Source: Phlyctochytrium arcticum (lineage: Eukaryota > Chytridiomycota > Chytridiomycetes > Chytridiales > Chytridiaceae). Taken from it: a stretch of 64,000 bases of DNA. Positions within the stretch are counted from its first letter, which is position 1, and every line of letters begins with the position of its first letter. Both the position numbers and the translations under genes were made by a program. The notes below the pieces were generated by a model. That model made no database searches and was not told the DNA's origin. It saw only the letters and a list, made by a program, of their open reading frames with translations. This document shows, piece after piece, positions 1-64,000 of this stretch. The stretch spans positions 186,001 through 250,000 of the forward strand of contig JAHLKI010000002.1 in the NCBI GenBank assembly GCA_025602905.1, read 5' to 3'.

Positions 1-855
<855 letters not shown>

Positions 856-1133
856 ATGTAGCGCGGACCATTCGTGTTATACCACTATTCATCGATCAGC
901 TCCTGCATACTATTCTGCTCAACTTTTGCTTATCCTATTCTATAACATGTGTTAATCTATTTTAATCACCCATGGAATGCAAATTTTGATAGGTGCATTT
1001 CTCTGCCAATTGTGAATTATCAATAGAATGAGCTGCTGTGTACCGAGGCAGCACTTCGCGTTTCTTTCGCCAAGCAATGTGCGCGCTACCCTAACTGCAG
1101 GTGTTTAAACGATGATGAATTTCGCGTATGTAG

Positions 1134-3791
<2,658 letters not shown>

Positions 3792-4019
3792 TGTCAAAGG
3801 TTGCGAGCTCCAAAATTCGCCGTTTGCTAGTCTCTTGCAAGGCTCAGGGTCGGAATTAGACTATCACTAGTGCTTACTAAGTGTGGCGGGCGTGGCGCGG
3901 GAGTTGGTCATGGCGGGGATGTCACCGCTGCAGCGACTTTCCTTTGCTTGGGAGTTGGAAATGAAGCTGACCATCATAAGCAGTTTTTGTATTGGGGTAG
4001 ATATCTGGGAATCAAAAAT
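3792..4019. promoter_or_regulatory. Divergent promoter between CFAP100 and the SET fusion gene
   Basis: This 228-bp gap lies between two start codons pointing away from each other, so it must hold both 5' regions. No TATA box or factor site stands out. Its role as a promoter is inferred from layout only. Confidence 0.5.
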
Positions 4020-6625
4020 ATGGCACGGGCGAGGAGAGCAGCGGTCGTTGCGGGTGCGGTGATGTTTGGGATATTGTGCTTCATGTTCCTGGGGTCGTCC
4101 AATCGGAATTTCAGGTTTGAATATCTCACTTTCCCCATCCCTGGATCAGTCTCTGATCCTTTCAATTACACACAGTCATCGCCTACCGGAACCGAGTGCA
4201 AGAAAGCCAAATTCGAGGATAATAGCCGAGGAGCAGCAACTCTTCACATCGACAATACCACGGCCTACCCAGCTGCAGGATAAACAGACGCTGACCACGA
4301 TAGTCGAGGATGCCAGTGAGCAAACAACCAAACCATTGAAACCCACACCAACCTCTGGGGCGGGGAGCAGGGAGTCGAATCCGACAGAGCAGCCAAGTCC
4401 CAGCCGCAAGTTAACGTCCCCCCTCCCAGGCGAAACATCCACCATCGATCGCTTGACTCTCCGGCGTGTTTCTCATGAAGAGTTTGGCGAGTGCCTGTAC
4501 ATCAACAACGCCACTGTCCCATTCACATGTACAAATGATGAAGCCATGCATCATGAATCTCTTGTGCACCCAGCTTTGCTTATGCACCCATTTCCGCGGC
4601 GCGTCTTGGTTGTCGGAGGACTTGTCGGCTCCGCCGTGAGGGAAGTACTGAAACATCCATTGGTGATGTATGTGTCCTGGGTAGAGAAAGACACAGTTTT
4701 TCACTTTGGCAGAGAGCAGTTGAATAGTACCTTCTGGTACGACGATTTGCTGAACCGGACACATGTTCAAGACATGACTCCTGGAGCCTTTTTGCAATTT
4801 ACGGCCAGAATGAAACTCAATTATGATGTTATCATTATGGCAGATGGAATGGCACGTGGTGAGCAGGAAAGCTATTGGAAAGGAGCAGCATCATCGGAGA
4901 CGCGTGAAAAGTTGGTGGAAGGCGCGCGCGGCGCGCTGCAACCTGGCGGAATCTTGAGTTGGTTTAGCGGGCAGCTTGACGATGACGCTTGGCAAGATCG
5001 GGTGCTTCTTCGACGATTCTTCCCACGTGTGTTTGCCGGCACACGATTCTCGCCCTCCGTTGGGGCTATCCGAATGTACTATTTCGCCACAAAATCAGAA
5101 GCGCCTCCGGTACCTGCATCGCTTACGGCGCAATATGTCGACGACCGACTCAAGGTTATTTTGGGCGGCGGCAACACAACTCTTTTGGAGTACGATGGTG
5201 AAAGTCATCTTCATATGTTTGCCCTTCCCAAGTACATCCGTACCCAGGCAGAGGCGCGCGATGAAGTGGCCCGCCATACCAAATCGCGAGTGATTGTTGC
5301 TGGTGCAACGGCACAAGAGTTGTTACATGCCCCCTTTGACGTGTTGGACTTTACTGAGAATGTTGCGTTGGGGGTCACCCAGGTTCAGGACATGTATGGA
5401 TGCGATGCCAAATTGTTCGAGTCAACTACAATAGAAGCAATCCTACAAAGTGCGACAGAGATAATGGGGGGCAGTGACATCACCATTAGCTCAACCAAGA
5501 CGGACACTTTTCACGTAAGGGGGCGCACGGATGTGACTTCTCTTATTTCAGCGCAAGCGGTATACAACGGAGGCAGCGTCCACTTGCTTGTGTGGCCGGC
5601 ATACGGCTCTGTGTCAGTAGACTTAACAGATTTTAACGGTGATACCTCGCAAGGCTCGCTCTTTCAGCACATATTCAAAACTCTCGGTATGTACTTGCAG
5701 TTGCATACCTGATGTTAGATTTGTTTGACCATTGGGCTGCAGGATGTGCCAAGGGTTTAGGAGGGACATTATCACGTGGTGGACCAAGCGTGTGGCTCTC
5801 AAAAGTTTCAATTGACCACTTGTCATACCCGCCTGTGCGCCAAAACCACCCAAGTGTTCGCCTGGATTATCGCGAAAATGACATTTTGACGTTTGTTGCC
5901 CATGCCCCCATACCGGCCAACACGGAACTCTTGAAAAGCATGCCGGACCTTTTTCTCCGCACAAGAGACAGTATTAATTCCGATCCAATCGCCCTTGAGA
6001 AACTCAAGCGTTTGAAAGTACAGCAAGTCGGGTCGGATCTTTTTGCACTTGCTGGAGTTGATGGGGTCTATCTCCCCACCCATAGTTGCGATCCAAACAC
6101 TTGGTAATGACCTAGGGCAAATGGATATTAACATCACTCACATACTGAACTTGGGACTTGTATAGGTATTTGGATGCAGATACTATCTCGGCAAGACGCA
6201 ACGTCTTATCAGGGGAAGAGCTCACTCTGGATTGTAAGTTCATTGCTCAAATACATGTAATGCCCAATCCCTCTGATGCGTTTTTGACAGATGCAACGGT
6301 TTTCAGTAATCCGAACGATTTGGATATCCACAATTGTACTTGCGGCACAAAGATTTGCCGCAACCATATCACGGGAAACGACTGGAAGCTCAAGACTCTA
6401 CAGGAGCGTTACACCATCAATCGCTTCCTTCCCCATATCCAGCTTCTGATGCAGAAAAATGGAATATCCCTTTTAGAAGACGAGACGAGTGCGACTCGTC
6501 ATACAGTGGAGAGTCTTGATGCGGACGGGAAAATGCCAGCAGAACTGGATTTTGTTCATCCACAGAGTACTGGTACGCAAGAACTGGATTCTCTTCATCC
6601 ACAGAGTAATGGTACGCAAACATAG
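4020..6625 (+). CDS. Membrane-anchored spermidine synthase-like / AdoMetDC-like / SET domain fusion
   Basis: Exons 4020-4114, 4176-5686, 5743-6103, 6166-6233 and 6291-6625 join in frame to about 789 aa. Residues 8-25 form one hydrophobic segment after a basic start (signal anchor). A Ser/Thr/Pro-rich linker follows. Residues about 130-370 look like an aminopropyltransferase (PABS) Rossmann domain: VLVVGG, REVLKHP, VEKD, YDVIIMADG. Residues about 400-535 resemble bacterial-type AdoMet decarboxylase around VWPAYGSVSVDL. Residues about 540-740 resemble a SET domain with HSCDPN, GEELTLDY and a Cys-rich post-SET CTCGTKICR. In the first domain the GGGDGG aspartate is Val182. In the second, the Glu-Ser cleavage pair is Gly497-Gly498 and the catalytic His is Leu503. 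Both are therefore probably catalytically dead or altered, while the SET motifs look intact. Function is unknown; protein or polyamine methylation are possibilities. Confidence 0.85.
6542..6619 (+). repeat. 39-bp tandem repeat in the C-terminus of the SET fusion gene
   Basis: There are two adjacent 39-bp copies, 6542-6580 and 6581-6619. They encode two near-identical 13-residue units (ELDFVHPQSTGTQ and ELDSLHPQSNGTQ) just before the stop codon. The copies differ at only a few bases, so this is a recent in-frame duplication. Confidence 0.9.
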
Positions 6626-7047
6626 TAGGTATCTATACCAGATTACCGTATATAGCTTTTCTTAGCCGTTGTATGTCAACGATATGTACATTATTTGCCA
6701 GCACACTTAGGTTTTCGTCGGAAACACTGTCATTTCTGTTATTCAGCCCACATTCTTCGCAAGCCGTGACGTGCAATACATTGTTCGAATGTTTGCGGAT
6801 TCAGACAGAGATAGAAAGTAAGCATAGTGCGAGGAGACAGTCCCTAAAAGTCACACAGAGATGCATAGCTAGCTTTGCACACTTGACAGGGAAATATCGA
6901 CAGACAAATGAGAAACAAGATGGATAATGCAGCCTGTTCGGGAACTCAAATGTTATTTGGAGATAGAGGTAGAGAGAGCTGATATTTAAGAGAAAACTCG
7001 CGTTGGCGGTGACATCCCCCCGTCAAAGAAGACGACGTACGAAGTCT
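6626..7047. other. Intergenic, no gene seen
   Basis: This stretch follows the stop of the fusion gene. It holds short uninformative reading frames and AT-rich sequence, with no recognised gene or repeat. Confidence 0.6.
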
Positions 7048-8021
7048 TTAGAGAAGAAAGGCGGGGGGAGCTACGGCGGACTGAGCGGAGGGAGCGGGTG
7101 GAAGGGCGAGGTCGGCTGGGACGACGTGGACGACGGCGGGGTTTGGGAACTGGGGGACAGACGGAGGGGGCCAGAATTTTGGGCGGCAACGTGGGGCGAC
7201 GAGGAGCAGTATAGCGGGCGCAGGGCGGCAGCGTAACGTTGACCAAAATTGTTCGAAGATTTCATCGACCGTGTCGTGTCGACGAATGATGGAGGGATCG
7301 GGGTCGGAGGAGGGAGGAGGGTCGGGGGTGTTGACAGATACGGAGGCGGACTCGGAGAGCGGCATGGTGGCGGGGCCTTCCGGACATTGGACTGAGGAGA
7401 GGAGGGTATAAGACGCGTGAGGCGAGAAGTACTGGGCGCCGTCAAAAAGGCCGCCAGGGTGAAGAGTTTGATTGATGGCGGTGGCAGGAGGGTTGGTGGT
7501 GAGTTCCGAGGCAGTGGGGGCGAGGGGAGTGTCGGCAACAGCATGATACGTGGGGCGTTGTTGGCTGGGCGGGGCTACCATGGGGCCGGGCGGTGGGACG
7601 GCCCGGGCGGGGGCGAAGGGGGCGCGGTCGGCGGGTGGAGGGGCCTGGAGGTCGCGGAAACAGGGGTCGTCGTGAGGACAGCTGGAGAAGTATGTCTTGA
7701 GTAGGTCCTTGAGTTGGGACAGGGTGTTGACGCGGTGCAGGGATACAAACTGTTGGAGATGGCCGGGGAGAGCGTCGACCAAATAGTAAAAATGCTGTTC
7801 AGTAGAGTTCCCAGCGAGGTCATAGACGGCACACTTGCGGTGGAGAACTGTCTTCGCATCAATGAATTCGAGGAAGGTCGGGAAGCGTCGGGAATCTGGC
7901 TGACAGGAAAAATAAAGAGCGCGCAGTTTGTGAGATGTTTACACGTTTTACATGGATGTTCTGAAGCGTTTCCTACCTTGATGCAGGCCAGGTCACTTGG
8001 AAATCCCCGAAGTAATCCCAA
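7048..8021 (-). pseudogene. Proline-rich ORF with a Gag-like segment, probable retroelement fragment
   Basis: Two minus-strand frames can be joined by a predicted intron (donor near 7977, acceptor near 7904) to give a segment containing FPTFLEFIDAKTVL and YYLVDALPGHLQQFVSL followed by a very proline-rich tail. The spacing of hydrophobic residues around LVDALPGHLQQFV resembles Ty3/gypsy Gag capsid regions, but no protease, reverse transcriptase or zinc knuckle follows. The proline-rich part is open in two frames because of its skewed composition, so its coding status is doubtful. It may be a degenerate Gag or a low-complexity artefact. Confidence 0.3.
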
Positions 8022-8064
8022 ACATTGGAACGCGTGCGAGAGTTGAGGTGTGCAGATTGATGTA

Positions 8065-8811
8065 TTAAGATGCTTCTACAATCTTGACTACGGCAGATCC
8101 ACACTGGCCGTATGCCGTAGAGCGGCGTTTGAAGTCCTTGCTTTGTAGCGCTATGCTCGCTACGACCCCTTCATGCACGGCCCCAATCCATACTGCCATC
8201 CATATTGGATTTGCCGACAAACGCAACGCAGCAACTCCCGCGAAATACGCGAACGCAAGTAAATGATTTTGCACCTAGTCATAACTTGGTAAGTATAATC
8301 ATTCAATTCAGAACTGCTTTTCTTTAACCCACTTCGAGCCTCGAAACTATTGAGTCTCGCAAACCTGACTTCATCAAGTTCAGCCAGAGTAACAATGCAC
8401 CCGTCCAGATGTTCGGTGCAATGTCTACCGTTGTCTTTTGGCATTTTGAATCTGATTGTTTATGATCTCAACCACGGTATTTTGCGGCTCCCCGCAGGTA
8501 AACTTGCACCATGAGCTTGATAGGGTTTCTTCGAATAGCCGATCCACAAAGCACGATCGGAAGTCAAACTCCCGAGTCTTCTGATCGGCAATGCCATTTT
8601 TCTTTCTGCCTGTTACGAACATGTCCCAGCAGCGCTCCGCCAAGAAGGATACCGGCTTGAACTCTGGGTGCTCCACTGCACCCCGCCAAAGGTTATCTAG
8701 ACCTTGGCGGATGTTCGCCTTGATCCCTGTTTGCTTGTCCGGGCGGCATATTTCTTTTGGAAGACAAAATTCTTCTCGCTGCGAGCCATCCGATTCTTCA
8801 CCGCTCGACAA
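8065..8811 (-). pseudogene. Orphan paralog family, copy 1 (remnant)
   Basis: The frame 8425-8811 encodes a segment with LWRGAVEHPEFK, KTREFDFRSCFVDRL and WCKFTCGEPQNTV. A second copy of this segment lies at 10325-10672 on the same strand with about 60% identical residues, so the family is real even though I do not recognise it. A further open stretch at 8065-8274 (LAFAYFAGVAALRL to KIVEAS) may be a downstream exon. No complete gene can be built. A lineage-specific expanded family or a transposon passenger are both possible. Confidence 0.45.
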
Positions 8812-8829
8812 ATTCCCAGACTCTTGAAT

Positions 8830-9856
8830 CAGATCAAGTGCTTTTTTGTGGGAACTTGCCTCCCAATGGGTGGTTGCTGCTGTGTTCTCTTTTGCGCGCC
8901 CAAAGACTTTCTCGACTGCAACGAGAACGGGCTACTAGGGATGTCCAAAACCAAGTCATACCACTCAATCCACTTAGGGTTAGGATTTGTAAAGGGCTGT
9001 CTTGAACCAGTTGGGCTAAGGGGCTGTACTTGGTCCTTTTCACCGATGTGGATCTTCAGGCCATGAGGTTCGCGCCGCTGCTTATATTAAACTTGTCGTT
9101 GACTTTGGGGTCATCATTCCGCGCTCGGCACTTTCTGCCAATTCTTCCTAAGTTTAAGACGTTTCAACGTAACGTTCATACCAACTTGTGACGTTCACCT
9201 GCACGTACCTGCAGGATATCTTGGCCAAAGGTTTCTGCCGTGTTTGTGCGCTGCGCCCTTTTCGCGAAATAATCTTTGAACGAAACGAGGTCGTTTTTCT
9301 GCAGAAAATTTCCTGATAAGCTTCATGTATCACAGTCTCGGTCTATCCCGTCCGAGGGATTGCCCGGTATAGTCTCCAGCCGTCCCTGGAATGGCCCCTG
9401 AATAAAACCCCGAGGTTCTATACCGGATCATCCCGTCGCAAAACCTCGTGTACCTCCACTCTTCTCTTCAGAGCAATGCCGTACACCCACTCTCCCGGCT
9501 GGTCTTGCCAACTAAGACCAGAGCCTTCGAACGACCCACGAGATTTCTTTGCAGAAGAGAACGGCCACAACTTGCCCTTCAGTACATACCTGTCGCTCGA
9601 GCAGGTGGTGTATCCGGCCTGCGTTCCTTTTCATCCCTGACTGAGAATAGTGTGCGCGCAAGCAAATCAATGCACTTCGGAACTTGGCTATAAGGGTATC
9701 CGCAGGCAAAGACACGATTGCCAATTTTTCTACGCCTGGTTGTTTCACCAACTGTTGATACATGGGGATAAATCCCCCGAAGAACAAATTAGCCTCGAAT
9801 AAGTTGTGAAACTCCGGGAATAGGAAGAAATCCTTCTAGAACACTGTGAGCAATCT
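8830..9856. other. Intergenic, no gene supported
   Basis: About 1 kb between the two paralog remnants. A minus-strand frame at 9512-9787 has no recognisable features. It could be an eroded part of the paralog at 10.3 kb. Confidence 0.4.
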
Positions 9857-10740
9857 TCAAGAGACTTCTGCAGCAGAAAGAAAATTCCATTCTACCTTTG
9901 GAGAGTACTTCTCCAGAAAAGCATGATCCGGAACAACACATCCATTCATTCCTCGTTTGTCCTGCCTACAACACCGGTGACCGTCACTTGCGCTATTCCA
10001 GGCGAGGGTCCTCCCGGGACGACTAGGAGCAGCTGTCACCGTTTCCGTCTGAAGAACCTCATTCGTCACTGCCCCCAAGAACTCGTAGCCTTTTCCTGCT
10101 TCGAGTATTTCGATTTGCCCCTCGACGGGGATTATCATGGCCGATACCGTCAACGGACGCACTTGGATCGTACGAATGGTGATTTCAAGTAGATAATGGT
10201 CCTGCTTCCGGTCCATAATGTCGAGCACAGTAGCGATGCACCTAAGAACAAACATGGTTTCTCGCAGAATGTTGATGGTTGTGGATCCTCGCTGTGGGAA
10301 ATGATGTGGTCGGGAAGATTGACGTTACTGTACCGTCCGATGAGATGGACTGTGTCTTACGGCGGGCTCTATGAATGCGTCCAGATGGGTAACCGCAATC
10401 ACGGTGTTTTCTGGCTCCCCGCATGTAAATTTGAACCAGGTTTTGGATAGCGTCTCTTGGAGCAATCGGTCGATAAAACATGACTTATAGTCAAATTCTC
10501 TAGTTTTATCGTTCGAGATGACGTTTTTCTTGTTCTCGGTGACCATTATATCCCACAACGGCTCGAGCAATGTCGACACAATTTTGAACTCTGGGTGCTG
10601 AATGGCCCCCAGCCACAAGGTCCTTGCCGTATCTTGGATTAGATTTGTTTGCGTGTTCGCTCGGAACGGCAAACTCGACCCAACTACCTTGGTTCTTCCT
10701 TCCAGCGATCGTTCGATTTAGTCGTCGACGAATTCCTCGC
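9857..10740 (-). pseudogene. Orphan paralog family, copy 2 (frameshifted remnant)
   Basis: The frame 10325-10672 encodes LWLGAIQHPEFK, KTREFDYKSCFIDRL and WFKFTCGEPENTV, matching copy 1 at 8.4-8.8 kb. Upstream, the similarity (VEFAVPSE against EEFCLPKE in copy 1) continues in a different frame, which points to a small indel near 10650. A downstream open stretch at 9857-10255 (LEITIRTIQVRPLTVSAMII to LSAAEVS) may be part of the same gene. No domain is recognised. Confidence 0.45.
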
Positions 10741-11536
10741 CGTGACTCTGGGTGTGGCTGGCCAAGAGACGTGTCCAGATAATCTTAACCCTATGGAGAA
10801 AGTCGGGGATCTTGATAGGGGCTGCGTCGCTCCTTCTCCGGGAAGAGTGGCCTGCTTGGCCCTATGCAGTAGGGATTTATTGTGCTACGCCTGGAAAGGG
10901 GAGCTGCCAGGTTGGTCCCGGACGTCGCCGCCAGGAATTCAGACTTTGGGGGCGAGCGGTGGTAGTTGGGAACATGCTGTGGGGGCGGGAATGCAGGGCA
11001 AGTACAGATGATTGACAGGAAACAGCTATGGTCTGTGCCCAGAAACTGCTCTGAATTGGTAGCTCGGACGATCGGGTTATTGTTGCCGGTGCGATCTTGG
11101 GGCATTCCATCTGTGGAGTGGCAGCGTGAGAAAGTGTCAGAGAGGCCAGATCCGCAGATAATAGAGGCGAGGGGTTGTGTTGAGGCACAGTCATACAACT
11201 CTGACGGACCGGATTCTGTCTTGATGGATGGATCAGCTGTTTAAAGTACTTTTAGATTTTGTTCATACAGGCTGCCTGGTTCATATAGCACGCTTCGTCT
11301 TGCACCGCATCTCCTCGGATCTTGATTTTGCTGAAGCACCAGAGTAAGGGTTTACCAAACGCATCGATCCTGCCCAAGCGCTTACATTTACAATATTGAC
11401 AAGTAGAATGCGGGTGCCCACGCTGTATCTGAGTCCCGTCCATCTTATGATCTTCGCCGTTATCCAGACCTGAACTGCCGTCTCCAACTTGATATCTATA
11501 CTATAATGAAAAATGGGCCCAAATCGGTCTCGGCTC
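10741..11536. other. Intergenic, no gene supported
   Basis: Short frames on both strands show no family landmarks. A proline-rich minus-strand frame at 10791-11198 could be the eroded 5' part of the paralog downstream, but nothing supports this. Confidence 0.35.
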
Positions 11537-11949
11537 GAAAAGCTCGAAAGTGGCAAAGCCATGTTGTATGGTGGCAGTAAGTGCCAGTAAGCAATTTCCC
11601 ATCAGACTCGCGTATGGCATGACAATCACCAAAAGCCAGGGCCAGACAATGTCGAAAGTGGGCGTCTACCTACCCAATCCCGTCTTTGCCCACGGACAAC
11701 TGTACGTTGCTGGCTCGCGGTCTGATTCAAGAGCAGGTCTCAAGTTCTTGATTGAAGTTCCAGTCATCGTCAAGGACGACGACTTGAGGAGAAACGTTGT
11801 ATATAAAGAAGTTTTGAATGTGACAAGTGTTATGCGCGTTCCTCATCGTTCTCCTATGTAAAGTCGATGCGCGCTGCGAAGCGAGGCGTGCCAACCGCTA
11901 TGTAAGATATAATAGATACGACCGCCGTCAGAAAAGCTCGAAAGTGGCA
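11537..11949 (+). repeat. 19-bp direct repeats bracketing the Helitron helicase fragment
   Basis: An identical 19-bp sequence (gaaaagctcgaaagtggca) occurs at 11537-11555 and 11931-11949, 394 bp apart, on either side of the helicase tail. It is too long for a usual target duplication. It may be an internal repeat of the parent element or the scar of a local duplication. Confidence 0.85.
11550..11861 (+). pseudogene. Helitron/PIF1-type helicase, C-terminal fragment
   Basis: The frame encodes the last part of a PIF1-family helicase of the kind carried by Helitron transposons: [39 protein letters not shown] and the tail RNVVYKEVL. This is the conserved motif VI region and normal C-terminus. The Walker motifs, the Rep endonuclease and all upstream domains are absent, and the first codons before the match do not look like helicase. 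It is a short relic of a rolling-circle transposon. Confidence 0.85.
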
Positions 11950-12050
11950 TCTTCATGGATGGGAAGATGTCTTCAGCCGACGGCTGTTGAGTACTGCCAA
12001 CAGTCCGAGGGCAACGACTAAATTACAAAGAAGACAATGCACTGACAATG
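11911..12050 (+). repeat. Dispersed hairpin repeat, copy A
   Basis: About 100 bp here match 49741-49838 at roughly 85-90% identity, starting around atacgaccgcc and running through a stem-loop (cggctgttg, loop, caacagtccg) to taaattacaaa. Copy A has about 35 bp inserted near its left end that carry the second 19-bp direct repeat. The position just after a helicase relic suggests a Helitron 3' region, where a hairpin is expected, but a clear CTRR terminus was not found. Confidence 0.75.
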
Positions 12051-12350
12051 CACCCGGAGGATTGAATCCTCCGTAAAGACAGTCAATTGGGGTCTCTTCC
12101 GGTCTCTGGCGCGTCCGGCAGCATCTGAGAGTCAAACAACCCTGTTTCGTAAGGTCGCCGCAGCTAAACTCCGCTGCGGACTGCTGGGCGGCGCTGGGAT
12201 GCACTCGCATATAAATACCGCCCCGACCCACTCCATCCCCCATTTATCTCCCGCAACAGATTAGCCCCATTCCTTCGAACCAAAACTTTACGATCAATGC
12301 ACATCTTCCCCTCTCATCACCGATCGTCGATACAACCGCCGCCCCCCGCC

Positions 12351-13815
12351 ATGCCCCCCAAGCGGGCCGCTGGCGGGCCACCGTCTTCGTCTCTTGGTCG
12401 CCCGCCAAAGGTATGCACAGTGTGTTTAGCATGCGATGACTTTTGGATAGCCCATCTGACATTTCCTATCTATGTCCATGTAGAGACCTTCAATACGCGA
12501 CGACCATCCTACTCCCACCCACAAGGACCCAGGGCCATCCTCAACACCGCCATCTGGCCCTCCCTCCATCGGAACCCCTCCTACCAAGCGCCACACCTGT
12601 CGAAAGATATCCTTTGCCAAAGTCTTTCGGCACCAGCACCCCCTCGCACCAGTATGGCTGGCTCGGCTGCTGGAGTACATCGCCACCGTCCACGATCTGG
12701 CCCAGCACACGACCTTCTTCCTCCGACACTATTACACCCAGCAAATTTGGAGTCAAGACTTTGTTGCGCCGTCCCCAGAAGATGTATTCGCCATTTTTCA
12801 TCTTCTCAACAAGGGAGACGCGTACCGCCCGTCATCGCCGGTTGCACAAGTGATCAAGAGCCGATATGAGGCCTGGATTCCTGGCTACCAAGCCATCGCC
12901 AATTTCCAGGCACCAAACCTCCCCAATGATCAACAATCGGCGCACTATGTGGGCGAAAGCATCCTCACCAATTTGAAAGTCAACATCCAAGAAAACTTTT
13001 ACAAAATGGTGATGCGGTACATCAACAAACGACTCGACGTCAAGGAACTCTCGCGATTCCTGAAGAACCTCAACGAGCCGGAGCTATTGGAATGGTTCTA
13101 CGCGCGAGTGCGGTGGATCAAGACCTTCGCCACTTTCGAAGCGATCCCCACCGAGGACGAATTTGCTGAGTTGGAAGACCACGAGAAGTTGTTGGTCGAA
13201 GAACTATGGTCGGTCCTGCCGCCCAGGGCGGTAGAGAGTCAAGAGGGCCTCGCCTACGATGTCGTCGTGCAGCCACTCGACTACCTGCAAGCCTATTGTC
13301 GCCTCGCTGCCCTATACGAACAGTACGACTATCCCGTCTTCACCGCGATACCACTACGCAAGACGGACATTCAGTCGTATGTTCGTATCGACACCAAGAT
13401 TCTGTGTCTCCATATCCTGGGAATGTCCTTGAGACAAATGGGCACGCTGACCTCGGAGCGCAAACACGATCTGTGGAGTCAATGCTTTCGCCTCGACACG
13501 AAGGCGTTTCGACCCCAGCCATCCACAGGTCTCGAGTTTGACGGCTCCATCGCAACCGACGGTCACGGCGTGTCTGTACACCTCAAGGTCCCGGGTACAA
13601 GATATGGACACAGGACCCCTCGCGTCTCGAAAAGTGAGTTGCTCCGACGAGTCCAAGCAACCTACGTCGTGTCGCAGTGCGATATAAGAGGCATTCTGAG
13701 TCAGAATGCCTCTTATATCGCACTGCGACACTTGACAGTCCCAATTACCGCCAAGGACCTCCAGCCAGATGAAGACGACCCACTCATCAACTTTGCCGAA
13801 TTTGATCAAGCGTAA
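12351..13815 (+). CDS. Fanzor-like protein, N-terminal half only
   Basis: Exon 12351-12413 (MPPKRAAGGPPSSS...) joins across a 73-bp intron ending at 12483 to a long open frame ending at 13815, about 465 aa. A helical segment beginning FAKVFRHQHPLAPVWLARLL is followed by a long charged helical region. Near residue 380 comes the block TKAFRPQ and FDGSIATDGHGVSVHLK, which resembles the TDG...SV motif before the RuvC domain of eukaryotic Fanzor (TnpB-like) nucleases. The expected RuvC-like catalytic acids and zinc ribbon are absent; the frame stops about 65 codons later, after a 63-bp palindrome. Hence a truncated or non-catalytic relative. The family call comes from memory of motif shape and needs a profile search. 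Confidence 0.5.
13669..13731. repeat. Perfect 63-bp palindrome (31-bp arms, 1-bp centre)
   Basis: Positions 13669-13699 and 13701-13731 are exact reverse complements with a single G between them. The palindrome lies in frame inside the Fanzor-like ORF and adds 21 codons, so both strands read almost the same peptide (QCDIRGIL...). No matching arm was seen elsewhere in the window. It resembles a fold-back element or a pair of transposon ends joined without cargo. Confidence 0.97.
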
Positions 13816-14407
13816 TGGCATATCACTCCTACTCTCTAATCCACATACTTTACTCACTTTATATAGCTTTTTTTAATTCATTAGTAATAGTCCGTAGTCT
13901 TTTTTAACATAGTTTCCATCGTTTTATCAAACGCGTCAGAATAAGGGATGCGCGAAAATACATTATTCCTCTCCACAAGAGTGCATGACTGCCCATTCCA
14001 TATTACAGCCTTATTTTTGCCCTCAGAATGAACAACTCTCCAGTCTTGTGAAAAAAATTCACCGCTTGCCTCGCTGGCAAAGTGCATTTTCCTTTTTTTT
14101 GCGCAGCCGCTAAGACCTCTTGTCACATATGCATGACATTAATTCTCCTCTAATTTCGAGCTGGGTCATTACAATAATATTTGCATACAACCATACCGCA
14201 GACGTGTGAGCAAGCTCAGATCTTTTTCCGGACATTTTTTTAATTGATTGTTGCAGGGGGAAAACATGCGCAGGCGCAAAGGAAGAATTTGGAACCCTAG
14301 CTTTTTAATTTAACCTTCTATAGCAGTATCTGCCTGAGCGACTTTTGCTTCGACAACGCGAGTTTATACGCGACGCGCAAGCCAATCTCTCTTGAGCCTC
14401 TTCCCAA
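13816..14407. other. Intergenic, one unrecognised minus-strand ORF
   Basis: This AT-rich stretch contains an 81-codon minus-strand frame at 13881-14126 with no recognised motif. It may hold the decayed 3' part of the Fanzor-like element. The upstream region of the next gene is also here. Confidence 0.4.
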
Positions 14408-15943
14408 ATGTCAACTGATCAGTACTCAGAGACGGATGCAGATGACAACAGCAGCAGCAGCGACAGCATATCGACTCGTTCATCCTTGTCGGGTGATGAA
14501 ACACCGAACCATGCCGCGCCCTCAGGCGAGTTTCCGCTTGTAAGTAGTTGTAGCGCCCATTCTCGGCTTCACCTACAAGTACCTCTCTACATACTGATCT
14601 CTTTGTTCTCTCTCTATGTAGGCCGATCTCGGCGTCTCATTAGAGGTTTTTCGCAGGATTTTCGAAGCAAATTTACTGCGAAGTGGAGGTTTCATTCAGA
14701 TCTACCGGTTCTTATTGCAAGACCCACAAACCGACCACCAATCGCTTGCTATAAAGGGCGAAGACGAGCTTATACGTTTATTCCGAAGATCAATTTCTTT
14801 TTTGCGTCTACAGTACATCCATGAAAGAAATTCGCAGTCGAAGAATGCAAAAAGACTCAGTAAGGCTCTGGTAAGTGCAATCCCCTTTCTGCCTGTTAAA
14901 ACAATGACTATGTATCCCCAAATCGTTCTTGAGCTCTCAGGGCCAGTGCGAAGAGGGGGAAGTATGGCTTGAGTTCGCAGGACCAGTCAGAGACCATAGT
15001 CATTGGCCATCGTAGTTCCAAAATCGCAACCCCAAAGCGTTCTTGAGCTCTCAGGGCTAGTGCGAAGAGGGGGGCGTATGGCTTGAGTTCTCAGGACCAG
15101 TCAGAGAGCGGTTTTGAGCGGCACGTTGGACAGGCTTTGGACGATCCCAAAGAGCTCAATTATGTACTTACCCATTCCGGTCTTTGCTAGTACCGGCCAG
15201 ACAACCTAGCCGCATTCCACGCATATCTGAATCTCCGAGGGACTCAGATGGGCGTAGGATTGGAATTTGCGAAAGACTTTGTGGAGGCTGCGGCCAAAAA
15301 TAGAAAGAAACGAAAGGTCAGTCCGGAAGAACCTGAACGCGCTGACCAACGCCTGGGCAAAGAGCGGCGAGTATCCGATACTGTGGGTAAAACCAAGGGC
15401 GTACTGGGACTAGAAAACTTGCTGGCGGGTAAAGAAGAAGCAAATGAAAGTGATTGCATCATCAATGGTACAAACTTGTCACAATTGTTCCGTCATGTGG
15501 TCAGGGATATTTTATTGGACCAACAACAGCCGAAATCGTCCCGCGCCTTTGACGAGAAAGATCCGCTTACCGCTGTTGCGCTTAGTGGTGGCTTGCTGAT
15601 TTCGCGATGTTTACCACTCGCGTTTGAGCAACACATCAGCGTTGACGAGTGGGACCGTCTACACAGCGAAGTGGCTGGTTCGGACGATCTCTGGACCAAG
15701 ATCGCCGACATAGACCCTGGAATGCAAATGGAGAGGGTCACGCGAGACATTGAGATGTCGAAATTAGATGAAGATCGCGGGATCAACACTTTTCACGGCG
15801 TAGACTTGTCGACGGTAGTTAGTTGTTTAAGTACCAATATTTTTTCGGCAGTTGAAACGAAGCAAATCTCAGAGGGAATCGCTCGCCCTTTTATAGGCCT
15901 GGGGTCGGCGTCCCGGACTTACATTAGAAGGCACTGTCCCTAA
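14408..15943 (+). CDS. Hypothetical protein, multi-exon, unrecognised
   Basis: The start ATG at 14408 opens a Ser/Asp-rich N-terminus (MSTDQYSETDADDNSSS). A clear GT-AG intron follows near 14541-14623. Exon 2 (ADLGVSLEVFRRIFEANLL to RLSKAL) ends at a gtaagt donor at 14871. A third exon beginning near 15249 is open to 15943 and encodes a basic segment (KNRKKRKVSPEE, possible nuclear signal) followed by LSQLFRHVVRDILLDQQ. The second intron region contains a tandem repeat. No domain is recognised. Position next to transposons leaves open that it is a passenger gene. Confidence 0.5.
14917..15107 (+). repeat. Tandem duplication, two copies about 77 bp, offset 114 bp
   Basis: Copies at 14917-14993 and 15031-15107 share the sequence around cgttcttgagctctcaggg through gaccagtcagaga with only a few differences. 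They lie in the predicted second intron of the hypothetical gene. Confidence 0.9.
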
Positions 15944-16025
15944 CGGAAGGACCTCGACCGTCAGCAATTTGTCATAGCGACTCGGCGCTCCTGTAGCCAG
16001 ATGCTTTAGGGTTGCATATGATATA

Positions 16026-16113
16026 GAGAGCGCCTCGAATGCACGGTGCCGATCGCTAAAATGCGGGGTTCTCCCACTGGGACGCGCTATATCCTTTTTA
16101 GGACAACTTTTGT
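16026..16113 (+). repeat. MULE left terminal inverted repeat
   Basis: It reads gagagcgcctcgaatgcacg at the outer end and runs inward to about 16113. Reverse complement of the right end at 19262-19349. Confidence 0.93.
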
Positions 16114-16412
16114 CTTTGTGCTGCCAGATGTGCTCCCAGAGCCTCTAAACCACGGTTTCGGACCTAGTTCTTCATCTGGGCGTCGTACGTTTAACAACTT
16201 TTCCCCGTAACAATGTTTGTTTATGTTCATACACTTTTCACAATGTCCACAATTCGACAGATTTTTGCCAGACACACCCAACAACGATTATGATAACATT
16301 GAGAATGAAAAATTATGACAATAAATAGAACAGGTGGTCAAAGAGAAACAAGACAGCAACAAAAAAAGACAGATTGCCATAGCAACGAATGTTTATTACG
16401 GACGTCTACACT

Positions 16413-18727
16413 TCACGCACGCGTAGAACCACCATCGCGACCTCGTCCTCTGCGTCCTCCTCGACCTCGTCCAGTAGTCTTGGGCTTGGGAGCTGCCTTC
16501 CGAACCTTCCCACACTGCTTCAGAACATGGTCGTACTGGTGCTCGGTCGATCCGCACCCTGTGCACCGACGCTTCGTGGGAGGCTTTGTCAAGTCCAAAC
16601 CAAGACTAGACGCGTCCTCACCCGCCCCCATCTCCATATTCTCAACACTGGCGCACAGTGCACGCAAATCAGCCATAAGATCGTCCTCCCCACTCAAGTC
16701 AATCATCTCGTCCTCGTCTTCCGGGTCGGACTCCGGAATTGGCTGGTCTCCTGGCGCGCTCAGGTCGTCTTCGCCATCTTCAGCATCTCCAGCAAGACCA
16801 AGATCCTCGCCACTACTGTGAATGCGGGGTTCTTGCCACTGGTTTCGTGGTCTTCCATAATGCCTTGCTTTTGCTGCGGTTCTCTAGCGCCGGCAATGTC
16901 TGGAGCAATTGTGTTGTCTTGGGGTTCATCGACTAAGTACCATCGCGCGTCAAACTGCCGGTAGCTGAGCTGCTCCTTCTTCTCGAGGATACTCATGACT
17001 TCATGGCCGCACGGCACACCATAAACTTTGCGAATTGTGCACCGGCACTCCACATCACCATCGTCGATTGCTGCCGTCACGCTCTTCCAAGATTTCGATG
17101 TCAGGTTGATCGCAAATCTGGAAACAATTTGCTGAAGCGGCAAGAACATGACGTTGAAGGTGGTGACAATGCCGTTGATCTCGTTATTGTACCGAATCTC
17201 GGATTTCTTCTGCATGCTTGCTACCGTCAAGGATATCTTCTTGTACGTGTGGGCAAGAGTTCCGACGGAAGACTTCAGGTTTTGTTTGATCCGCCGATGT
17301 TGGCTCTCGACAATGGATGTCTCCGTATGTCTGCAGTGTTTGAGTTGGTTGGTAGAGAAGCCGGCGAAATGTTCCTTGAAAGGTAACTTGTTGGATGTGA
17401 TGTAGTTAATTGTTTCTGGGCTAACAAGTTTCGCAATCTCGCTCCAGGCTTGTTTGAAGAGGGCTTCTGTCGGCTGCTCCAACATATACTTCCAGTCCTT
17501 TTCGAATTTGGCCCATGTATATGCTTCCAAGTTATCATCAGACGCTGTCACAAAGTATTTGTGGCAGTTGGATTTGATGTTGAGAAGGATATGCCACCGG
17601 CAAAGGAGTCTCTTCGTCTGGGGCCAAACTCCTTTCAAGGCTCCTATCAACGCTTTTTCGTGGTCGGTTACTACAATGTCAGGTGCCCTGCCCAAAACTT
17701 GCGTCAACAACTGTAGGAACCAAACATAGTCGCCGCATTCTTCCTGCTCAACAATTCCAAATGCAATGGAGAATGTGTTGTTGGTAGCCGTGAATCCAAC
17801 AGCATGCATCATTGGCATCTTGTACTTGTTGGTTTGGTAAGTGGCATCAATAATTACCACATCCGCGTACTTCCTAACGTTTGGATTACCATCGGCTGAC
17901 CAAAACAAACGACGTACGGTACGGTCGGCGTTCAGTGTGAAGTCCGCCACCAAATGATTTTGTTTCATTCTCGTCAACAGCGCCTCCATCATCGTCATAG
18001 TTCCAAGCTCTTTTCTCTGCATTCGGGCGACAATGTTGGAGACATCCCGAGCAACGATCAGGATCGGTCTGTCCGGATTGTCATCAGCAAGCGACTGAAC
18101 TATTTCACCGGGACTACGGGCATCAGCGTACATATCAATAATCTTGGCGAGAATGACACCATCTGCAAGTTTTTGGGTGGCCCTTCTTGCTGCAGGCAGA
18201 CTGGCAAGCTCTGCGGTGTTCCTCTTTGGATGGTTGATGTGCTGGTCGTGCCCGTCGCCAAATTTCACAATCCTCCAAACTTCTCCAAGCAAGCTTAAAC
18301 GGACTCTGTAGGTGCAACCGACCTTCTTACTCTCCCGCTTTCTCTTCGAGTTTGGAATGTTTGCTGGAGGCGACCCACCCTGACAACAATGAAAGATCAC
18401 CATACGAACAATTTTCGGATTGCCCCAGTGTTCCTTTTTCTTCTCAGAAACAGCAAATCCCTCGGAAAGCGCGTACTGATGAACACCGTCAATCCCCTTT
18501 TCCATCGTGGCAAATTCAACATCCGGCGCAGCTTGAGGAAACCATGGAGCGTGGCGGGATGCGGCTTGCGCGATGATAGCATTTGCCAAAGCAGCTTGAG
18601 GGGCGGCCAGGCTACTGGGAAGAACGATTGCCTGTTCGGGGGTCAACCCGACCACAGTGGCAACCTCTGTTGGCGGTCTTGCGCTGGGGCGTGCGATAGC
18701 TGTGTCTGCAGAATTGGCGGCTTCCAT
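16413..18727 (-). CDS. MULE transposase with SWIM zinc finger, frameshifted near the C-terminus
   Basis: The main frame 18727-16760 encodes 655 aa. It has an N-terminal FAR1-like zinc-binding region (IFHCCQGG ... GCTYRVRLSL ... HINHPK), then a Mutator DDE domain with IIDATYQTNKYKMP, VVTDHEKALIGAL, CRWHILLNI and ESQHRRIKQNL, then a SWIM finger ECRCTIRKVYGVPCGHEV. The natural C-terminus lies in another frame at 16413-16800 and holds an acidic stretch and a zinc knuckle (CTGCGSTEHQ ... QCGK) with a Gly/Arg-rich tail. The two frames become continuous if a 26-bp insertion at 16815-16840 is left out. The catalytic core is intact, so activity without the tail cannot be excluded. Confidence 0.93.
16815..16840 (-). 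repeat. 26-bp TIR-like insertion breaking the transposase frame
   Basis: A 6-bp direct repeat (gccact) at 16809-16814 and 16835-16840 brackets the insertion, whose core aatgcggggttct matches 13 consecutive bases of the element's own TIR and is followed by a further ccactgg match. Leaving it out restores the frame HETSGEDLGLAGD. A 26-bp intron is not plausible. Confidence 0.75.
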
Positions 18728-19261
18728 TTCGGGTGTTGTGTTGTGTTGGTGTTGGACAGGTTCTTCGATTCAGAAGAATGGGGCGAACCTGAGTGGCAAT
18801 CGGACGGCCGGAGCGGAGTTTTGGTTGCCAAACAGCGCTGAGCCACATCTCGGACAAGGATTCGGACGTGGTATGATTTGGCAGATGCCTTTACTATTAA
18901 CCTTTCATTTTCAGAACAGCAAGCGTCGACATGTACCACTAGGCTAGTTCTTTGTTTACATTTCAACGGTTTTGCGTCACTATCTAGTTCGCCTTTTTTC
19001 AATACACTGCAATTCAGTTACTACAATGATTTCTTTTCGTTTTACAATGCGAGTGTTCACATTTGGTTCAGTCAGTACTCTGTTCACATGTGGTTTATGG
19101 GAAAGTGTGATCCGGATGCATAGCACACATTTGAGAGCGATTGCTAATGGAGTATAAACAAAAGTTGTTAAACGAAAAAGTTGCGATGGCCAAGGACAGT
19201 GCCGAAGCCGTGGTTCATCCGCACATGGGAGCACAAAAGGTCGCAATGCGAACACCAACGA

Positions 19262-19349
19262 AAAAGTTGTCCTAAAAAGGATATAGCGCGTCCCCCAGTG
19301 GGAGAACCCCGCATTTTAGCGATCGGCACCGTGCATTCGAGGCGCTCCC
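19262..19349 (-). repeat. MULE right terminal inverted repeat
   Basis: Inverse copy of 16026-16113. It carries two extra C residues in the run after gcgcgtcc and ends ggcgctccc at 19349. Confidence 0.93.
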
Positions 19350-19738
19350 ATGATATACCAAGTTGGACTGAAAGTTGTCGCAATGACGGTGCTTGAATTG
19401 CATCTTGAGTGGAACCATTCCGAAATATGACCCGGTAACATACAGAAGACGCTGGCATTGGTCTCAAATACTTTATACGATCTCTTCTCCTTATATTGCT
19501 TTAAACATGTTAGTTTATTTCACCATACGCACGCGTCCCATCAGATGCTGCAGATGCTGCAGACGTGCGACGAGTTTATCGATAACAAAAAGCCAGCTGG
19601 CATTCTGGCCGCCCGTAGGCGTTGGCTTATTGATACGGGGACCCGTGCTTGAAGCTCATTAAGTCCCAAAATGGCTATCAAACGCGCCTTTTATGGCCGT
19701 GGGCTGACCCAAAAAGGAAACATTACAGATCTTGAAGG

Positions 19739-20019
19739 GTCGAGCAAGCGAAGCTTGCCGATCGAGCGCAAAGCGCTCTCTGTGAAGTTGCAAGTAAAAA
19801 TGCTTTGCGCTCGATCGGCAAGCTTCGCTTGCTCGACCAGCAACGAACGAACATGTTGATGTAACAAGATGGAACTGGATGAAGTGAAGTGAAGCTGCGA
19901 ATGCCCGTAGGCGTCAAAAGAGGCGGGTCCGCTGCGCGGATTCCAGGCGAAGCCTGGTCAAGGTTGCGAACTTTGGAGAGAGCGCTTTGCGCTCGATCGG
20001 CAAGCTTCGCTTGCTCGAC
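19739..20019. repeat. Cluster of GAA/AAA-loop mini-hairpins and 36-43 bp inverted repeats
   Basis: A 43-bp unit at 19739-19781 recurs exactly inverted at 19977-20019, and its first 36 bp recur inverted at 19802-19837. The unit itself contains two tight hairpins with three-base loops (gcaagc-gaa-gcttgc and gagcgc-aaa-gcgctc). Further short hairpins lie nearby (ccaggc-gaa-gcctgg at 19944-19958, and tccgc-tgc-gcgga). A 25-bp direct repeat (aacatgttgatgtaacaaga and onward) occurs near 19851 and 20081. The layout recalls mobile double-hairpin or REP-like units. Confidence 0.9.
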
Positions 20020-20213
20020 GTGTGATCGATCACACTTCATCGATCACACAGCTTGTGTCTTTTGCCAAGACGTCGCTCAAACATGTTGATGTAACAAGAT
20101 GGAAGTTTCAAAGTTTCAAAAGTTTCAAAGTTTGAGGCTTCCCGTTGGCGTTCGGCCAAAGTTTGCAACGAGTTTATCGATAACAACGTTCGCAAAAAGG
20201 CAAGATTGGCAGC

Positions 20214-20930
20214 TTAGAGGTCTGGTAAGTCATCTTGAAGCCCAAAAGTGACGGTCAACGGACCATTCAATAAAAGCTCTTGTGATGTAACGGAGTCAAT
20301 CAGAAAGAAACTGATGTTGGTAAGCTGATCATTGACTGTTAAGAAATCGCTACTCGGGTTCTGCCACGAAATGACATCGCCAAACGCATCGGGAGTGATG
20401 ACGGCTAAGATGCTCTGGGTCTCGTCGGTGAAGTCGGTCAGAAACCGCGATCCCTCCACCCTGATGTTACTGCAAAGAAAGACCGGGTTGGACCCACTAA
20501 GGTTGACCACGTTCTTTAGGGTGTGAGTTTTACCATAGCCCGTTTCATACAGCCGACTCATACCAAGTAACATGTATGCTGATGTTCCGTGGTTTCCCTG
20601 CAAGAGTTTAAAGTCGCTCGTAGCTGAAATAGTTAAGCGCCGCGAGATTGGGTCATAAGTACACGTATAGGCCTGCGAGCCAGCTTGGGTCAAACATGTA
20701 GCGATGGCAGATGGAAAGTTGCCGACATTGTAGTTCCCAGAAGGGATCTTGGCTGCCTTGACCGTATCTGGGGCGGTTGCTTCAGCAAACAGGATAGTAT
20801 TGTTGCTAGAACTGATTAGATCCCAGTCTTGGAGAAACGATACCGATAGCAATTTGATCTGCTCAACGCGACGTGTACTAACAGGGTAAGACTTACGTTT
20901 CGACGAGCAGTAGATGAGTTCCTGGTACAT
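20214..20930 (-). CDS. Penton-like minor capsid protein of polinton-like virus type
   Basis: From ATG at 20930 this encodes about 238 aa. The N-terminal pattern, with a Ser-Ser-Lys-Arg turn followed by RRVEQIKLLSVSFLQDWD and then NNTILF, is typical of the single jelly-roll penton (minor capsid) proteins of polintons, virophages and PLVs. So is the middle block GNYNVGNFPSAIATCL ... YDPISRRLTISA ... MLLGMSR. The beta-rich C-terminal half ends in LTVTFGLQDDLPDL. The frame is open further upstream from a TTG, but ATG 20930 is the first methionine. It is divergent from the ATPase gene 66 bp away. The fold assignment is by pattern and should be checked with a structure search. Confidence 0.72.
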   Translation of the reverse strand: MYQELIYCSSKRKSYPVSTRRVEQIKLLSVSFLQDWDLISSSNNTILFAEATAPDTVKAAKIPSGNYNVGNFPSAIATCLTQAGSQAYTCTYDPISRRLTISATSDFKLLQGNHGTSAYMLLGMSRLYETGYGKTHTLKNVVNLSGSNPVFLCSNIRVEGSRFLTDFTDETQSILAVITPDAFGDVISWQNPSSDFLTVNDQLTNISFFLIDSVTSQELLLNGPLTVTFGLQDDLPDL

Positions 20931-20996
20931 TGTGGGGAACTTTTTCCCGTTGCTAAGACTATATATCTTTATCAAGAGAAAAAAGCATTCAAAGTA

Positions 20997-21698
20997 ATGT
21001 CCTATATTCCCAAGCCCATTTTCCCAAGGCGTACTGCCCCAAGGGATGCTCGCATTCCTGCAGACTTACAGGCACCTCCATTTAGCACCACCGTCATAGC
21101 GCCTAGAAAGAGCGGCAAATCAGCTCTCATATGCGGATTGATTGACGAAGTCTATGCGAAAGTGTTCTCCAAAGTCATCATCATGTCGAACACGGTTAGG
21201 TTCGATGCCTCGATGCAAGAACTAGCCAGAACGACTCGCCATAGGAACATATGGTGGACTGATGACGTAAGCAACCAAACGCTGGCAGCTATCGTCGAAG
21301 ACCAACAGAAGCATCTGAAACCGGTCTTGCTGTTCATCGATGACTCGGGTGATGGAGCAAGAAGCAAGGAGTTAAACAAAGAGCTCTCCTTGCTGTATAC
21401 AAGAGGGAGGCATTTTGCGCTCTCGTCTATTGTTGCCATCCAGTCGGTTACAGGTCAGTTGACTCAAAAAATGAAAAGCAACTCGTTGGAATGGGTAGTT
21501 TTCCGCTGTTCAAATGCAGATATGGAGCAGCTTGCCAAGACCCTTACCACGTCTTTTGCAACCGAGGCAGAAGTGCTAACTTACCTTAAGGCCGGTACAG
21601 AAGAACCTTACTCGTTTTGTTACGTGAGGTTGGATGCTTCCAGTAAACAACAAATGTACCGGTTCTGTAATAGCAAAGGGTTCCGGGATTTTTTCTAG
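20997..21698 (+). CDS. Genome-packaging ATPase (FtsK/HerA, A32-like)
   Basis: This 233-aa protein has Walker A APRKSGKSAL near residue 36, Walker B VLLFIDDSGD near residue 117, a Gly-Arg loop (YTRGRHFALS) and a polar sensor segment (IVAIQSVTGQ). Size and motif spacing match the packaging ATPases of polintons, PLVs and other viruses of the double jelly-roll lineage, which pump DNA into capsids. The stop codon is 12 bp before the integrase start, suggesting co-transcription. Confidence 0.88.
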   Translation: MSYIPKPIFPRRTAPRDARIPADLQAPPFSTTVIAPRKSGKSALICGLIDEVYAKVFSKVIIMSNTVRFDASMQELARTTRHRNIWWTDDVSNQTLAAIVEDQQKHLKPVLLFIDDSGDGARSKELNKELSLLYTRGRHFALSSIVAIQSVTGQLTQKMKSNSLEWVVFRCSNADMEQLAKTLTTSFATEAEVLTYLKAGTEEPYSFCYVRLDASSKQQMYRFCNSKGFRDFF

Positions 21699-21710
21699 GC
21701 TTACGGACAA

Positions 21711-23093
21711 ATGTCTGTTTCAGGGAATTCTAACGTCTGGCGATCTCTGACCCCTGAAGAGATTATACAGGCTAACGACGTGTATAAGACCTTCAAAACT
21801 GGACGAGATGCTTTGTGGGCTAAAATTCGTAGGGTCTATCCAGGCTTCAAGGGCTCGCAACGAGCCGTTCTTGCGGGGCTGAAGGAACAACCCGAATGGC
21901 AAGACCACGTCAAACCCCCGAAAAGACAGGAAACAGCACCTATTCAAGTGACGAAACCCGGACTAGCACAATGCGATCTGTTGTCGATGGATCAAGACGG
22001 GCCCTATGTAGCAATTCTCAGCGTCGTAGATGCGTTCACTAAAAAAGGTTGGACACGACCCCTTAAAGGAAAATCGGAGGTAATCGTTACTGCTGCAGCC
22101 CGTGAGATTCTAACCCAGTGCCGACGAGAAGGCAAGAAATGGACCGTCTGGACCTCAGACAATGGTGGAGAATTTCAGAGTCTCTTTAGAGGAATGCTGG
22201 CCGATTATGTTATCAAACTGTTCCATTCACCTCCTCATCAACCGACGGCCAATGCAATTGTCGAAAGACGGAACGGAACTATCCGTCGTCAATTATATGC
22301 CCTTATGCGCGCAGCAGGAAATAGTCGGTGGGTCGGAAATCTACCGACCGTTACTGACAATATAAACGAAACTCGGTCGTTCGCCACTGGTTTCAGTCCC
22401 AACACCTTGGAAGGTCGTTCGGCGACCCATCCTGATCAAGTCGCTGCAGCAGCTAAGATTAGAGACACTATCGCTCGACGATACAAGGTCAAGCAAGTTA
22501 CATCAGTTTTGCACATCGGCCAGAAGGTCCGGAAAAGGCGTGTCCGTGGTCGCCTCGATAAGCCCGGTCAACTAGGTTACTGGGACAAGGGTAGTCTTAG
22601 GGTTGTGCAGCGAATCAACTCGACATATAGCAATTTTCTCCCGACATATCGCCTCATCACCAGCAACGGACAGGCGGTACCTGGACGAGTGGCCAAGACT
22701 GAGCTTTTAGCAATCCCTCCTGTATTGACACGTGACCAGGTTAGGATTCAAAGATATCGTCGCAGTGCCCCCGTGCAAGATGTCGATGAAACAAACCCAG
22801 ATGTACCACCGGAAGTTCAACCAAATGAGCTGCTACAGCCTCATTTAGACTCCTCAGGAGAGGAGCCTACGATTCAAAGACGATCAATGCGGTTGCACAA
22901 CCAACAAAACGAACCTGAGGATCGATACTACGAGATCGATTTTTTAGTGGACAAACGGAAGCGGGGACGAACTGTTGAATACTTGGTTAGATATACTGGA
23001 TACGGACCTGAGTACGACCAGTGGCGACCTGCTAAAGAGCTAATTGGAGCTCCAGAATTGATAGCTAGCTATGATGAACAGCACAGGACGTGA
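21711..23093 (+). CDS. Retrovirus-type (rve) integrase with C-terminal chromodomain
   Basis: This 460-aa protein carries an rve core with D at LLSMDQDGPY, D at WTSDNGGEF and E at ANAIVERRNGT, a D-D-E triad with about 34 residues between the last two. An SH3-like region with basic residues (GQKVRKRRVRGR) follows. The C-terminus is a chromodomain (YYEIDFLVDKR ... YLVRYTGYGPEYDQWRPAKEL). Polinton integrases have the same order. The chromodomain may direct insertion to chromatin marks. No reverse transcriptase or LTR is present, which argues against a Ty3/gypsy origin of this locus. It overlaps no neighbour and faces the recombinase gene. Confidence 0.92.
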   Translation: MSVSGNSNVWRSLTPEEIIQANDVYKTFKTGRDALWAKIRRVYPGFKGSQRAVLAGLKEQPEWQDHVKPPKRQETAPIQVTKPGLAQCDLLSMDQDGPYVAILSVVDAFTKKGWTRPLKGKSEVIVTAAAREILTQCRREGKKWTVWTSDNGGEFQSLFRGMLADYVIKLFHSPPHQPTANAIVERRNGTIRRQLYALMRAAGNSRWVGNLPTVTDNINETRSFATGFSPNTLEGRSATHPDQVAAAAKIRDTIARRYKVKQVTSVLHIGQKVRKRRVRGRLDKPGQLGYWDKGSLRVVQRINSTYSNFLPTYRLITSNGQAVPGRVAKTELLAIPPVLTRDQVRIQRYRRSAPVQDVDETNPDVPPEVQPNELLQPHLDSSGEEPTIQRRSMRLHNQQNEPEDRYYEIDFLVDKRKRGRTVEYLVRYTGYGPEYDQWRPAKELIGAPELIASYDEQHRT

Positions 23094-23151
23094 CTCTAGC
23101 ATAAGATTCATCTTTGTTCATTTTAAAATACAAGTACATAAGTCAAAACTC

Positions 23152-24207
23152 TCATTCCGTCACATCTTGCGTATGGGAAGCGTCCTCAGTTTCTCCAGTT
23201 TCTTCACCGGTATCCTCATCAAGCTGGTCATCTTCAACGAGAGCTTCACGGAAGTACAATGAATGCTCATGTTGCGAATGGTGCATCGGGACTGGAATCG
23301 ATCGGCGTTCGAGAGGATCCGTAATATTTCTTTCCATCCACGTGATTTGCGACCGTCTCATATCAGATATGCCCACAGGCTTATCGAGTAACCGGTTCCA
23401 TACATCAGTAACCCGTTCAGTGAACGCTTTTTGGGACAGGGGTTGGCCTTCAAAATTGCATAATAAATGCCCCAATTCATCAGCTTTGTTGATTCTAGAC
23501 CATAGTCTTAGCACGTCGATAACTGGCTCTGGGAGTTGTTGAATGATCTGTGTACTGTTGTTCTTTCGCCTATTGAAAATAAGCCAGCAAGCGCCGGTAG
23601 CCCAAATATAACCATTTTCAGTTGTTGAATGAAAAGCGCGTTTGACCGTGACCCAAGCTGAACGGATATTGTAATAACGAACACACAACATCAATATCGT
23701 TACGGTGAGCAGTTGGTCGTAGAGTTTTCTATTGATGTTGGCAGAGTAGAATTGTTCTTTAAGTGACGCCCAGTAATCTTCGGCAGCAGTTTGGAGTTCG
23801 GGCCAAGGTACATTGATATCGCGACCTGCTTCTCGTTCGCTGGCCTGTCCGGCTTCACGAGCAGTCAGGTAGGATTGTTCGAGATCGTTGGCCTTAGCGT
23901 TGTAGCCCGCAACGATCTTAATCAATCTTGCAGGTGTGACCCCCAAGTCTGTGTGACCAGCCTTCTTGAGAAATGTGGCCAACCGCCCTATATATTTCCC
24001 CTGGGTTGACGACAATTTGCTGTTATAGTGCTTGGTCAGAGTTTTAAGGGTGACCGGCACGTCTGTCCATTTTGTAGCAAGTTTTTTCTCAAAAATCACT
24101 CGAAGGGTTCTGGTCACGTCAGACTTGTCTGTAAAGGGTTGCTGCGCTTTACTACAATCTCGGTTTAGAATTTCGACTATTGGAAGGGAAGCTAGGTCAA
24201 CAGGCAA
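23152..24207 (-). CDS. Tyrosine recombinase
   Basis: The frame gives about 351 aa. The N-terminal half is helical and the C-terminal half looks like a tyrosine recombinase, with candidate catalytic residues Arg in YYNIRSAW, Arg in ISDMRRSQ, His in PMHHSQHEH and Tyr in HSLYF. Enzymes of this type occur in polinton-like viruses and virophages. The listed start is a TTG; no ATG exists before the catalytic domain, so an upstream exon (an acceptor-like ttctcag lies near 24236) or lost start is likely. The tail is acidic. It is convergent with the integrase. Confidence 0.75.
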   Translation of the reverse strand: MPVDLASLPIVEILNRDCSKAQQPFTDKSDVTRTLRVIFEKKLATKWTDVPVTLKTLTKHYNSKLSSTQGKYIGRLATFLKKAGHTDLGVTPARLIKIVAGYNAKANDLEQSYLTAREAGQASEREAGRDINVPWPELQTAAEDYWASLKEQFYSANINRKLYDQLLTVTILMLCVRYYNIRSAWVTVKRAFHSTTENGYIWATGACWLIFNRRKNNSTQIIQQLPEPVIDVLRLWSRINKADELGHLLCNFEGQPLSQKAFTERVTDVWNRLLDKPVGISDMRRSQITWMERNITDPLERRSIPVPMHHSQHEHSLYFREALVEDDQLDEDTGEETGETEDASHTQDVTE

Positions 24208-24311
24208 GCGTCGAGTGGTTGCGATCCGAGGTATTCTGAGAATTCTTCTTTACACTCTATTGTAGAAAAAAAAATCCCAGGTATTTATATGCAAAATCTT
24301 TATCGATAAAC

Positions 24312-25193
24312 TTTCGGGACATTGGTGTGAGTTTGGTCACGTGACGTGTAGGGTGGAGTGTGTCACAGTGCGCAGTATTCTTGTATTTGGCTTGACAAGA
24401 AGAACTCCTCGCCGTGCACTGCGAGAGCAGAAATGTGAGGTTCTTTCATTAGAAAGTGGCTATTATCCAAAGGTGCAGAATAGGACTTACAGATAAACAT
24501 CAGAATGGCTTTCCAAGGTTAGATGGGTCCCGTGCCATGTCGCCAATTTTTCCATCTTGATTCCCAAATCGATACCATCATAAGTAAACTGAAAAGGATT
24601 GAGATTCGTGAAATCTATGCCTTCAAGCGTGTGTGCGGGAGCCTCGAAATCGTTTTCGAAGTTGTCCTAGCAATGGCTCGAAAGACGTCTTCGTGCAAAT
24701 CAATATACTCATCTTGAATTTGTAAGGGTCCCCCACGGTACAAACAACGCGTCTGCCCAGAACCTATACAACGAGTGGAAGGACATAGAAAACATGATGT
24801 CTGTAGTTTATGGCAGAGGAGGTCTAACCGCATTGCTGATTCGTTTGGGCAGCACGGCGCCAATTACTAGTAGCGCATTTTCTGCATCTCTGAAAAGCTA
24901 TGAAATTGGTCACGGACAGCAGTAGCCTTGATTCTTCCCCTCGATTGCAGCACTCGTTGACCTGCGGCGCGATTGTGAAACTGTTTTTACATATTACTTC
25001 TATGATCCAGAACAACTGTACAGAATGAATTTTTTGATTACGTGGTATATAAGTACAATGGGATGAGATTTAGATATGGCAATGAAAGAAAGCAGTGGTA
25101 AATCTACAGGGAGAGACAGTCCGGTTGGTGGAACCGAAAGAAGAAACGTCCGACCGTCGTTCAGGTGAGAAGCGAGAGTGTAAGAAGTGAATG
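24312..25193. other. Intergenic, no gene seen
   Basis: Nearly 0.9 kb beyond the virus-like element. Small frames on both strands lack recognisable motifs. Confidence 0.5.
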
Positions 25194-25525
25194 TCATGAG
25201 AAATGCCAGAACGACAAGAGACTGTCACCAAAAGCGAGCAAGAAGGAGATTTCCACGAAACTAAGCGGTATTCGGGGTATGGTAGGCAAAAGAGCTTCTC
25301 GCTTAGCTAAAACATCGACCGCTACATTTCCTTCATGGCCATTGTGCCCTCGGGCCCATCGCTAGAAATAAAATTCATGAGAACGAGTTTCATAATTGTG
25401 TAAATGCATCGCATTGCGTCTGTACTTACGAAGTCTATTCTTTCAGGGTAGCGAGCACGTTCAGCTTCCAATGTAGGCCATATATCCGTATTGTTGACCG
25501 GTGTACATCCAGTAGTTACGCTCAA
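25194..25525 (-). pseudogene. RNase H domain, C-terminal remnant
   Basis: A short exon (CTPVNNTDIWPTLEAERARY to IDF) joins across a gtaagt...tttctag intron to RWARGHNGHEGNVAVDVLAKREA. This is the end of an RNase HI fold, with the H-x-G-x-x-G-N-x-x-x-D block holding the last catalytic Asp. Upstream, stop codons appear in frame, and the DGS and ED motifs are not found in place. A non-LTR retrotransposon tail or a broken RNH1 copy are both possible. Confidence 0.65.
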
Positions 25526-25810
25526 GCGACTTGGTACATGTTGCCTTGCTTATGAGTACTGAGGAAATCGAAAAAATTTGCAGGAGGTAGGAAGCGCGCT
25601 TCGCTGCGCCCTCGGATCGTAGAATCAAAAGGCCTCATATTCATTTGCCGGCTGAGTGGTTTTCCTCCCGATCTTCCGAAATTTCTCGCATGCGCTCAAA
25701 TGCGGATGCCTCCTATATAGTGAACTACTTAGTACATTTCTTTACGCCGCGTGACTGGTCGACGCAATACTTAGCTAGAGGGGTTGGAATCGTATGCTTA
25801 AGACGAAAGG

Positions 25811-26235
25811 ATTGGGAATGGCGACGCGGGTGCTGTACTGGGGCCATGGAGATGCCACAGATACCAAAGCAATTCCGAAGTCGTTTTACCAATTGCCAGT
25901 GGGACTGGGCAAGTGGCCACCCCCCGAGCAGTCCGCCCAAGCCAAACGTGGGACTTACAGGGCATCAAAACTCGCCAGCCGCAGGTGCTGGTGCCTTTCT
26001 CCAGATCGCCACCATCAATTCGATTCAAGAGTGTAGGAACGGCGACGCGGGTGCTGCACTGAGGCCATGGAGATGCCACAGATGCGAAAAGCAATTCCAA
26101 AGTCGTTTTTCCAAATGCCAGTGGAACTGGGCAAATGGCCGTTCCCCGAGCCGTCCGCCCAAGCCAAGCGTGGGACTTACAGGGCATCAAAACTCGCCAG
26201 CTATAGGTGCTGGTGCTCTTGCTTGATATGAGATG
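25811..26235. repeat. Imperfect tandem duplication, unit about 200-225 bp
   Basis: Copy 1 (about 25811-26033) and copy 2 (about 26034-26235) share blocks such as gcgacgcgggtgctg, ggccatggagatgccacaga and gtgggacttacagggcatca at about 85% identity. Both strands are open in places; nothing indicates which, if either, is coding. Confidence 0.88.
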
Positions 26236-26239
26236 AGCT

Positions 26240-27200
26240 CCCTGATGATTTGAGAGATTTTGTCCGGGTCAGTCTGTCTGAACGCGTCTCTGGCGGGGAA
26301 TTATCCGGTTTGAACCAGCAACTCCGATCTTGCTGCGCGCAGATCCAGACGCGTAGATTCCTCTGAGTGTCAAGATCGCCAAGATCACTTGCATTGCTTC
26401 AGTAACCATCATGCCAAAGACACCTGCTAAAAACAAGAAACGATTTGTCGCCCGCAAAAGTAGTCCTCAAGTGAGTATCTAAGCGTCTCCGTACTCGTCC
26501 AATGCGAGGGACCGAAACGGGGGGACCTGGAAGGGGGGGGAGTTAAAAGAGAAATCGCCATCTGAAATTCGCACATAACTGTTATCATTGCTACACAAAA
26601 CGGCTCAAAACGTCAGCCAATCCAAAGTGAATTATTACATCTCGAGGTTCGTGACGTAAAAGCGCAACTTTATTGACAGTCTGCAATGAAACAGGGTCAA
26701 GGTAGATTTACCAACACGTATTTCACGAACACGCCGGAGCTCTGATTACATCAGCGTGGCTGCGACTCTGATTTGTCCTAAAATGGAACCCGTGCGCTGG
26801 GACGGTTGAGTAGATGCGTCACGTGACGGTACGGCAACGTCAGCAGCAGCTTGAGAAGGAGCACATTTCGCCATTTCGCCCAAAACCCTCGCTTCATCCA
26901 GCGGTCTGTCAGTAGTCAAATCGACCTGATTCACTGCCTTATATTCGATTTGGGTCTGGGACAAGGGCGACAGTATAGTTAGCAGAGTGGCGGCTCGACT
27001 CGCGCGCGTAGAAACGACTAAGATTGGACCGGAAATCCCGACCGAAAATCAGTGATATTTCAAGCGTTTGTGTCAGGAAGACCAATACTCGACAACCTCC
27101 GACTTGTTCAACCTACTGGGGTGCCATATCTGCGAACCAGTACTGTACCCTTCCCGAATCACATCCGTATACATCCATCATTCAGGCAAAATAAGGCAAG
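26240..27200. other. Intergenic, possible orphan first exon
   Basis: An ATG at 26411 opens a short basic peptide (MPKTPAKNKKRFVARK) ended by a gtgagt-like donor near 26471, but no following exon was found. The rest shows no gene. The last 100 bp presumably hold the VMA6 promoter. Confidence 0.4.
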
Positions 27201-28500
27201 ATGGAGGCCTTGTTCTTTAACGTTGAAGACGGTTTCTTGGAGGCTATGGTGCGAGGCTACAAGGCAGGAATTCTGACCAACTCAAACTACATCAATCTGA
27301 CCCAATGCGAGACGCTCGATGGTGAGGTTTCCCATCAAGCTCTCGACCAATTATCAGTCAATGTTTACTGACTTGGGGTTATGTTTGATTTGCCCATCTG
27401 AATAGATCTCAAATTGCAGTTGGCATCGACGGATTACGGAAACTTTCTGCAGAATGAGCCTTCTCCCCTTGCAACGACCACGATTGCCGATAAAGCCCGT
27501 GAGACACTCGTATCACATTTCCAGTACATGCGCGCAAATGCGGTAAAGCCTCTGGCCACTTTTTTGGATTTCATTACGTGAGTTGATGGCCGCAAACGCC
27601 ATTTACCATAGAAAGAAAGGCTAATCCAATCACAGATACGCCTACATGATTGACAACACTATCCTTCTGATTACTGGCACACTCCACGAACGCGACACCA
27701 ACGAGCTGCTTGAGCGATGTCACCCGCTCGGCATGTTTGACGGTATCGCAGCGCTCTGCGTCGCCACAAACGTCACTGAGCTGTTTAATACCGTCCTCGT
27801 GGAGTCTCCCTTGGCCCCATACTTTGAAAAGTGTCTGTCAGCTCAGGATTTGGATGAAATGAATATCGAGATTATAAGGAATACCTTGTACAAGGCGTAT
27901 TTGGAGGATTTCTATAATTACTGCCTTATGCTAGGTGGGCCCACGGCGGAAATCATGGGCGAGATTTTGCAGGTAAGAATTTGAGGGTTTGCGTGATCCT
28001 GTCATTTTTTATCACGTTTCTGAAATTGCTTGACAGTTTGAAGCTGACCGTCGTGTCATCAATATTACGATCAACTCTCTGAACACGGAACTGTCCAAGG
28101 ATGACCGAGCAAAGCTTTTCCCCACTTGCGGAAAACTGTACCCGGAGGCGACAGCAAAGTTGGCCCGTGCCGATGATGTTGAACAAGTGCGCATGGCCGT
28201 GGACAGCTATGCAGTAAGTGGCCCGCCTGTCAAAAATGTAAACCAAAACTAATGTCTTCTTTACAGAACTACAAGTCCTTCTTTGATCTGCCAGTGGGAA
28301 GTGAACGCTCGCTGGAGGACAAATTCTTCGAATACGAAGTGCACCTCAACAAGCGCGCCTTCATCCAGCAATTCCAATTCGGTGTCTTCTACTCGTATGT
28401 CAAATTGAAGGAACAGGAGATTCGAAACATTGTTTGGATTGCCGAATGCATAGCACAGCAACAGAAGGAGCGGATTAACAACTACATCACCATTTTCTGA
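27201..28500 (+). CDS. VMA6: V-type H+-ATPase subunit d (Vma6)
   Basis: Exons 27201-27321, 27406-27577, 27636-27972, 28037-28213 and 28267-28500 give 346 aa, the usual length for subunit d. This subunit couples the V1 central stalk to the membrane c-ring of the vacuolar proton pump. Landmarks include [21 protein letters not shown] at the start, [88 protein letters not shown] and the C-terminal [14 protein letters not shown] ... INNYITIF. All introns are GT-AG and 53-84 bp long. The gene is isolated between accessory regions and is not disrupted. Confidence 0.97.
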
Positions 28501-29214
28501 AATTTCCTTGATTGGAAGTTTATGCTTTGTTTGAGGTGTACAGTTGTGGGTCGGTGAATGTGGCAGTATTATTTTCAATTTTGAATATACCCCGACCATT
28601 CTTCTTTTCTACGTTTCGAAAGGTTGATCAACCGCGACACTTGCAATGAACATGACATAGAGCTATCCCCGTACAGTACGAGGGAAGCAAGTCAGTTACT
28701 GCTTAGAAAGACCTGGCCGTTCAGGCTTGCGCCAAGAAGCAACTTTATGAGATGATCGGATCCTCATTCCTAAGGCAAGGCTACTTGAATGAAAAGTAGC
28801 AAAATATTTTACTACTTCCGCACGGTTTCGGAATTTTTCATGTATCGTAGCTACAAAATGTAACCTAGCGTATACTCCCGCCCAGAACGATCTGGCCAAC
28901 CAAAATGGTAAAGCGATCGAACGTGCAAACCGCGTTACGCGTGAGGCCAGGTTTCCCCAGAGACAAATAGGCCGGAAATCTTCCTACACACAACCGTTTG
29001 GTCACTCCAGTAGTCACTTCGAAGTTAATTGCCCCTAGGTGAGCACTCTGTGGTTCAACTTTTGACTGATTTACTCTGGTCCCGAGGCTGACGCACGCAA
29101 AATCTGCTAGATTCCGTTACAATCACTCTGTGCGGTGCATACTGTTTTTGGGCGCACTGCGACTGCCTGTACTTCAGCTGCAGCTTAACAACTACCTCAC
29201 CGAAAGCAAGCACC
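28501..29214. other. Intergenic, only the left repeat copy
   Basis: It contains the VMA6 3' region, the left copy of the diverged repeat and the upstream region of the orphan gene. No coding frame is supported. Confidence 0.5.
28596..28690 (+). repeat. Diverged direct repeat, left copy
   Basis: About 85 bp centred on gcgacacttgcaatgaacatg match 32080-32165 in the same orientation at roughly 80% identity. The pair brackets the orphan gene at 29.2-31.2 kb. Confidence 0.75.
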
Positions 29215-31165
29215 ATGGCAAATTACATATCCGATGGTACCATTTACAGGCTGATAGAGAGCTTGGACATCAAGAACGCTCCTGGCTGGTCATCCGAGAA
29301 GGAGGCCAAGCTCAAAGAACAACTGAATATTGATCTCCCAAAGATTGGTCGAAATATGGGCGTTCAGCGTCCGCTTTATTGGTTTTACGAAATCTCGGAT
29401 CCCGAACGGGCGATTGAGCAGGCTGGCAATGGGAAAGGGTTTGTGTTTAGCAACCGGGTCAGCTGCACTGCCGGACACGTTGAGGCGGCTGGTGACGTAG
29501 CCCTCTGCTGGGGCAACGGTGCCAGTAGTGACTCGGTCGACTTTTCCTTTCTGACCCCGGGGCCGAACACCACCAGCTACTTTAAGCCCGCGGGGGATCA
29601 GGCGCGGCTACTCTTCTCTGCATCGGCAACCGCCGCAACCGACCGGCCCGTATGGTTTTCCAACGGTGAGAGACTCCCGAAGAACGCGCGGACAACTTGT
29701 CCGGCACTCGGAATCGGAGGGATTTTCGCTGTCTTCCAAGCTAGTACCGACTGGGGCCGAGGACACAGTGGCTCTATGATCACGTTCACTGACGGCTTTG
29801 ACAGCCCGCACTATCTCGGATATATAGTAATCGCTCGTAGCAAGGAGAACCACAAGCTCGCACTAGCCATATCTCTTCCTCGGCTGCTGGCTTGCCCTTT
29901 GTTAGGTCTCATGGACAGGATTAAACTTTTGTTAGGTCACATGGACAGTATTGAACTTTGGGACAAGAATTCCTTTTCAAGCTTCATCTCGGGAGACCTT
30001 TGTCTGTTCCGCCCAGTTCTCGTATACTTTGAGACCTACCAGTGTGAGCGAGGACAACAGGTCAGGAATGATTGGGAGCTTATCTCACACGGAGTGAAAT
30101 ATTTCAGGAAGGAGCTCAGTCCTTCTTTCCAAGAGTCAGCCGGTTGGATTGATGCCTACCTGAACCCACAGGCGGAACTAAATGATCCAAAAGCAACGGA
30201 ACTAAATGATCTAAAAGAAAAGATCACAGAGTACCATGAGAAAGGGGGAAAATATAAGTATGTTCTAAAGCTAAGGAGCAGTCTGGCCGGTGGACAGTTC
30301 AATTATGCCGATGCTTATCGGAAAGCAAAGCAGGAGCAGCTTGAAGATAGAGGCTTCAAACATGCAGTGGAGCCGCCCGCGGACAATAAACTTCTAGCTA
30401 AAAGCCTCTCCAAGCTGCCGGCATCAACTTACGACAAGCACATCGTCTCGAATCTTCCCAAGGAACTGAGGATGGTCGTGCTTTTTGCTGAGTGTTTGGA
30501 CCAATTTGGAAAACTCTCGAAGAATGCCTGTTGGTTCCTTCGTTATAATAACGACAAAACAATATATAGCGCCATGTTCAAAGTGCAGAAGCTGAACAAC
30601 ATCTATCGAGGCTTTAATTCGTCAGCTCCGACCGAAGGTTGGAAAGGACACCCGCTACCAGGCGGAACTTGGCTGGATTTCCCCCGCGATGATGCAGCAG
30701 GAGCGGCATTCACGGGTGAAGAGGGGGTCCGCCCTTACCTGTATTGGCCGTACACAAATCACTCCCGTTGGGTTCGCGATACGTTTCCGTTTCAACAAGA
30801 GGAAAATCATCTCAAGAGTCGAAAGCCTGGCCACGCCAAATTGGTGGTAGCACATCATCCGACCCTCTGCGAACGAAACCCCTCACGTGTACTGGGGAGC
30901 CGTAAAAGACGGGGACAAAAGAAGTAGCGCACATCGCTGCTTTCGGCCGTCGCACTTGCACAAAGCCACGGACGCGGTCAACAAGTTGTGTGAGTACCTC
31001 CAATACGCGGAGCCGCTGGCACACGATTGGAAGCCCGAGAGTTCAAATCCTACGAAAACGCCCGTTGCCGCGTCTTCCACGGCTGCCAAATCCCCGGGCT
31101 CCTCGGGATCCGGAGGCGCGGGAGCGACAGGGTCGGAGCCGCAAGGTTCTGCGAATAAAGTGTGA
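29215..31165 (+). CDS. Orphan protein, two-frame gene with Pro/Ala/Ser-rich tail
   Basis: The first frame (29215-30927) encodes about 540 plausible residues starting MANYISDGTIYRL, with no recognised domain. A second frame (about 30860-31165) continues with ETPHVYWGAVKDGDKRSSAH, a helix, and a low-complexity Ala/Ser/Gly/Pro tail. The switch near 30850 may be an intron or a frameshift; no convincing splice pair was found. Internal duplications are visible: a roughly 30-bp unit near 29900-29960 (LLGLMDRIKL/LLGHMDSIEL) and ELNDP/ELNDL near 30175-30220. No signal peptide or membrane segment is evident. The region lies between two diverged direct repeats. Confidence 0.6.
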
Positions 31166-32548
31166 ACGGCAAGTGTAAATTGCCGTGGACAAAAGGACCC
31201 ATTGTGAACTCTGAGACAGGACCATTGATGCCATAAATGACAGAGACGATAGTTGGAAGGTATGAGAGAGGTCTGAACGTACTTGTCGGTCTGGATGACT
31301 CGATACATTAGGAACAATGTATTTATTAGTAGGGTAGTCGGACAATAGGTTCTATAGTTTAGCGGGGGGAACATCCGGACAGGGACGCGGTCGTGTATAT
31401 GTGAAATACATGCAGCGAAGGCTAGTCTACACTAAGCTACAATGTGCTGCACGTCCTCTCCATCTCCAAGTTCTCACGGGCAACGATGACTCGACGCGTC
31501 CCGACGCGTCGTGTGGCGATTCCCAACAACGAGCATATCAATCGAAGAAGCGTCAGAGCTAGTCCAGACTCGAAAAGACAGCCCTTCTCTTCAAATCTCA
31601 TTCATTCAGCTTGTCTATAACTGTAACAAGTCGTGCGCCACAGGCCTGCCAGTTTCAAGACTTTTCTTGATGTACAGACCTTTATGTGCCTTCGTTTTAC
31701 TTTGTCCGCTTTCAATCAGGGTTCTCCACACTTTGATCCGAGACAGAGCTTAAGCCTACAATCAAAGACAACACTCACTGTTCAAGCGTTCAGTGAAGCT
31801 GTGTAAACGGAACCGACCCCATCGGACGAGCTGAATACATCAGTAGGCATCGGTTCCAGTCACAGTCTGTCTGCCCGACCACAGCTGCAACACTCTGTCG
31901 CAGCTGGGGCTCGCTAATGAGGCAGAATCTGTGCATCGAGCCATGGGGATACGTTGCCTAATTTCAGATTGGAAGTGGGTCGGCAGGCAGGCATGGACGG
32001 GTAATGGAGTTTAATGGAAAGGATCGAGGAGAGGGTTTATGAATATGTTCAGATCAAACTTTACAAAGCAGATGCCCGTTATTCTTTCTTGCCATTCAAA
32101 GGATTGATCATCCGCGACGCTTGCAATGAATATGTCAACATTGAGCTGTCCCCATACACTACGAGAAAACCCAAATTAGTTGACGTTCAAGAAGGATTGG
32201 CAAAGTATATTTACATAGGTTGACACGATACTCTCTTCTCCGCTCAAAAAATTCCTTGCCGCGTGTCTCATCAATGAACATGCCTATGAGAGGCGCACTG
32301 GGTGGTAGCTGGGGTATAACGCGTTCCACAATCTAGAAAGTTTGCCGTTGAGACAAGACAAATTGTAGGGAAACAGTATACGGTACCATCTTGAATTGGC
32401 TTTCGCCTCGCTCAGGCGAGTGTGTGCGTAAAATGCGCACCACTGCTGCCGACCCTTTCTGTGATGCGACCATTGCACAGCTCAGAAACGGGATCCACTC
32501 CAAGAAGCATAATCCTACATGAAATGTAAGTACAAAACACGAACAATA
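31166..32548. other. Intergenic, contains right repeat copy
   Basis: About 1.4 kb with no supported gene. It carries the right copy of the diverged repeat and otherwise short frames. Confidence 0.5.
32080..32165 (+). repeat. Diverged direct repeat, right copy
   Basis: Matches 28596-28690 around gcgacgcttgcaatgaatatg in the same orientation. Confidence 0.75.
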
Positions 32549-35017
32549 TCAATCACCAAGAGAATACATACGATCAAAATGGGCTAGCATGGGATCCATC
32601 CGTGTGTCAAGACTTGCCACGACGCGAGGCAAAGAGTGCAGAATTCTCAAGGAATCAGTGCCCTTGGGACAGTCCATCAAGTACAAGGTATTGACCGTTG
32701 CGCCCAGGACCAGTTCTGCCACTGTACTGTCTTCATCTTCACAACAGCTCCTACGGGTTGAGACACCGTGGTCATCCACAATATAAAATGGGCAGGTATC
32801 GCGATATGTCCAGTCGACCCAGGGTGCCGGTTCCGGCTCTGTACGCCGGTTTTGTCGTTCCCGCCACCAGTTGATCTGGGCAGCCAAAAACGGGAAACTT
32901 TGCAGGATATCCAGCTGATGTTCATATTCCAACATGTCTTCCGGAAAGTGAGCTTCCTGATTGATTCCAGGGCCATGCTGCTCAAAAATGTCCATTCCAC
33001 CGTACGGAGGCATTTCGTCACTCAGATTTGATTCATTTTCATCAGGATCTGGCAGTCCGCCCCAGTGTTGGCCTTGTATCTCTTCATTGGATGTACCACC
33101 CTCGTCCAAACCTTCCCAAATGTTATTCGAATGACCTTCCGCTACACTGGAAGCGTTAGAGTCATTGTCACCGGATGAGGACGACCATTCACTTGGCTGA
33201 CTATCCTCACCGGAATCATTTGATAAATGATCTCCCGCCTCGTCCGTGTCATCCTCATATACCAGTGGCGGCAGCGATCCTTCTGGATCCATGGCTTCTC
33301 CTGCTTCAGATTCCGCATCGTGCCAATAGGGGTAAGCTTGCTGAGCATCGATAATATCGTCAATGTAGTTTTGATATTCATCATTTGAGTCCTCATCGTA
33401 TGGACCAAAGTCGTCGTCATCATCATCAAAACCGAAATCATCGTACGGTCTGGCATTATGGATTTCGGTAGTTGGGGCAGGAGTATCTTCGGGAGGGGTA
33501 CGGGGGTGTAAGGGTGGCGTCTCTGGGCCGTCTCCGCCTCTCGACAAATCTTGCTTCATTTCGCTGCTGCAGCTTGGCAATAGAACATCTTGACGAATAG
33601 CACGACCAGTATCCACACCCTCCGAGTGAGCCATCGGCTCTGTTTCACCTTGATTCGCTCCTTCGTCATCCTCCTCCGATCCACTCCATACATGCTCCTC
33701 AAATACTACCTCTGGCTCATTCAAGAAGCCTTCCAAATGGTCACAGGGATCATCCACAAACTCTTCCTCCCAGTCAGTGACAGACAGCCGTTGGCCGCGT
33801 ATATCATCCTTGTCATCATCGAAGGTTGTCGCTTCTGGCCCTTGATTGCCGGCTTCAATTTTGGCTTGTATGGACACCGCGTCCCGACCTAACCTGGTCT
33901 CCACAGCATTATTGACAGCGGTAACAGTTCCGTTAATCGGATTGAACTCTTTGGGTGTGTTTACTGGTATGTGCTTAAATGCAAGTGGTTGAACAAAAAC
34001 GGCGGACCAGCACCTGCACCGAGAATTCACTTTACGCGTCATTACGGCATGATGCAAATAGGACTTTACCATTGACTGCTTGGTGCACTTGAACGTAGTG
34101 CGGTCCCATCCCTCACATTCCAAATTTTGAACGAGCAGTCTAGGCGTATCACTATTAATCAAACCGCCAGGAAAATAAACTTTTTGAAGGATACGTACCT
34201 ATCGAACAAGACACAAGGAGATTCCCACATTGACTGAATGAGATAGATGGGACATTATTCTCATGACCCACCAGTTCTCTGCTCTCAACTCCATCTCCTA
34301 ATGGGTTGGTTTCACCTTGATTTGTCTGGAAATGTCCAGCATCCGACAAAGCACGGAGATTCCAAATCATCACAGTATGGGAATTCGCAGAGGCCGCGAG
34401 CAGATATTTTGGGCCGTGGAGGGCTAGTCCCCATACCGAATCTTTATGTCTAAAAAATGTACATGAACAAATTAGACATGATACTTGCAGAGAAATAATA
34501 GCTTAAGGTATATACGAACTGCAGAGCGATTGGAGCACGGTCCAGGGCGTTGGTGAGCCATACGTGAATATAGTTGCTGTCATCAGCGGCGACCAGCACT
34601 TCCTGTTTACCCAACAGGGCCGTACGGATGGCATTAATGGGACCATGAGCATTCTAGCAACAACAATGGTCAATATATCAGCATTGAGTATCCTTATCAT
34701 TCACGCGAAAAACACTAACCTCATAACTGGGACATTGGACTAATGTCACTGGTGCAGGTTTCTCATCTTTGGCACCCGTCAGACGGTAGACATTGATATG
34801 CCGGTGAACAGCCACATAAAACACATTCTTCTCAATAATACTCGCAGCACTCAAATTCAATCTCTATCAATGAATCATAAACATCACCACGACCATGCAA
34901 AAATCTTGACGAGGAACCCACCCAAGATTCCACATGTTCCAGACCCTCTATAAAGTCATATCGGATATCGGGGTCGACGAGGAGCGGGCGGTAGGGTGCC
35001 AGTAGCAGCGGTGCCAT
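32549..35017 (-). CDS. CRT10: CRT10-like WD40 protein
   Basis: This is a minus-strand gene with several short introns in its 5' part and a long last exon. The N-terminal half shows beta-propeller blades: NAIRTALLGKQEVLVAADDS with YIHVWLTN, then SVWGLALHGPKYLLAASANS with VMIWNL, then ELVGHENNVPSISFS. The C-terminal half holds RLLVQNLECEGWDRTTFKC, a long acidic disordered region with runs of Asp and Glu, and a conserved-looking end (YLMDCPKGTDSLRILHSLPR ... RMYSLGD). The arrangement fits the fungal CRT10 family, linked in yeast to control of ribonucleotide reductase genes. The start at 35017 (MAPLLLAPY) is the first ATG in frame; an earlier exon is possible. Confidence 0.62.
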
Positions 35018-35226
35018 GTCCTTTGCATCTTGCAAATACTCAATGTTGTGTGCTATACGCCGTGGGAAAACCCCGGGTTTTTGTGGGTCGGTGTCATCAC
35101 AAGATTTTCATGAAGTTGCATGGTAAGTGGCTTGGAGCTTGATTTGGTTTTCAATTTCCGACTGGAAATTTGCAGCGCTTTCTTGGATTCGAAACCGCTC
35201 AGGACGAAAAGCATTTGTAGATCACA
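35018..35226. promoter_or_regulatory. Divergent promoter, CRT10-like / TMEM242-like
   Basis: A 209-bp gap between opposed start codons. No specific element is recognised; function inferred from layout. Confidence 0.45.
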
Positions 35227-36160
35227 ATGCCTTCCTGGTCGTGGTTTGGATGGTCGGGGCGCGCGGACCCGTCCGTCAAAAGTCAGGGATCTGCTCACTC
35301 GATAGCCGATGCGACACTACCTTGGTTGGCCGCTGACAGCGTTGCTCCACCGCCAGTTACCGCTGTTGTTGCGCCTACTTCAACTGTACAGTCTTCTTCT
35401 ACACGAGATGAGGATCGGAAGATGCCAGCTGTCGCTCCAATCTTAAAATCATCTCAAGATAAACAATCTCTTGTCACCACCACCCCACCCACTGTCCTGT
35501 CCCCACCCAAGACCGACGGGATCGATTTGATGGACTACAATAAGTAAGAGATGCAAGGTTACCCCCTCTTTTATTAGAACCAAAATTGATTCGTTGCAAA
35601 TGATAGGTACATCATCGGCGCCGCCTCCATTTTCGCCTTTTCCACCATGCTCTACACCATCCGTCAGCGAACAAAGGGCCACACACGGATGCCCCTCCAA
35701 GAACTCTTGGAAAACCCCGCAGCAGCTGCTGCCAACCCTAAACTGGTTGCATATGTGTATGCCGGTCGAGCGTTCACGACTGCTACCCTGCTGGTACTGA
35801 CCGGAACGGTTGGGCTGACGATGACTGTTGCGAGTGTATTACAGGTCAACAATGTGAGTATAACACCTACCTGAGCTGTTTTAGATCCCGATAACTCACC
35901 ATTCTTTTCCAAAGCTCCGTGACTTTTCATTAAAGATGCGAGAACTTATGACCCAAAAATTCCCGGCTCTCCATAAAAGCGGCGACCACAATGAATCCAA
36001 ATACGATGCGGGCGTGCACGAATTTTGGAAAGAAGTAGCGGAAGATGCAGAAAAAGAGGAACGGGAAGGCGTATGGACCGAATCGGAAAGTCATGCCATT
36101 ATTGGGGATCGGCTGCGGCATCAACTTGGACCGTTGGGGTCGCGTCGGGGGCAGCAATAA
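35227..36160 (+). CDS. TMEM242-like mitochondrial membrane protein
   Basis: Exons 35227-35543, 35607-35853 and 35915-36160 give 269 aa. After a disordered Ser/Pro-rich N-terminus comes a hydrophobic helix (YIIGAASIFAFSTMLYTIRQR), a loop, then a second segment (AGRAFTTATLLVLTGTVGLT) and LRDFSLKMRELM, with a charged tail. Two membrane spans followed by a short amphipathic xxFSxKMRE segment fit the TMEM242 family. Its animal member helps assemble ATP synthase and complex I in the inner mitochondrial membrane. The assignment rests on topology and a short motif and is moderate. Confidence 0.6.
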
Positions 36161-36612
36161 CGAGTGGACTCATGTAGCATGTAACTGTAGCATAAAAATC
36201 ATTGAGAACTCATCATTTCTACATAAATCAAGTTTATAGACTATGGGATGTGTATCCGAGTGATACTTCATTTTCGGGAAAAGATGATGTTTGACTGGTT
36301 GCTAATGAGGCAAGGCGATTTTGAAACAGGTCAAGAGTGCGGTTGGCATACTGAATCAGTATCCATTTACGCTTGCAAGCAGATGCGAGTACCCGAATAA
36401 TACCGATGGATTCCGATGAAGGTGCGAAAAGACACATCTGACGCCCCAAGACAGTCGATCCGGCACTTGCTCATCGTGGTTGTTCCGTTCTTCTGCGTTG
36501 GAACGGTAGTCTCCCGCAAGCCAACAGCCAGATACCGACCTGGCTGCCTTGACTCAGCAACTTTACCCAAAGCAGCCTGATCAGAACCCCAAAAAAAAAA
36601 TCTTGCAGCTAA
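36161..36612. other. Intergenic, no gene seen
   Basis: The 3' regions of two convergent genes. No coding frame or repeat supported. Confidence 0.5.
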
Positions 36613-37516
36613 TCAGGGTACACTCAACCTCTGCCCCCTCCAATCCTCAACCCTCCCAAAATACTCCGGCCCAATCACCCCATCCTTACCCGGCGACAAC
36701 ACAACCTGATTCTCCGAAATGAAGAACGGGATCCCATCCTTTAACGCCTCTTCCAAATCCAGAGTAATAAAGATTTGGCAGTTGTTGTGCATACCACTAG
36801 TTAGATATAGGGTAAGGATCTTGACAAATGAGAGGGAGAGATGGATGGATGGATACCTGATCACCCCGGCGTCTCCTGGCCGTCCAGTCGCAAAATGGAT
36901 ATGTTGACGGCCCATAATTTTCAATCCATCCTTTGCTGCGCCGTACATGTCAATTGAACATATTCACAACTGTCAAAGTTTGGAATGGGAAAGTTTACCG
37001 ATGGAAGACCAGGCTCTTCTACTGGTCCCATGAATAACCGTGGGAACTTGCGCAGCAGAAGTCAATGGGGTCATCTCCACTTCAACCTATAAATCCTGTT
37101 TTGTGTAGCAAATGGATGGCATACGAGGGATAAGAGAATACCTTGAGTGAATGCCCCTGATTAGCCCGAATCATCCAGTTCCCATCTTCTCCCTGCACAA
37201 GCTTGAACCGTTGTTTGTCATTTGATGCTACAATTGCCTGGATCTCTTGGAATGATACATTTCTCAGTCGTTCATGTTGGAGCTTGGAATCTGATGTGAG
37301 AAAACGACACATCATTTTCTCGGTAAAATGGTTGGTACATACTAGGTCGGATATGAGAATGAACCCGTCGGGGCGGATGGGGATCCCGGCCTTGACTGCC
37401 GAGTGTCGGAGGACGTTGGATAGGGCTTTACTTATACGGACGGTGGGCGACTCGTCTCGATTAGGTCGACGGCCGCCTCTTGCACCTTTGATGTTCTGAG
37501 GGGCTCCCTGGTTCAT
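36613..37516 (-). CDS. TPT1: tRNA 2'-phosphotransferase (Tpt1/KptA family)
   Basis: The gene starts at 37516. It encodes RISKALSNVLRHSAVKAGIPIRPDGFILISDL, then LQHERLRNVSFQEIQAIVASNDKQRF, MIRANQGHS, a short exon with GRQHIHFATG, and MHNNCQIFITLDLEEAL ... FFISENQVVLSPG. These are the hallmarks of Tpt1, which removes the 2'-phosphate left at the tRNA splice junction by NAD-dependent transfer. The conserved Arg-His pair (LRH), the Arg in MIRANQGHS and the HIHFATG block are all present. Several introns interrupt it; one near 37345 uses an AAG acceptor. The last exon ends GRVEDWRGQRLSVP at 36613. It is divergent from the bS18m gene. Confidence 0.92.
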
Positions 37517-37728
37517 TCAAGAGTATTTAGGTCTATCTCTGGGAACAAGATGTATAACAATGTTGGAGGTCTGTGCTGCCCCACAAAGCGTCGAGCATTC
37601 GAAATTTCAACTTCAAATTTGGCAAACTCCGCAATCTCAGCGGGTGGCTTGTTTGTATTCGCCCAGCTTTGAATTGAGAGAAGATCAGCGAACGCTTGAA
37701 ATCCTTGTACCCAGGAACAAGAACGGCC
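37517..37728. promoter_or_regulatory. Divergent promoter, TPT1 / bS18m
   Basis: A 212-bp gap between opposed start codons; a shared promoter region is inferred from layout. Confidence 0.45.
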
Positions 37729-38596
37729 ATGTTGCTGAAGCGGATACCTACTCTGACCACGACGAAGGCCTTTGCGCCCAAGGTCTCAGTTCAGAAATTG
37801 GCCTCGGCCAGCATTTCCGAGTACACAAAAAACTTGGGAATCCGGGGCACAAAGTTTGCCAACCTCAAAGAATTGACTGACGACACCAAACAACGATACA
37901 AAAGTATAAAACCCGAAGCTGTTTGTAATGATGATGGCCACCAACGTACTCATTGCTTTATATTTTTCTGTAGATGAAAGAGGATCAGAACAAGCTGTTC
38001 GATACACTCCTATCCCCGTCCGACAGTTTTACCCTCGGGAGGTCAGTTGAAACGTTTTACTTGTTGCTTTTCCATCTTGGTTTCTAAATGAGTTACACGT
38101 TAGACCTACAGTCCTGTAGATTTGAACAATGAGTACGTTCCTCGGTGGCTCAAGCGGAGAGGGAAGCAGCCAGTAGAAGATATCTGTGCAAAGTTGCGAA
38201 TAAATCCTTTGGACCGATACAAGGTATACTACCAATTTTGGGAGCTCTGTTTGTGGAGAATGGGCTCTAACCTTTGGGTTTCTTGAATGATGTTTAGGAT
38301 GTCACTTTTCTGTCGCAATTCTTGACTCAAATGGGTTACATCAAACCCCATGACCAGACAGGTACCCACCTTTTCATTCAACGGATGACCATTGTATGCT
38401 GACGATAGGATATCGTAGGATTGAGCCTGACCAACCAGCGCAAACTGGCGAAAGCGGTGAAGCGAGCAAGGGCAGTGGGTGAGTGCCCAAGTCATTGTTT
38501 TGGTCATAGCTATGGCGCCATGCTTACACACATTTTCTTCTCGCAGGATTACTGCCAACAACGTACCGCCTTCCAACAAACAACGATCGCTTCTAG
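37729..38596 (+). CDS. RSM18: Mitochondrial small-subunit ribosomal protein bS18m
   Basis: About five exons. The N-terminus (MLLKRIPTLTTTKAF) is basic and Thr-rich, as expected for mitochondrial import. Later exons encode DQNKLFDTLLSPSDSF, YVPRWLKRRG, RINPLDRYK, DVTFLSQFLTQMGYIKPHDQT and the diagnostic C-terminal block GLSLTNQRKLAKAVKRARAV followed by GLLPTTYR. The last block matches the rRNA-binding helix of bacterial S18. The product is part of the mitoribosome small subunit near the platform. Introns are short and GT-AG. The final exon ends at 38596. Confidence 0.93.
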
Positions 38597-39318
38597 ATGG
38601 TCTTTAAACCCTTTCCGCACCCTTTTATACACATCCTGCATCTGCACATAATTCCATCATTCCTATTTAAGCTGCTTAAAGCTCTACACTTTTGCTCAGC
38701 AGAGGTTCTCGAGGTTGGCTTCTAGACTGGCCAGGCCTTCAGATGTCTCTGCCTTTGGGGGAACAAGTTGCAACCAGCTCATCTGACAAAGGACCTTCTA
38801 TATGCGAAGGTGGCAAGGCTTCCGTCACTGCATATTGTTCGAAGAACATTCCTCTGTAGAGCAAGCACTCAAGATGTCTTGTGTTCTTCAGGCCTTTGAG
38901 CCCTCCACTCTAAACAAGTCTAGGGATGTGTCGTGTCTGTATTCATCCCAAGAGGGCGATACTCCTCGCAACCAATACCGAATGTCCCGCAGCATAATCG
39001 ACATCCCCTGTCCCCTATATATTACCAATATGCTGCAGACTGTATATATACAGTAGGTCGTCCAGCGTATATATACGCCCTCGCATATTTATGATAGTAG
39101 ATGTCCCCTTGGAAATGCTAAAAGTCCGGCGGCACAGTCATTGTCTGTGCATCATGGATGGCGTTTCTGACTCTGCCCTTACGTACACGCGTATCCCTTT
39201 GGATCTGTCGAGTCTAACCCCTTTGTTCGTTCTTCCTTCCCCTTTCACCAACGTGCCATCTTGCTTTGAGTTCTCCGCCCTTTCACCTTACCACCTACAG
39301 TACAACATATAGCAAACC
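38597..39318. other. Intergenic, upstream region of the SPTK gene
   Basis: About 0.7 kb without a gene. It contains paired palindromes at 39040-39078. Confidence 0.55.
39040..39078. promoter_or_regulatory. Paired 14-bp palindromes with GTATATATAC core
   Basis: Two perfect palindromes, ctgtatatatacag (39040-39053) and gcgtatatatacgc (39065-39078), share a 10-bp core and have centres 25 bp apart. They lie about 240-280 bp upstream of the SPTK gene start. They could bind a dimeric regulator or act as a TATA-like region; function is inferred. Confidence 0.6.
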
Positions 39319-40008
39319 ATGCCCGGAGCTAAGCGCAAGACGGCCGACAACGAGATTGCTGCCGACCACTCGCCAGAGGCCATGGACGTTGACGAATCAG
39401 GCGCCCGCCGTTCGACCCGCGCCGCCGCCGTCGCCGGCAAGGAGAAGCTGGCCGCCATGAACACGTCCACCCGCGGCGCTTCCAAAGCAGACCGCGACTC
39501 CAAGAGCCCCGTCTCTCCCAAGAAGAAGGCTGCCGCGGCTCCCAAGCGAAAGGCCGAGGAAGGTGCTGAGGACGCAAAGAGCCCCGTGTCCCCCAAGAGC
39601 CCGCGGGCCAAAAAGACCAAGGCTGAGGAGGATGGAACTATGAGCCCTACCAAGAAGCAGCAAGAGTCGGGCACCAAGAGCCCCACCAAGACTGCTGCAC
39701 CCAAGGCCACCGCAGAGACCAAGCCTGCTGCGGGAACTGAGAGCCCTACCAAGCCTGGAACCGCCGCTGCTGCTGCTCGTCCCGCCAGCCCTACCAAGAA
39801 CAACAATGCCACCAAGGAGGGAACTCAGTCCCCCGTCAAGAAACAACCCGGCAGCCCAACCAAGGCCGCCGGCGCTGCCAGTGGTACTGCCACCCCCACC
39901 AAGACCAATGATGCCAAAACGGCCGCTGCTGCCGCCCCCAAGAGCCCTACCAAGCAGACTGCCCCCACAAAGGAATCTGTTCCAGCTGAAGCCGGCAAGG
40001 GTAACTAG
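39319..40008 (+). CDS. Lys/Ala/Pro-rich protein with SPTK motifs, chromatin-like
   Basis: One exon, 229 aa, start MPGAKRKTADNE. The whole protein is predicted disordered. It carries about ten S/T-P-x-K motifs (six SPTK, plus SPKK, SPVK and TPTK forms), two nuclear-signal-like clusters (PKRKAEE, PRAKKTKAE) and an RRSTRAAAV segment near residue 31. SPKK-type motifs contact the DNA minor groove in histone H1 and sea-urchin sperm histones and are CDK phosphorylation sites. An H1-tail-like or other chromatin protein is plausible, but no globular H1 domain is present. High GC and low complexity make many antisense frames open. Confidence 0.8.
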   Translation: MPGAKRKTADNEIAADHSPEAMDVDESGARRSTRAAAVAGKEKLAAMNTSTRGASKADRDSKSPVSPKKKAAAAPKRKAEEGAEDAKSPVSPKSPRAKKTKAEEDGTMSPTKKQQESGTKSPTKTAAPKATAETKPAAGTESPTKPGTAAAAARPASPTKNNNATKEGTQSPVKKQPGSPTKAAGAASGTATPTKTNDAKTAAAAAPKSPTKQTAPTKESVPAEAGKGN

Positions 40009-40252
40009 TCTCCATTCTTTTTCACATCCAGCGCGCGTTTTGGATCAACGCGTCATGAACGCGGCAGAGTTTTCGAACCATCTTGGAGTTGTTGTTTTTT
40101 CTTGTCTCTTGAAAGAGTCTTTTTTGTGTTTCTTGAATTGAATGTATAATTAATACACGGTTTTTTTCTTTCATTTCCCCCGTTCCCTATATTCAAATAT
40201 CATTTATTTTTTGCCTTGTCTACTTGCGACACTGCTGTTGTCCCGCACTATA

Positions 40253-41535
40253 TATCCAGGAACCCTGGAACGAGGCCAAATCTTCTTTTTTTACCGTCCC
40301 AAAGTCGAGACCACCCACGTCGAGACCTTGGATGACGTTCAGAAACTCTACATGATCTTAAAACCTACAACGTTATCCTACTCTCCCAACCCGAGTCCTG
40401 TACAAACCCAAGAGGATGGAACGGAAGTCTATGTCGGACACCGTGTTCGGGAAATCATTATTTCGAAAAAGAAATTACCGGAAATTGGAACCCATGCCCG
40501 GTATTGGGGGTTTGTGGACCATGTTGTGGATGATGTGGGCGAGTTGGAGGGGTACTTGAAGGGGAGTACGTATGAGACCAAGACACGAGGTAAGGGTCGA
40601 GGATTCCGACGAGCCCGTCGCCCGAGCGAAGCGAGGGCGAGATGGTTTAAGATCCATGCGAGAGTTGAAAGGAGTGTGTGTGGGATTTTTCAAATATGGA
40701 GAGACCATCCGACATTTACGTGAAAATCTTACTTTCGACATCCTTCTCAAATACAGGAACCCGGCATTTAGAGGCTGCGCGGCCTGTGGGTACGTATCCC
40801 TATTTGTCCTCTGCGAACCCATCAAATTGAATGTTGGTTATTCTAAGGTGAAGGAGTTTACGCGATTGTAGAGCATGGGTCACATACTCATCTGGCGTAT
40901 GTGCTCTCCCTGCCCGAAACGCCCAGTACGTGCCCTTCTCAAGTCTTAATTTATGGTGGGTTAATTGAACAATTGTGTAGCTGAAGTCCAAAAGGCCTTC
41001 AATATCCAAAGCGAGGGGTCATACATTTTGTCCATCAAGGTAAATGTAACCCCCAACCCACCCCTCACATATTCTCATTCTAGCTTTGCAAAGAACCCCA
41101 CCGTCTCTTCAGCCCCCGGTACAGGCCTCCACGGCCCCCAAAAAGCCCAGCTGCCTCCCGCCTTCCAATCCCTTTTTAAACAACTAAGATTTATCCCGGC
41201 CAACCCTCCCGCCCTCCTCGATTTCCAGCATACAGAGATTTTGTTGATTGGAGCGTCAGATGATGTTGGGAATGAGTTGGGTCGTGAAGGACAGGGTAAC
41301 TTCCCAATTTTTTCTTTGATTGGTGATTTTGCTGATGGGGTTCTGGCAGAACTGGAACAAATGGAAGAAGAGGCCCATAAAGAGATTGTCAAATTGGAGG
41401 ATGAGCATTTATTTGATGAGTAAGTTTTTACCTTCATAACGATTTCCTGAGTTGGATGGTTGATTGTGTGTGGATAGGCTGCGACTGGATAAAATGGAGT
41501 TCAAGACTGAGCCTCTGTTTGGCGAGTGGGCTTGA
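40253..41535 (+). CDS. Conserved protein of unknown function, multi-exon
   Basis: Exons can be followed from about 40253: YPGTLERGQIFFFYRPKVE, VQKLYMILKPT, IIISKKKLPEI, YWGFVDHVVDD, then across short introns RGTRHLEAARPVGEGVYAIV, HTHLAYVLSLPE, VQKAFNIQSEGSYILSIKNP, QLRFIPANPPALLDFQHTE with LLIGASDD, and a charged C-terminus ending MEFKTEPLFGEWA at 41535. The motif string (PGTLERG, FYRPKVE, TRGTRHLEAARP, GEGVYAI, HTHLAY, SYILSIKNP) looks strongly conserved and recalls a family I associate with bacteria, which I cannot name. The true start codon was not found and probably lies in a small upstream exon. Confidence 0.75.
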
Positions 41536-42659
41536 ATTTATGATGAGGGGGTTTTTGCAGGATAGGAAATTTGTACGAAAATGTATAAAAAGGAAATACT
41601 GTGCTGCGCTTCGTCCAGCATGTACATATGCACGAGGTCTTGGAAGGCAAAAAGCTTGTATGCAATGGTTTTTGGCGTACCTGTTTGCCCAGAACATGTG
41701 AAATATACCTGCCAGCAAACAAAGTCGAAGCGTGTGTTGTGGGCCAGGTAAGCTAACAAAATCAATTCCAAAGGCGGCAAGGCAGTGCAAAACTTCCAGC
41801 GGCAGCCGGAAAATAGAGCATTCCGACATATATACGTTTGTAGCTGACTACTGCATTCCATGCACAAGGTTTGTATGAATTATATGGCTTGCTCTGCGGT
41901 GTAAACAACGAATTCATAGGAAAAAGTTTCTTTGCGCACGAGCCGGAAGTCCCACGCGAACAAGCGCGTAGAATCCTCCGCGCAGCAAAAGGTATCGCTC
42001 GAGCTCTATATATACATTTAGATACGAAACAAGGAGCAGCAAGGAGTATTCGGGACGTGTTCAGGGTGGCAAGTCAACTAGGCAATGGCAAAGATAACCA
42101 AGTATATATACTCTACGCGCCGCGGGGGGGATTTCCAGCGAGGTTGAGGGGTAGCGGATGAGACAACACCCTTTCTCCGACATGAATGGACCACCACGAT
42201 GACAGAGATCAAGAGCCCAAATCTTCAACAGCCGTCCTCACCCCCCAAGAACAAACGCGTGGAATGGATAACCCATATTCGCAGAGGGTCGGCCTACGTT
42301 CGGGAGAACCAAGGGGCGTGTTTTGCTGTGGCCGATGTGTAGTCAAGACGACGTGTAGCTTTTCTATATTCATGTGCGCTCACATCCGCAAATACTATTG
42401 CGCATGTATCCACCCAATAGTTTACCTATTTTACACATAGACTCTGTTTCACTTGAGCGTACTGTTACGAACCAAATCTATTGCAATCCTGAGGTCAATC
42501 CACATATTCAAAACAGCAGTAAAATGTAATACAAAGGTAAAAACAAAAAACAGCGCTATATGTTTAACATACTGCGCTACGCGTCCAGGCTGGGAATGTA
42601 AAAAAAAAGCGCATGTTCCCACGCATTCCCCCCAAAAAAAAAATTCCCCGCCAAGAGAC
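41536..42659. other. Intergenic, no gene seen
   Basis: About 1.1 kb. Short frames only. A further agtatatatact palindrome occurs near 42102-42113, with the same core as the paired palindromes at 39 kb. Poly-A and poly-C runs lie near 42600-42650. Confidence 0.5.
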
Positions 42660-43109
42660 TCAACGCTCGTAATTAATATTAATAGTGGGTTCAAAAACAT
42701 ATTCCCCGTTCCAATCTACCATGTTTCCCTGCACCCGCTTTTCGACCAGAATGGATTGGAGCATGGGGTCATCCTTCAACAACCGAATCAGTTGGGTCAC
42801 AAGGGGTTTCCTCGGATCCGAGAATTCGCCGTAACTCGAATCTTGCCATATCACTTCAGTGAAATCCTGTAGTCGTCGCGCGATCTGAATACCATGGTCG
42901 TCGGTCGTGAGGAAAGTGAGAGTCATCCCGGTCGGGGATTCGAGGAATGTGGTTGTGGTGGGGTTGGTTTGATGGTAGTCGTGCAGGAGTTGGTGGAGGT
43001 GGGGGTAGACGGCTTTGTATTGGTTTCGATGGGCCGCTGTGCCTTTGATGGTGGGTCGCAGCTTGAGGGAGTGATAGTTGACGCTGATGGGCTGGATCCC
43101 GCCGTTCAT
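42660..43109 (-). CDS. Hypothetical protein, 149 aa
   Basis: An uninterrupted frame starts MNGGIQPISVNYHSLKL and continues with YPHLHQLLHDYHQTNPTTT, MTLTFLTTDDHGIQIARRLQ and a C-terminus ending INYER. The composition looks like a real soluble alpha/beta protein, and the small size with a short basic-free start gives no targeting clue. No family recognised; a mitochondrial ribosomal or assembly factor was considered but not supported. Confidence 0.6.
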   Translation of the reverse strand: MNGGIQPISVNYHSLKLRPTIKGTAAHRNQYKAVYPHLHQLLHDYHQTNPTTTTFLESPTGMTLTFLTTDDHGIQIARRLQDFTEVIWQDSSYGEFSDPRKPLVTQLIRLLKDDPMLQSILVEKRVQGNMVDWNGEYVFEPTININYER

Positions 43110-44588
43110 GGAGATAGGGATAGAAGAAAGGCTTATGGGATGTGATACACTAGAACGCTGTTAGAGATGTGGTGATGATATGCTGGATCTCATGTACATA
43201 CGGTGATGATGGGATACTATACAGTCCGTTGGGATGGAACGATTCTTAGATACTTCCTGTTGCAAGAGATTGATGAATGTATTGGTAAAGGACATCAAAC
43301 AGTCATTTCTCCTTTTGGTCGGCGGGCACCTGTCAGTCAGGTCAGTCAACAGAGCAGGGACCTGTCAAAATGGCTTGTAACCCGAGAACGTTTGGGGTGC
43401 GTATCGGGCGCTGTGAAATTCCGCCAATTAGAAAAGTCGCGTTTCAGCAGAATTTCCAAGTCCCGCAATCTCAACAAGGCACTATTGGACCCCCTTCAGA
43501 ATGATGTTTGGCCTTAAAAAATGTTTCGCCTATATGCTTTCGCAACCCGTCTGTGGGCTCACATCTGCATTTTTGTGTTGAAGGGAAAGCGCTTTTATAA
43601 GAAAGTCAAAATCCTGCTGCTGGACTCTGTCGATTTTTGTTGCGACCTGCGAGGCCTGTCAGACGCTGCATCAAATCGTTATAAGAAATGCATCAAATCG
43701 TTATAAGAAATGCTTTCATGCCGGCTGGACATTGTTTGGTGGTGGGCACTACTTGTTTTCCCACACTGTTCTGGCATGACTTTGTTTCGCCTGCTTCTGC
43801 TTTCACTCTGCATGCAGACCAACAGACACATATATGGCTATCAGACCTATGGAGCGTTTGTCTCTGCCAAATCTATCCGTTGGAAACATTCTTCTCGTAT
43901 CAGATCCTGGACATTATAACATGCTGCCTTTTCGTCCTGTTTACACGGCTATTCCCCGGCTAGCTGTACTCATTGTTGCACCGGGTTGTTGCAATCTCCA
44001 GGACAGGTGTGCCCAACAATGCCGAGGCTGCCCAACTCTGCAAAAACAACGAAGAAACGTAAAGGCCCAACCCCGAAAGGAAGGGGGGTGAAGAGTATTC
44101 GCTCTGCTACTTCGTGGGTTTCCCAGCATTTGTAAGTTTTCTGCACACAGCCGGAAAAACGCAATTGGCCCAAAAAGATCCGCCAAGCAACCCAAAGATC
44201 CGGCCCCGTGACCACTGTTTGAAATCCGGCAGTGGCACAGTTGTCGGGCCGGCACTGACCAGAATTTGTCAATTTGTAATTGGAGCCTTGGAAAAACTTT
44301 AATTACAAGGACGGGCATTGAACACTCCCGCGAGCAAAATAACGACAAAGGGATTAGATTTAGGAACTTGCTGAACGGGTTGCAACACTTTCAAGTTCTT
44401 GTGTCGGGACAAGACGTCATTTCCAACGGGCATTACTCTCTGTGGACTTTTTTTGTAGCTGCTTGCTTGTGAAGACACGGAGCCTCTCGGCGGTTTAGAG
44501 CAACCTTGGGAACAATTCAGTAGACCCGCCATTTAACCGTCAAGGCCTTTTTCATTTCTGGGACTTTTGAACACTCGTCGCCCACACA
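43110..44588. other. Intergenic with a 22-bp tandem duplication
   Basis: About 1.5 kb without a supported gene. Two adjacent copies of gcatcaaatcgttataagaa plus two bases lie at 43668-43689 and 43690-43711. Confidence 0.6.
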
Positions 44589-47313
44589 ATGTCGGAAGAA
44601 CCACTGTTGGGCATATCGTCGAGTCATTGTCCATTCATGGGGTCGTCCGTTGTTCCCACGCCGCCGGGCTCGAAAGAGGTTGCACCTGCTGCTGCACAAC
44701 AACTCTTGGCTGCCTGGCAGCCTCTCCTATCCCGCATGAATGCTGGATGTTCGGCTCCTCCGGCATATGAACATCTCGCCGCCGCCTCGAATACCGTAAC
44801 GGATGTTGCGCGACGATTGGTCAAAGATCGATCATTAAGGTAGGACCTGGGTGATCTACGACCCAGTGCCTATAGAACACTTGTACTAACACTCTTGACA
44901 ACAACAGAATGGAAATCGGTTCAGCACCCAGTATATGGCCATCTCTACAAAGCGCCTTTGTTTACAGTCGCAATCATCTCTTTTGCGTCTTTGGGTATGG
45001 CAAGCAAGGCGTAGCTTGCGCCAATCGAGCAGAGCGCGCAGTGGAACTTGCTGCTGCGCACTTTTTTCTGGTCCGCAATCTGTGTGCCGAAGTCAGTGCC
45101 AATCAGCGCAATGCCTGGTACGTATTTCTCTCCTTCCCATTTTTCATGACAAAAAAGGTCGTTCGTGGAATGACTGATCTGGGAGGAAATCACGGATTTT
45201 CCCACGGCGTACAAAGACGCCTTTGTTTATACATGTTTTGGCGGATGAGAGCTAACATGATACTTTTTCTGTTTTTGACTTTAGGGAGCGAGAGCTTTAT
45301 GTGACTGCCGAAGAGATCATGTCATACCTATGCAGCTGGCTTGCCTCAACAAAAGATTGTTGCTCCCATATGAAAGAGAAAGGTGCGTTGGGGTGCATTT
45401 TGGTTCGGAACCGTCACATCGTAACTCGTATCATTATAGTGGCCAGATGTGTCAACATGGGCACACAAATGCTGGCGAACATGATGACTGGTAACCCGGA
45501 AGTGCAGGATGCCATGTGGCCTCACTACTTTAAAGCCGACTCGGAGCTGTTGTCGTAAGTCATGATGTCTTTTTGTATCGATGGAATTGCTTATCAACAA
45601 ACATTGTCCAGCCAACTCCTGTCGACTTGCGATAGCAACCGCATCATATACACCCTCATCTGTATTCACAACTGCATGCACAAATGTCGTCAGCGATGGT
45701 AAGTTTCTTTTAGTTGAGGTACGAGACGCCAGTAGCTTATCAGAGATCTCGACCCAGCAACTACCTGATAGACACTTCTACTGGAACGGGGATTCTCAAA
45801 TGCTTGTTGACCAAAGCGGCAAGAATGATGAAGGAGGAATCGGAAGCACTGCAGGCGTTTGATTTTATGTGAGTTATAATTCCGCAATTTCAGAATGTTT
45901 TACATGTGCTAATCTCTCTTCACCTAGCTATGCAATCTTTAGTAACATGATTGAGTTGGACATGACCCCCCAAATATTGAAAGCTATCTGTTTTGCCACA
46001 GATCCCGCACGGTATGTCCTTTCCTGCGTAACCCCTCCCAAAAAGTGTGTCTAATTGTACTTGTGTAGGCGGCACATCCTCACCCAGCATCATATCACAT
46101 TTCTACACCTTTTGGATGGAATGATGGAAGCACAGTATTCTCGCGTCGCTTCCACATCTGCACCCCCTCCCATCGAACTGAGTATCGACTCTACAATCTT
46201 TCTCGTTGCCGTCGCCTCGAGGGTCGTCCGCCATCTGAACAAAATCGAGCAAGATCTCTGTGAAGGGATCTTGAGCGTCGAAGAACTGATGAAGTCAGTG
46301 ATTCAACCGGATATGGCCGATGGGCCCATTCCCGGGAAATGTCTTTTGGAACGGGACATGAATGGCGTTGCCCTGATGGTCAAGATCTTTGCGAGGGTCA
46401 CGCAAGAGATGGGTCCAGATGCAAAAGTGAAGCTCGTTCGTGCTGGACTTGCTGAGACATTACTTGGTATGTGCGCAGAACCGAGTTTACAATATAGAAA
46501 GTTGATGATAACCCTCTGTTACAGGTTTACTTGTCCTTGTATCAAAACTTCAACCCCGTTCCACTCTCAAAGGCCAACAAACTCCCGCAACCGGCTTTAC
46601 ACCCTGCTCTGTTCCCACATCGTCCCCTACACCACCCCCCGAAGACCCCTCCGCCACCACGCCATATACCCCAACCTCGGGCAGCAGCATTGCCGAAAAT
46701 CCCCTGTGTCCTTCTGAATCCGGTTGCCCAGACTTGCCCAGTCCCACCAAAACTGCACTCTTCGGCGTCAAGACTGAAGCGGTGAAAGTCTTGTCAAACC
46801 TGGCTTATGAAGCCGTCGAAGTCCAAGATGAGATTCGACGCATTGGGGGAATGCCAATCATTCTGAGTTTATGCCAAATTGATGACTACAATCCATGTAT
46901 GTGAACTTGGACCTTCTGTCGTCGTATCTGCCAAAGGTATTAACAATCTGCTTTTTACAGTCATCAAAGAACAAGCTATCTTCTGCATCCGAAACCTATG
47001 CGATGGCAACCTCGCCAACCAAGAGTTGGTAGCATCCCTTCAACCTATGGGCATCTCGCCCGAATCTGCATCTGTTCTGAAGCAGAATGGGTTATCTGCT
47101 CGTGTGGATGCGACGACTGGAAAAGTGAAAGTCGGACCCAACGTTCCAGCTCCTGCCTCCCCGTCCGCATCATCATATACCTCATCCGCGGCCTCATTAC
47201 CAGAAACTATGCACCCGGCAACCGGAACGGGCAACGTGGACAGAATGGATTCTGATGACATTGATGCGCTGCGGCAACACTCTGGTGTTCAATTTCAAGA
47301 AGTGGAAATGTAA
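44589..47313 (+). CDS. ATXN10: Ataxin-10 homolog (fungal Ctr86 family)
   Basis: This multi-exon gene encodes an alpha-helical (armadillo-like) repeat protein. The start ATG is at 44589 (MSEEPLLGISSS). An early repeat contains FFLVRNLCAEVSANQ. The C-terminal exons encode the ataxin-10 domain: VKVLSNLAYEAVEVQDEIRR, GGMPIILSLCQIDDYN, then IKEQAIFCIRNLCDGNLANQ. A Ser/Thr/Ala/Pro-rich tail follows and ends at 47313. Ataxin-10 proteins act in cytokinesis and, in animals, cilia-related processes; the yeast member is CTR86. The middle contains several short introns that I did not place exactly. Confidence 0.9.
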
Positions 47314-47728
47314 TAAAGAAGATTGGGTCTGAAGTACTACCAGTTGTATATATGTGATTTTACCATCTTGTGAATAAACTAATTTTGTATCTGTCAATGA
47401 TCTTGGATTCTAAGCAATCTGCCCTTGTGAATGAATTCTAAATATCGTCCTATCCCAAGTTCTGCTGAGTATTTCATTTCAAAATGCCCCGATGTTTGCA
47501 TAGAATCCCCCATCACGTGTATGTATATCCCCGATGTCTTTCAAGGGTTTCACGATTGCCAACGCCATTAAATTGCAGAAAGCTTACCATTCAATTAGGA
47601 TATGATTACTTTGACTCCGAGGCAGCCTCCACTTGATTCCCTCCAAATTGCAAGTTTACATATCTGGTGTCAACTCCGGCCCAACAAGCTGTGGACGTCC
47701 TAATAGCAAACCCCAGGAATTAGCCAAC
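47314..47728. other. Intergenic, no gene seen
   Basis: The 3' region of ATXN10 and the upstream region of HFI1, including a cacgtg hexamer near 47514. Nothing else recognised. Confidence 0.5.
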
Positions 47729-49537
47729 ATGTCACCTTCAAGTACGACCACTGGTGCTTCAACAACAACCACAATCCGAAGACCACATACCCCTCCGCCA
47801 TCATTAAGCAATGAATCGACGAGAACATCCGAAAGTTCACCTCACGACAAACCCCGCGCGGGTTCGAACGGCACCCTCACATCATCATCCACACCGCCGA
47901 AACTATCATCATCCATGTCAACAGCATCCAAGCAAAAGGCGAGACGAGATACGATGGCATTGAAAAAGGAGCTGCATCTTGTATTGGGAGATCGGGCTAC
48001 CGAGTATTGGCATGGATTGAAGGAATTTGTGAATGGACGGACGAATCGACGAGATTTTGATCGGGTTGCGGCGAGTTGTTTGCAGAAACGGAAAAGTGAG
48101 TATTTTTTCTTGGGATTTGTGGGGAATTTGGGATGAAGGGGGATGGCGGGATGGAATGTGTCTGTGTGGATGTCATCTCATTTGGGTTAGTTATATGTGG
48201 ACGATTTTCCCACGACCCACGGCAATTGGGGAGGATATACGAAGGATCGCGGGTCTTGCATGGACGTCGTTATACAATCCGGTCTCTATTACTATGGAGA
48301 TTCACTGTCGGGAATTTATCGGTGCAAAGTCCTGAGCCTCATGTCCAAATGCAACTATACTAATTTCTCCCCCTCCATTCATTACAGTCAACCTACACAA
48401 CAAATTTATAATGGCCATTCTCCACAATGTATACCAAGGCGTACCCCCTCCTCCCCCACCCCCTCCCTCCTCCAACCCCGCTCCATCCTCCAACTCAACA
48501 TTCACCTTCCCACAGCCTAAATCAACTCTTACCTCCGCGAACCGACCTCCCGCATCCACATCGCAACCCCCAATAGCGGAATCAACCGACGGGAAAGAGC
48601 GGTTGTCGACCATTATTTCAAGAAAGAGACGCGCAGAGGAGGCGTTACCGGATTGGAGGACTAAAGTTCGACGACGGGAGGTCATGTCCTTTGCGGCAAG
48701 CCAGAGACAGCGGATCGTTAATCTGCTACCGGTACGTTAGATGTCTTCATGGAAAGTATCTGGTGCCGCCGAAATCTCAACAACGGTACACTTTTTGTTT
48801 TCTTTGCTGAACAGAATCGATCGGTTGCTCTTGCTGCTAATCGCGCCAATCAAGCTAAAAAAGTTCCACAACCGTCGTATATGGCCCTCAACACAATGAC
48901 GTCTACGCCGCCAGGTAAAATGACAAATCTGTTTTTTATACACGGAATGACTTTGTTCTAATATGCGCTTTAAAAGAACTAAGCGCGATACCACCACTTT
49001 GTCATGAAGAGCGGGCTTTGCCGACATTAGATACCCTGCGGAGTGCGATGGCGATGGAAGCCCAGATTCAGGGTCTCTCGGACGGCCTGGAAGGTGAAGA
49101 ATGCGTCAAGTTGGTTGCACTGGCGCTCAAGGTGCGTATACAACTTAACGTCGTAGCTATCCATCAATATGGGAGCTGATAAGTCATTCGTGATGCAGAA
49201 CTACATGATGAATCACTTGTCTACTGTTTTACGGATGACTCGACCGGTACCCAAACCGCCCGGGTTGTTGGACGCGATAGAGGGGATCACTCCAATGGGC
49301 ACAATAGCGACTGGACCCGCCGCACTTGACCCCGCCCCACCTGGATATCTATCGCTTCACGATATATGTTTCACCAACGAAATGGCGCCGCACACCGTGA
49401 CCCGCACCCGGGGTGGCCAGTGTTTGGCCGAGGAGGCCACCGCCCTTCTTGATGTCTTTGAAGGGACGATCGAGGAAAGGATCGGGCCCACTCGGAAAAG
49501 CCAGCTTCGGGAACTGGGTATTGTGGGTTGGAAGTGA
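47729..49537 (+). CDS. HFI1: SAGA complex subunit Hfi1/Ada1
   Basis: The protein starts MSPSSTTTGASTTTTI with a Ser/Thr-rich disordered region. It then has the SAGA-Tad1 block: ALKKELHLVLGDRATEYWHG, LKEFVNGRTNRRDFDRVAAS, and after an intron LHNKFIMAILHNVYQG. A poly-proline run (PPPPPPPP) and linker lead to RRREVMSFAASQRQRI. The C-terminal exons carry the histone-fold region of Ada1, with PTLDTLRSAMAMEAQIQGLS and NYMMNHLSTVLR, and end LRELGIVGWK. Ada1 holds the SAGA coactivator together, pairing its histone fold with Taf12. Four or more short introns are present. Confidence 0.9.
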
Positions 49538-49740
49538 ATTTTTTAAATAAAGAGTCTGGCAAAGAGATGGTGAAGATCAAAAATTAAACAGGATATTTTC
49601 AGAAGAAATGCGGAAAGTATAGAGACCAAAGAACAAAACAGGATATAGATGAAAGAACAGATATTAGGGAAAGGAAGTTGATATCCCGTTCGTACCCGGC
49701 CGACCTTAAGTCGTAAATTAGCTGGGGTTCCAACTTCCTA

Positions 49741-49838
49741 GACCGAGATACGACCGCCATCGATGTGTTCAGCCAACGGCTGTTGAGTACTGCCAACAGT
49801 CCGAAGGCACCGAGTAAATTACAAAAAAGACAACGCAC
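49741..49838 (+). repeat. Dispersed hairpin repeat, copy B
   Basis: Matches 11911-12050 at roughly 85-90% identity, including the cggctgttg ... caacagtccg stem-loop. Lies between the convergent HFI1 and MAGO genes. Confidence 0.8.
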
Positions 49839-49941
49839 CCATTAAAGCAAAGATTACCCAAATGGTTCAAAACCACACATAATCTTGACAAAGAGTTTCA
49901 AAAACAAAATAATGTACAAACTATCTAATACTACCCAATTT

Positions 49942-49970
49942 CCCCCCCCCCCCCCCCCCCCCCCCCCCCC
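49942..49970. repeat. 29-nt poly-C tract
   Basis: Twenty-nine uninterrupted C residues about 45 bp beyond the MAGO stop codon, in its 3' flank. The length may be imprecise, as homopolymers are prone to sequencing error. Confidence 0.85.
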
Positions 49971-50013
49971 GAAGCAACTATCGCTCTTACCACCCCACTA
50001 TTCTGCGCCCTTT

Positions 50014-50632
50014 TTAGATGGGCTTGATCTTGAAGTGCAGGGAGATGAGGGAAAAGACCAAACATTTCAAATCTTGAATCAAAAAGTAGAAGACGCGCAG
50101 GCCGGCGGGGTCCTGTGAGTTTTGGACATCGGCCAGGGATCCAATTTTTGCTGTCTGTACAAAGTAGTCAGTAAAGGAACCAATTTTGGAGATGAAATGA
50201 CACATACGGTGAATGAAATGTGTTCCTTTCCCGATACAATCTCGAGTTCTTGACGACCCACCCGATCTGGTACTGGCCAAAGCTTATCATCCTCCCTAAA
50301 ATCCACATTAGTGACCCCTCAATCACATTCAAAACCCAAGGTTCTCCTTACTTCATGACTTCACTTGCCGCTACGATCCGCTGGAGCTCTTGCATCAGGA
50401 TAGGGCCGACGTAGACTTCCTTCCGAATGAGAGTGTCGTTTTTGTAGTTACTTGAGTTGGCGTAGCGGAGCTTGCCGTCAGGCCGGAACTCGAATTCGAG
50501 AAACTCGTGGCCGAATTTGCCAATGTGACCGACACTGGGAATAGAACAAAATTTAGACAATGAGATAAAGGATTCGGAGACTGGTCACACATACTAGTAT
50601 CGGACGTAGAGCTCTTCGTCGCCTGTTGCCAT
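50014..50632 (-). CDS. MAGO: Mago nashi, exon junction complex core
   Basis: Four exons. They start [16 protein letters not shown] and continue [64 protein letters not shown], then after an intron [20 protein letters not shown] and VQ-type helix [22 protein letters not shown]. This is close to animal and plant Mago along its full length (about 148 aa). Mago pairs with Y14 to lock the exon junction complex on spliced mRNA, fitting an intron-rich fungal genome. Start 50632 faces BRL1 across a 183-bp gap. Confidence 0.97.
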
Positions 50633-50815
50633 ATTGGTAGTTGTGATTTCGAGGATTGGCGAGTCAGTGATCTCTCCCGAAATCTGGGAATGTCCCCGTT
50701 ATTGACTTGTTGCCCTCGCAACTAAGCATCACGTGCCCTCAATGACACACCGCGCTCTCATCTCGAGCGCTGAATTTCGCAGATTTCAAGAATTTCAGCG
50801 AGGATCATTAGCGCA
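50633..50815. promoter_or_regulatory. Divergent promoter, MAGO / BRL1
   Basis: A 183-bp gap between opposed start codons, containing a cacgtg hexamer near 50731. Shared promoter inferred from layout. Confidence 0.5.
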
Positions 50816-52184
50816 ATGGATAGGGGCAAAGCGACGCCCATGGACTTTGAGCGCACGCCTCTGCAGCTGCAGGATACGCCATGGTTGAGAGCAGTGTCGG
50901 CAGCTGCTGAGCGGTCAAATTCGCCCACACATCCACCAAGCAAACCACACCAACCACCACAACGTGAGTAGGACAATAATTCTCGTGCAGGACGGACCTT
51001 CAATGACTTAAACTGTTTACTACGAGCAGCACTCCCATTCACCTTCTCTTCTTCATCCACGCCTCCATCCACAAGCTTGACCGTATCAAGGTCACAGTCC
51101 AAAGACGATTCAGCAATTGCAGATCACAACCCTGCCCGTTCCAATTCCCACCAATCCCCTCCATCCCGCACTTCCAACACCCATAACACGAATGAATCCG
51201 ATGAAGATGTACCTGCATTTTCATTCACATTCTCGCCACCGACTCCATCGAAAAGCTTGGCCGTGATACATTCACACGAATCAGGCCCTGTTGCTCATTC
51301 ACCTCCCCGCTCGCATTCCCACAACCGTCGCCGATCTCCAAAAACCATGACATCCCGCAGTTCTAATAACCTCTATGCCAGTGAATCCGATGAAGATGTG
51401 CCTGTGAAAGGAGTAGGTTTCCTCATGGTATCAGTAAAATATCACTTTTGTACTCACTTTGGGTGTTGATAGAATGTCAGGAAACGGGCCAAGAAGACGT
51501 TGCCGGATCATTTTGGGGGCCGGCGCTCTGATTTTGATGTATCAGGACAGGAGCGGAGAGGGCGAAACGAGGGGTTTAGTCCACGGACGCTCCTTCTTCC
51601 TTATATGATTAGCGGGTAAGGTTCAGTATACTTCGTTGGAAATCTTTTGCAATAGTCTGACATGACCTTTTAAGATACATCCAAATGATATTCTACGTGA
51701 CGATGATTGGGATCATGCTTTACATGGTTGGTCAATTTATCATGACGGTCCACCACGATCTGGAAATGAAGGCAGAAGAGTATTCCGCTGGTATGTAACA
51801 AGGATCTTCCACTTTATACGTAATACTCATGTCGCTTTAGAAATCACCCAACAAATCACGGAATGCAGTTTTGATTACATCAACAACAAGTGTGACCCTG
51901 CGACTCGGGTGCAGTATATGCAGAAAGCGTGCCAGGAATGGGAACTCTGTATGCGTCGAGATCCCAAGGAAGTCGGACGGTAAGTTCATGTCGTTATGCA
52001 GCTACTTGCGGCCCCCACAACTAAACATGTTGAAATTAGACTGAAAGTAGGAGCAGAAACGTTTGCCGAAATCCTTAACCGACTCTTTGAACCCCTCTCT
52101 TACAAAACTATGGCATTTGGGACTGTGTTACTTTTTGGAACGCTTTTTTTGACTTCGACCAACCACCCCCCTCGGAGTTCATAA
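50816..52184 (+). CDS. BRL1: Brl1/Brr6-type nuclear envelope protein
   Basis: The N-terminal half is disordered, Ser/Pro-rich and repeats the motif ESDEDVP. The C-terminal half is the Brr6/Brl1 domain: a membrane helix (GYIQMIFYVTMIGIMLYMVG), a lumenal region with four cysteines (ITECSFDYINNKCD, KACQEWELCMRRDP), an amphipathic helix (KVGAETFAEILNRLFEPLS) and a second membrane helix (MAFGTVLLFGTLFL). The paired cysteines form the disulfides for which the domain is named. The protein acts in nuclear pore assembly and envelope lipid balance, in organisms with closed mitosis. About six exons; end at 52184. Confidence 0.93.
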
Positions 52185-52939
52185 CAAATTCTACCTCCAT
52201 CTATCATGTCATCCGCCATACATGCTCTGTATCTGGACATTTCACTCCCATATTGCAGCTAATCCTAGTCCCGCCTTTCAACGTTAATACATCTTTTTTG
52301 ATGGGCCACACTGTATATAATATATATAGGAGACCTTGGAGTGTGTCTCTCGGTAAACGGAGGATGGTAGACTGTACGTTCGACAAATTTGTGGGTCTAA
52401 TAACGTCGCTGTGTACGCGCATGGATTGCGCTCGGAGCCAGCATCGGAGCCCTTTTCACCAACGGCCTTCGTTGTTGGCAGCTTTTGGCATATGGATCTT
52501 GCCCAAAGTCCGGAATTGGGACTTTTGGGAGTCGACAATCGTATCGATTGTCTGTACCTGAGGGAGTGTCTCTTGCTCCCGGCCCCGCGATCATCTTCCT
52601 CTGATCTTCAGGATCTGTCCGCCCATCGTCGGTCGCCGGGGTCGCCGGTCGCCGGTCGTCGCCGGCTGTGGTGGGAAGTTAATCCCGGCGGTAAAAGTCA
52701 AAGTATAAAAACCCAAAGCAACGGTAAAGGAATAAAGATAATGCCCCAACGAATAAAAACCCAGGGAAAGTTCCACGCGTTGGAGGGTTTTTTTGCGTCA
52801 TCTGCCGGTGCAGCGAGCTATGACTCAGCCAAAGGCCTGGCCGTTTTCTCGCCGCCTTCCACCCCTGCAAATTGCGGATCTCGCAATCTACAATCTCCCT
52901 GCCACACAACAACGACGAACGACGGCCCCACCACCAGCC
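52185..52939. other. Intergenic, no gene seen
   Basis: Upstream region of YPD1. It includes a short GC-rich run of gtcgccgg units at about 52628-52670. No gene recognised. Confidence 0.5.
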
Positions 52940-53584
52940 ATGGCTTCCGACGACATTGTCGACCACAGCATCTTTGACCAGCTCCTCGAGGTGAGTTGGT
53001 CGGAAAACCTCCTGGCGCGTGGGAATCCACCCATACAACTGGGGCTCGAGCGAGACGTCTCGGATTAACGATGCAGAGAAACCAGCGGCAAATTCACTGA
53101 CTTTTTTGCTATTCCAGATGGACGAGGACGACGAGGAGCGGGCTTTCAGTCGGGATATTGTCGTAAACTACTTTGAGCAGGCTGAAACAACCTTTGAATC
53201 TATGAACTCTGCGCTGTAAGTATTCCTTTCCAAAGTATATCAAGATTTACGGCGGATCGGTGACCCGTTACAAGTCTGATGCAACAGTTTTACTCGAAAA
53301 TCCATCTAATCCACATTTTAATACCAATTAGTGACAAGAAGGATCTGCCAAGTTTATCGCGGTTGGGTCATTTCTTAAAGGGCAGTTCCGCGGCTCTCGG
53401 TCTGACTAAGGTCAAAGCATCCTGCGAGAAAATACAGCATTACGGAAACATGAAGGACGAACATGGCTCGGGAAACATTAGCGAGGAGGAGGCTCTGAAG
53501 CGAATCAAGGCATTATTGACACAGACAAAGGAAGAGTACCGTGAGGCAGAGGTGTATCTCAAAAAGTTTTATGGAGAGGAATAA
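52940..53584 (+). CDS. YPD1: Histidine phosphotransfer protein Ypd1
   Basis: Exons 52940-52990, 53118-53215 and 53332-53584 give 133 aa. The order is FDQLLEMDEDDEERAFSRDI, FEQAETTFESMNSAL, then LSRLGHFLKGSSAALGL, where His of HFLKGSS is the phosphorylated residue, and ASCEKIQHYG. The final helices end in EEYREAEVYLKKFYGEE. This is a single-domain HPt protein that passes phosphate from a hybrid histidine kinase to response regulators such as Ssk1 and Skn7 in the osmotic and oxidative stress pathway. Length and motif match yeast Ypd1. All splice sites are canonical. Confidence 0.95.
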
Positions 53585-54207
53585 GACTACTCAAGCAAAA
53601 TCTGGGAACCCTTGACCTTTTTTTTCATCTCAAAAAGTCCGAGAGTTTTTCCGCCGTTTTGCGCACCAAAAGCTCCTTTTACCACTACAGGACCTCTACT
53701 TAATTTTTCCGACCATTTTCTGCTCTACTCAATCGCCGGCTTTTTCTTCTCCATGCAAACTTGTACTTTCTTTTGCTTAGATTTCCCCCCCTCTCTCCCC
53801 GCAACATCCCCACCCTCACAAACCCCCCTCCAGCGCAAACTTTATTATGATTGTGGGAGTTCCTTTCCCACCCTTTGGTTTTTCGTTTCATTGGAAATGC
53901 AGTCCTGTCTCTCCCTTGTTTGTTCCCCCCTCCAAAGATTCAATCACCAACCCCCTCTTTATTTAGTGACACCGGCCTCTCCCAAAAAAAACCTGTCTTG
54001 TACAAAGCATCATCGTTCGTCATAGTCATTTCCTTGGTATATCTCCTCATCAATGCGCATCACACTGCAATACTCAGGCATTTGATTGAATGTAAAGTGA
54101 GGAACAATTGATGTAGATGTACGAAAAAAGAAACTACGATATACTATCAAAGTGCCGGGAGGCCAAGCTATATACTGAAACTAGGTGAAACAAAAGAAAT
54201 GCTAACT
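53585..54207. other. Intergenic, pyrimidine-rich, no gene seen
   Basis: Between the convergent YPD1 and MGM101 genes. T- and C-rich runs on the plus strand; no coding frame supported. Confidence 0.55.
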
Positions 54208-55267
54208 TTAGCGTGAGTAATTCGATTGCGGTGATTTTCTATATCCGCCGCCGCCTCCAGAGGCATATCCTCCGCCAGATGGCGGTGCAGCAGCGCTAGG
54301 TTCTTCCTTGACGCCCGCCCCAAAACTCCGATCCTTTCGCCGCCAGAGCAGCTTGCGAGTGTTGGAGTACCCGGACACGGTGGGGAGTTGGATGCAATGC
54401 TTGGATTTGAATTCGTCAATAAAGACGGGGTCCCATAGTTCTAAAACAGTATATTATTAGGGACTGGGATCAAGTAATGATGGAGCGAGAGCAAAAAAAA
54501 AACGTTACCACTTGCAATCCCCAAATCTTTACAACACCGCATCAGCGCATTACTCTTGACACCCTCACTAGCCGTCGGCAATTTATCTTCAGAAAAGTAA
54601 TCCTGTTCCCCACGAGCTTGACCCACAAATCGGCCTAAACAAAACAGTGCATACTCCCGCGAAATATTCTTTTTGTTGACAGTATGCGGACCGCGCGGGA
54701 TCAGGCCCCATCCGCCAGGTCCAAACGCCCGGTTGAGGATCCGCCGGTATTTGATTTCAGGGAGATAGAGGAGTCCGTCTGGAGTTGTAACATAAGTACA
54801 TACTAGTGAGATATGAAAGGGATTGCTTACTCACCGGGTTTGATCTCAATATCCTTCTCGGGTAAAGGTGCCAACAGCACATCTGCAATTTCCTTGGGAA
54901 ACGGTTCAAAGGATAGACCCTTGTGGGAGTTGGTCAAGTCGTGGTAATCCGGATCGTTCATGAAGGCCGGTTGAGGAGTTCCGTCATTGGACGGCCCACC
55001 ATCATTTGATGAGGCGTAAACCTCGTTTTCGAACGCGGATGCATTGGGGAATGCTCCACCTCGCGCAGACGGCTTTTCGGGCGCTGGAGACGGTGTGGGG
55101 GGTACCTGGCTCTGAAACCCAGTTGTGTCAGTGGTGGTAGGAGGGAAGGACAAGTGTCAAAAACTTACGGCATAGAGACGGGTAGATTGGCGCAAGATCT
55201 GTCTGCTGAATGTACTGCTGCTGCGGGTAGCACCTCGAGCGCATGTTGGTATGACCTTGTAAAGCAT
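54208..55267 (-). CDS. MGM101: Mitochondrial genome maintenance protein Mgm101
   Basis: Start 55267 gives [20 protein letters not shown], an Arg/Ser-rich mitochondrial presequence. After an intron comes a disordered linker, then the Rad52-like core: [39 protein letters not shown] block, [60 protein letters not shown] and [15 protein letters not shown]. The C-terminus is Gly-rich and ends QSNYSR. Mgm101 anneals single strands in mtDNA recombination and repair. Four short introns are present. Confidence 0.95.
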
Positions 55268-55631
55268 TCTTGGCTGGAGAGGAAGTTTCAAACAGGGGCA
55301 AGATTGGGTGGGTGCCTTTGTCCTTTCGGAAATCTCCACCTGGCAAAATTGTCGGACGTGTCTTTTTGGTGATGACACACTAAATGAGTGTGCAGGCCAC
55401 TCAGGCTGTCAAATGGATCTCCGATCTGGACAACTATATACCAGAGAGGTGATGTCTTTGAACGCTGGCAAGTGTGAAATGAATGGCAGGGTATATGATA
55501 TTTTACAGATATGCCGTCAAACGACTATGACACAAAGCTCTACTATGCTGATGAAAGGTCATCTAATGAGATGATATGAGGGAATGCTAGTATGAAAATG
55601 AATGGAATGTCGGAGGACGGGGGTATCAAAA

Positions 55632-56378
55632 CTACGCCATGGCTTTATCATAGGCTTTCCAATAGGCGTCCTCATCGTCGTCATCCGCATCACTTCCCGT
55701 AGCGTTACCACTATCGGTAGTCTGCTCATCCTTTCCTTCCTCTGCCTGATCCTAATTTGAGATGATAAGTACTTTCCATCCCATCCAAAACATCCAAAAA
55801 AGGCAAAGAATCAAATCGTTTACCTTGCTGTCCATTGCCTTGTCATACAACCTCCAATACGTTTGCTCTTCCTCGCCCATGTCTGCGGAAAGGCCCGGCA
55901 TGGTCTGTCCAGCAGATGATGATGCCTTTAGCAGAGCCTCTTCCAGGGTCGGGCTCCAATCTTTACAAAATGTCGATATGCCCTGTGGAAGCTCCATCAG
56001 GTTATGATATAGCCAGCGGCCTCCGGTCGTTTGAAGGAGAATCACGCAGCCGTCCCGAGACGTCGCCCCGCCATGGTAGAATGGGACACACGCCTGTACC
56101 GTTTCGGCATCGAGCACTTTATAAAAGACATGATCCGTGTGCATATCACGCGCAGGATCCCATCGCTCGACGAGTTCAGCAGCACAGTCCTTTTGCCATT
56201 GAAAGTGGGTAGTCCAATCCTGGTCATGGTGGCTCCCGCCTAGCAGCTGATGTCGCTTGTGAATGAATGGAGAGGAGATGGGGAGGAGGAGCGAGTGAGA
56301 CTGGGATTGAAGGAAGGAAAGCGCGAGAGCAGCCACTCGGACGGGAGAAGTCAGGGCGTCTGCCTCGGTAAATCGCAT
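55632..56378 (-). CDS. Hypothetical protein with repeated YWxxYDKAM motif
   Basis: Start ATG 56378 (MRFTEADALTSPVRVAALAL); a longer frame upstream has no ATG. Exon 1 runs to about 55825, then a gtaaac...aattag intron, and a short exon ending at 55632. An N-terminal helix-rich region contains FQWQKDCAAELVERWDP, DHVFYKVLDAETVQACVPFY and GRWLYHNLMELPQG. The last coding part carries TYWRLYDKAM and, after the intron and an acidic stretch, AYWKAYDKAMA at the extreme C-terminus. The two motif copies look like short binding elements. No family recognised. Confidence 0.7.
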
Positions 56379-56760
56379 TGGCACTTGTTTATCGTGGGTG
56401 CTTGACGGTGGAATTGGAGTCGCCAAAGTCGGTGATCAAGACCAGAAAAACACCGGGAATCCGCAGAGGTCCTCCGCTTGGGAACAGAGACTACTAAGGA
56501 AAAGTTTAGTGGTTGAAACCCGGGCAATGCCAATCGTTTTTCCCAGCCAACTTTGAACTTTTTGACCAATACTCGCGAGGTCGCGTGACTGTGGGGGAGA
56601 CTACACCAAGCCGCTCTCCACGCGCAGACGCGCGGTGGTCCGGTGGATGATGCTCTTAAACCGATTGGCAAAATTCACAAGTACGGGTTAAACTCTTCCC
56701 AAAGCATGGTGAGTGTCTGCACATAGTCGCTTTGTTGGGGTCTTCCTGAAGCATGCTGGG

Positions 56761-57049
56761 GCTGTCTGGGGAGCGTCTACCAGCCACCAGCCATCGCTGG
56801 CTTTTTGGTGATGGGGGTCATGAAACGGCGGCCAAGATGGTATCCACGGTGCTAAAGGACACGCTGGGCTGTCTAGGGAGCGCCTACCAGCCATCGCTGT
56901 CTTTTTGGTGATGGGGGTTATGAAACGACGGCCAAGATGGTATCTACAGTGTGCTCTTGGGGGCTGCTGCCGGGTTACCTTGTTACGTCTACCAGCCATC
57001 GCTGTCTTTTTGGTGATGGGGGTCATGAAACGATGGGCAAGGTGACGTC
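56761..57049. repeat. Three imperfect tandem copies, period about 105-107 bp
   Basis: Copies begin near 56761, 56868 and 56978 and share ccatcgctg, ctttttggtgatgggggt and atgaaacg blocks at about 80-90% identity. Frames on the minus strand repeat TPITKKTAMAGRR, but they shift between copies, so coding is unlikely. Confidence 0.9.
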
Positions 57050-58631
57050 TAGCGTGATATTGCAACTATGGGACCAGCACCACTTAGCTCTTGGCTAATT
57101 TAGATTCGTAGCATCCTGCAAACTTGACAATTCCCGATTCAGCATTTATTTTGAACGAATGCCTCCCACCACCTACTGATGGACGTTGGCGTGGGATAGC
57201 CAATTTGTGGGGAACAACCTCAGCTCATTTACCACGCCAGACAACTGCTGTTGTCCACCCGCGGCGAGGGCGACCCTCGATCTGAACAGGCCGGCGGAAG
57301 CGGTCCTGGCTGCCCTCGCCGTGCAGACAATGAACGTACAAATGGCTGATACTGGGATACCAGTTTTGGTTGCTGCAAAGTTTGTTATTTGAAAAGACCA
57401 ATACTGGCAATTCAAGAGGGGGCACGAGGATGAAATTGCGCGGATTCTACATGTTTGTTTAAATACTGGTTGTTCAGCGGTTCTACATAGATAAATTAGA
57501 CAATATTGGCTTTAGCGTCACCCTGATGTTGACCAGGGAAAGCTATTGCTCGGAATTTCAACATATCGGCGTCTCGGGAAAGAACTGATGAAGCAGATCA
57601 TGGACGACATGGAAGGTGGGTTGTGTTTTATGTCGCTGCTCCAATAGTTTCCTTATTCTTTCCGGTATTCGTACAATTCAGTGAACTTAGGCAACCTCGA
57701 ATGAGAGCAGATGCGGCAACCTCGGACTTATCCCACTATTGGTTCGATTGCCTCCGCCAATGGGAATGCGCATCGGCTGCCCAACCTGTTCCGTTGAAAG
57801 ATTGGTCTGAGGATGAGAGAGGTCGGGACACCGACCGTTACTCTCGTCGGAAGCTGTTTGTGATGGAAGTAGAGTACCTGAATGGTCTCAACAGGTAAGG
57901 AAACCTTTCCAGATTGTCAGTCTAAAACGTTAACAGTCTTAAACAGGTTTAATTCAAAGTACTAGGCTGGTTTGCCTGACGCCAACCTGAAACCGGTACC
58001 TGGAACTACATACAAACCGATTCGAGACTTGATTACAGAGATACGAGCTTGTCGACGCAATGAAGACCGGGAGAAATCCAAGACTGATGAGATCCGTTAA
58101 GCAGCTGAGGGTGGAGAGAGGAGGCCGGCCCGTCTCCAACACGGGTGTCTGGCAGTTCTAGTGTGAGTGCTGAGGTTCCATCCATCAGTTCCGTTAATTT
58201 TCTCACTCTTCTTTCCTACATTCAGGTTTGCCTTTCTCTTTCTTTAATTATTTTTTACCATTTCACACTTGGCTACTTGGGCTACTTGACTTCTTTTCGT
58301 CCTTCGCTTTTCTGTTTTTCCTGTTCTAATTTTTTTTTAATTGATATCGAAAAGATTTTTGCCAAACAAGTTTCTTTCTTGCTTTTCTATTCTATTGTCT
58401 TTTGAAGTTTTGATGCTGCCCGGGCGTTCCCCGCCGCGCTGATCTTTGCCATGGCAACAGCGGGCAGATGCTGATAAGATTGAAACTGCGTCAGAGCCGG
58501 CCTTCTCGGATTCTTCTCAATAATAATACAGCCCATTAGATCTCAATCTGCTACGACCTACTTGCTTCCTTGATACTTCTTACTGGATATTGACTGACGA
58601 CTGCAGACTGATCGACCGACACACACACAAA
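57050..58631. other. Intergenic, possible small exon
   Basis: About 1.6 kb. A frame at 57623-57898 (ELRQPRMRADAATSDLSHYW ... YLNGLNR) ends at a gtaagg-like donor and follows an acceptor-like tattcag, so it could be one exon of an unrecognised gene. Nothing else is supported. The last part is the LEU1 promoter, with a short (ac)n run near 58620. Confidence 0.35.
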
Positions 58632-61040
58632 ATGACTATCGCGGTAGGTGTTCGCTGAAGAGGGAGATCTCAGACAAGTCCTAACCGGTGCCGTTCTCAA
58701 TCCCGAATAGACTGCCGCTCCACGTACTCTGTACGACAAAATATGGGACGACCATGTCATTGAGCAACTGCCCGACACGACCTGTCTGATCTTTATCGAC
58801 CGCCATTTGGTCCACGAAGTCACGTCGCCTCAGGCTTTCGAGGGCCTGCGCAACGCTGGCCGCAAAGTCCGCCGAGGAGACTTGACTCTGGCCACCGTCG
58901 ACCACAACATTCCCACCACTGGAAATCGCAAGGTATTGTCCTACAGTATTCTCTTTGTTACCACCAACCAACGTCTAATGAAAATGGTCACTAGAACTTC
59001 AAATCCATCGCCACATTTGTCGACGAGCAGGAATCTCGCGTACAGTGCCAAACCTTGGAAGAAAATGTCTCGGCATTCGGACTCACCTATTTTGGTCTGA
59101 GTGACAAGCGCCAGGGAATCGTTCATGTCATCGGTCCCGAACAGGGCTTTACCCTCCCGGGCACAACCCTTGTCTGCGGTGACTCGCATACATCCACCCA
59201 TGGCGCTTTTGGGGCCCTCGCTTTCGGAATCGGCACGTCGGAAGTAGAGCATGTTCTGGCCACGCAAACCTTGTTGCAGAAAAAGTCTAAAAACATGCGT
59301 ATCCGCGTCAATGGAGCCCTGCTGGACGGCGTCAACTCAAAAGATGTCATCTTGCACATCATTGGCGTCATTGGTACTGCTGGTGGCAATGGTCATGTCA
59401 TTGAATTCTGTGGTACCGCCTTGCGCTCCATGTCTATGGAAGCACGCATGTCCATCTGCAACATGGCCATTGAAGGCGGTGCCCGAGCTGGAATGATTGC
59501 TCCAGATGAAATCACCTTTGAATACCTCAAAGGTCGCCCGCTTGCTCCCAAAGGAAAGGATTGGGATGCAGCCGTCGCATACTGGACATCATTGCAATCT
59601 GACCCAGGTGCCAAATATGATATCGAGGTCGAGATTGACGCTCAAGACATTGTCCCGACCGTGACGTGGGGAACCAGCCCTCAGGATGTTGTCGCCATCA
59701 CCGGCACCACCCCTGATCCCGCCAATGAAACTGATCCTGGCAAACGGGCAGGAATGGAGCGCGCGCTCGCTTACATGGGCCTGGAACCAAACGTTAAAAT
59801 GACTTCTATCCCGGTGGAAAAGGTCTTTATTGGCTCCTGCACCAACTCTCGGATCGAGGATCTTCGGTCCGCTGCTCGCATTGCCCATGGCCGCACTGTC
59901 GCGCCTACCGTCCATGCCATGGTCGTTCCAGGATCAGGACTAGTCAAGCAACAGGCCGAAGCTGAAGGATTGGACAAGATTTTTATCGATGCTGGATTTG
60001 ACTGGCGTGAAGCGGGTTGCTCAATGTGTCTGGGAATGAACCCGGATCAGCTCAAGCCGCTGGAACGCTGTGCTTCTACTTCCAACCGCAACTTTGAAGG
60101 GCGACAGGGACCCAAAGGTCGCACGCATTTGGTCAGCCCAGCCATGGCAGCTGCTGCTGCAGTGACGGGTCACTTGACGGATGTCCGCGAATTGGTAAAT
60201 GCAGCCGATGTCAGCCAGCCAAAGATGCAAATCACCAAGCGGGACGCAAGAGAGTTTCTTACTGCCGAGGGTACCGCCAGCCGTACCCCTGACGCGCCCA
60301 CAACGACCGCTCCCACATCTACTACCCCCACTGGATCCACCTCCAGTATGGCCGCCTTCACCACCATTACCGGCATTGCCGCCCCTCTTCTCATGAACAA
60401 TGTTGACACAGACATGCTCATCCCCAAACAATTCCTCAAAACCATCAAACGCACCGGACTGGGCAAATCCCTCTTTTACGAACTCCGCAACGACAGTGCT
60501 ACCAATGCCCCAAACCCCAACTTTGTACTGAACCAGGACCCGTTTACCCGGTCCGTCATTCTCCTCGCGGGCGAGAATTTCGGGTGTGGCTCCAGTCGTG
60601 AACATGCCCCCTGGGCCCTCCTCGATTTCGGCATAAAGTGTATTATCGCCCCCTCCTTTGCCGACATTTTCTACAACAACTGTTTCAAGAATGGCATGTT
60701 GCCTATCGTGCTTCCTGCACCCGTTGTCGCCAAATTGCAGGCCGGTGCCCAATCCGGTGATGCACGAACCCTGACCATAGATCTGCCCAACCAAGTCATT
60801 ATCGTCAGTCGATCGGACGGCCAGGACGAAAAGATTCCATTTGAGGTCGAAGAATTCCGCAAACATTGCCTGGTCAATGGTCTAGACGACATTGGTCTCA
60901 CGATGCAAAAGAACAAGGAAATCACTGAATTTGAGGAACGCCGGTCCCGGGAGTGGCCGTGGTTGGATGGGGTTGGGTATCGCTCAAAAAATAATGCGGT
61001 TAAACCTCTGATTGAAAAGAAGGAGGGTATGGACTGGTAG
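58632..61040 (+). CDS. LEU1: 3-Isopropylmalate dehydratase (Leu1)
   Basis: Exons 58632-58643 (MTIA), 58711-58932 and 58995-61040 give 759 aa, near the usual fungal length. It contains the large-subunit catalytic region with [40 protein letters not shown] and the iron-sulfur ligands Cys in [10 protein letters not shown] and the pair in [12 protein letters not shown] Thr/Pro/Ser-rich linker near residues 420-440 joins it to the small-subunit part ([36 protein letters not shown]). This is the fused fungal enzyme of leucine synthesis that isomerises 2- to 3-isopropylmalate. A 281-codon antisense frame inside it is a shadow. Confidence 0.98.
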
Positions 61041-61163
61041 TTTCTTTTTTCTCTTACAGTGTACACAATGTCTCCTAGTAACATATGTATCTTATGTGAC
61101 AATTTGCGAAATTAGAATTTCTTTCAAATATGTACACAAAAACGAATCCAACATCCAAAAAAA

Positions 61164-63246
61164 TTACATCCCTTGAACCCACCGTCCAACAGCTCCTGGT
61201 AATTCCCCCCCACCGGCCACCAGAGCTTTAACCTCCTGCACCAACTCCTTCACTCCCATGGTACTCTTGACCATCCGGTATTCTTTCGGGCATTTAGATC
61301 CCGTCATGGTTGTCGATGTGACTGTCCCCGATAGGGATGCAGAAGCTGTAGACGCCGATACGGGTCGAATCAATTCCAAGAAAATCAAATGCTCAAACGC
61401 CTATCCAAAAGCCATTTCGTTAAACTACTCACTCCCCTTCCCAAATCATAAAATGACGAAAAAGTACCTTGAACGCAACATCCCGTACAAAAAACACGCC
61501 GGCGGAATTTACACCCCCTTTGCGGACTACCTCCGTGTAAGCCTCATAGACCATTTCAAAATTATACCAGCCAGCACTCTGGTTGCGTTCCAGGTCCGCC
61601 ATGGCCAACAGCAGTAACAATTCGAGGGGTGAGAGAGATCGTAAAGGGGATGGAGTGGGAAGGAGGGGTGGAAGTGTGCTTTGGAGTCGTTGGTTGGGAG
61701 TGTGGGTTAGGTTTCGGATGTAGGGTGTCTAAGTGAAAATGTTTGAGTTTGAGGTTTATGGGTGAAGGGATGGGAAGACGTACGAAGATGTCAAGGATTC
61801 GGCGCACGTCACCCGAGGTTTCTTGAACTCGAGACATGGCCCGTTTGATCCAGTCTGTAGCCAGCATATCCTTAAAAAAACCACCACTTTCAATTAAACC
61901 CCATAACATGCACACCAAATTCTCGCACACATACCTCGACCCACTGATTCCAACACAGGACCGCGCCACGGTCCACCCCATCCATAACACTGACCCCCAC
62001 AACCCCCCTCACAACCTCTTCCCGTCCTTCCCCACTCGTCAATCCCCAACAATACACCCCCCGCCCACTAAACCGGCTCTTGACGCGTTTCTCCAACAAA
62101 TCCGTAAAATCGATGCGGCGGGTGACACCCACAACGCAAAGCGGCGTCCGGGATTGACTTGCGTCAAAAAGACTATAGAGCAACGCTTGTTTGGCGTGAG
62201 TGGCAAACCGGCAGATATTCTCCAGGATGAAAATGATGGGTTTTTGTTTTCCACCGCGGGATGAGAGGGTATTCAACACGTAATCGAAACAATCCGCAAA
62301 TGAACCGATGGATTCGGTCCCGTCCAGGGTTTGGGTGTCAAGTGTATGCCCCAGGATCTGACGGACGATTTCTCGCATGGCCATTCGGTCGTCGGTTTGC
62401 ACTGCGGCATCCAGTCTTATCACCCAAAACGGCTGCTCTGACGTCTCTTCTCCCTCATCCCGTTTAGCACACTCATCCGTAACCTCCTGCAATGCCTTCA
62501 TGATCATCTACTTCCCATCATTAAAGACTATACACGTACAAAGATGGGGAATGGACATACCACAGTCTTGCCTACCCCACGTCCACCCGCAACCACAATC
62601 GAATTCCCTTCGCCTTTGAGTACAGTCCGGGCCAGTACGCCATACACTTTCCTGCCAAAAAAAACCATCAGTCTCAACCGCCCACAATGAACACGTCTTA
62701 TACGTACTCGTATTGATCTTTCAAGCCTACGACTTGGAGCGGTTGCGCACGGCCGGATAGGCGGGTCAAAACTGCTTGTTTTGCCCGGGAAAAGTTGGAC
62801 CGAGTCCATGAGTGGGCTGGAAAGCTTGGAACATCATCTATTTGCAGAGTCGTTGGGACTGCTACTTTCTTGACTGGAGGTTTTCGGGTCGTTTTAGGAG
62901 TACCGGGAGTTCCTGGAGCCAGCTGATCAGTCGTGGCTGCCGTTGCCTTCTTGACTGGAGGTTTTCGGGTCGTTTTGGGAGTCCCGGGAGTACCTGGAGC
63001 TAATTGATCAGTCGTGGGTGCCGGAGTTGCTGTCTTGACTGCAGATTTTCGGGTCGTTTTAGGAGTACTTGGAGTCTGAGGCGTCCCAGGAGCTTTACGA
63101 ACTGATCTCGTCGTAGTAGCTGGAATCGAGTCCCGATCGTCCAGTTTCCGCTTCTTACATTCCTGATCTTCAGGAGTCTTTCGTGGCCGGCCTCGGGGTC
63201 GTTTTGCTACGACTACTTCTACTTCCAGACTTTGGCCGCCAATCAT
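61164..63246 (-). CDS. ORC4: Origin recognition complex subunit 4 with AT-hook N-terminus
   Basis: Start 63246 (MIGGQSLEVEVVVAKR). The N-terminal extension has an AT-hook, KRPRGRPRK, and three imperfect 27-residue repeats rich in TPKTTRK and PPVKK. The AAA+ part follows: LKDQYEKVYGVL with Walker A AGGRGVGKT, an arginine-finger region, IIFILENICRFATHAKQALL (degenerate Walker B, E-N in place of D-E), LFDASQSRTPLCVVGVTRRI and LLEKRVKSRFSGR. After introns come WIKRAMSRVQETSG, LSPLELLLLLAMADLERNQ, WYNFEMVYEAY and the C-terminal winged-helix ending PGAVGRWVQGM. Orc4 binds replication origins; in fission yeast Orc4 does so through AT-hooks. A longer frame upstream of 63246 has no family support. Confidence 0.93.
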
Positions 63247-63635
63247 TTTTTTGGGATTGTTTTGTGGGTCGAAGCTTTGTGGAAATTTGAATCTGCGCTG
63301 ATGACATACAAGTGTCCGGAGGTTTCGGACATGCTCATTTTGTCTTTGCAGATCACAAAGTAAAGGATGGGCAGTGCCATCAGATCCTCTGAACGTTGGC
63401 AACTGGACCTCATGAGGTTGTCCATGAAAGTCGTCCAAGGTTTCGTACATGCCATGCAATGTTTGTTCGTTTTGTGAAATTTGGATTTTGGGGAAATTGC
63501 CGAATGTTGGGCCACACGTGTTTGTGCCGCGGAACGCGTGAAAAGTCAGCTCCGTCGCCGATAGAACTTCAAACCGCAACAATTCTGTAAAAACATAAAC
63601 CGCTCCACTAGTTCCATAGGAGACCTCCAACAGCA
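63247..63635. promoter_or_regulatory. Divergent region between ORC4 and the membrane protein gene
   Basis: A 389-bp gap between opposed starts. The ORC4 frame stays open through it but shows no recognised motif, so a longer ORC4 5' exon cannot be excluded. Confidence 0.4.
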
Positions 63636-64000
63636 ATGGAAGGGCTAACATCCGTCCTCCTGAACGGACTAGCCCTCATCCCAGTCATTGGGATACCGGC
63701 AATCATAACAAGTCATTACCAGAATCAAATTCCCGACTGGCATATGATTGTGGTTGCGACGGTGATTTTCCATTTCTTCATGTACGGGCTGGGTGTGTCG
63801 CTGGAATTGGGAGTAGAGGATTTAGAAGCTATTGAAGAGGGGTGGACGAGTGTTGCGGGTGAAGGCGGAGAGAAGGCGGGAATTGAGGAAGAGGCTGCGA
63901 GGGAAGTTGATGAGGTGCTGGGATTGGATAAAGGAGATGACGTGGGATCAATCACAGATTTCGATTCGCCTACAGAACCCCATTTGAAGGCTGTCGATCC
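63636..64000 (+). CDS. Two-span membrane protein, 3' partial
   Basis: ATG 63636 opens a frame that runs off the window (about 121 codons). It begins MEGLTSVLLNGLALIPVIGI with a first membrane span, then HYQNQIPDW, a second span (MIVVATVIFHFFMYGLGVSL) and an acidic cytosolic-type tail (EDLEAIEEGW ... EEEAAREVDEVLGLDKGD). No family recognised. The composition and clean ATG argue for a real gene. Confidence 0.6.
   Translation, partial: MEGLTSVLLNGLALIPVIGIPAIITSHYQNQIPDWHMIVVATVIFHFFMYGLGVSLELGVEDLEAIEEGWTSVAGEGGEKAGIEEEAAREVDEVLGLDKGDDVGSITDFDSPTEPHLKAVD

Follow-up and report, generated by a model that had tools for sequence, protein, structure and literature searches.

SET domains are known as protein-lysine methyltransferases. 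A recent small-molecule exception is BurB, a SET enzyme reported to convert methionine to S-methylmethionine, which shows that free metabolites can be substrates of SET domains (PMC12542666). In diatoms, AdoMet decarboxylase (AdoMetDC) is fused to aminopropyltransferase (APT), and some of these fusions are also joined to a histone N-methyltransferase domain; a three-step route of decarboxylation, aminopropyl addition and N-methylation has been proposed for diatom long-chain polyamines, as summarised in PMC3820600 and PMC12029483, both citing Michael 2011. Human spermine synthase is described as carrying an AdoMetDC-derived domain that has lost its activity and is needed for dimer formation, and fungi, chytrids included, have two-part proteins (oryzae type) composed of a membrane part and a domain like PABS, the spermidine synthase fold (PMC12803844).

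Here we describe a protein of the chytrid Phlyctochytrium arcticum that joins a signal anchor, a PABS domain, a class I AdoMetDC-like domain and a SET/post-SET domain in this order. Like the diatom fusions it combines these three domain types in a single chain but, compared by description only, differs from them in the order PABS, AdoMetDC-like, SET and in polyamine domains without key residues; its SET domain resembles a prokaryotic family, whereas the diatom domain, as described, is called eukaryotic (PMC3820600). Human spermine synthase likewise joins an inactive AdoMetDC-derived domain to the PABS fold, and the fungal two-part proteins share the membrane part and the PABS-like domain with the chytrid fusion; that type, as described, has neither AdoMetDC nor SET and is set apart by this description (PMC12803844). 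The sequence-only reading was aware of no published fungal protein with this order. None turned up in the open-licence literature, but triple fusions of diatoms are reviewed (PMC3820600, PMC12029483), so the kind is known and the novelty is smaller than that reading supposed. The chytrid family with its apparently dead AdoMetDC and the bacterial SET-polyamine clusters and fusions presented below were likewise absent from that literature, where none of the papers listed is, by its title, about a SET polyamine enzyme and none connects methylated polyamines with a SET domain. An algal-looking metagenome protein (P0015, its origin guessed) combines PABS and AdoMet_dc. A SET domain seen in it by eye was unsupported (no SET Pfam match at E 1, hhalign probability 4.6), and a search with it gave five proteins including itself, with SET absent among the listed Pfam domains.

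The window, which is the whole stretch of 64,000 nucleotides that was analysed, is part of a contig of 1.76 Mb; the genome measures 31.5 Mb. The species, now named Triparticalcar arcticum, is placed in Spizellomycetales by the phylogeny given in PMC11762872, and NCBI taxonomy still keeps it under Chytridiales. The gene at 4020-6625 is real: five exons on the forward strand encode 789 aa (Table 1), the coordinates and length that the sequence-only reading had given, and both in-frame splicing and ortholog matches bear them out.

Table 1. Features of the P. arcticum fusion gene (positions in the window)
Feature	Position	Strand	Remarks
exon 1	4020..4114	+	start codon and signal anchor; spliced in frame to exon 2
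signal anchor	about 4038-4094	+	Arg-rich N-terminus; hydropathy; similar N-terminal element in P0002 and P0026
exon 2	4176..5686	+	Pro/Ser/Thr-rich stem, PABS-like domain, most of AdoMetDC-like domain
PABS (spermidine-synthase-like) domain	4435..5250	+	aa about 119-390
Cys138	4492..4494	+	invariant in 5/5 family members; possible disulfide with Cys150
Cys150	4528..4530	+	invariant in 5/5 family members
class I AdoMetDC-like domain	5353..5753	+	aa about 425-539; spans intron 2
Gly498	5572..5574	+	in the place of the AdoMetDC pyruvoyl-forming Ser (alignment)
exon 3	5743..6103	+	end of AdoMetDC-like domain and first half of SET
SET/post-SET domain	5832..6460	+	aa about 566-735; exons 3-5
ILTFV	5883..5897	+	replaces GxGxF of P0002, P0026 and most prokaryotic SET rows
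exon 4	6166..6233	+	SET ARR-GEELTLDY segment
exon 5	6291..6625	+	post-SET CxCGxxxCRxxITGNDW, C-terminal tail, stop

The annotated protein P0001 (DFS34DRAFT_196814, Phlyctochytrium arcticum) matches the gene product at 97%; this public model begins only within exon 2 and leaves intron 4 unspliced, and PABS alone is listed among its precomputed Pfam domains. Splicing out intron 4 gives LDYATVFSNP, with which FDYGTIYSDP and IDYATTSTDS of the orthologs agree; the homology support for intron 1 comes from the anchors of two orthologs only. Two other genera show the same order and exons 2-5 align with orthologs across introns 2-4, which rules out a gene-model artefact; contamination was rejected in view of the four spliceosome-type introns and the length of the contig. 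Viral origin was also ruled out, as 53 pattern matches in viral contigs included none that encodes a relative. Profile searches found PABS and the AdoMetDC-like domain; for SET, Pfam PF00856 gave 22.0 bits against a cut-off of 22.4, and our profile of prokaryotic SET domains (A6) scored 100.5 bits in P. arcticum, 147.1 in Spizellomyces and 128.3 in Gaertneriomyces. The domain order and N-terminal anchor seen from the letters alone are supported by profile matches, hydropathy and orthologs. Elsewhere in the window, a coiled-coil stretch at 2374-2709 (-) matches DUF4200 (50.9 bits) in an apparent multi-exon gene; proteins of this type are often flagellar. Two mobile elements are present, a MULE-type transposase ORF at 16763-18727 (-) with a FAR1 domain just under the cut-off and an ORF at 21711-23090 (+) with a chromodomain and a sub-cut-off integrase match.

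The same three-domain order was found in Spizellomyces (P0002) and Gaertneriomyces (P0026). Two further members, P0003 and P0027 (Geranomyces and a metagenome contig), have the first two domains and, as predicted, are without SET; their gene models may be cut short. We read these proteins as a family of Spizellomycetales chytrids. Searching the P. arcticum genome exon by exon with P0002 returned this single locus, which covers the query, and one weak match at the spermidine synthase, so that no paralogue expansion was seen. A canonical spermidine synthase (contig C31, E 1.2e-46) and a eukaryotic AdoMetDC (C16, E 5.4e-104) are encoded elsewhere, which makes the fusion an unlikely housekeeping route to spermidine. 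A further PABS gene (G000:C8:97232-97648, E 2.7e-7) may be one of the fungal membrane-(APT-like) proteins. At E 1 the genome yielded no class I AdoMetDC, in a search that also missed the weak domain of the fusion. There are 17 SET matches in the genome, and in the eight that were fetched no ORF reached E 1e-8 with A6 over at least 110 positions; introns cut several of them.

The AdoMetDC-like domain has the class I proenzyme fold. In the alignment of the five family members the pyruvoyl-forming Ser is replaced by Gly in four and by Asp in one; phmmer sets the Gly of P0002 opposite the Ser of 1tlu, and the title of another AdoMetDC structure, 1tmi, is that of the S63A non-processing mutant. The Cys of the DxFTC motif, which we take to be the catalytic Cys of AdoMetDC, is Phe in three members and Tyr in two, while the His after the pyruvoyl Ser position, presumably His68 of the T. 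maritima enzyme, is kept in three of five. With both Ser and Cys lost in all five, the domain should be unable to form the pyruvoyl cofactor, and the decarboxylase segment of the sequence-only reading is not supported as an enzyme. The PABS fold is also present. Roles of its residues, including the acid that binds the aminopropyl amine of decarboxylated AdoMet, were taken from the description in PMC6514230, the mapping of its residue numbers onto motifs being made in this analysis. The acid of GGG[D/E] is Val in all five chytrid members, against Asp or Glu in P0028-P0036 and both proteins of the Omnitrophota locus L032; the second Asp of DxxDP and the adenine-binding Asp, kept in these same proteins, are absent from the aligned place in all five, and the Tyr of YHE is His in four and shifted in one. 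Other parts persist: the ribose-contacting acid in four of five, PGG and YDGxxHxxMFA in every member. Asp255, invariant in the family, lies one residue out of register with the catalytic Asp and could be that Asp after a one-residue shift. Active-site acids of thermospermine and spermidine synthases (MtTSPS, T. thermophilus SpeE) are missing from the family. The data do not support the usual aminopropyltransferase site that the sequence-only reading implied.

The P. arcticum protein begins with an Arg-rich start, one hydrophobic segment and a Pro/Ser/Thr-rich stem. This N-terminal segment is the most hydrophobic 19-mer in P. arcticum, P0002 and P0026 (three of five); P0003 and P0027, as predicted, have no N-terminal anchor. 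Cys138 and Cys150, at the start of the PABS domain, are invariant in the family and occur together in none of 13 other PABS rows, two of which (P0035 and the first PABS of L032) have a single one of them. Sequons lie between the two Cys residues in P. arcticum, P0003 and P0026, and the sequon NRT occupies one common column in P. arcticum and P0026. The arrangement suggests a type II membrane anchor, and anchor, stem, Cys pair and sequons together favour lumenal exposure, in support of the earlier proposal.

The SET domain was judged against 25 positions identical in at least 12 of 13 prokaryotic rows, of which P. arcticum keeps 19, Spizellomyces 21 and Gaertneriomyces 22. P. arcticum alone of the three lacks the two Gly and the Phe of GxGxF and the Asn of NHS; it keeps HS, DY and the post-SET Cys. 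P0002 and P0026 keep GxG, NH (NHH for NHS), DY and the post-SET Cys. With its site eroded in this way, the P. arcticum copy may be weak or dead; in the family, of the three domains, only SET looks usable. Among solved structures the best matches to the SET domain of P0002 are MLL-type histone methyltransferases (E 6.8e-8); BurB is also matched (E 5e-4 with the P0002 SET, 2e-7 with the family profile), within the C-terminal half of the domain only. A fold search did not return the SET part among the 50 matches listed, and the assignment therefore rests on sequence; in an initial structure model built on few SET rows, confidence over this part was low.

The SET alignment was scanned against one genome per species for 84,980 prokaryotic species, and on the similarities obtained the chytrid SET is a member of a prokaryotic family: 458 of the 591 matched stretches listed encode relatives, at least 458 in all. 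The best 80 of these show 29-44% identity over the best segment, and the ten best loci 35-38% to the P0002 SET. Prokaryotic standalone SET proteins share the post-SET consensus CxCGxxxCRxxxTGxDW with the chytrid domain. A PABS fusion was not seen in the prokaryotic loci examined; in Spirochaetota the SET is instead often fused to an AdoMetDC-family domain. In one 498-aa protein (P0017) a D-Ala-D-Ala-ligase-like ATP-grasp domain is joined to a SET that belongs to this family and looks prokaryotic. Polyamine genes were found by phmmer near SET in two of the best 80 loci (flanks up to 5 kb, shorter at contig ends). L032, from Omnitrophota, encodes on one strand and mostly with overlaps an AdoMetDC, two aminopropyltransferases, a saccharopine-dehydrogenase-like protein and SET (L032:1774-5498). 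L088, from Spirochaetaceae, has an AdoMetDC followed by a 300-aa fusion of SET and a second AdoMet_dc (L088:4959-5861), both domains above Pfam cut-offs.

The phyla of these two loci were searched and the flanks compared by phmmer with the L032 and L088 genes; unlinked SET loci serve as an internal control. In Omnitrophota a SET at E 1e-15 or better occurs in 32 of 285 genomes. Aminopropyltransferase, dehydrogenase-like gene and SET stand in a row in 10 of the 30 fetched loci, the best-scoring ones (L032 and L164-L172); in the remaining 20 no such partner lies within the 1.5 kb flanks. AdoMetDC lies upstream in L032 and in seven of the nine other extended loci (the exceptions are L170 and L172). 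The dehydrogenase-like gene of L032 matches no NCBIfam model and the Pfam saccharopine dehydrogenase C-terminal domain only below cut-off, and that of L164 no Pfam family at E 1e-5. In Spirochaetota SET occurs in 74 of 392 genomes, and 15 of 30 fetched loci, L088 among them, adjoin AdoMetDC, 14 as SET-AdoMetDC fusions by phmmer; the other 15 show no AdoMetDC within their flanks. Four Omnitrophota matches and many Spirochaetota ones lie outside the fetched loci. In L088, L173, L176 and other Spirochaetota the fusion, of about 300 aa, is encoded directly 3' of a canonical AdoMetDC gene. Pfam agrees in the loci checked: L164 has AdoMet_dc, PABS and SET, L173 and L176 encode the fusion, and L179 has AdoMet_dc next to SET. 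A Ser, His, Cys pattern (IETSLVSGHF...DxFSC) is kept in nine of ten extended fusions, and for this reason the fused Spirochaetota domain, unlike the chytrid one, may be active. Tandem pairs of two different SET genes were found in all five extended Spirochaetota loci L184-L188, with no AdoMetDC in their fetched flanks; L185 has a PABS ORF about 1.2 kb from the pair. These data support a SET type linked to polyamine enzymes, found independently in two bacterial groups.

The descent of the domains was studied in a tree of 144 of 154 SET hits, from which identical rows and rows below 55 bits (chytrids kept) and, earlier, hits below 110 profile positions were dropped; it was a quick search with SH-aLRT support and no bootstrap. 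All three chytrid SETs fall together (SH-aLRT 94), with P. arcticum on a long branch, and the Omnitrophota cluster SETs another (95), while the polyamine-linked SETs of Spirochaetota need two changes on the tree. The chytrid sequences join neither polyamine-linked set; they belong to a 17-row set with the Spirochaetota tandem SETs (83), and the idea that the chytrid SET came from a bacterial one linked to polyamine genes is unsupported. The association of SET with polyamine enzymes seems to have arisen more than once, a pattern that supports shared chemistry and not shared inheritance. As the chytrid SETs stand outside both linked sets and only two of the 80 best loci are linked, the argument for a shared substrate is one of analogy, not of descent.

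The reading that we tentatively prefer, at somewhat below an even balance, is that of an amine methyltransferase of the SET type that faces the lumen, its AdoMetDC-like domain being a scaffold and its PABS pocket altered. The proteins would be anchored in type II orientation, and the bulk of their catalytic part would most likely lie inside the secretory lumen. The AdoMetDC-like domain, devoid of the pyruvoyl cofactor, would have a structural or dimerising role, for which human spermine synthase offers a precedent; the PABS-like domain, with its aminopropyltransferase fold and part of its site, probably binds a polyamine-like or AdoMet-like ligand; and the C-terminal SET would transfer methyl groups to amines of polyamines or of lysine-rich chains. 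The sequence-only reading had likewise supposed a lumenal or surface methylator of such substrates, an idea that now stands for its SET part alone. The bacterial polyamine linkage speaks for the preferred reading; against it stand the missing GxGxF and Asn of NHS in P. arcticum, the place of the chytrid SETs outside both linked sets, the lack of anchor and SET in P0003 and P0027 as predicted, the possibility that Asp255 is still the catalytic Asp, and the need for AdoMet in the lumen, where its supply can only be presumed. The main rival, which we regard as unlikely for the family, is a pseudoenzyme, secreted or at the surface, in which no domain is catalytic and which is retained for binding or structure. 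All three sites are damaged in P. arcticum, yet the whole protein is conserved, and it has the anchor and the two invariant Cys; for this species a fully non-catalytic protein may well be the truth; the largely intact SET residues of P0002 and P0026 argue the other way.

A protein-lysine methyltransferase of the secretory pathway, whose targets could be wall or coat proteins and whose other two domains would be adaptors, would fit the MLL-type structure matches of the P0002 SET, but in the conserved clusters found the neighbours of the prokaryotic SETs are polyamine enzymes and no protein substrate is evident, which makes it rather improbable. The working three-step enzyme of the sequence-only reading (AdoMet decarboxylation, aminopropyl addition, N-methylation of the product) has a parallel in the same three domain types of diatoms, as reviewed in PMC3820600 and PMC12029483, and in the three gene types side by side in bacterial clusters; with the pyruvoyl Ser, the catalytic Cys and the decarboxylated-AdoMet acid lost in every member, and separate canonical enzymes in the genome, it is very improbable. 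We give least credence to a BurB-like small-molecule S-methyltransferase, even though BurB is among the structure matches and is described as acting on a free metabolite (PMC12542666), given how little of the domain that match covers and that none of 18 proteins scanned around linked bacterial SETs belongs to a methionine S-methylation pathway.

Beyond the chytrid protein, we put forward with more reserve than the preferred lumenal amine methyltransferase the possibility that one SET branch consists of polyamine N-methyltransferases, recruited independently in the Omnitrophota clusters, the Spirochaetota SET-AdoMetDC fusions and the membrane-anchored lumenal fusion of chytrids. The links between SET and polyamine enzymes hint at an unrecognised route of polyamine methylation; a repeated tie of this kind would point to candidate enzymes for N-methylated polyamines, and the diatom proposal could then be tested in simple bacteria. 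As for the chytrid family, it suggests that polyamine enzymes were turned into scaffolds in the fungal secretory pathway. If the proposal is true, SET domains, beyond the recent exception of BurB, would gain a role on metabolite amines, and chytrids would gain methylated polyamines at their surface.
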